From a virus: a stretch of DNA of 27,540 nt. Below are positions 1 to 27,540 of this stretch, one piece after another; the stretch's first letter is position 1, and each line of letters begins with the position of its first letter. A model generated the notes under the pieces. It had not been told where the DNA came from and did not search any database. It saw only the letters and a list, made by a program, of their open reading frames with translations. The stretch spans positions 1 to 27,540 of the IMG/VR virus record IMGVR_UViG_3300031578_009723; one strand, written 5' to 3'. Both the position numbers and the translations under genes were made by a program.

Positions 1-1079
1 TACTAACAGTTAGCAGATCAGGTTCAACTGCTACATATAAACTTGACTATAAAACAACAGAGAGCGATTTTATTCTTACAACTTGTGAAATGGAGATTTC
101 TTCAACTGGTGCTACATATAATATGACAAATGATGGAACAGCATTTGTTGTGTATTTCCCAAATAACCTAGCCATACCAAGGGGCGAACTAACTTATTTC
201 TTTACTATAAGTCATCCTTCAGAAGGAAACATAGCACAATATTCCACACAATTTATTTTTAGACAAGACTTGAGTGATTTTACAATGTCAGACGTTGTTT
301 CTGACGGAACATCTTATACTGTATATGATATTCCTACGGTGGAAAAAGACTATTACGATGCCATTAATCAAAGGGATTTCGAAGTTCAAGTAATGCAACA
401 ATTGCTTACAACTCTAACATTTAAAGATTACAGAATGTTGACTGACTTTATTAATTTTAAATTTTCAAATACAACGGGTATTCTTCGTAATATGCAATTA
501 AATGATGTAGATTTAGTTGCCGTTACATCAATAAGATGTGGAGCTCCATTGCTTCCAGTTGTTGGAGATCGTTATATTGTCGGTCGGGGAAGTACTGGAG
601 ATTGGGAAGATTATGATGATGATATTGCAACTTATACCAGTGATGGTACTTCTTATATCTGGGTTTTTACTGAACCAAAATCACAGCAAATGGTTTATGT
701 AACAAATGAAGATTATAAGTATATTTATTCTGACTTGGGATGGGTAAAACCAGAGTACGAGATTCCGCTTCAAATTTCTGTTGATGTATTTAGGGAAAGT
801 ACATATACTGGATCCCTTGGTGCGCTCACGCAAGAAATTAGGGATACTTTAGTGACTGCTTTTACAGATAGGTTTGGAATTAATGCAGAAATATATAGAT
901 CTGAAATTATAGATGTTATACAAGGCGTTGATGGAGTTGATCATTGTAGTTTGCTTACTCCTGAATCTAGTATCTTTTTTAATTTTGATATTAATTATTT
1001 TACACAAACAGAGCTTCTAGAATATGCACCAGAGTATGTATATTTTACAGAAGACGATATAACAATTAGGATATTCTAA
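1..1079 (+). CDS. Baseplate wedge protein, gp6/baseplate-J-like (5' end cut off)
   Basis: This frame stays open from base 3 to the first ATG at 90, so the gene begins outside the window and the internal ATG is not its start. The last ~85 residues look like the C-terminus of baseplate J/gp6-type proteins: a helical stretch (ALTQEIRDTLVTAFTDRFG), then a strand-rich part containing IDVIQGVDGVDHC and a beta-rich tail. In that family (T4 gp6, P2 gpJ) the protein forms the inner ring of the contractile-tail baseplate. The N-terminal visible part is Thr/Ser/Tyr-rich and beta-like. The next gene starts one base after the stop, so the two are probably co-transcribed. Both read on the plus strand, opposite to everything else here. 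The J-like assignment is a motif-level judgement, not a full alignment. Confidence 0.55.
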   Translation, partial: LTVSRSGSTATYKLDYKTTESDFILTTCEMEISSTGATYNMTNDGTAFVVYFPNNLAIPRGELTYFFTISHPSEGNIAQYSTQFIFRQDLSDFTMSDVVSDGTSYTVYDIPTVEKDYYDAINQRDFEVQVMQQLLTTLTFKDYRMLTDFINFKFSNTTGILRNMQLNDVDLVAVTSIRCGAPLLPVVGDRYIVGRGSTGDWEDYDDDIATYTSDGTSYIWVFTEPKSQQMVYVTNEDYKYIYSDLGWVKPEYEIPLQISVDVFRESTYTGSLGALTQEIRDTLVTAFTDRFGINAEIYRSEIIDVIQGVDGVDHCSLLTPESSIFFNFDINYFTQTELLEYAPEYVYFTEDDITIRIF

Positions 1080-1080
1080 T

Positions 1081-2199
1081 ATGGAAATATTGCTTAACAA
1101 AGTAGACCCAAATATACCTCAATTAAAAAGATTTATTACAACAAGTGCTGCAAGGGAACTGTCCGCACTTTCGACTCCATGTTATTATCCGAAAACGAAA
1201 AAATTCTATTCTGAACTATTGTATTTATTAAAAGTTACCGATAAAGATATAAAAGAATTTGTAAAAAGAACATATAAAGGAACAAAAGCAGAAAAGTTCA
1301 AATTGCCTAACGATGCTGGTACAAGCATTTTAGTTTTTATTATGCATTATTTTCTAATAAAAAGAGATCAATCTGCATTTTCAACAACTATGGTTTATTT
1401 TATGGTTATTCAATATGCAAGATTGATGTATAAGCAAATACAATATTGTCACGAAGACACTTTTAAATATACTCTTGATACATTGACAAGAACTCATTTA
1501 TTTTTCAGAGAAAAATCAATTCCGAATAGTCTATATTATCTAGCGAATCAAATGCAATCCAATTATGCAAAAGATATTAAAAATTGGGATGTAGATAGAA
1601 TTATTGCATTTTTAAGTGCTGCAAGAACAAGAATTTCTCAAAGTGTTAAAAGTTTTGCGAGAAGTTATTATAGTAATAAAAAGTCTGGGGCAATGATTAA
1701 AACTCAGGGTGAGATAAGCGATGATGAATCTAATAATTATCAGTATCAAGTTCTTGAAAAAGGTCAAAAAATAGTTGATGATATTGCAAAGAAAATTACT
1801 TCATATAAAGTAATTGATATGAAAGCATTTGAAGAAGCAAAACAAATAAGTAAGATTAAAACCTCAATTGCAACTTTAATTGTCAATGGTGTAACAAACG
1901 AAAAACATTTCAATAATGTTAAGATGTCATTACAATTATTTATTAAGGAAGCAAAAAGCGTTGATATGGTATGTGGGAATGAATTTTATACTTATGTTAA
2001 ACGTATGATGGCAATTAAAAGGACAGTTGCTCAATTATATTTCAAAGCTCAAATAAACATACTTCTCATAGAAATTTTAAAAGAAGTTGGTTATCTTAAA
2101 ACATATGAGAAGTACACGTCACAAACTCAATTCATTATAAGCTCTTTCTTAGCATTCTATTTAACAATAATGTTAAGAAGAAGCATTTGTAATACTTAA
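1081..2199 (+). CDS. Hypothetical protein, probably virion-associated
   Basis: A 372-residue Lys/Tyr/Ile-rich, mostly helical protein that I do not recognise. An AGGA about nine bases before the ATG supports the start, and the gene begins directly after the baseplate-like gene, so a structural or tail-assembly role is plausible by context only. It has a long helical middle (about residues 150-330) and a hydrophobic C-terminal segment (about 350-365), which could be a membrane segment or a buried helix. No catalytic motif or cysteine cluster is visible. Its stop codon interlocks with the stop of the convergent minus-strand gene, so the two messages must overlap at their 3' ends. Confidence 0.75.
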   Translation: MEILLNKVDPNIPQLKRFITTSAARELSALSTPCYYPKTKKFYSELLYLLKVTDKDIKEFVKRTYKGTKAEKFKLPNDAGTSILVFIMHYFLIKRDQSAFSTTMVYFMVIQYARLMYKQIQYCHEDTFKYTLDTLTRTHLFFREKSIPNSLYYLANQMQSNYAKDIKNWDVDRIIAFLSAARTRISQSVKSFARSYYSNKKSGAMIKTQGEISDDESNNYQYQVLEKGQKIVDDIAKKITSYKVIDMKAFEEAKQISKIKTSIATLIVNGVTNEKHFNNVKMSLQLFIKEAKSVDMVCGNEFYTYVKRMMAIKRTVAQLYFKAQINILLIEILKEVGYLKTYEKYTSQTQFIISSFLAFYLTIMLRRSICNT

Positions 2200-3497
2200 A
2201 GTCCAAAAGTAGTTCTAAGCCCTCCGGTTAATCTACTTAACAGATCTGTCTCTTTTGCTTTCGTTGTAGTAGATACTCTATCAGGCGGATTATTTTTTTC
2301 TTCATCTGTTAACTCTTCTTGTGTAGAAGCTTGATTTTTTGTAATTGCAAGCTCTTCAATACCACGTCTTCTTCTTGTATTTTCTTGTTGATCTGCAAAT
2401 GTATATTCTCCCGGTATTGTCGAAAAATTTTCAACACCAGGTTTAAAAGTATCGCTTGGACCAATTGATGCATCAAGGTAGGAGTTTAGAGTGGGCCTTG
2501 CTCTTCGATTTTCTGTGTCTGCTAGCATACTACTGAATAAGCTTCCGAAGTCAATTCTAACATCCACAATACCCAATCTTTGGTTATATGCAATTTGTTG
2601 CTGATCACCACCTTTAATAACAGTGATGTTTGATATGAATGCTGGGTCTAGATTATATATACCAGGAGAAACAATCTTATGAATAAATGGCCAACTATAT
2701 GTAATTCCGTCTGTAGAAATTGGAATTCCTAATAACATAATTGCAGCAATTGGTGCAGCAATATATTTTCTTGTTGATTCCTCACTTGATGGATTTGGAT
2801 TATAAAGTCTTACTGTTATAGTATATGATGGTTGAAAAGAACTTCCTTTCCAAACCATAGGAAAGTCAATTCTTGATCCAGCCATCAATTTAGAAACAAC
2901 ATCTACACCGCCCATAACGCTAGAAGGCAAAAGGCTTCTCATTACTCCTGCTGCTGCGGCACCGCCTTTTTGAAGGAGGGTGCCAGCTATGTTACCAAAT
3001 TTACCCATTCCTTTTATATCACCTGTTACTGCATCAAACACTTCCCCCATATCTCTACCACCACGAATCTGTGCTAAAGATGCAGCAGCATCAGAACCAA
3101 CATTTGTTAAGCTTTGCAGAAAGTTTTCTCCATATTCATTTGAAAAAGAATCGCTTGGAAAACTATCAGCTTGATATGCAAGGACTAGGCAACCCTCAGT
3201 ACTGTAGTTAGTCGCATATTTTGGTTGAGCTAAATTAAAGCCATGAGCATTGAGTATACTTAAATATGACAGATTTCTATGGGATATACTATTTTCATCA
3301 AATCTAAAAGCGGGAGATCTTCTAAATAGGTTTAGACCTCTTGAAAACGAAGGAATCCCAGGAAATATTTTTACAATCGGCATAGAGTTTTCCATGACTG
3401 TTTGTGATCTACCTTGCATCGTTTCATCAGTAAGATTGCCAGGAGGCAACCCTATTGTATAATCAATTGTAGTCATTTTTTTATGTAGTTTTGCCAT
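2196..3497 (-). CDS. Probable tail/baseplate structural protein of unknown type
   Basis: A 433-residue protein last in the minus-strand structural run, starting three bases past the tape-measure-like gene's stop, with GGAG ten bases before the ATG. The middle (about 215-330) alternates beta-strand and loop segments such as YTITVRLYNPNPSSEEST and VDVRIDFGSLFSSML. The C-terminal ~90 residues are charged and probably disordered (a QENTRRRRG patch, then Glu/Asn-rich sequence). A Gly/Ala-rich stretch lies near 140-195. Placement after terminase and tape measure and the beta-rich core suggest a tail tube, tube-cap or baseplate component. I cannot assign a family. It is unlikely to be an enzyme, because no conserved catalytic cluster is seen. 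Confidence 0.7.
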   Translation of the reverse strand: MAKLHKKMTTIDYTIGLPPGNLTDETMQGRSQTVMENSMPIVKIFPGIPSFSRGLNLFRRSPAFRFDENSISHRNLSYLSILNAHGFNLAQPKYATNYSTEGCLVLAYQADSFPSDSFSNEYGENFLQSLTNVGSDAAASLAQIRGGRDMGEVFDAVTGDIKGMGKFGNIAGTLLQKGGAAAAGVMRSLLPSSVMGGVDVVSKLMAGSRIDFPMVWKGSSFQPSYTITVRLYNPNPSSEESTRKYIAAPIAAIMLLGIPISTDGITYSWPFIHKIVSPGIYNLDPAFISNITVIKGGDQQQIAYNQRLGIVDVRIDFGSLFSSMLADTENRRARPTLNSYLDASIGPSDTFKPGVENFSTIPGEYTFADQQENTRRRRGIEELAITKNQASTQEELTDEEKNNPPDRVSTTTKAKETDLLSRLTGGLRTTFGL

Positions 3498-3499
3498 TT

Positions 3500-6400
3500 T
3501 TAATAATCTCCATCAACTTCACCCATCATTAAATATCTGTCGAAGTCACCACCCACATTTCTTGCCATCTGTCCACCATTATTTATCATAGCTGTTGTTT
3601 GATTTTGTATGTTAGTTGACAATATTGTTGTTTGCTGCGCTACATTTGCGGAGCCTTCTTTTGCATTAGCTTTTCCACTGTCAATTAATTTTTTGGTTGA
3701 ATCTGCAATTGCAATTCTGTTTGCCTCAGTTTGTGCCCAAGTTTTCTGTGCTTCTTGTTTTGCTAATTCACTTGCATTAGTAAATTGCTTACTCACTCTG
3801 TCGGTTATAGGTACATCTCTATCTAAAACGTATTGATCATATCCACCAGTTATACCCAGAGACAATTGATACTTTTTGAAGTTCTCTTGAACTGCTTCTG
3901 AGGTCATTGGCTTATATTTTGTATTTCCTTTAAGCCAACTCATGAATGCTTTTTCTCTTTTTATTCCGTATCCTTGAGCATCAGTGCCCATCCACTTTGC
4001 ACCATACCCACCCCGTCTAAGCCATTCTTGTCTTGCTGCTTGAATTTGCAGTGGAGTATAAAGCAAATACTCTTGGATGTTTTCCTGAATATAGCTTCTC
4101 TGTGCTGCAGCTATACTAACTTGATTAGCTTCACCCCACATACCAATATCTTGAATCCATTCTTTTCCCTGTGCAGTACTAGCCACTAATTGTATAGCCC
4201 TCGATCCTTCAAACCCTTGAGCGCCGCCTTGTCTTGCTGCTTTAAGTTGCTCAGCTGATTTTTTGCTAACACTACCAGACAATATAGCAGCTTTTCTGTC
4301 CCACTCATCCAGTTTACTTTTAAATCTTGCTGATATCCCAAGCCAGTCATCGATCTTTTTGCCCAGTTTCCACCCAAGATAAAATGCAAGAGCAGCAGAC
4401 ATAGCGCCGGCCATAACTCTTAAAAATGATGGATTTGTAAATACTTTTGTTACAATACCACCAAGTAATGGACCAACATTTTTAATTTTAAATAAAAGAG
4501 CCTTGAAGATTCCACCTTTTCCAAGAAATGCTCCTTTAATAATCCCCGTCAATCCCGCACCCAAATACTTGAAGATTCCACCTATTCCACCACGAGTAAA
4601 ACCAAACAACATCGGAAGAATAAACATCAAAGCAGTTGATAGTAATCCCCCAACTCTTTTGAAAGTCTTACCCAGAAATCCAAATGCACCTTTCCCTTTA
4701 GCTCTCCGAGAAGCTCTAACAAGCCGTTTCGCTTCTTTCTGTGCTGCCTTTCTTCTTTTAGCTCGCACTTTTTCAAGTTTGTCCTGAACAGATTTTTGCT
4801 TTTTTTCAAGTTTAGCTATTCTTTGTGCTTCTTTCTTTTTCTCTTTCTTTGTAAATTCTCTTTGAACTTCCCACAGTTTCGCTTCTCTCTCCTCTTTCAT
4901 TTCCTCTGGTATTGAACCTTTGATCCATACGGGCATTGCATCATGTTTTACTGCAAATTTTGCCATTTGTTTTGGCATATATTTCTCGTACTCAAGCTGA
5001 GTCATTGAACCTTCAACTGCTTGTGCAGATCCATATATTTTTTCAAGTCGTCCTTTGCCTATTGTCAGTCCAGCAAATTTTGTAACTTCACGAGCAAGTC
5101 TTCTTTTTCCCAGTTTGGATGCATACGCTCTTATTGCTTCGTCCCGTGATTCTCTTCCTTCACCCATAAGAACTGAGCCAAGTCTACCACCTAAACTTAT
5201 AGTACTGGCAATAATGTTGTTTAGAGCTCCACGCATCTTGCCAAAGATAGACCACGCACCTTGTCTAATACCTTCTAATGGTTTATATTTCGTACCTGTT
5301 ATAGCTGTTGATAAATCTCTTGTTGCTTCAGCTGTTGCTCTGGTGTACATTGCGATTCCGTCAAGCCGATACATTGTACCCGTATAAAGGATTCCAAGGT
5401 TTTCGTTCATCGCAGTAAACGGTTGTTTTTCTTTGGATAAATGTCCTTTATAACCGCCACGTGCCTTGAAGAAACCAAATATTGGTTTAAATGGCAGTCC
5501 AAATACTGTACGGAAAGATTTTTGAAGATACAGCAATGTTCGGAACGTTGGATGTTCAATCATCATTTTTTGCCATACTTGTTCCCAAGTACCAATTTGT
5601 GCACCAATAGCAGACTGAATTGCAAGTAGAGATCTAAGCATTCTTCTTTCTGATGGTTCCTCATATTGAGTTTGAACTTCTTGTAGTGCTTTGAAAAATC
5701 CTTTAACTATTCCGGTTTTTTGTTGTGCATGAAGGTCACCAATATATGTGTCCATTTTGGCAAGAGCTCCAGTTTGCCATCTAATTGAGTGAGCCGACAT
5801 AGCTTTTTGAATGGATATTTGCTTATCCATTCGTTCCAAAAGTTTATCTATAGGCATTACTACTTCTGCAGCATGGACTTGTGCCAACCCTCCCTTACCA
5901 ACTACACCACCTTTGGCCATTTTGGGTATTTTTTCTTTTGTCTTTTTGGTCATTACAAGACCCTTACCTATTTTCTTGGACTCTTTTACCCCTTTTTCTT
6001 TACCAGTAAAGAATGATTTTAATGAACCACCAACACCACTTAACGAACTACTAATATTCGCTTTCATTCTAGCAGTTGCAGTTTTAAATACATCTGTTTC
6101 TACAAATCTAGACACATAATATCCAAAAATTGGTGATGTTTTGGCTAACGCCATCGCAACCATTTTTTGAGGATCGTATTTAACATCATCCTGAGCTGCT
6201 TTTAAGGTTTGACTTAAAGCATCTTTTGAACCCTTTGCTAAATTCCATGCAATACCAGATAATCCCTTGCTGACATCTGTAACTGTCATGCTGAGTTTTC
6301 TAAGGACCTGATTCATTGATGTTTGAATAGAAGCAATGGAACCGTCGCTTGAGATATCTCTATCAATTTCACTCATTTTTTGGTCAATTTGACTTTGCAT

Positions 6401-6505
6401 ATTTGAAATCGCACGATTCACATTACTTATCTCAGAGATACGTTGATCCTTATGATCTGCTGGAGCTGTAATACTTCCGGGGGTTTTTGTTGGTTTGTCA
6501 GCCAT
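3500..6505 (-). CDS. Tape-measure-like tail protein
   Basis: A 1001-residue protein with features of tail tape-measure or tail-lumen proteins. Residues 1-110 are helical and coiled-coil-like. Residues 196-226 hold the MAKGGVVGKGG...AAEVVMPIDKLLERM segment, a glycine-rich signature common in tape-measure proteins. Residues 536-604 are a very basic Lys/Arg/Glu helix. Two hydrophobic segments follow at about 619-637 and 697-715, which could insert in the host membrane during ejection. In known tailed phages such proteins fill the tail tube, set its length and leave ahead of the DNA. It lies between the HExxH gene and another structural gene, and an AGAGGA precedes the ATG. No lysozyme or peptidase motif was seen. 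A different tail-lumen protein remains possible. Confidence 0.65.
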   Translation of the reverse strand: MADKPTKTPGSITAPADHKDQRISEISNVNRAISNMQSQIDQKMSEIDRDISSDGSIASIQTSMNQVLRKLSMTVTDVSKGLSGIAWNLAKGSKDALSQTLKAAQDDVKYDPQKMVAMALAKTSPIFGYYVSRFVETDVFKTATARMKANISSSLSGVGGSLKSFFTGKEKGVKESKKIGKGLVMTKKTKEKIPKMAKGGVVGKGGLAQVHAAEVVMPIDKLLERMDKQISIQKAMSAHSIRWQTGALAKMDTYIGDLHAQQKTGIVKGFFKALQEVQTQYEEPSERRMLRSLLAIQSAIGAQIGTWEQVWQKMMIEHPTFRTLLYLQKSFRTVFGLPFKPIFGFFKARGGYKGHLSKEKQPFTAMNENLGILYTGTMYRLDGIAMYTRATAEATRDLSTAITGTKYKPLEGIRQGAWSIFGKMRGALNNIIASTISLGGRLGSVLMGEGRESRDEAIRAYASKLGKRRLAREVTKFAGLTIGKGRLEKIYGSAQAVEGSMTQLEYEKYMPKQMAKFAVKHDAMPVWIKGSIPEEMKEEREAKLWEVQREFTKKEKKKEAQRIAKLEKKQKSVQDKLEKVRAKRRKAAQKEAKRLVRASRRAKGKGAFGFLGKTFKRVGGLLSTALMFILPMLFGFTRGGIGGIFKYLGAGLTGIIKGAFLGKGGIFKALLFKIKNVGPLLGGIVTKVFTNPSFLRVMAGAMSAALAFYLGWKLGKKIDDWLGISARFKSKLDEWDRKAAILSGSVSKKSAEQLKAARQGGAQGFEGSRAIQLVASTAQGKEWIQDIGMWGEANQVSIAAAQRSYIQENIQEYLLYTPLQIQAARQEWLRRGGYGAKWMGTDAQGYGIKREKAFMSWLKGNTKYKPMTSEAVQENFKKYQLSLGITGGYDQYVLDRDVPITDRVSKQFTNASELAKQEAQKTWAQTEANRIAIADSTKKLIDSGKANAKEGSANVAQQTTILSTNIQNQTTAMINNGGQMARNVGGDFDRYLMMGEVDGDY

Positions 6506-6517
6506 CTAATATTCCTC

Positions 6518-7399
6518 TTAAGCTACTATTTTAAATAATTTGGTTACTACTGGGTCATGTGGAGACATCTCAGCGAAAACACATGCTACTTCCGATAATG
6601 AAATTAGTTCTTGCATTGGTGTTGTGTACTGATTTTTACTTCTAAATGCATTATAATATGCATAATTTAGTGCTGAAAATAACATTTGAAATCTATTTAT
6701 GCTTTTTAGAAGAGATGGCATATGTACAATCATCAATTTTAAAGCAACCACCATCTCTGTCAATCTTTGTGTAAAATCTTGCTCTGCTAAAGTTGTATCA
6801 TTACCAAATAATTGTGAAATTAACCTATAATAATTTCCTAATTCTTTATTTGCATAATCTGGACCTCGTTTTTCAAGATTTGCGATATATTTCATCAATT
6901 CACTGATTTTCTTTTTATCGGGATAATTTACTTTAAAGTAATAATCGACAAATTCTGTATAATATGAGTGTAAATATTTAAAAAATGTGCTAGAAAACTT
7001 TGAAAAATCTCTTCCGGCTATCAAATGCATACATTCGTGCATTGTTGTGGAAACAAGTTCATTATTTGCTGCAGTTCCAATGATTGAAACCGAATTTTCG
7101 ATTAAAACTATAACTTTTTTATCTTTAACATGATAAAATCCAAGAATATACTTTTCTGGACCTGCTGTAAGTTTTGATTTGATAAAAGAAAGCAAGTTTT
7201 TTGACTTATAACATGGCATTACAAGCTGTTTTTTCACAAGACTCTCAATTTGATCCGCTATTTTATTTCCCTTTGAAGACTTAACAAAAGCTTCAACGAA
7301 TTTTTCTTTTAAAGAGTCAGATGAGTAAAATTTTGTACCATCTATTACCGTTTCAAGAGAAAGCGATATTGGTGCAGCCATTAGTTCCTGAATTTCCAT
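6518..7399 (-). CDS. HExxH zincin-like putative metallopeptidase in structural module
   Basis: A 293-residue protein with a clear HExxH zinc-binding motif (HECMH, residues 121-125) at the end of a helix, after a beta-rich stretch (YILGFYHVKDKKVIVLIENS). This is the usual layout of a zincin active site, with two His ligands and a general-base Glu. A third ligand would lie further on; acidic residues in TEFVDYY (148-154) are candidates. The rest is helical. There is no signal peptide, so any peptidase would act in the cell or from within the virion. Its place between terminase and tape measure suggests virion maturation, or carriage in the particle to act on a host substrate. It starts three bases after the terminase stop, with AAGGGG six bases upstream. 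HExxH alone can occur by chance, so activity is not certain. Confidence 0.55.
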   Translation of the reverse strand: MEIQELMAAPISLSLETVIDGTKFYSSDSLKEKFVEAFVKSSKGNKIADQIESLVKKQLVMPCYKSKNLLSFIKSKLTAGPEKYILGFYHVKDKKVIVLIENSVSIIGTAANNELVSTTMHECMHLIAGRDFSKFSSTFFKYLHSYYTEFVDYYFKVNYPDKKKISELMKYIANLEKRGPDYANKELGNYYRLISQLFGNDTTLAEQDFTQRLTEMVVALKLMIVHMPSLLKSINRFQMLFSALNYAYYNAFRSKNQYTTPMQELISLSEVACVFAEMSPHDPVVTKLFKIVA

Positions 7400-7401
7400 A
7401 T

Positions 7402-9057
7402 TTACCCCTTAAAAAATCTTAATGTGTCAACGAACCCTGTCGTTTCGTTGTAATTTTCTTTAACGTGTCTCATTATATCTTTATTTGTAAATGAAATACT
7501 TGGACTATCGTCATTCATATTCATAATGTCTTGCATTTCGCTAGATAATCCCCCAAATCTAGTTGAGTCAATCATCATAGGCGGATCATATTTTCTAACA
7601 TACATACAAACAGCAGCGGATAGAGCAATGTCGTCGTGACATCCAGTATCTGCCTCTACTTTTCCACTTGATTTAGAAACAAGACCCGTAAGTTCTAGAG
7701 CTAGACGCTGTGATTTAACAGATTCCGGATATTGAGTCATATATGAGTATAAAGCATCAATCATCAACGGTCTTGTTTTTGCATTAGTTGATAATCCGGG
7801 AACAATTGTATTAACTCCACGTTTTTCTTTATAAAGCATATAGGAGTACTCGCTTGCATTTAAATGTTCGACAACTTGGTTTCCATATGAGTTAGATTCA
7901 ACCACAATTGTTCCGGGGTACTCTGTTGCAGCAACTTTTACAACTTTTACGAAATCTAAGACTTTACATTTCCCCTGATACTCCCAAACTTGTTCTAATG
8001 TTTCATAATCCCATACTGTAATTGCTGATTTATCATTTCCATGCTCTGGAGCTGTATCGACTCCCATAATATAGTGTTTTTTAGGCACTGAGTTTTGAAA
8101 TTTCCAAACTTCGCCGTTAAATATCTTAATTTTATCAATTGGCTCAACACAAGAGTTTTGCATTGCTTCAACTGTGTCGGCTTCAAAGAATGATCCCTCT
8201 GTTGGTAAGAATTTTAGTTCTAATTCCTGTGCAATTCGTTTTTGATCATAGTCAAACAATGCACACTGAGTATTATACCAACTAGGATCATTTGCTAACT
8301 CTGGAATCATCTTCCAGTGAATTACAAATGGTGTAAAGATATCATCATGCGAAATACAGTTCATATATCGTTCAAAATACCATTGACCAATACCAACTGT
8401 TTTATTTGGAGTCGAAAGAACAACTGTTCCATACGGTATTCCAGCTTTTCTGGCTTGCATTTGGTTTGTTGATAAAGCAGGAACCATTGAAGTCCAAGCT
8501 GTACTAATATAATTAACAAATGCTGCTTCGTCAATAACCAAAAAAGTAATAGCTTTACCACGAAGAGTTTTATCAGGAGCATTTGGGTTTACAGGCGATG
8601 CATAAGCCTTTGAACCGTTTGTTAAAATAAATGAACGCTCAGTTCTCTTTGCAAATCCACGACCCAGAAGCCCTCCAGGTGGTTTCATCCAATCAGGAAG
8701 TTTTTCAACCATACCACGAATAACTCGGGCAAAGTCAGTAGCTTCAGCACCGTCTTTTGATATAATTCCTATAACAACATTGTCATAAAATGTTGTTAAC
8801 CATGCTGCATACGCTTGAACTACAGTTGAAATACCGATCTGACGGCTCTTCAGTACTAATACATATCTTTTAAGGTTAATAAGGTCAATTAGCTCTGTTT
8901 GTTTTGCATAAGGGCGAAATAATACATCCTTGCCAGGAAGCTCCAAATAAACGTAATTATTACAAAAATAATTGAAGCTTGCACGACATTTTAAAAACTC
9001 AGCAACATATTGATTAGCTAAATTTTTTAATTGTAATGGTTTCCTTTGTTTTGCCAT
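7402..9057 (-). CDS. terL: Terminase large subunit (ATPase/nuclease)
   Basis: The DNA-packaging motor, 551 residues, of T4 gp17 type. The ATPase domain has a variant P-loop KSRQIGIST (70-78) in which the usual GK lysine is Ile and a Lys sits at the front; this displaced-lysine form is known in terminases. Walker B with the catalytic Glu is FLVIDEAAF (172-180), and the coupling motif is VVLSTPN (212-218). The RNase-H-like nuclease domain has Asp334 (MGVDTAPEHG), Glu387 (VVESNSYG) and Asp475-Asp476 (CHDDIALS), the expected acidic triad. Length is normal and the gene looks intact. AAGGGG precedes the ATG. The gene sits between the hub-like gene and the HExxH gene. No small terminase subunit was recognised in the window. 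Confidence 0.95.
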   Translation of the reverse strand: MAKQRKPLQLKNLANQYVAEFLKCRASFNYFCNNYVYLELPGKDVLFRPYAKQTELIDLINLKRYVLVLKSRQIGISTVVQAYAAWLTTFYDNVVIGIISKDGAEATDFARVIRGMVEKLPDWMKPPGGLLGRGFAKRTERSFILTNGSKAYASPVNPNAPDKTLRGKAITFLVIDEAAFVNYISTAWTSMVPALSTNQMQARKAGIPYGTVVLSTPNKTVGIGQWYFERYMNCISHDDIFTPFVIHWKMIPELANDPSWYNTQCALFDYDQKRIAQELELKFLPTEGSFFEADTVEAMQNSCVEPIDKIKIFNGEVWKFQNSVPKKHYIMGVDTAPEHGNDKSAITVWDYETLEQVWEYQGKCKVLDFVKVVKVAATEYPGTIVVESNSYGNQVVEHLNASEYSYMLYKEKRGVNTIVPGLSTNAKTRPLMIDALYSYMTQYPESVKSQRLALELTGLVSKSSGKVEADTGCHDDIALSAAVCMYVRKYDPPMMIDSTRFGGLSSEMQDIMNMNDDSPSISFTNKDIMRHVKENYNETTGFVDTLRFFKG

Positions 9058-9070
9058 ACTATTCCCCTTA

Positions 9071-9081
9071 TTATTTTGTTC
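9071..9081 (-). promoter_or_regulatory. Candidate promoter motif GAACAAAATAA upstream of terL
   Basis: The minus-strand 11-mer GAACAAAATAA lies in the short gap before terL and is identical to the one upstream of the hub-like gene (10357-10367). A one-mismatch copy precedes the ubiquitin-like gene (24777-24787). The distances to the start codons differ (13, 25 and 32 bases), so it is not part of the SD. It may be a phage promoter element, but the AAGGGG of terL begins two bases downstream, which leaves very little leader. Confidence 0.35.
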
Positions 9082-9086
9082 TAACT

Positions 9087-10331
9087 TTAGGTTAGTGTCC
9101 TATTAGTTCGCATAAGATGTAACATAGCTGATGATCCCCATTCTTTTTGTCTTAAAAAGGTAAGATGGCTAGCTCTAAGGATATACATACCGGTGAAATC
9201 TTTAGTTGAATCAATTTTTGTATCGAGTTTTACAGCTTCACCAACTTCCATCAGATTAAGAATTCTCATACTATTTTCAATCTCAATTGATATCTCGGTT
9301 ATTGCGGATACACGCCTTGCATATTTTGCTTTGATAAAAGACTCACTTAGTTCATATCCGGTATGATCTTTATGAATTGATACACGACTCGTTATTGGCA
9401 TTGCTTCTTGGTCAAAGAATATTTTATTTCCCTTTGAGATTAATCCATATTCTTTTGAAAGATCCTGAAGGTTTGTATCAATTGTGTAAAATAGTCTATC
9501 TTTTGGTTTAACAATATGCCTTATATTTGGAGCCATAAAAGCAAAGGCTGAATTTCCTTTATATGTAGTTGTAAAATTCTTTGTGGTATAGAAATTTTTA
9601 CCATCTGTACATTTATCAATTATTTTAGTATTATCTGCTCCAAGAGGAAGCTGATAAATTACAAATTTACTTGACGAGGTCATTTTTGCTGTCAAGTTTT
9701 TTACACATACTTTGTTATCATGAGTACAAAATATTGCGGCCATTCCATCATAGATACCAAAAGTTCTATTTAAATACTTTAGATTTTTGTAAAGAGTACT
9801 TGAAGGAATTAAAATCTGGTCGATTTTTTCTTTATTAGCTCCCTGTGTATCAATTTTTGAAGTTGCTTGGGTTTTTGATATTAGATCATTTATAGTAGCT
9901 GTTAGAGTCATATTGTGATAAACATAGTTAACAAGCCAGTTCATCGTGGCAAATGCTTTTCTTGAAACACATACTATTGTAATAGGTTGTCGATCTTTTT
10001 GAATATTTTGAGGGCTTGGAACTGATACTTGTAATGGCATATCAGATGATAAGTACATTAGCTCAAATTGTATTTGCTCCATTGGAATCGAAGGAGCGGT
10101 ACCGTACAACCTACTTGTTAGTTTTAAAGGCGTTTGTCCATATATCTTTTCTAAAATAATATCATTTGGATCAGCAAATATTTTAAGAATAAATGTCTGA
10201 TATGGTGCATCAATTGATGTTATAATAGATACAGAATATAAGTCAGGAGTTAAGTCAACTTTTCCAATTTTTAATTCAAATTCGTATGTTCTGTTAGGAC
10301 TCCAATATCTACTACTTTTATTTTCTGCCAT
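9087..10331 (-). CDS. Baseplate hub-like (gpD/gp27-type) tail protein
   Basis: I place the start at the ATG at 10331 (protein MAENKSSRYW..., 414 residues), which has AGAGG eight to nine bases upstream; a longer in-frame version would need a TTG at 10370. The N-terminus (YEFELKIGKVDLTPDLYSVS) is beta-rich, as in hub and late-control-D proteins. The middle contains a helical TATINDLISKTQATSKID element and a stretch resembling the hub motif in which a small helical domain precedes 'one residue step then FGIYDGMAA'. The C-terminus (GEAVKLDTKI...GMYILRASHLTF) resembles the closing OB-like part of such proteins. In myophages and related systems the hub joins the tube to the spike. It is the first gene of the structural unit after the terminator. 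The assignment rests on overall layout. Confidence 0.5.
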   Translation of the reverse strand: MAENKSSRYWSPNRTYEFELKIGKVDLTPDLYSVSIITSIDAPYQTFILKIFADPNDIILEKIYGQTPLKLTSRLYGTAPSIPMEQIQFELMYLSSDMPLQVSVPSPQNIQKDRQPITIVCVSRKAFATMNWLVNYVYHNMTLTATINDLISKTQATSKIDTQGANKEKIDQILIPSSTLYKNLKYLNRTFGIYDGMAAIFCTHDNKVCVKNLTAKMTSSSKFVIYQLPLGADNTKIIDKCTDGKNFYTTKNFTTTYKGNSAFAFMAPNIRHIVKPKDRLFYTIDTNLQDLSKEYGLISKGNKIFFDQEAMPITSRVSIHKDHTGYELSESFIKAKYARRVSAITEISIEIENSMRILNLMEVGEAVKLDTKIDSTKDFTGMYILRASHLTFLRQKEWGSSAMLHLMRTNRTLT

Positions 10332-10356
10332 CCTACCATCCTCTTTCAGGTGATTT

Positions 10357-10367
10357 TTATTTTGTTC
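10357..10367 (-). promoter_or_regulatory. Candidate promoter motif GAACAAAATAA upstream of hub-like gene
   Basis: The minus-strand GAACAAAATAA sits between the terminator at 10384-10414 and the ATG at 10331, where a promoter is expected if the terminator stops the upstream message. It is an exact match to the copy before terL. No sigma70-type -35/-10 pair was recognised. The motif would fit a promoter for the phage's own polymerase. Confidence 0.4.
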
Positions 10368-10383
10368 CAAAAAAATCTAAACG

Positions 10384-10414
10384 AAAAAAATGGGGAAAGT
10401 TTCCTCCCCATTTT
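10384..10414 (-). terminator. Intrinsic (Rho-independent) terminator
   Basis: On the minus strand a 10-bp perfect stem (AAAATGGGGA paired with TCCCCATTTT, positions 10387-10396 and 10405-10414) with an eight-base loop is followed by seven T residues (complement of 10384-10390). It begins 13 bases after the stop of the DUF932-like gene and precedes the hub-like gene. The layout is that of a strong intrinsic terminator and separates the accessory/polymerase unit from the structural unit. Confidence 0.88.
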
Positions 10415-10426
10415 CGATCTACGGCA

Positions 10427-11368
10427 TCATGATAGTTGAAGTCTTTCTAAGACATCATACATTCTTGTCGGGATAACAAGAACACTCTCTGCCGCATTTT
10501 CAAGAAGCCGCTTGCTATTCAAGTTCGGCTCAAGGCTACTGTATCTTGCAATCGCTAAAAACACTTGCCATGCAGATGGTAACGGAGGAACCGCACCTTC
10601 TTGTACTGGGGGATTTAATTCATCCAAAATTGCTGCTATCTTCTCTTTACGTTTTTTACCGATTCCCTCAATTATATCAAGCACAGATAACATCTCATCT
10701 TCATTCAATGTGCTGTTAAAACTTGATGTAATCATATCGGTAATGTCTTGTGTAAATACTTGCATATAGGAACCAACTGCGGTTGATAGTTGGGTGGTTG
10801 AACTTTCGATGTGAACCTGTCTCATTTCACCCAAGGAGAAGCCGAATATGGTGCGTCCAATTTGACGCCCTATGTTATCAATGGCTATACCAAAACCCAG
10901 TGTTGCCGCTCTTGTACCGTTGTAGCTATTGTTTACAATCATAACCGGAAGTACATCTCCAGCTTGTGCAATACTTTGGCTACTTTGTAAAATAATTTCA
11001 TTTCTCATTCGGCAAAAGGTATTCCAGAGGATTGTGTTTTCCTCAAGAATGGGCATGCCAACGCTTTGTATAGCGTCTCTAATTCTTTGATTGACAATAT
11101 CGTTTCCTATAAATTTGTACATATCGGAAACGTATCCTGCATAGTTATATTCTTGTTCTTCAGGACCTTTTGTAAATATACCGATAAGGGGTGTATCTAA
11201 ACCATCAGTTGGATGATTTAACTCAGGTACTTCCGAAAAGTTACGATTGGATTGTAACTCACGATAAACGACTTCACCATATCTATCGGTATAGCTGTAT
11301 AAACCTTTGTAAGAGCGAGTTACGTCGAGACCCATTGTCCTTGCTCTCTCGCTGAAGGGTGTTCTCAT
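10427..11368 (-). CDS. DUF932-like phage protein
   Basis: A 313-residue protein whose layout resembles DUF932 (phage/plasmid-like proteins of unknown function). The N-terminus MRTPFSERARTMGLDV matches the usual 'TPFSxRA' start. A central VMIVNNSYNGTRAATLGFGI (142-161) resembles the family's 'NSHDGTSA' motif. A C-terminal PSAWQVFLAIARYSS resembles its closing helix. Residues 231-249 (LDIIEGIGKKRKEKIAAIL) look like a helix-hairpin-helix, suggesting nucleic-acid contact. The start is well supported by AAGGAG six bases upstream, although it lies 86 bases inside the preceding gene. It is the last gene before a terminator. Base composition looks more GC-rich than its neighbours, which may reflect high expression. 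The function is unknown. Confidence 0.5.
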   Translation of the reverse strand: MRTPFSERARTMGLDVTRSYKGLYSYTDRYGEVVYRELQSNRNFSEVPELNHPTDGLDTPLIGIFTKGPEEQEYNYAGYVSDMYKFIGNDIVNQRIRDAIQSVGMPILEENTILWNTFCRMRNEIILQSSQSIAQAGDVLPVMIVNNSYNGTRAATLGFGIAIDNIGRQIGRTIFGFSLGEMRQVHIESSTTQLSTAVGSYMQVFTQDITDMITSSFNSTLNEDEMLSVLDIIEGIGKKRKEKIAAILDELNPPVQEGAVPPLPSAWQVFLAIARYSSLEPNLNSKRLLENAAESVLVIPTRMYDVLERLQLS

Positions 11369-11705
11369 TTATGTCTCCTTCCGGAATAATGTTATTGCCT
11401 GATACAATGGGTTTCAAGACTTCAACGATTTTCATTTTCATTGTTTCCTGAAACATTTCCATTGATCCGTCGAAAACAGCATGGGTTAGCATACTTGCGA
11501 CAACGTCTAATGCACCATCCATAGTTGCATGACCAGTCTCCCCCCATCTGTTTTTCATTATAAAAAGTTGATTGTCTTTATCAAGAGATAGTATTATTTG
11601 AGCCTTGTATATTTTATCGTGGGCCGTTAGACCATTTCCAATACTTATGTTTCCATTGTCACCAGTGATGCAACCTCCTGATACTTTTGACTGTGTAATT
11701 GGCAT
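11283..11705 (-). CDS. Hypothetical protein, 140 aa
   Basis: I do not recognise this protein. It begins with a beta-rich part (GNISIGNGLTAHDKIYKAQI, LSLDKDNQLFIMKN), followed by a helix rich in Met (about 70-95) and a polar, probably disordered tail with many Asn, Ser and Arg. The AGGAG seven bases before its ATG overlaps the stop of the 178-residue gene, so it belongs to the same operon. Its last ~28 codons overlap the next gene in another frame. The long overlap probably couples translation of the two. Confidence 0.7.
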   Translation of the reverse strand: MPITQSKVSGGCITGDNGNISIGNGLTAHDKIYKAQIILSLDKDNQLFIMKNRWGETGHATMDGALDVVASMLTHAVFDGSMEMFQETMKMKIVEVLKPIVSGNNIIPEGDINENTLQRESKDNGSRRNSLLQRFIQLYR

Positions 11706-12242
11706 TTATGCTCCTCTCAATCTATAATACAATCTTGAAACTAATAAGTTTCTTCCTTCATTTGTGTCTTCATATGGTGCATCAAGAACATCTAATATTT
11801 CAGGCATCATTCTTTTTCGTAATACATTTGATGTTAAAGGTAATTTAAATGGAGATATTATTTGGAATGGTCTTCCGCTCCAATAATACCTTACATGTCC
11901 CACCTTTGGACCGGTTAATAACATAGAAACAATTCCATAATCTACGAATGTTCTGTATTTAAATTTTACCTTTCTATATCTTCCAACAACAATGGCGATT
12001 TGATTTCGTGCATATTTTGCAACTGCAGGATTTCTTTTCCAAAATCTTTTTTGGTCTTCTTTAGTAACGAACCATCCACGCCAATCCTTATGCTTTATAT
12101 GAAAAAAACCATCGTTGAATTTTATTATATCACCTTTTCTATAGTGCATTGCTGGATTGTCATTTAGATATTGTTTAACTACTTTGTAGTCATATTGCTC
12201 AAGTGTGAAGCTCTGTTTTACCCAAGGTAATATATCCTGCAT
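11706..12242 (-). CDS. Hypothetical basic protein, 178 aa
   Basis: A basic, aromatic-rich protein with many Tyr, Trp, Arg and Lys and a beta-like centre (DIIKFNDGFFHIKHKDWRGW, then AIVVGRYRKVKFKYRTF). This makes nucleic-acid binding conceivable, but no named fold is recognised. The C-terminal ~35 residues are helical and charged (VLDAPYEDTNEGRNLLVSR). AAAGGA upstream of the ATG overlaps the end of the methyltransferase-like gene, so the two are co-transcribed. There are no cysteines, membrane segments or signal peptide. Confidence 0.7.
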   Translation of the reverse strand: MQDILPWVKQSFTLEQYDYKVVKQYLNDNPAMHYRKGDIIKFNDGFFHIKHKDWRGWFVTKEDQKRFWKRNPAVAKYARNQIAIVVGRYRKVKFKYRTFVDYGIVSMLLTGPKVGHVRYYWSGRPFQIISPFKLPLTSNVLRKRMMPEILDVLDAPYEDTNEGRNLLVSRLYYRLRGA

Positions 12243-12243
12243 T

Positions 12244-12846
12244 TTAAATCCTTTCGATGAAAGATCTTAAGTATATATCCCTCCCATCAAATTTGAAAGC
12301 TGGATGTTGAAGACCAACTTTGAACCGGTTTTCAAGTTCCCAAAAATATTTCATTCTTCCTGGAGTCCATATTGATGCATGTGGACAAGATGGTTCATTC
12401 AACAATTCTGTTGTTAATAGGATGTTTTTCTGTACAAAATCTACCACGTTCGGATTATCATTCAATATCATTTCTGCAAGCTGTATATAATTTGGAACAA
12501 TAACATCAACTTGTCCACCCTTATGTAATACTGTGGACACAAGATAAATGAAATACTCAACTTGTGTAAATGACACATGCTCAAGGAAACGATAGATAAC
12601 AACTCGATCAAATGTGATTGATGTTCGTTCCATAAACTCAAAAACATCCATGTTCAAATTCACATGCTTTGTTAGACGATCCCCATCATTATTCCAGGAT
12701 TCTATATCACTTTCTACATGTGATGCTTTTGTTTCTGTGAAATACGATGTATCCACATTTAATATATACTTGGGAAACATCAAATTTTCTTGTGTTGACA
12801 TTGGAAGCGGTTGAAATTTTCCAGCTGCAATATTTAATATTACCAT
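12244..12846 (-). CDS. SAM-dependent methyltransferase-like protein (class I fold)
   Basis: The start is taken at the ATG at 12846 (MVILNIAAGKFQ, 200 residues), five bases after GAGG; a GTG six bases earlier is possible. The sequence follows class I methyltransferase order: a short motif I (LNIAAGKF) lacking the usual GxGxG, an acidic strand end (LNVDTSYF), a later FDRVVIYRFLEHV that fits motif IV with the 'hxxEHh' seen in Methyltransf_11-type enzymes, and KGGQVDVIVPNY for the post-motif strand. The substrate is unknown. Short glycine-poor motif I forms occur in phage and sugar-biosynthesis enzymes. It sits between the polymerase-like gene and small unknowns, so a DNA- or nucleotide-modifying role is only a guess. 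Confidence 0.55.
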   Translation of the reverse strand: MVILNIAAGKFQPLPMSTQENLMFPKYILNVDTSYFTETKASHVESDIESWNNDGDRLTKHVNLNMDVFEFMERTSITFDRVVIYRFLEHVSFTQVEYFIYLVSTVLHKGGQVDVIVPNYIQLAEMILNDNPNVVDFVQKNILLTTELLNEPSCPHASIWTPGRMKYFWELENRFKVGLQHPAFKFDGRDIYLRSFIERI

Positions 12847-12848
12847 TT

Positions 12849-13580
12849 TCACCTCACATTTTCGTAGACGATTGATTTTGTAAACGGCTCGATGTAAAAT
12901 TTGAAATATCTTTCTCTGTCAACATCATCCGTATCCATTATTTTTAAGGTCGATTGGGATACTTCAAGCTCACCATATCCTAATAAAAAAATGTTGAACT
13001 TTCCATTTTTAACTGGTATCCCAAACAACGCGGGATTTTCAGATTCAAAAAACTCATCTCTCATTTTTTGTAGTCTTGTAAATAAAGAGTTCTTATTAAC
13101 ATCAAGCATTAAGCAAAGTTTTCTATAGATCTCGTCCATTGCTTTATAACGAAATGCAACACCTTTGATTGTTACTTCGTTATTATTATCCAATGCAATA
13201 TAGGATTTCCTATCAATTGAAGAAACGAATGTTCTTAATACTTGCCTTTGTTCCAATGGAATGTGACCAATGTTTGTTACATGCAAAGGTCTTGTTAAAA
13301 TCAAACCATCGTATTGACGAATTACAATTTCATCATCTTGAATGTTATTTATATTAATATAGTCATTGATAATAGACTCGGTGGTACCCCTTAGTAGAGA
13401 TGTGATTCTTGGATTTTCTTTCATCATTTGTCCGATCATGATATTTCTTCCAATCTTATCTTCCGGATCAACATGTGAAAGATCATATCCCTTGTTTTTT
13501 AAAATAGTATAATGGCAGGCTTCGATATCATAAATCAAAACATCTCTCATAACTAATGGTAAATTTGGGTTTAGTTGCAT
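12849..13580 (-). CDS. Small protein resembling family-B DNA polymerase palm/thumb (tentative)
   Basis: A 243-residue protein in which several polymerase-like elements fall in order. YDIEACHYTIL (17-27) resembles motif A with Asp18. SLLRGTTESIINDYI (61-75) is in the place of the fingers helix. IRQYDGLIL (88-96) resembles motif C with a single Asp91. RKSYIAL (124-130) and VTIKGVAFRY (136-145) resemble the KKxY element and following strand of family-B polymerases. The rest (about 150-243) has no obvious match. There is no exonuclease domain, and the length is far below a normal polymerase. It could be a relic, a minimal polymerase or primase, or a chance likeness. The start relies on the hairpin-bridged ribosome site described separately. 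The gene before it ends at 13622 and the methyltransferase-like gene follows. Confidence 0.4.
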   Translation of the reverse strand: MQLNPNLPLVMRDVLIYDIEACHYTILKNKGYDLSHVDPEDKIGRNIMIGQMMKENPRITSLLRGTTESIINDYININNIQDDEIVIRQYDGLILTRPLHVTNIGHIPLEQRQVLRTFVSSIDRKSYIALDNNNEVTIKGVAFRYKAMDEIYRKLCLMLDVNKNSLFTRLQKMRDEFFESENPALFGIPVKNGKFNIFLLGYGELEVSQSTLKIMDTDDVDRERYFKFYIEPFTKSIVYENVR

Positions 13581-13624
13581 TGGGGTATGGGGTCAGGATT
13601 TTTACTCCCGACCCCAACTCCTTA
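13578..13624 (-). promoter_or_regulatory. Ribosome-binding site bridged by an RNA hairpin
   Basis: On the minus strand TAAGGAG (stop of the upstream gene plus SD, 13624-13618) is followed by TT, then a 10-bp stem with one G-U pair (GGGGTCGGGA / TCCTGACCCC, 13615-13606 and 13598-13589, seven-base loop), then ATACCCCA and the ATG. Unfolded, the SD is 37 bases from the ATG; with the hairpin looped out it is 10. T4 gene 25 is a known case of this arrangement. A competing 7-bp pairing, TTGGGGT (13617-13611) with ACCCCAA (13586-13580), would hide the start codon. Confidence 0.6.
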
Positions 13625-14344
13625 TACCAACGTATTGATAATGACGTTATCAATCTGGAGATGATGATTGATATCTTCGATTGTCGCCTGCCGTTCAAGC
13701 AACCAATTAATTGCATCCTGATTGGACTCCAATCCTTCTGCCTTTGAACTTTGTTTATATCGTAACTGTAGTGCTTCACCGTCCAGTGCCTCGCTTAGTT
13801 TATGGCGAATGTCAGCCGGGTCTCTTGTCACGACTTCAATATTCGTGTCTTTCTTTTTCGCTCGGACAATGGCGTATGGGATCAAAGCATCATCAACATC
13901 ATTACAGAAAACTGAGATTAGTCCTGTACGAACTCCGTAGCTTTTTACAAATATACCATTTCCAAGATCGTAAATAATCCTGAACCCGTTATTGTAGATC
14001 TGCATATCCATTGCAGGTCTATCAAGAACCGGGATAAGATGTGCAGCATCAAATATAACGATGCGTCTTTTTTCTGTTCCTTCTTCAGTTCCAATAGTCA
14101 CAAGCAATTGTTCTGTTGGATCAACGCCTGTGATTGATACGGTTGGTTTTCTGATACTTGGAAAATTCTGGACATTTCCATTGAACCATGCTGCCAAGTT
14201 TGTCATTTCAATGACATTTGGGTCTGTAGCAGCCTCTTGAACCTCTGCTACTGATGCTTCGGGAATATCTAAATCATCTTCAGAAAATATAACCGCTTCT
14301 TCTGTTACTCCATTTCTAACCATTTGAGACAAGTTGTCATTCAT
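13622..14344 (-). CDS. Hypothetical protein, 240 aa
   Basis: The start is set at the ATG at 14344 (MNDNLSQMVRNG), which has AAGGAG ten bases upstream; an earlier in-frame ATG at 14380 has no SD and would overlap the preceding gene. The N-terminal ~60 residues are acidic and probably disordered. A beta-rich core follows (about 70-170: TVSITGVDPTEQLLVTIG, RRIVIFDAAHLIPVL, FRIIYDLGNGIFVKSYGV). The C-terminus is helical with acidic and basic stretches. No catalytic motif is recognised. The Ala/Gln/Glu-rich composition and somewhat higher GC than its neighbours may point to strong expression. Its stop codon doubles as part of the next gene's SD. Confidence 0.7.
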   Translation of the reverse strand: MNDNLSQMVRNGVTEEAVIFSEDDLDIPEASVAEVQEAATDPNVIEMTNLAAWFNGNVQNFPSIRKPTVSITGVDPTEQLLVTIGTEEGTEKRRIVIFDAAHLIPVLDRPAMDMQIYNNGFRIIYDLGNGIFVKSYGVRTGLISVFCNDVDDALIPYAIVRAKKKDTNIEVVTRDPADIRHKLSEALDGEALQLRYKQSSKAEGLESNQDAINWLLERQATIEDINHHLQIDNVIINTLV

Positions 14345-14367
14345 CAAATTCGTGCTCCTTTGAAAAT

Positions 14368-14718
14368 TTATTTTTTCCACTTATTGCTTTCTTCTTCGAG
14401 ATCTTTTCTCCATTCCGTAGGGCTAATGTCAGCAAATGTTTCTAATGCAGCTCCAGCTAATACAAAGACTTTAACCAACTCTTCATATGCTCTAACAGGT
14501 GCTGATCCCTCTTTCATTTCATTTGAATTGAATAACCACGATGGAAGTTCGGCGTCCCATTTTCCGCAATATCCCTTTTTCGCTTTTGACAAGTATTCTT
14601 CGATGAATAAAAGGAAACTTGCAAAATTGAGAGATTCTAAATCAGAGTATTCACCAAAACAACACCGCTGATATTCTCTCTCTTTTTGATACACTTCAAA
14701 CAAACCTCTAATGTTCAT
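14368..14718 (-). CDS. Hypothetical helical protein, 116 aa
   Basis: A small, all-helical-looking protein with several Trp and two adjacent Cys (YQRCCFG) near residue 17. The C-terminal half contains AYEELVKVFVLAGAALETF, a long amphipathic helix, followed by PTEWRKDLEEESNKWKK. The pattern is compact and looks like a conserved phage protein, but I cannot name its family. A nucleotide pyrophosphohydrolase (MazG-like) fold was considered and lacks the ExxE pattern. AAGGAGAAG before the ATG supports the start. It lies between the TIM-barrel gene and the 240-residue gene in one run. Confidence 0.7.
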   Translation of the reverse strand: MNIRGLFEVYQKEREYQRCCFGEYSDLESLNFASFLLFIEEYLSKAKKGYCGKWDAELPSWLFNSNEMKEGSAPVRAYEELVKVFVLAGAALETFADISPTEWRKDLEEESNKWKK

Positions 14719-14728
14719 ACACTTCTCC

Positions 14729-15445
14729 TTATCTTTTATTTACCAACGATTCTAAGTATGTGGCATTCTTCTGTAATTTGTGTTGATATTCCGCCATATA
14801 TTCTAACACAAAATCGCCTTCCCAATTATAACGATAGACCACATCTTTTACAAATCGTACTAAATTCAGGTCACCAACAGGGGTATTAAATGGCAGATGC
14901 TGCCCATGTCCTTTGGCTCGATTGGATAAATGGATGACTGATGTGTATTTCAAAAGAAAGGGTAATATTTTATTATCAAACCACAATTCTTCGATATGAC
15001 TTGTGTCAATTACCATTTTCGCATTTCTGTTGTCACTCCAGATTAAATACTCCACTATTTCTAATGGACTACGAAATTCTTTTTTACCTTTCCATCCGAA
15101 TGTTTCAATACACAATATGACTTGACTATGCACTCCATGAGTAAACTCAGGGATGAATGACGAAATTCCTTTATTCGGATGTATAACAAACTTGACACAA
15201 CCCGTTCTCTCAAATATCTCATTTACCATTGTGGTTATATCTTTCCGTGGTCGCTTTAGTGTATCTAATGGTAAGTGAGTAACTCTTACTTTTGTATTAT
15301 TTTCTTCTAAAGAATGTAAGATGTCATCTGAATTGATTTGATAATTTTCGTATTTATATAATGCAAGCTGAATACTTGACGGAATATTCTCTTTATAGTA
15401 TCTATCATCTTTACCAAATCCATATGAAATCGACACATTAATCAT
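14729..15445 (-). CDS. Xylose-isomerase-like TIM-barrel protein
   Basis: A 238-residue protein with the C-terminal pattern of the xylose-isomerase-like / AP-endonuclease-2 TIM-barrel superfamily. A metal-type Glu in CIETFGW (132-138) is followed by VIDTSHIEELWF with a DxxH strand-end pair, then SVIHLSNRAKGHGQHLPFNT with a further His, and a last strand FVLEYM (Glu near the C-terminus). These are the positions where superfamily members bind divalent metals to isomerise sugars or cut DNA at abasic sites. The likely function, sugar epimerase or endonuclease, is open. Its start overlaps the FolE2 stop as ATGA, so the two are translationally coupled. A joint pathway is inferred only from that coupling. 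Confidence 0.6.
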   Translation of the reverse strand: MINVSISYGFGKDDRYYKENIPSSIQLALYKYENYQINSDDILHSLEENNTKVRVTHLPLDTLKRPRKDITTMVNEIFERTGCVKFVIHPNKGISSFIPEFTHGVHSQVILCIETFGWKGKKEFRSPLEIVEYLIWSDNRNAKMVIDTSHIEELWFDNKILPFLLKYTSVIHLSNRAKGHGQHLPFNTPVGDLNLVRFVKDVVYRYNWEGDFVLEYMAEYQHKLQKNATYLESLVNKR

Positions 15446-16302
15446 AAGTACCTTCTTCCGTTGAAGCCTCCCGGCACTCCTTTCCAGTTAACTGCAATCG
15501 CTTCATGCGTATGAATTGATTCTTCGTGAATACATTTTACAATCCAATCTCTAATAGGCATTTGACTCAATGATTGTGAGATTATACGAATAGCATCTTC
15601 AACAAACATTGGATTTTCTGCTGCAACTCTTGCAATTTCCTGCTCATCAATTCTCTTGATTACTGGATACGGGAGAGTTTTAATGTTAGATTCAACCGCT
15701 TCAATAATATCCTCTAACCATATGTAATTATTTGGATCACACTCAATCAATATGTAAGCAAACGATCTTTGATTATGTGGATAACCTTTACTTTGATTCT
15801 CAGATAAATGCCCACATAGTTCTGCTGAGCATGGGCAATATGATGCGTATTGAATTGTTACCCCTTGAAAGAATCTGAATACATCTCCATCTTTTTCTTT
15901 ATATAACTGTCCTTCAAATTTACATTTATAATACAAGGGAAACCAATTATCTGATAAAATAGATTTTCGCATCAATGGCATTCTAAAATCAAACTTCATA
16001 AAACTTGCAGAACTCTCAACATTGGTTCTTACATCATCGAGTATTTGTCTTATCAATACATGTTTCAATGGTAAATCAAGATATTGCTTTAATGTCAACC
16101 CTAATCTAGACATTGAAATGCCTTTTGTTTTTTTATCAAGATTTGTTCTCATTGAAACATTTGCATTAAGCTGGTAAAATCCTCCACTTTTAAATTCTAG
16201 TTTAAAAGGAAGTTCAATATTCTCCACTCCAACTTGCATAATCGGCATTTCAATATTTGGAGCTGAGCATTGAACATCTGGCAAACATTCTTTATCTGTC
16301 AT
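15442..16302 (-). CDS. folE2: GTP cyclohydrolase FolE2 (type IB)
   Basis: GTP cyclohydrolase IB opens GTP and makes 7,8-dihydroneopterin triphosphate, the entry to folate and to 7-deazaguanine (preQ0) synthesis. The protein is 286 residues, close to the normal size. Family signatures are SYCPCSAE (Cys156 and Cys158, metal site) and PHNQRS (175-180), with the ENPMFVED glutamate near 229. In known phages the downstream enzymes QueD, QueE and QueC turn the product into modified DNA bases; none of these is in the window. A GGGAGGGG SD nine bases before the ATG lies in the upstream gene, and the start overlaps that gene's stop as TAATG. The N-terminal ~30 residues are extra to the core. Confidence 0.85.
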   Translation of the reverse strand: MTDKECLPDVQCSAPNIEMPIMQVGVENIELPFKLEFKSGGFYQLNANVSMRTNLDKKTKGISMSRLGLTLKQYLDLPLKHVLIRQILDDVRTNVESSASFMKFDFRMPLMRKSILSDNWFPLYYKCKFEGQLYKEKDGDVFRFFQGVTIQYASYCPCSAELCGHLSENQSKGYPHNQRSFAYILIECDPNNYIWLEDIIEAVESNIKTLPYPVIKRIDEQEIARVAAENPMFVEDAIRIISQSLSQMPIRDWIVKCIHEESIHTHEAIAVNWKGVPGGFNGRRYL

Positions 16303-16577
16303 TAACAGACCCCTCCCAGATTATTATCATAGAAATATCCCTCTACTTCGTCCATCCATTGTTCCCACAGTTTGTATAGCTTTGTATTGGTATGTGGGAT
16401 TATTTCATGTTCTCTATCATTTTCACAATGTGGTATAAGTTCGGGTCCTTCTAAAAAATTATTATTATAAACTGATAAACTACCGGTTTTGTTGATAATA
16501 AATGTGGTGGAAGGTCTTTCATATGTAAACAAGACCTCTCCACCACATACAGGACAATATTTCTTTTTTAGATTCAT
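16302..16577 (-). CDS. Small zinc-ribbon-like protein, 91 aa
   Basis: The N-terminus YCPVCGGEVLFTYERP is a classical zinc-ribbon knuckle. A second possible ligand pair is near PHCENDREH (about residues 49-57), so one Cys/His zinc site is plausible. The rest is acidic with aromatic residues and no catalytic motif. The gene overlaps the preceding stop as ATGA (16574-16577), and its own stop overlaps the FolE2 start, so it sits in a chain of coupled small genes. Function unknown; a DNA-, RNA- or protein-binding adaptor is possible. Confidence 0.65.
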   Translation of the reverse strand: MNLKKKYCPVCGGEVLFTYERPSTTFIINKTGSLSVYNNNFLEGPELIPHCENDREHEIIPHTNTKLYKLWEQWMDEVEGYFYDNNLGGVC

Positions 16578-16765
16578 ATAAACAACCTCGCTGGATCAAA
16601 TAGCAACTTGTCATGCCCGACTCTCTTTAGATCTCTGATCAGTTGATCCCATCCAAGTTCAAAACTTCGCATTAAATGTTCTTCATCACCGTCAGTATAA
16701 ATACCATCGTTCCATCGAAGTTCTAGCATTTCACTAATTGTTAACTCTCTCTTTTTTATGGCCAT
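16574..16765 (-). CDS. Hypothetical protein, 63 aa
   Basis: A short charged protein (MAIKKRELTISEMLELRWND...) that looks helical throughout, with basic ends and an acidic middle. No motif is recognised. It starts with AAAGGA about 11 bases upstream, overlaps the preceding gene by ten bases and overlaps the next by ATGA, so translation is coupled. Coding status rests on this tight, ordered spacing and on the lack of any better frame here. Confidence 0.55.
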   Translation of the reverse strand: MAIKKRELTISEMLELRWNDGIYTDGDEEHLMRSFELGWDQLIRDLKRVGHDKLLFDPARLFI

Positions 16766-16965
16766 TTCTCAACTATTCCTTTTGGGTCAAAGTAAAATAT
16801 TTGCGGTTTTTCTTCTGCATCTTCACGATTAAGTTGACTCTCAAAGTCGCCTATTATATATCTCATATAATAATCAGGTGTTGAGTCACGCATTAAACTT
16901 TTCAGGTAATCAGTTGTTGAGTCACACTTATCATAAAACTGGTACTTATTATAATAAGTACTCAT
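16756..16965 (-). CDS. Hypothetical protein, 69 aa
   Basis: A small Tyr/Asp-rich protein (MSTYYNKYQFYDKCDSTTDY...) with no recognised motif. It follows the beta-subunit gene directly, sharing one base with its stop (TAATG), and no strong SD is visible, so translation may depend on re-initiation after the long beta message. It could be a small polymerase-associated protein, but nothing in the sequence shows this. It is acidic and Tyr-rich, with no cysteine cluster. Confidence 0.5.
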   Translation of the reverse strand: MSTYYNKYQFYDKCDSTTDYLKSLMRDSTPDYYMRYIIGDFESQLNREDAEEKPQIFYFDPKGIVEKWP

Positions 16966-19961
16966 TACTGATCAATACCAATCACTGTCAAATAAGAATT
17001 TAACAACTTGACAGATTCAGGAGTTGAATCGAGATCTTTGGGTTGCTCTGATTTTTCATCAATGAATCCTCTAATATAAGCATTTTTTCGCTCAATACAA
17101 TCAGACTTGGTTGTTAAGAACTCAAACAAGTTTATTGGTGCATCATGACCAATGAGACATGCAGTTTCCATTTCACCGCATCTCTGGCCACCTTTGTTTT
17201 TACGACCACCCAATGGCTGAAGTGTTCGTTTTGCATATGCACCAATACCACGAGCAGCCAATTTTTCTTCGGCTATATGAACCATTCGCAAGAAGTAAAT
17301 ATACCCAACCGCAATAGGATTTTTCAAGTGTGTTTTGGCTAACGGATCATATATTCTTTGCTTGAAACTCGTGTGTGTGTAAGCTAATGCTTTCTTGATA
17401 TCTTCAAGTTTACATGACTCGAATGGTGGCTGAATCAATGTAAGCTCATTTATAAATTCTTCTGTTATAACTTTTGGCAACTGTGTGGCAAATTGTGTGA
17501 GATACCACTTTTCAGCTGTTTTATCAATAATGTCAATATATGCTAACAAATACTTTTTGATTTCATTTTGATCGACTTCATCTTTAAGCAATTGAATCAT
17601 GTTAGCTTTTAAATCATAGAGCGACATTGATAATTGTAGCTCAAATAATTGACCAATGTTCATTCGTGAAATGATACCCAATGGGTTAATACAAATATCT
17701 AAATGCTGCCCATTTTCTGCCTGTGGCATTTTTTCATGAGGAACAATTCTGGAAATGACTCCTTTGTTTCCATGCCGGTTTGCAATTTTGTCTCCGACTT
17801 TTACTTTTCTAAAATGCACCCCATACATCTCAACGAGTATTCCATTGATTTTTTCTTTCTTTATTTTATATTTACCAACAAATGAAAATAGATCTAAACC
17901 GTTTTCCCTGATAAATTTATTGACTTGATCTTTTTCTAACTTATCGTGCAATACTTTTTTAAGAATAAGCTCTTTTTCTTTCTGCCTCTCAATCGTTTCT
18001 GCTACCCAATCTCGAAACTCAGGAATGTCCTCATTCCAAGCATTTGCATAAATATTTATTTCTGGAATAATATATGTTTTTTCAGCCTCCAGTGGAAGAC
18101 GCTCGGGGAATACCGAATACATATCATCCATGGTTAAACTTTTCAGAATTGCATAAGGACTTCCGGAATTTACAATTTCAAATTCTTTCGGAAGCGGTTT
18201 ATACAATCCTTCTTGTAATGATAACAAGACTTTATATGGCGGAATTTCAAAAGACAAATCTTTGAAATGTACTGAGGTTAAAATATCTTCATTGACAAGT
18301 CGATCTGATATAACAATTCCGTCTTCATAGTTGTTTCCATAATATACCATAACACCCGTTAAAAGATTTCGTCCAAAACGAATGCTTCCATCTTTACAGA
18401 AATTACTCTCCGCTAAAATGTCTCCCGCTTTGAATTTATCTCTTGGTTTAACATAGACATTCATAAAGTCCATGTGCTCAACATATATCTTTCTATAAGC
18501 AATATTGAATATATCAACATCGCCATCTGTATAAGTAACGATTAAATATTTTGAGTCAATATGGACAACCTCACCATCCTTTTTTGCTCGTTTAACAAAT
18601 TGGGTGTAATCTGTATATAGATGCTCACACCCTGATCTGATCATTGGATGGTCAAACTCTCTTAATAGAATTGATTGCCTCATTTGCGAAGATGACATTT
18701 GTAGACGTGTCTGGTCATCATGCTCCAAAAACGGAACCATCGAAACAGGTATTGATATTGGCTGTTTCTCTAAGCACTCAGGTTCAAATCTTAAGTTTTC
18801 ATCAAGTATAACATTTGGGATTAAATTTTGTAATACACCACAATTATCACGGTCGGGTGTATCAACTGGACAAATTCGACCGTACATTGATGGAGTAATA
18901 TCCCTTAAATGCCTTGGAATATTTTCTCTCTTGAATCCGCCCGGTCCTAGCAAACTGATTCTTGAAAGCTTTGTCAGCTCTTCAATCGGATTAATTGAAA
19001 AATCGAATTGAACAATATCGGAAACGTTGCACTCTGATAATATTTGAGTGGAACTGATATTAAACTTTGGATGTCTTGCAGTTCGATTTGAAAAACATAA
19101 ATCAAACACAATCTTTGATAGTTTTGCAAAGATCATGTATTCAAAACATCTCACTCGTTTATTTGTGAACTCAGTATCATCAACATCGCCAGCCTGCATT
19201 GCCCACAATAATTCTTCTATTAACGAATCTGTATGTAGAAACTGTGCTGTTATGGGGTCGACCTTTGGAATTAAATCCAATGCATAAATAATGTCTTCCC
19301 CTTTTGATTTCGCATTATATCTTGAATAAAGTCGTCCAACTTCTAAGATAAAGTCATCTTGTGTATATCCTGCCGACTCTTGATGAAATAGTTTCAAATC
19401 ATCAATTAATAACTCCATCAAATTGGTTTTGTCTCGAATCTGAAATGTATCAAGCGAGAACCGTTGATTTAATACGGACGAACCATAATATGCCAGCATT
19501 ATTAATGAAAGAGGAACTTTTTTACCTAAGAAACTAACATTGATGCTTGGTTCTTCTTTTTCTTTGACAATCATTAATGTTGCTACATTAGTTCTTAGTT
19601 TGATGGATTCTCCCCTTGTTACAACCGGAATATCAAAAAGTTGAAACAAAGGAACCTTTTTCCTTCCATTAATCATTATATAATTATCATCAATAATTTT
19701 CGGAATAAAGATACTCAAATCAATATTATGAGTCCCTTTTTGTAAACGAATAACTAGAGTTTGTTTAAGAGTTTTTGATAGCTCACCCGATGAGAATCTT
19801 GAATGTCTTAAATCCAACTCTGTAATTGTGAAACCGATTTCAGTAACCGGTTGAAGTATCTGTTCTGTCAAAGGTAAAATATTTTCGTAATCTAATCTCC
19901 TTATGGTGAAGATGTTTTTATCTTCATTTTGGATTTTGAAAACCGGATTAATTATATTCAT
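16965..19961 (-). CDS. rpoB: RNA polymerase beta subunit (phage, single chain)
   Basis: A 998-residue beta homologue in one piece. Signatures in order are: GPGGFKRENIPRHLRDITPS and YGRICPVDTPD (339-370, fork-loop region); YGNNYEDGIVISDRLV (541-556); KVGDKIANRHGNKGVISRI (721-739) with the active-site basic residues; INPLGIISRMNIGQ (758-771); and RTLQPLGGRKNKGGQRCGEME (912-932). Together with beta' it forms the catalytic core of a multisubunit RNA polymerase. Most phage multisubunit polymerases known are split into several chains, so a full-length chain is unusual. It starts inside the beta' stop (ATGA), with GGGAG ten bases upstream. It is shorter than typical bacterial beta (about 1150-1350). 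No alpha, omega or sigma gene is seen here. Confidence 0.93.
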   Translation of the reverse strand: MNIINPVFKIQNEDKNIFTIRRLDYENILPLTEQILQPVTEIGFTITELDLRHSRFSSGELSKTLKQTLVIRLQKGTHNIDLSIFIPKIIDDNYIMINGRKKVPLFQLFDIPVVTRGESIKLRTNVATLMIVKEKEEPSINVSFLGKKVPLSLIMLAYYGSSVLNQRFSLDTFQIRDKTNLMELLIDDLKLFHQESAGYTQDDFILEVGRLYSRYNAKSKGEDIIYALDLIPKVDPITAQFLHTDSLIEELLWAMQAGDVDDTEFTNKRVRCFEYMIFAKLSKIVFDLCFSNRTARHPKFNISSTQILSECNVSDIVQFDFSINPIEELTKLSRISLLGPGGFKRENIPRHLRDITPSMYGRICPVDTPDRDNCGVLQNLIPNVILDENLRFEPECLEKQPISIPVSMVPFLEHDDQTRLQMSSSQMRQSILLREFDHPMIRSGCEHLYTDYTQFVKRAKKDGEVVHIDSKYLIVTYTDGDVDIFNIAYRKIYVEHMDFMNVYVKPRDKFKAGDILAESNFCKDGSIRFGRNLLTGVMVYYGNNYEDGIVISDRLVNEDILTSVHFKDLSFEIPPYKVLLSLQEGLYKPLPKEFEIVNSGSPYAILKSLTMDDMYSVFPERLPLEAEKTYIIPEINIYANAWNEDIPEFRDWVAETIERQKEKELILKKVLHDKLEKDQVNKFIRENGLDLFSFVGKYKIKKEKINGILVEMYGVHFRKVKVGDKIANRHGNKGVISRIVPHEKMPQAENGQHLDICINPLGIISRMNIGQLFELQLSMSLYDLKANMIQLLKDEVDQNEIKKYLLAYIDIIDKTAEKWYLTQFATQLPKVITEEFINELTLIQPPFESCKLEDIKKALAYTHTSFKQRIYDPLAKTHLKNPIAVGYIYFLRMVHIAEEKLAARGIGAYAKRTLQPLGGRKNKGGQRCGEMETACLIGHDAPINLFEFLTTKSDCIERKNAYIRGFIDEKSEQPKDLDSTPESVKLLNSYLTVIGIDQ

Positions 19962-22624
19962 TCAATCATTTCTCCCTTTAGGATTTTATCCATTATACCC
20001 GAATATCGACCTTCATACATAATACCCTTTAATATACTTCTCTTTGGATTTGAGAATGCCATTGCAAGAATCCAACTTTCTTGATTTGGTACTGATTGGA
20101 CACTGAAGTATGATGGTTTGACCGCATCTCGATTTTCAAGCAATCTCCATTTCCGTGAATTTTTCCACATTAACTGAGCTACAACACATTCAAAATGGAC
20201 ATGATGTATATCCTTATTGTATACTGCAAACAAATCATGAACAATATTTGTATATGTTTTTCCTTTGAATCTATGTAGTAACTCTGCTACAGCTGTCAGA
20301 TCTCCAATGATATCCCTTTGCTTCATTCCAGGATTTTCGTCTTCACCTTTAATCATGGCAGACCCTGATGTGTGGAATGTTCTTAGCACTAATTGCGTGC
20401 CTCGTTCACCAAGGGTTTGTGCTGCAATTATTCCAACAAAACGGCTGTTGATATGTTTATAAAGATCTCCGTAACATGTTTTGCATAATTTGGCCGATTT
20501 ACAAAGAATTGGACTTCTGATTTTTATTACTGTACCAACCAATCCTTCACAATTGTCGTTAGTTATTTTTACTAACTCTCCGCCTTGGGACATATTTCGC
20601 CCAACAAGCATTCTTGCTTTCTTGGAAGATGTAACATTGACTTCAAGAAAATCGGTTGTGCCACAATCCTCCAGATCTTCATTGATTTGTAAATTGGCAC
20701 ATGTAAATATAAGTTTTCTTGATAGATAACCAGATGTGCCCGTATTCAATGCAACATCAAGCAATCCTTTTCTACATCCATTGGTTGATAAGAAAAACTC
20801 CTCTGGAGTTAGTCCTTGAACAAGACTATTTTTGATAGGAGTTGGTAAGATTTCACCATCAAAGTTTGAGATAAACCCACGAGTCAGAACCATTTGTTTT
20901 GCCTGATCCCAACTACCCCTTGCTCCAGATTCAATCATGTATGCATAAGGGAATGCTTTCTGTAACCGTCCAATTACCTCTGGACTATTTGCTGCAACCA
21001 ACTGATCTCTAATTTCCGGAAGATCATAAATTGATTTACGAATACTGTCAGCTTCAGGAAAATCAAAATCATCTAGCGACATTGTACAGCCGAGAAGAGT
21101 TGCATATTTAAAACCAACGCGCTTTACCGCATCTAATGTTTGTGCTGTTATATGCTCCGGATAAATATCTTTAATTTCATTCAATATTGAAAGGAGTTTC
21201 TTTTCGTCCACGATTCCCCTAACTTCAGGGTAATCATCCGGCAAACAATCGTTGAACAATTTGAATCCTTCTTCTTGATCTTCAAAGTCTGGTGACGTAA
21301 TAAAATAAATTCCGAGAATAATATCCTGACTCGGAGTTGTCGTCAATGCTTGATTTGATGGACTGCTTAGATTTTTTGTAATAAAGAGTTTTTCACGAAT
21401 CTCTTGTTTTGCTTCTGTTGTCACCGGAATATAAACCGCCATTTGATCCCCATCAAAATCTGCATTGAATGGGGGACAGACAAGAGGGTGAATCTTTATA
21501 ACTTTATCAAGTGTCATCTTGATATTAAAAGCCAGCATACTCAACCTGTGTAACGATGGTTGCCTGTTCAATATACAGACTTCATTTTTTGTGATTTCCT
21601 CACATATTTTATATAATGAGGGATTATCTGTTTCAATACATTTATCAACAAAATCAATTGCTTTATTCAACAACTTGAACTTGCCAATTTCGATAATTCT
21701 TTTTGCAATTGGCAATTTAAAAATTTCTAAAATCATAAGATAGGGAAGAACACATTGATCAAGACTCAATGTTGGATCTGGCGTGATAACCGCACGACCT
21801 GAGAAGTCAATACGTTTACCCAAAATGTTACCCCGGATCAACCCTTCTTTCTTTGCCATCTTTTCTAATATGCGATGGTATAGTTCATTTACATCTTTCT
21901 GTAATAACTTGAAATATGTGTAATACAGATTTTTATCACGAAGGATTTCAATTGTTGTATCCCTCATGCTCTCTTTCTTTGTTAATATCTGGACATAATA
22001 ACGATTTATTTTATCCATCAATTGTTTACCGCCGGCAGCCGCAGATGACGGTCTTAAATCCGGAGGTAATACAATTACCTGATTTATCAAAATGTTTTCG
22101 ATATTATTATAAATTAAAGTCCATTCTGGAATACCCTCTTTTGCAAATTCATAGGATAAATCTTTAACCAGCTTATATATTGCATCAGTCCGTTCCCAAA
22201 ATTCAATCTTCTCTTGACGTTTATCTTGATCGGAACCAATAATATGCTCAAGCCCTTCCATGTATAAATAACTCTTTTCATTTCTCATTAACTCATCAAT
22301 TGCATGTTTTAAAGTCTTCCCCCCAACCTCTACAACTAGGTCATAGAAGATGGGGTTGACTACAGGAATTGGTAGAATGATTTTTGCAAATCGTGTTCTC
22401 CTTACATCACTGTTAATAATGTCAACTTCGCATGTTGAGCACTTTCCTCCCGATTTCGATAAGCCATAGTAGGTTCCGCACTGACATGTGTAATTTTTTA
22501 TTGGTCCGAAGATTTGTTCCGAGAACAAACCTAACGGATGAAACTTTCTCTTTCCGAATACTTTTAGAGAGGTTACTTCCTCTAGATTTTCACAGAATTG
22601 TGCGTAGTCTAAAACTTTTGGCAT
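19958..22624 (-). CDS. rpoC: RNA polymerase beta' subunit (phage, single chain)
   Basis: The start is taken at the ATG at 22624 (MPKVLDYAQF, 888 residues), nine bases after GGAG; a GTG six bases upstream sits too close to the SD. The N-terminal zinc site is Cys47, Cys49, Cys62 and Cys65. VLPPDLRP (186-193) precedes GNILGKRIDFSGRAVIT. The catalytic NADFDGDQ is at 387-394, with the three Mg2+ Asp residues present. The bridge/trigger region (FFLSTNGCRKGLLDVALNT then SGYLSRKL) lies at about 610-640, and a second zinc cluster (Cys654, 708, 714, 717) precedes AAQTLGERGTQLVLRTFH. It then ends after about 135 residues, so it lacks the large insertions of bacterial homologues. It reads before beta, the reverse of bacterial rpoB-rpoC. 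Confidence 0.93.
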   Translation of the reverse strand: MPKVLDYAQFCENLEEVTSLKVFGKRKFHPLGLFSEQIFGPIKNYTCQCGTYYGLSKSGGKCSTCEVDIINSDVRRTRFAKIILPIPVVNPIFYDLVVEVGGKTLKHAIDELMRNEKSYLYMEGLEHIIGSDQDKRQEKIEFWERTDAIYKLVKDLSYEFAKEGIPEWTLIYNNIENILINQVIVLPPDLRPSSAAAGGKQLMDKINRYYVQILTKKESMRDTTIEILRDKNLYYTYFKLLQKDVNELYHRILEKMAKKEGLIRGNILGKRIDFSGRAVITPDPTLSLDQCVLPYLMILEIFKLPIAKRIIEIGKFKLLNKAIDFVDKCIETDNPSLYKICEEITKNEVCILNRQPSLHRLSMLAFNIKMTLDKVIKIHPLVCPPFNADFDGDQMAVYIPVTTEAKQEIREKLFITKNLSSPSNQALTTTPSQDIILGIYFITSPDFEDQEEGFKLFNDCLPDDYPEVRGIVDEKKLLSILNEIKDIYPEHITAQTLDAVKRVGFKYATLLGCTMSLDDFDFPEADSIRKSIYDLPEIRDQLVAANSPEVIGRLQKAFPYAYMIESGARGSWDQAKQMVLTRGFISNFDGEILPTPIKNSLVQGLTPEEFFLSTNGCRKGLLDVALNTGTSGYLSRKLIFTCANLQINEDLEDCGTTDFLEVNVTSSKKARMLVGRNMSQGGELVKITNDNCEGLVGTVIKIRSPILCKSAKLCKTCYGDLYKHINSRFVGIIAAQTLGERGTQLVLRTFHTSGSAMIKGEDENPGMKQRDIIGDLTAVAELLHRFKGKTYTNIVHDLFAVYNKDIHHVHFECVVAQLMWKNSRKWRLLENRDAVKPSYFSVQSVPNQESWILAMAFSNPKRSILKGIMYEGRYSGIMDKILKGEMIE

Positions 22625-22637
22625 TATCACAATCTCC

Positions 22638-22856
22638 TTAAATTGAAAATTTCTCTTTTACGAGATCTGCTAACTCGATAAAATGCTGTTTGACTCGTTT
22701 GGATATTAGTTCGTCTAAATGTGGTAAAATTGCCAAAACGATTCTAGTTGCATCCTCTTCTTTTAATGTTACTTCTAACAAGTCAGCCTGCTTACCGATC
22801 TCATCCCTAATCAGCTTTCTTATATAGTCTTCCATAATATGTAATTTTTCAGCCAT
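22638..22856 (-). CDS. Small helical protein before beta', 72 aa
   Basis: An acidic and basic amphipathic helical protein (MAEKLHIMEDYIRKLIRDEI...) with no cysteine or Gly-rich motif. AAGGAG precedes the ATG, and the gene lies between the E2-like gene and the beta' gene, ending just upstream of the latter's SD. Its size and position allow an omega- or delta-like polymerase accessory role, but the sequence does not show one. It equally may belong to the conjugation cassette. Confidence 0.55.
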   Translation of the reverse strand: MAEKLHIMEDYIRKLIRDEIGKQADLLEVTLKEEDATRIVLAILPHLDELISKRVKQHFIELADLVKEKFSI

Positions 22857-22859
22857 AGA

Positions 22860-23333
22860 TTATTCTCCTTGGTTCAATTGCATAGATATTGATCTTAGTT
22901 TTCTATACTCGACTTGATTTTTTGGTGGAGTATAAAAACAATCATCAAGATAATATGTCTTAATATTTGTTAGAAGCATCTCAAAATATTTTTGATCAAA
23001 CTTAACACCCTTTTTATAATCAGGCAAACAATATAAACATGTATCTGGATCTCTATTTGGATGATACCCGAATAATGTAATGTTGCTTACAAAGTTTTGC
23101 TCTGTCATTACCATGAATCCATTGATAAAAAACTGTGGATGTAAATATGTGATTTCATATACATTTTTATTTTTAATCATACGGGTTGGGGTGATTTGCC
23201 CCTCATAGATATATACTTTCTCTACGAGAGGCAAATCATTATCGTAACCCCATATAACTAATCGGTCGTCAACATAATCCATTGGTTTATGCCGCTCCCG
23301 TTTCTTCCAATAGTTCGACGAATGATTTCCCAT
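22860..23333 (-). CDS. E2-like ubiquitin-conjugating protein (tentative)
   Basis: A 157-residue protein whose second half resembles the core of ubiquitin E2 enzymes: a hydrophobic strand region, then GYHPNRDPDTCLYC (89-102), comparable to 'HPNI...G.ICL' with the catalytic Cys. The Cys would be Cys99 or Cys102. It is followed by a loop and a helix (FDQKYFEMLLTNIKTYYL), then DDCFYTPP near the end, where E2s have a helix and Pro-rich tail. The N-terminus is basic. Family-level knowledge: E2s take the modifier from E1 to a Cys, then pass it to a lysine. Prokaryotic E2-like proteins are divergent, so this is moderate at best. The start has GAGGAG five bases upstream and overlaps the preceding E1-like gene by 47 bases. 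Context, not sequence alone, drives the call. Confidence 0.45.
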   Translation of the reverse strand: MGNHSSNYWKKRERHKPMDYVDDRLVIWGYDNDLPLVEKVYIYEGQITPTRMIKNKNVYEITYLHPQFFINGFMVMTEQNFVSNITLFGYHPNRDPDTCLYCLPDYKKGVKFDQKYFEMLLTNIKTYYLDDCFYTPPKNQVEYRKLRSISMQLNQGE

Positions 23334-24204
23334 TTTCGCTCCTCACTGTAACTATGTAGTTTGAGACACCAGGTTGTAATTCAACTAGTTCCGAAAGTCT
23401 TTTCATCACATCCATTGAAGTGTTTAGACTTTTTACTGGAATCATTTCGTATTGAGTTTCTGCTACTTCTGGCATTTTATTAAATAACTTTTGCAGAATG
23501 CTTTGGGATGGTTTTTCTCCAACATAAACATCTATATGCTGGGTCTTGTTTAGTTCTAATATTGGTTTAATATTGTCCTCTATGCATTGGAGACGTTGTG
23601 ATAAATCACTCTCTTCATAAATAATATCTATTTTGTTTTCTAATGTTCTTTTGATTGCCTTACTCATCATAGATGGTACAATTTCAAGATCAATTCGTTG
23701 CACCTGATTATTTTTCATCATATCAAGTATTTCTTCACTATCAATCATCTGTGCTGCATAAAATGCTGCTTTGTTGATTTCAGGTTTTGATAATTGAATT
23801 GAATATGAGCCATCGTATGAGCAAGCGTTTTTGACTTGCTTTCTGCAATCTACCATCAGAACTTTCCTCGAGATATAAAATCTAATATCAATTTCATTAT
23901 CTCGATTGCACACAACATCTCTGCAATCAATTACAAGATTACATTGTGGTAAAAACGTCTTACCTTCAACATAGTGCTTGTTAATCTTAGTGACAGTAAC
24001 ATCATCATTTATTATATCTGCTAATGCATTGACCTTGCATTCTCCAACTTGTGAAGAATTATAGATAGATGAGAATACGTTTTTACTCTCAACTATATCT
24101 GGGTCAATTATTAATAACTCTTTTACACCGTCTAGTTCGGATATGTGTTTAGCTAGAAATCCACCTAACGTTCCCACTCCGATTACTGCCACTTTACGAA
24201 ACAC
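23287..24204 (-). CDS. Second E1-like (ThiF-family) protein, possibly pseudo-active
   Basis: A 305-residue ThiF/E1-type protein. The start is a GTG, nine bases after AAGGAG. The ATP-binding Rossmann start is VAVIGVGTLGG (5-15), followed by LLIIDPDIVESKN (30-42) with Asp34 and Asp36. The adenylation Lys is in GECKVNAL (Lys57), and the aspartate of 'vD' follows at VIDCRD (91-96). After VESKN it has VFSS where E1 enzymes have the Arg-Gln pair, so a key ATP-site arginine seems absent. Cys120 and Cys128 are candidate thiol sites. The C-terminal ~120 residues are extra and not recognised. It may be a partner subunit, like the non-adenylating member of the eukaryotic NAE1 or SAE1 pairs, but this is an inference. 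It follows the modifier gene. Confidence 0.7.
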   Translation of the reverse strand: MFRKVAVIGVGTLGGFLAKHISELDGVKELLIIDPDIVESKNVFSSIYNSSQVGECKVNALADIINDDVTVTKINKHYVEGKTFLPQCNLVIDCRDVVCNRDNEIDIRFYISRKVLMVDCRKQVKNACSYDGSYSIQLSKPEINKAAFYAAQMIDSEEILDMMKNNQVQRIDLEIVPSMMSKAIKRTLENKIDIIYEESDLSQRLQCIEDNIKPILELNKTQHIDVYVGEKPSQSILQKLFNKMPEVAETQYEMIPVKSLNTSMDVMKRLSELVELQPGVSNYIVTVRSENGKSFVELLEETGAA

Positions 24205-24231
24205 TAAGGTAATCTCCTTCCAAGTGGATTA

Positions 24232-24251
24232 GGGGGATCCGGAGATCCCCC
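24232..24251 (-). other. Very stable RNA hairpin with UCCG tetraloop after the modifier gene
   Basis: On the minus strand GGGGGATC-TCCG-GATCCCCC forms an 8-bp perfect stem closed by C(UCCG)G, a member of the stable UNCG tetraloop class. It starts 20 bases after the ubiquitin-like gene's stop and lies 12 bases before the next gene's SD. No U-run follows, so it is not a standard terminator. It could protect the upstream message end or lower read-through into the E1-like gene. Confidence 0.65.
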
Positions 24252-24270
24252 CTTTACCATCAAAGATGGA

Positions 24271-24744
24271 TTATCCCTTTTTTCCTGCTGGTTTTAGATA
24301 CTCAAGAGTATCACCCGGTTGCAGGAGATATTCGGCACCAACTTCCTTGCCGTTTACCAGACCAGTGGAAAGACGATCCACATTCAGGACTTCACGAAGG
24401 AATTCCCCGACTTCCTTGACACTCCGGCCGGCAACAGGGAAGTTACCAGAAGAGGCACCACAGGATACCTGAATTGTGGTTGTGGTCTTTTGCCCGAAGG
24501 CTGCACCTGGTTTTGTGAGGGTACTTTGAGCTTGGAATGCCACACCGCTCATTGCTGCAGGTTTTGCTGCGGCTGCTTTGGCTACTGTTGCTCCAGAAGC
24601 ACCGAATTTGGCAAGAATGGCTGCGACCACAGTATCCTTGGGTTTCTTGGTCATACCAGGGATAGCGAGTTCATCAACACACATTCTTTTAAGTTCGACT
24701 GCAGTTTTGGCTTCCAATTGATCTTTTGTAAAATTTGCTCCCAT
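24271..24744 (-). CDS. Ubiquitin-like modifier with SAP/Rho-N-like N-terminal head
   Basis: The start is the ATG at 24744, eight bases after AAGGAG (157 residues). Residues 5-47 (FTKDQL...ELKRMCVDELAIPG...TVVAAILAKFG) look like a SAP/Rho-N-type helical unit, often a DNA- or RNA-contacting module. An Ala/Lys/Gly linker (48-85) follows. Residues 86-157 form a beta-grasp: TTTTIQVSCG strand, SVKEVGEFLREVLNV helix, a GLVNGKEVG strand, LQPGDTLEYLKPAGKKG. The end matches the ThiS/MoaD/Prok-Ub style 'GDTLExxxPxGxKG' with a terminal glycine, so it needs no trimming before adenylation. The gene is visibly more GC-rich than its neighbours, consistent with high expression. Hairpins flank it and a candidate promoter motif precedes it. 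The modifier role is inferred from the fold-level pattern and context. Confidence 0.72.
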   Translation of the reverse strand: MGANFTKDQLEAKTAVELKRMCVDELAIPGMTKKPKDTVVAAILAKFGASGATVAKAAAAKPAAMSGVAFQAQSTLTKPGAAFGQKTTTTIQVSCGASSGNFPVAGRSVKEVGEFLREVLNVDRLSTGLVNGKEVGAEYLLQPGDTLEYLKPAGKKG

Positions 24745-24776
24745 TTTCAAATCTCCTTGTTACATTTAGTTTGTTG

Positions 24777-24787
24777 TTACTTTGTTC
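24777..24787 (-). promoter_or_regulatory. Candidate promoter motif GAACAAAGTAA upstream of modifier gene
   Basis: On the minus strand GAACAAAGTAA differs by one base from the two exact GAACAAAATAA copies (9071, 10357). It lies between the hairpin at 24793-24809 and the modifier's SD, 32 bases from the ATG. This fits separate transcription of an abundant small gene. It is a weaker match and could be chance in an AT-rich region. Confidence 0.3.
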
Positions 24788-24792
24788 ACGAT

Positions 24793-24809
24793 GTGGTCAA
24801 AATGACCAC
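24793..24809 (-). other. Short hairpin after the first E1-like gene
   Basis: A perfect 7-bp stem, GTGGTCA/TGACCAC, with a three-base loop overlaps the TAG stop of the E1-like gene. No T-run follows in transcription direction, so it is unlikely to be a full terminator. Together with the hairpin at 24232-24251 it frames the modifier gene. Confidence 0.45.
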
Positions 24810-25501
24810 TACTGCTTTACGATTCGAATCTTCGAGTTGGAGTTCATACTTAAAATATCAAAGTAGACCTCCGACCGATCATGCTGATCTTTTACAAATG
24901 AGTTGTAGAATAACCAGCACATCAGCGTTGCAACGCCCAGATTTGTGAAATATAACTGGGGTTCCGATTGAGATAATTCCTCACATGACATCTCATCTGG
25001 TAACTTATCGTCGGGATTTGCAATTTCAGGATGATATGCACATAGATCAGGTGTTAAATCACAACCCCCTTTCCTGACATAAAGTTGTGCATTTCCATCC
25101 GTTAATTCATTCCCACCAGAAACAATGGTAACATCGTTCAGATTCTTACAGTAATTATTAATTATCATTCTGGATTTGTGATTGTCAACACATATAAATA
25201 CTATTGTATTTTCTTTGATAACTTGGGCTACATTTGCCTCGTTGATATAAGAATCAAATACATCAAATGCAATATTGCTGAATTTCATAGCAAGCTCATT
25301 GGCTTTTGTTTCAGCTTTATTACCCATTCCGCTAAATTCTTGACGTGCAAAATTCTTCATTTCATATTGATCGCCGTCAACTAAAAGTATGTTACTTTCA
25401 TAGTCTTGAGAAAAGTTTAGGAATCGACACAATCTTTCAGCCAAAATTGTGCCGACACCACCTAAACCAATAATTGTAATGTTAATGCATTGAGCCATCA
25501 T
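24809..25501 (-). CDS. E1-like ThiF-family adenylating enzyme (PRTRC-ThiF-like)
   Basis: A 230-residue E1-type enzyme, which in this family adenylates the modifier C-terminus with ATP. Motifs are complete: IIGLGGVG (10-17); LVDGDQYEMKNFARQ (40-54) with Asp42, Asp44, Asn50 and the Arg53-Gln54 pair; KAETKANEL with Lys66; CVDNHKSR (104-111) with the metal-type Asp106. Later SCEELSQSEPQLYFTN (172-187) recalls the 'SCxxxEAL..Q.LFxN' block of PRTRC-system ThiF proteins, with Cys173 a candidate thiol. There is no separate UFD-like domain. It overlaps the JAB gene by 20 bases, and GGAGG six bases before ATG-ATG supports its start. Among the two E1-like proteins this is the one expected to be catalytic. 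Confidence 0.82.
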   Translation of the reverse strand: MMAQCINITIIGLGGVGTILAERLCRFLNFSQDYESNILLVDGDQYEMKNFARQEFSGMGNKAETKANELAMKFSNIAFDVFDSYINEANVAQVIKENTIVFICVDNHKSRMIINNYCKNLNDVTIVSGGNELTDGNAQLYVRKGGCDLTPDLCAYHPEIANPDDKLPDEMSCEELSQSEPQLYFTNLGVATLMCWLFYNSFVKDQHDRSEVYFDILSMNSNSKIRIVKQ

Positions 25502-27350
25502 TACCGCCTCCGAAAACCTTTCTCATTTTATCTATAATAGTTTGACTAAAAGGTTTTGGCTGATAGGGGCCTTTTTCAGGATCGGGGATGCGTTCCAATG
25601 TTCTGTCCGCTTCAGCTGCTGCATCTAATATAGCTTGATGCTCCTCGTCTGATTGATCGAGAAATGCTCCACTGTCTGCTTGACTCTGATTTAATGAGTC
25701 AGTCATTTGAACTGAAAATATCATTTGACAACGTGGGCATTTCCCTTTTTCTGCAACTGCCTCGCTTAAGACCTCTATATGACAACGTGGGCATTCTATT
25801 TTTTCTTCTCGCTCATCATCGAAGAAAAGGTCCACTAAACCATAACACCACGGACATTCATTAGCGTTAAGCATGTCATCCTCAGTAAAATAATGTTTAC
25901 AATGAGGACATTGCCACTCTATATCATCATCATCATCATCAGATACCTTAACTGTATCTGGCAATAGAGTTTGACAATAAGGACAACATTCATCCGAAGA
26001 CAATTTCAAGAATGTGTTTCCACATTCAAGACATTGCATATACCCTTGTTGATCCGGCATTTCCATAGATTGTGCCGAATTTAATGCAGCTTCCCTATCA
26101 TCTATAACTTGGGGATCCCCCACTGAATGATTATTTTTTAGATCCTTTTCATCTATATAGTTCAAATACATATCTGTCTTACATGTTGGGCATTTTGGTT
26201 CTGCATCAGTTGTGGTAAAGAGAACTTTACATTTTTCACAGTGATACATTTCCTCTTGATAATCAACGTCCTCCATCTCATCCATAATTTTGAAAACACG
26301 ATTTTTACATGATAGACAGGGATTGCTTGGTTCGCAGTCTTTTGCCTTTTCTGGGGTGACAACAGCTGGCGGAGTTACTGGAGCTGTTCCAACGAATGGA
26401 ATCTGTTTCTGTGCACCAGGTGCAACAAATCTTCCAGCTTGCTTCCATAAATCTCCATCATAATGACCACCCCAATTATTCCAACGACTACCATTCCAAC
26501 GACTACCATGACCTTGCCAACGATTACCACCATACAATCCACCATAGTATCCACTATAGTTATATGTATATGTACCTCTTTCTACAAGGTTCATCCATTT
26601 TGGATTGAATTGGCGTTTGCTTGCTGATACTTTAAATAGGTATCTCTTGTCGAGTTTCCTTTTTGAATATGCACTTTTGCTGCTGGCAGCTTCATCTAAA
26701 ACCATTTTACTGGTTTTCGGATCAACTTTATAGACTCTTGTTGAATAATAGACTTCTTCTTCATCAATATCTTTTGTCTTTGAAAGACCCAGCATATAAT
26801 CTTCTGGGTTAACAATGAATCGACTTCCGTTGGCGACTATTGATGCAGATAGACTGAACTCTTCGCTCATAACATTACCATAAGTAATATGGAGCCCATC
26901 GAATGTTTTTTCATCTGCATCATCTACACCCGAGTGGAATGCTGAAAAGTTTGCATGACTGTGAATTGTTCCGATCATGGTAAATCCTTCAACCGTAACA
27001 CCTCGATTGTAGTCACATGCAGCTGCGGTCACTTTCTGGGTTGGGGGAACGACTTTATACTTACCCGTTTTCTCGTTATAGAATAATAGCACAATAGCTT
27101 CACCGCCAAACTTCTCAAAGACTGCTTTAAAAAACTCAAGGACTTTAGCTCCATATTGTGCTGGCAATGGATTAATATACATTCGTGCCATTGTATTGAC
27201 ACTTTGCAATATTGATATGTTTTTGACTGGGGCGATACTTTCCATCACCCCAATCTTTTTCTTCAAGAAAATTCCCTCTTTGGCGACAATATAATATATA
27301 TCATCATCGGGAAGTTCTTGAGTTCCATCATTTACAACAACATTGAACAT
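25482..27350 (-). CDS. JAB/JAMM peptidase with Tyr/Gly/Trp-rich linker and zinc-ribbon array
   Basis: A 622-residue protein. Residues about 70-190 form a JAB/MPN+ domain with a complete JAMM set: Glu84 (GGEAIVLL), His130, His132, Ser140 and Asp143 (HSHANFSAFHSGVDD). This is a zinc isopeptidase fold that removes or matures ubiquitin-like modifiers. Residues 258-305 are Tyr/Gly/Trp/Asn/Arg-rich and probably disordered. Four CxxC...CxxC zinc ribbons follow (Cys371/374/387/390; 440/443/456/459; 481/484/499/502; 520/523/538/541), plus a lone CxxC at 345/348. A six-Asp run lies at 471-476. The ribbons may bind substrate, DNA or RNA; an E3-like role is possible but not shown. AAAGGAG precedes the ATG. 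The start overlaps the stop of the preceding cut-off gene (TAATG). Confidence 0.85.
   Translation of the reverse strand: MFNVVVNDGTQELPDDDIYYIVAKEGIFLKKKIGVMESIAPVKNISILQSVNTMARMYINPLPAQYGAKVLEFFKAVFEKFGGEAIVLLFYNEKTGKYKVVPPTQKVTAAACDYNRGVTVEGFTMIGTIHSHANFSAFHSGVDDADEKTFDGLHITYGNVMSEEFSLSASIVANGSRFIVNPEDYMLGLSKTKDIDEEEVYYSTRVYKVDPKTSKMVLDEAASSKSAYSKRKLDKRYLFKVSASKRQFNPKWMNLVERGTYTYNYSGYYGGLYGGNRWQGHGSRWNGSRWNNWGGHYDGDLWKQAGRFVAPGAQKQIPFVGTAPVTPPAVVTPEKAKDCEPSNPCLSCKNRVFKIMDEMEDVDYQEEMYHCEKCKVLFTTTDAEPKCPTCKTDMYLNYIDEKDLKNNHSVGDPQVIDDREAALNSAQSMEMPDQQGYMQCLECGNTFLKLSSDECCPYCQTLLPDTVKVSDDDDDDIEWQCPHCKHYFTEDDMLNANECPWCYGLVDLFFDDEREEKIECPRCHIEVLSEAVAEKGKCPRCQMIFSVQMTDSLNQSQADSGAFLDQSDEEHQAILDAAAEADRTLERIPDPEKGPYQPKPFSQTIIDKMRKVFGGGNDGSMH
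25923..25940 (-). repeat. Six-copy ATC (GAT) trinucleotide run
   Basis: Six tandem ATC units on the plus strand encode six Asp in the JAB protein (residues 471-476), between the second and third zinc ribbons. It may be a slippage-prone site and a flexible acidic spacer. Confidence 0.7.
26478..26507 (-). repeat. Tandem 15-bp repeat in JAB linker
   Basis: Two head-to-tail 15-base copies (attccaacgactacc) encode the duplicated Asn-Gly-Ser-Arg-Trp unit (seen as GSRWNGSRWN) in the Tyr/Gly/Trp-rich linker. A further diverged copy (NRWQGHGSRW) lies beside it in the protein. Such repeats suggest growth of the linker by slippage or unequal exchange. Confidence 0.75.
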
Positions 27351-27540
27351 TAAGCTCTCCTTTGGTTTAAGTATCTGGTTGATAATTGATTCTCATATAC
27401 ATCATATGAATGTAGATCTAACAATCCTCTGAGAACACCAACTTCTTCAATTTTTGCCGTTATCACCCGTGGTGCAGGAATACAATCCAGTCTGCACTCC
27501 CTTGTCATATATCTATCTAAAGAATATGACTCAGGATAAC
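27350..27540 (-). CDS. Partial gene upstream of JAB (start outside window)
   Basis: The minus-strand frame is open from the window edge to a TAA that shares its last A with the JAB start codon. The visible 62 residues (ending in STRYLNQRRA) include CRLDCIPAPRVITAKIEEVG, and no family is recognised. Tight overlap shows it belongs to the same operon as the conjugation genes. It may be another member of the cassette. Confidence 0.55.
   Translation of the reverse strand, partial: YPESYSLDRYMTRECRLDCIPAPRVITAKIEEVGVLRGLLDLHSYDVYENQLSTRYLNQRRA

Follow-up and report, generated by a model that had tools for sequence, protein, structure and literature searches.

A strong hairpin lies between the Shine-Dalgarno (SD) sequence and the start codon of a polymerase-like gene in the IMG/VR virus record IMGVR_UViG_3300031578_009723, of which we analysed positions 1 to 27,540 (“the window”, i.e., the whole stretch of 27,540 nt), and this element is probably a conserved, locus-specific split ribosome-binding site of the kind known from genes 25 and 38 of phage T4 and from E. 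coli thrS. In the mechanism that we propose, the hairpin would be looped out of the path of the ribosome, leaving the SD effectively ~8 nt, and the stop codon of the upstream gene ~12 nt, from the AUG; a 30S subunit that is free, or that has stayed behind after a ribosome finished the upstream gene, would pair with the SD and would reach the AUG with the stem not unwound. Under such a scheme, the ribosome would accommodate the folded stem, and initiation at ATG 13580 would depend on the GGAG SD.

The junction in the window, its genes and its phage

On the minus strand, the junction reads, in order, UAA, GGAG, an 11-bp hairpin (13616-13588), 7 nt and ATG (Table 1). The SD, the hairpin and the ATG of an earlier note on this DNA were all recovered where that note had placed them, with 37 nt between SD and ATG in the linear sequence. 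With the 29-nt stem-loop folded out, the spacing falls to 8 nt; that the stem-loop restores the spacing, as had been claimed, holds, while the sizes shift (27 nt looped out and 10 nt left by the earlier count). The gap from stop codon to ATG is 41 nt when linear and ~12 nt when folded.

Table 1. Features of the stop-start junction, in minus-strand order.
Feature	Positions	Strand	Basis and remarks
Upstream ORF, 252 aa	13622..14380	minus	ORF list; UAA stop 13624-13622 adjoins the SD
UAAGGAG, stop codon plus Shine-Dalgarno (GGAG 13621-13618)	13618..13624	minus	sequence; anti-SD duplex
Hairpin 5' arm, UGGGGUCGGGA	13606..13616	minus	folding; pair probabilities 0.92-1.0
Hairpin loop, GUAAAAA	13599..13605	minus	folding; length and sequence vary among relatives
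Hairpin 3' arm, UCCUGACCCCA	13588..13598	minus	folding
Spacer UACCCCA, from stem to start codon, without U tract	13581..13587	minus	sequence
243-aa family-B DNA polymerase palm/thumb-like protein, ATG 13580-13578	12849..13580	minus	predicted fold; conserved start

The fold is exceptional for its surroundings. The 48-nt junction stretch has a minimum free energy (MFE) of -24.8 kcal/mol, against a mean of -11.6 for shuffled sequences (z -5.16; 0/200 shuffles equal), and a core stem of -20 kcal/mol was reached only at the junction hairpin among 2750 41-nt segments sampled on the minus strand, no further sampled segment of either contig strand attaining it. The best anti-SD duplex upstream of the stem amounts to -8.5 kcal/mol, and an anti-SD duplex scan detected no second SD near ATG 13580 downstream of the stem, in agreement with the claim that the only good SD lies before the stem. 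The MFE structure of the window additionally pairs two Gs of the SD and the AUG, which would slow the binding of free 30S subunits. The earlier note had also envisaged a switch, in which a competing 7-bp pairing (13617-13611 with 13586-13580) would cover the start codon. Such a pairing is possible on paper, but at -7.8 vs. -21.3 kcal/mol it is ~13 kcal/mol weaker than the main stem, its pair probability is ~0, and the switch role is left unsupported.

It is extremely unlikely that the gene starts instead at the internal ATG 13550, a choice that would make the hairpin irrelevant. An in-frame ATG does exist at 13550-13548, but no SD precedes it, most relatives are devoid of an ATG at that position, and the N-terminus read from 13580, M-[KQE]-[IL]-N, is positionally conserved in relatives, with N3 invariant (30-sequence alignment). 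On the other side of the junction, the C-terminus of the upstream protein (LQIDNVII..) is conserved in relatives as well.

The AlphaFold2 model of the 243-aa protein (pLDDT 89.7) matches family-B DNA polymerases and the herpesvirus primase-associated polymerase-like subunit over 225-239 residues, with Z scores of 10.5-12.4 (herpesvirus helicase-primase chain 12.4, KOD 12.2, E. coli Pol II 11.6, RB69 11.4), while its best viral fold match is G4KKL4 (TM 0.72); the residues D17, E19, D90 and K138 are invariant in the alignment. Judging from this model, the protein is a predicted stand-alone, minimal family-B polymerase palm/thumb without the exonuclease domain, which gives substance to the label “polymerase-like” of the earlier note. 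A Pfam search returned no match for it, and it matches one PHROG, of unknown function. We also considered the upstream protein as the missing polymerase domain, an idea that was rejected, its predicted fold having no clear match in the PDB (best Z 3.5).

The window further encodes homologues of the beta and beta' subunits of RNA polymerase and a large terminase, and contigs of relatives reach 248 kb: the group consists of large uncultured tailed phages. No named phage matched at the DNA or protein level at E 0.01, S6-like Staphylococcus jumbo phages yielding weak protein matches only (E 0.03, 26%); S6 itself has an ordinary SD and no hairpin. No relative was found among 84,980 genomes.

Other genes of the window deserve mention in their own right. 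Two ThiF/E1-like proteins (24809-25501 and 23287-24204; Pfam ThiF) are encoded within 23287-27350 on the minus strand, next to a 622-aa protein that weakly matches Prok-JAB and one of 159 aa whose C-terminus is GKKG; together, these genes form a possible phage ubiquitin-like conjugation cassette. A type I GTP cyclohydrolase, FolE2 (15442-16302, minus strand; Pfam GCHY-1, E 1e-62), possibly serves deazapurine DNA modification. As for RNA structure, an 18-bp stem of -27 kcal/mol at 23238-23192 (minus strand), located within the coding ORF 23333-22860, is the strongest of the window if loops of up to ~110 nt are permitted, and another intergenic GC hairpin (GGGGGAUCUCCGGAUCCCCC) occupies 24270-24205 (minus strand) and is followed by an ordinary SD close to the next start.

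The junction in related phages

Two scans of IMG/VR yielded 43 and 80 loci, corresponding to 70 distinct junctions, with all relatives being metagenomic contigs. A strong hairpin occupies the same gap in ~60 of these 70 junctions, including almost all those of the main clade, whose proteins are ~48-98% identical to that of the window. Among the 56 junctions with a gap of at least 30 nt, the core stem is better than in all 60 dinucleotide shuffles in 50 cases. Conservation of the stem in relatives, a check that had been set beforehand, is thus strongly positive. Pairing is kept, whereas sequence and size are not: the hairpins span 20-95 nt, many of them with inner branches, and the loop of L070, whose protein is 83% identical to that of the window, is unrelated to the window's loop. 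Compensatory changes accompany this turnover. In the two clades that could be aligned, both with an SD mostly downstream of the stem, double changes affect 11/14 and 6/16 pairs, counts that 0/500 shuffles equalled and that slid controls did not approach; the stems of the window and of L069 differ by two double changes.

Variation in length is almost entirely confined to the hairpin, gap length and hairpin span being correlated with a rho of 0.97, while the flanks remain near-constant (stop-to-stem mostly 4-9 nt, stem-to-ATG mostly 6-15 nt). Between sister phages, spans differ by 30-60 nt and flanks stay within a few nt, as illustrated by L077/L078 (72/32 nt), L069/L070 (28/67 nt), L081/L102 (62/29 nt) and L101/L111 (61/26 nt). 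On the protein tree, the long/short state of the hairpin has switched at least 11 times. If the element is a split ribosome-binding site, selection would act on the presence and the position of a fold-out structure, not on its sequence or size, so that hairpin length and inner structure would drift or get replaced.

In the ordinary genes of these phages, 3-11 nt separate the SD from the ATG (85/88). At 33 junctions with an upstream SD, the linear distance is 30-105 nt, and folding brings it to 6-16 nt in all but one of them (32/33). Across the 56 junctions, the SD lies only upstream of the stem in 34 cases (including L092, an artefact due to a later insert, which counts as having none under a looser cut-off), only downstream in 8, and is not clear in 14, with no junction having both. 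With the looser, weak-SD cut-off, the numbers become ~33-36 upstream, ~12 downstream and ~11 without a clear SD. At face value, the two positions exclude each other, but after correction for descent the exclusivity is not significant (sign test on 4 independent pairs of starred branches), owing to the few independent switches on the tree. Where the SD is downstream, the distance from stem to ATG widens to 12-15 nt, which makes room for it. Pairing of the SD with the opposite flank did not exceed that with permuted flanks (310/500 for the upstream class, a negative result, and a weak 31/500 for the downstream class), and sequestration of the SD by the opposite flank was discarded.

The ~12 junctions with a downstream SD and the ~11 without any SD keep an equally strong hairpin, hence bridging alone fails to explain its conservation. 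The distance between stop and start offers a broader regularity: once folded, it is 22 nt or less in 49/56 junctions (mostly 12-22 nt), compared with 7/45 control junctions. In the relatives without a gap, stop and start abut or overlap, a likeness to termination-reinitiation, even though usual coupled pairs overlap and the window has a linear gap of 41 nt. Reinitiation in E. coli declines sharply as the distance grows, most of it being gone at +38 nt (PMC10666635), so that coupling would be mostly lost over a linear gap of 41 nt but might survive a folded one of 12 nt. Stop-to-start proximity fits as a rule covering all SD classes, and in our view the role of the hairpin is to hold the AUG close to the upstream stop and to any SD present. 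Translation of the 243-aa gene would then be coupled to that of the upstream gene.

Uniqueness, possible exchange and possible recognition of the hairpin

The arrangement of an SD, a stem and a start without proximal SD occurs once per contig, at this very junction, in two relatives of 248 and 223 kb (338 and 277 ORFs), in the close relative G006 and in the window, for which 85, 80, 12 and 5 intergenic gaps were scanned, respectively. These loci have another recurring strong stem (~10405-10375 in the window), after which come a U tract (U7-8 in most cases) and a gene with its own SD; this one is a terminator. At the junction, by comparison, the longest U run after the stem is of at most 3 in 46/56 cases, and an intrinsic terminator was rejected for the window, where UACCCCA follows the stem while the control terminator of the same genome has U7. 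Given the single occurrence per genome and the missing U tract, the element is neither a genome-wide feature nor a terminator.

A stem of 11 bp, such as that of the window, is short for RNase III. This weighs against mRNA processing, one form of a wider alternative in which the hairpin would be a terminator, an attenuator or a processing or 3'-end-protecting element, with the downstream gene translated without the upstream SD. GC-rich hairpins after a stop codon are in keeping with such a role, as are the ten relatives with a run of at least 4 U between stem and start, and a tRNA-Ile gene located in the gap of L139 would be excised from the mRNA. Yet, beyond the scarcity of U runs, neither the constant flanks nor the presence of the SD upstream when none is found downstream would be expected, and we regard this alternative as very unlikely.

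The content of the gap may also be exchangeable. In L087, the gap from the stop to the ATG at 2998 contains two hairpins in tandem, the second being 88% identical to that of L097 over ~84 nt, from hairpin to hairpin, while the proteins of the two phages are 59% identical and the flanking genes ~64-69%. In L139, an intact tRNA-Ile(UAU) gene (1444-1517, 71.9 bits) fills the slot from stop to start, and the sisters L130 and L133 differ by a 139-nt insert. These cases would suit a palindromic insert, mobile or exchangeable, that does no more than escape counter-selection by folding away. Against this, the hairpin is near-universal in the main clade, the arrangement is absent elsewhere in the genome, and the palindrome of the window is unrepeated within the window; as loss of the hairpin is rare, it is probably not only tolerated, which makes the explanation unlikely. 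A REP/RAYT or MITE-like palindrome was likewise rejected, the stem motif being found once in the window and in 23 IMG/VR stretches, two of which belong to contigs of near relatives (L002/L007). Decayed tRNAs as the origin of the complex hairpins were dismissed too: only L139 scores, and at E 10 the gaps of the nine other loci searched gave no match to a tRNA.

Some subgroups carry inner motifs, namely a CACAGGCCC bulge, AUCACGGUYCGGCUCC, and GUAUGCUUCG..AAGCGAGUGCCA. A bulge close to CACAGGCCC recurs within otherwise different hairpins (L082, L084, L089, L090, L091; also L077 and L117), located on the inner stem's 3' side for one group and on its 5' side for the other. Matches of motifs B and C in IMG/VR are limited to this phage group, and motif A is found in 24 IMG/VR stretches, 4 of them from this group and the others about as many as expected by chance. 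The conserved motifs, along with the persistence of the hairpin where bridging is unneeded and the precedents of thrS and T4 gp43, could point to an operator bound by a phage protein (possibly the polymerase-like protein, as for gp43) or by another ligand, of which the split site would be the regulated form, as in thrS. However, the window hairpin has no inner motif, its loop is not shared with L070, so a conserved recognition loop was not found, and the 7-bp alternative is too weak; a known RNA family was excluded for the window and 12 loci by the lack of any Rfam match at gathering score. We consider an operator quite unlikely.

Taken with the L087/L097 similarity and the tRNA gene of L139, the recurring motifs suggest, and this is the least certain of our conclusions, that the hairpins are modules that can be replaced and may have their own functions. 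A bolder, unlikely extension is that the gap is reserved for structured RNAs that phages exchange with one another (plain stems, elements with several branches and conserved motifs, even a tRNA gene); these would lie within a ribosome-binding site that keeps working, and some would sense ligands or proteins and thereby switch the polymerase-like gene.

Known split sites and what the junction means

The SD of thrS adjoins its AUG. The long hairpin of thrS lies between two ribosome-binding parts, as does that of the window, and is accommodated without unfolding (PMC3936740); according to the title of a 1998 paper, it is essential for autoregulation, whereas an operator role is only a candidate here. 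In T4, a hairpin between SD and AUG reduces the spacing from 27 to 11 nt for gene 25 and from 22 to 5 nt for gene 38, and destabilising a T4 split-site hairpin lowers initiation (PMC3014915). By the measure used here, the T4 stem has 7 bp and ends 8 nt from the AUG. In genes 25 and 38, the stem sets SD and AUG at a spacing that allows initiation, and the present one would work likewise; the joining of SD and start in the manner of gene 25, as put forward in the earlier note, is supported by the conserved stem and the restored spacing. The differences are equally clear: the T4 stem, rich in A and U, is contained in the end of gene 26, the stop codon of which overlaps the start codon, and the arrangement is limited to close T-even phages (according to a review), whereas the present stem is rich in G and C and falls between the two cistrons, the SD comes directly after the upstream stop, the gene is unrelated, and spans vary from 20 to 95 nt with the sequence freely replaced. 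T4 gp43 is a further parallel, i.e., a hairpin at the ribosome-binding site of a family-B-polymerase-like gene, but its hairpin is upstream of that site and the protein recognises its conserved loop, while the loops are not conserved here.

Very few genes are known to have a ribosome-binding site split by a hairpin. This one junction provides about sixty natural variants, with hairpins of 20-95 nt and an SD before the stem, after it or absent, in addition to relatives without a gap. They make it possible to ask what size of structure between SD and AUG a 30S subunit can accept, and whether the upstream gene stays coupled when the hairpin folds. Start-site predictors that view only ~15 nt upstream would call such genes SD-less or misplace their start.

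Follow-up and report, generated by a model that had tools for sequence, protein, structure and literature searches.

The block of adjacent genes at one end of the window is quite probably a PRTRC-type ubiquitin-like conjugation module carried by a phage, core to its viral lineage and fixed beside the RNA polymerase genes, with conjugation and its target predicted from the sequence. The window is the whole stretch of DNA analyzed, 27,540 nucleotides, corresponding to positions 1 to 27,540 of IMG/VR record IMGVR_UViG_3300031578_009723, and all coordinates are those of the window. The genes concerned are the following:

27350..27538, minus strand: PRTRC_B-like (Prok-E2_D) gene, last 62 codons, cut by the window end
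25482..27350, minus strand: PRTRC_A-like JAMM metallopeptidase (motif and profile matches)
24809..25501, minus strand: E1a, PRTRC ThiF-like activating enzyme (ThiF, PRTRC_ThiF, hhalign)
24271..24750, minus strand: modifier with putative Rho_N/SAP-like and ThiS/TGS-like domains (family scores, KG tail)
23287..24204, minus strand: E1b, second E1-like protein (ThiF, hhalign to E1a)
22860..23333, minus strand: 157-aa protein with an E2-like active-site motif (residue conservation)
22638..22856, minus strand: conserved 72-aa protein with no assigned function; lies between the 157-aa gene and rpoC (49 distinct relatives)
19958..22630, minus strand: phage RNA polymerase beta'-like subunit (RNA_pol_Rpb1 domains)
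16965..19961, minus strand: phage RNA polymerase beta-like subunit (RNA_pol_Rpb2_6, 4.1e-52)

The original prediction described five adjacent minus-strand genes, from the JAMM gene to that for the 157-aa protein, and all five open reading frames are present, with the modifier gene likely starting at 24744 and not at the ORF end, 24750. The extent given for the cassette was nevertheless too short, as the set continues into the Prok-E2_D gene upstream of the JAMM gene. The proposed collinearity with the phage RNA polymerase genes is a conserved feature, and a search for the same gene order in other phages found it to recur: JAMM, E1a, modifier, E1b, 157-aa protein, RNA polymerase beta' and beta keep this order and share a strand in 55 different viral contigs (including the window), across which E1a identity is ~49-93%. 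The E2-D gene was recognized in 52 of these 55, and in 12/12 genomes there are exactly two ThiF proteins, which agrees with the pair in the cassette. No E3 and no conjugation target was found for the cassette.

PRTRC is found on large plasmids of bacteria, is little studied and comprises PRTRC_A, B, C, F and ThiF (TIGR03735-TIGR03738, PF14460), and the resemblance to it that had been proposed is borne out by profile-profile homology for three proteins (ThiF, A and B). Aligned with hhalign, E1a matches plasmid PRTRC ThiF over its full length (223 columns, E 7.8e-31, the conserved SC motif included), the JAMM profile matches plasmid PRTRC_A (E 7e-20), and relatives of the gene upstream match plasmid PRTRC_B (E 6e-5). 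All PRTRC family matches lie under the NCBIfam equivalog cut-offs, and PRTRC ParB, E and F proteins had no match among the cassette and window proteins scanned. The two systems have a common B-A-ThiF order, the same GxKG modifier tail, and C-terminal extensions on some modifiers; they differ in that the phage modifier has a Rho_N domain and is encoded downstream of E1, the phage E2-D protein is a long fusion, the phage JAMM protein has zinc ribbons, and the phage cassette adds E1b and the 157-aa HPN protein and is linked to phage RNA polymerase. Arash-like and KLEB27-3-like phages have the modifier first, then at least one other gene, B, A and ThiF, an order that matches plasmid C-F-B-A-ThiF. 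PRTRC has no function known to us, and homology to it therefore gives no role; searching the open literature for PRTRC together with ubiquitin brought up no relevant paper.

The profile searches that had been suggested gave a mixed outcome, as ThiF was recognized in both E1a and E1b, whereas Prok-JAB remained below its cut-off and the E2 family was found in another gene than expected. The JAMM protein, for which a complete motif had been claimed, does have a complete active site, with E84, H130, H132, S140 and D143 conserved at 99% in 83 relatives. Its Prok-JAB match is weak (20.1 bits, 6e-4; Pfam cut-off 25), and that to NCBIfam PRTRC_A, TIGR03735, reaches 1.5e-9, under the curated cut-off. 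Scanning with the JAMM protein by itself brought up no relatives, unlike a scan with E1a. The C-terminal region is Cys-rich and of zinc-ribbon type; a RING-like reading of this region (BRCA1, E 0.007) was dropped as a probable similarity of Cys pattern. E1a scores above the cut-off for Pfam ThiF (67.6 bits, 1.2e-18) and at 5e-11, under the curated cut-off, for PRTRC_ThiF TIGR03736. N50, R53, Q54, K62, D106 and C173 are kept in 79-82 of its 82 relatives, Cys173 being invariant (82/82), and the full ATP site ascribed to this protein thus holds. E1a lacks the N-terminal helix that carries the Arg finger in MoeB-type enzymes, so that catalytic details may differ. E1b consists of the Rossmann half only; it is above the cut-off for Pfam ThiF (44.2 bits, 1.7e-11), aligns with E1a across the N-terminal half (E 3.4e-16, hhalign), and is weakly similar to the 6A-MBL cap2_3 model. 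Its description as a second E1-like protein is correct as to family, but 58/58 relatives lack the NxxRQ Arg of the ATP site, and residue counts in them show K57 and D93 to be kept. E1b is probably a non-catalytic E1-like protein and a candidate non-catalytic partner of E1a.

The modifier in the window ends in ...PAGKKG with a bare Gly, in keeping with the exposed C-terminal Gly that had been proposed, and KG occurs within the last residues of 60/64 modifier-profile matches, the other four being a protein truncated at a contig edge and three weak ones that are Rho_N-only. In 40 of these 60 tails KG is the very end, and the other 20 go on for 1-5 residues, a single Cys in 15 cases; as background, a KG end is found in 96/6234 ORFs of at least 60 aa from the same loci. 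Family scores among 58 members (Rho_N in 46, TGS in 36 and ThiS in 25) are weak, and the AF2 model is of medium confidence (pLDDT 70), with weak structural neighbors that are mostly beta-grasp and no significant match in a fold search; they support an N-terminal Rho_N/SAP-like domain followed by a putative ThiS/TGS-like beta-grasp domain. The tail, GxKG, is that of plasmid PRTRC_C proteins. Alignment of the modifier profile with PRTRC_C was weak and non-significant (E 0.06, hhalign), so identification of the modifier as PRTRC_C by this route was rejected, and the link is drawn instead from the tail and from KLEB27-3-type intermediates. Below its cut-off, TIGR03738 matches the KLEB27-3 repeats at ~4e-4, while the cassette modifiers of the window's lineage are unmatched. 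Related loci, including those of cultured Bacillus and Vibrio phages, carry two to five modifiers head to tail, each ending in GxKG, an organization shared with polyubiquitin. Bacillus phage KLEB27-3 has four copies, each matched by TIGR03738; GxKG is present at every junction there and also in Vibrio phage D69 (three copies), in viral contigs L121, L127 and L128 (four, five and two copies, respectively) and in lineage member L044 (two copies).

At the family level, sequence comparison assigns the E2 (Prok-E2_D/PRTRC_B) to the next gene upstream from the JAMM gene, which is not one of the five originally listed. The fragment at 27350..27538 aligns with the C-terminus of L007:5732-8305, and intact homologs of the cut gene are ~820-970 aa long and carry a Prok-E2_D domain, PF14460 reaching up to 29.5 bits (cut-off 25). 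PF14460 is found at one place per genome in 23/29 records and in 0/14 controls, and Cys190 of this protein (L007 numbering), conserved in 54/54, is the candidate E2 cysteine. The 157-aa protein had been put forward as the E2; what it offers is an E2-like active-site motif, and profile and fold searches did not confirm a UBC fold. P49, H91 and C102 are invariant among 53 relatives, with P92 and N93 above 95%, and the HPN-x8-Cys spacing (HPN 91-93, Cys102) is kept in 43/55. A PDB profile search yields only two matches at E<=10; both are E2 enzymes that align with it around their active site and have the same spacing. However, Foldseek returned nothing from PDB or BFVD, UQ_con is found in 2/48 family members (best 0.0059) and has no match at the genome level in 27 records, and identity with the PRTRC_B E2 was rejected on the lack of any similarity by hhalign. 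These negative results would suit an unrelated small protein in which HPN...C binds metal or has another role, a reading that would replace this part of the module alone; it is a serious possibility, although we lean somewhat against it, as H91, P92, N93 and C102 belong to the small set of best-conserved positions in 53 diverse relatives and their spacing is that of the sole PDB profile matches. The 157-aa protein is therefore kept as a candidate second E2 or a protein of other function.

The module as a whole may also be read in other ways. The ThiS and TGS scores of the modifier and the ThiF type of E1a would suit a sulfur-carrier module, in which E1a would convert the Gly of a ThiS/MoaD/CysO-like carrier to a thiocarboxylate and the JAMM enzyme would act like Mec+, supplying nucleotide or cofactor chemistry of the phage and not protein tagging; sets of JAMM, ThiF and ThiS occur in sulfur pathways (PMC1779556), and folE2 follows the RNA polymerase genes in 44 contigs. 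However, the set has Prok-E2_D with its invariant Cys as a fixed member, the window shows no recognized partner of the rhodanese, sulfurtransferase or cysteine-synthase type, and polyprotein modifiers and PRTRC kinship suit a modifier better; we regard a sulfur carrier as very improbable. Scarcely more probable is a counter-defense device that disables host immunity, for example by tagging defense proteins or stripping CBASS/Bil-type conjugates. Anti-defense genes are usually accessory and patchy, unlike this block, which is syntenic with RNA polymerase in 55 contigs, and in family searches PRTRC or general ThiF come first, with the Cap2/3-type model far behind for E1a. Bacterial ubiquitin-like conjugation does serve anti-phage defense (PMC10097602) and would be a natural opponent for a phage counterpart, but the originally suggested action against host defenses finds no support in a block that is a stable core feature of its lineage.

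A virion-assembly module, whose proteins would be packaged or modify structural proteins, is unlikely, if a little less so. In Salmonella phage Arash, gp246c (E1-like) and gp248c (E2-D-like) are deposited as 'structural protein', and the particle proteome lists Gp246, Gp247, Gp248, Gp249 and Gp251 (PMC10585845); however, 116 proteins are called particle-associated there, and the authors allow carry-over of abundant enzymes (PMC10585845). Further, numbering in the paper and in GenBank may be offset, and Arash is outside the window's lineage. The particle entry Gp251 was considered as the modifier and dropped, as annotated gp251c is in another frame than the modifier ORF.

The large tailed phages carrying the block are very probably mReC phages, which are Caudovirales with full-size RNA polymerase beta and beta' (PMC7481178) and in whose published description ubiquitin and ThiF are not mentioned. 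The window likewise has full-size beta and beta' genes, and a terminase by phrog_2 (PF03237 weak, 0.0033); no capsid was seen in the window fragment, but the longest related contigs have a Gp23-type capsid, PF07068, and metagenome 3300017989, which was used in PMC7481178 as well, is the origin of two related loci. A host guess from two archaeal MAG contigs with the RNA polymerase-linked block, complete in one and without a recognized 157-aa gene in the other, was rejected, since these are most likely mis-binned virus sequence. CBASS Cap2/Cap3, 6A-MBL and Bil/Bub defense operons have E1, E2 and JAB components in common with the cassette, but in the phage cassette E1 and E2 are each a protein of its own, and its surroundings contain no recognized effector, whether cGAS-like, MBL or other. 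We know of no full ubiquitin-like conjugation sets as phage core genes. The published phage case found has Ubl and JAB in tail clusters (PMC1779556); this Lambda-type TAPI/TAPK system also encodes a Ubl and a JAMM peptidase, but it is described without E1 or E2, in a tail-gene context and with JAB fused to NlpC/P60 (PMC1779556).

For the conjugation module, we infer each chemical step and the target from the homologies, gene order and residue conservation observed. Cleavage after ...GxKG by the JAMM enzyme would rid the modifier of a short tail or split a polyprotein into single units. E1a, possibly partnered by a non-catalytic E1b, would adenylate the terminal Gly and probably form a thioester on Cys173. 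The modifier could then pass to the E2-D cysteine (L007 Cys190), to Cys102 of the 157-aa HPN protein, or to both, before being attached to target proteins, from which the JAMM enzyme would later remove it. Targets within the transcription machinery or close to it are suggested by the Rho_N domain and by the fixed RNA polymerase linkage. A bolder and rather doubtful extension would have a complete dedicated system acting on the phages' own transcription machinery, with a nucleic-acid-binding Rho_N modifier, in some a polyubiquitin-like precursor, a two-subunit E1 (an active E1a and the pseudo-E1 E1b, a parallel to eukaryotic heterodimeric E1s), two E2-type proteins and JAMM recycling.

The data suggest that viruses with the cassette tag proteins during infection, and the tandem modifiers represent a polyubiquitin-like gene organization in viruses of bacteria. 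With a compact module available in Bacillus KLEB27-3, Vibrio D69/D148/D181 and Salmonella Arash, all of them cultured phages, PRTRC function becomes directly testable, and there is a source of minimal E1/E2/JAMM sets.

The window, a virus fragment of 27.5 kb, encodes a terminase large subunit, a tape-measure protein and baseplate-like proteins, and thus belongs to a tailed phage. The five open reading frames of its cassette lie exactly where the original prediction had placed them, with RNA polymerase (RNAP) beta', beta and FolE2 encoded downstream:

25482-27350, minus strand, JAMM peptidase (622 aa)
24809-25501, minus strand, E1-like protein E1a
24271-24750, minus strand, ubiquitin-like modifier
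23287-24204, minus strand, second E1-like protein, E1b
22860-23333, minus strand, 157-aa protein
15442-16302 and 14729-15445, FolE2 GTP cyclohydrolase and TIM-barrel protein, downstream of the RNAP genes

Domain searches recovered ThiF in E1a (1.2e-18) and E1b (1.7e-11) and Prok-JAB in the JAMM protein (6e-4), and assigned the 157-aa protein to no family. The proposed resemblance to the plasmid PRTRC system was upheld. E1a aligns from end to end with plasmid PRTRC ThiF (profile-profile, 99.9%, E 7.8e-31). The closest NCBIfam family of the JAMM protein is PRTRC_A (window, 1.5e-9; homologue in the distant relative L010, 2.6e-10), and PRTRC_ThiF is among several ThiF-type models matched by E1a (5e-11 and 1e-12, respectively), all of these PRTRC_A and PRTRC_ThiF matches lying below the curated cut-offs. 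In the window and its close relatives, the C-terminal part of the JAMM protein (approximately 25671-26339) adds many CxxC zinc-ribbon motifs to the JAMM domain; these are absent from L010.

The collinearity with the RNAP genes that was originally described recurs elsewhere: a family-by-family map found the order JAMM, E1a, modifier, E1b, 157-aa protein, (72-aa protein), RNAP beta' and beta in 55 distinct contigs, window included, most of which have folE2 as well, and family members share one strand throughout each contig without exception. Scans of viral contigs yielded 82 distinct E1a sequences; folE2 occupies its place downstream of RNAP in 44 of 82 contigs, where it may point to 7-deazaguanine DNA or tRNA chemistry. 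ThiF-family proteins number exactly two per genome (12/12). Phages termed mReC combine a Gp23-type capsid with full-size RNAP subunits (PMC7481178); the window's lineage shares such subunits and, judging from the longest related contigs, a Gp23-type capsid (PF07068). The text of that paper mentions neither ubiquitin nor ThiF. The RNAP-linked cassette also occurs in two contigs, L140 and L141 (the latter with no 157-aa gene recognised), binned to archaeal MAGs (Thermoplasmatales, Woesearchaeota), which are probably mis-binned virus sequence.

All E1a ATP-site residues checked are kept, in line with the full site originally described, and Cys173, aligned to the PRTRC SC motif, is present in 82/82. 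E1b is homologous to E1a in the Rossmann half only (profile-profile, E 3.4e-16) and keeps K57 and D93, the Arg of NxxRQ being lost in 58/58; we infer a putative non-catalytic partner of E1a, which would parallel eukaryotic heterodimeric E1s. Its C-terminus (23287-23330) carries a conserved ...ETGAA tail.

The E2 was originally sought in the 157-aa protein. The family-level E2 is instead encoded in front of JAMM, by a gene of which the truncated window retains 62 codons, because its intact relatives (about 820-970 aa) carry Prok-E2_D (the single match in 23/29 records, best 29.5 bits against a cut-off of 25; 0/14 control genomes matched) and its product aligns to plasmid PRTRC_B around an invariant Cys (profile-profile, E 6e-5). 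It is recognised ahead of JAMM in 52/55 contigs, two of the other three starting at or inside the cassette. At two loci (L108:4420-8867, L105:6958-8984) JAMM is preceded by two or three E2-D-like genes, each of about 350 aa, with no RNAP inside the fetched flanks. Across 53 diverse members of the 157-aa family, P49, H91 and C102 never vary and P92 and N93 hardly do, with HPN-x8-C spacing in 43/55. The family profile has just two matches in PDB at E<=10; both are ubiquitin-conjugating enzymes (E 0.16 and 1.1) and align at HPN...C. UQ_con does not find the protein in a genome-level search, and its AF2 model (pLDDT 82) has no Foldseek match in PDB or BFVD. We therefore credit it with an E2-like active-site motif and put its chance of being an E2 at somewhat better than even.

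Of the modifier family members, 46/58 match Rho_N, 36/58 TGS and 25/58 ThiS, and the weak fold neighbours of a medium-confidence AF2 model are largely beta-grasp (TGS, TtuB, MoaD, ubiquitin, NEDD8), with RCK domains too. KG stands at or near the C-terminus of 60/64 profile matches, the others being three weak Rho_N-only matches and one truncated ORF. As to the exposed C-terminal Gly originally described, 40 end exactly in KG, and 20 carry one extra Cys (15) or other short tails (5). Plasmid PRTRC_C has the same tail (RAAGAKG, RRAVGTKG), sometimes with extensions, and many further phages that possess a JAMM-E1 or B-A-ThiF set have upstream of it a small ORF ending in xKG, mostly GxKG. In Salmonella phage Arash, an unannotated modifier-like ORF (L013:107-307) ends in RRTGTKG, overlain in another frame by the deposited gene gp251c (102-320). 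Head-to-tail modifiers of two to five copies, each ending GxKG, occur in these related loci:

L011:2709-3458
L121:4534-5286 (four copies)
L127:5595-6701 (five copies)
L012:4292-5083
L128:6269-6658 (two copies)
L044:9989-10948 (a lineage member; two complete Rho_N-modifier units)

The modifier of Bacillus phage KLEB27-3 comprises four 57-residue copies, each matched separately by the PRTRC_C model, and that of Vibrio phage D69 three. This organisation is polyubiquitin-like, and the modifier-modifier junctions would be predicted cleavage sites for a JAMM peptidase, as in polyubiquitin.

Homology, gene order, conserved catalytic residues, the tail signature and tandem precursors support a PRTRC-type conjugation module, which the cassette probably is; sulfur transfer in place of conjugation seems very unlikely. 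Counter-defence, itself quite unlikely, and virion assembly, doubtful though conceivable, are rivals as to purpose, and either could be compatible with a conjugation mechanism. Virion assembly is hinted at by the deposition of Arash E1-like and E2-D-like genes as structural proteins, and the published Arash particle proteome includes Gp246-Gp249 and Gp251 (PMC10585845); however, 116 proteins were detected there and the gene numbering may be offset, so that this hint is evidence of expression at most.

The PRTRC system and its E2-D family are already known from plasmids, and the annotations of some phages name individual PRTRC-like components (in KLEB27-3, a PRTRC_A domain and ThiF). Against the open-access literature checked, a form that is linked to RNAP across a whole lineage and includes a Rho_N modifier, E1b and the HPN protein appears to be new, as do polyubiquitin-like modifiers in phages. 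In the conjugation module proposed here, the modifier would be adenylated, passed on by thioester transfer, conjugated and processed by JAMM, and, given its Rho_N domain and the neighbouring RNAP genes, its targets may lie near transcription.
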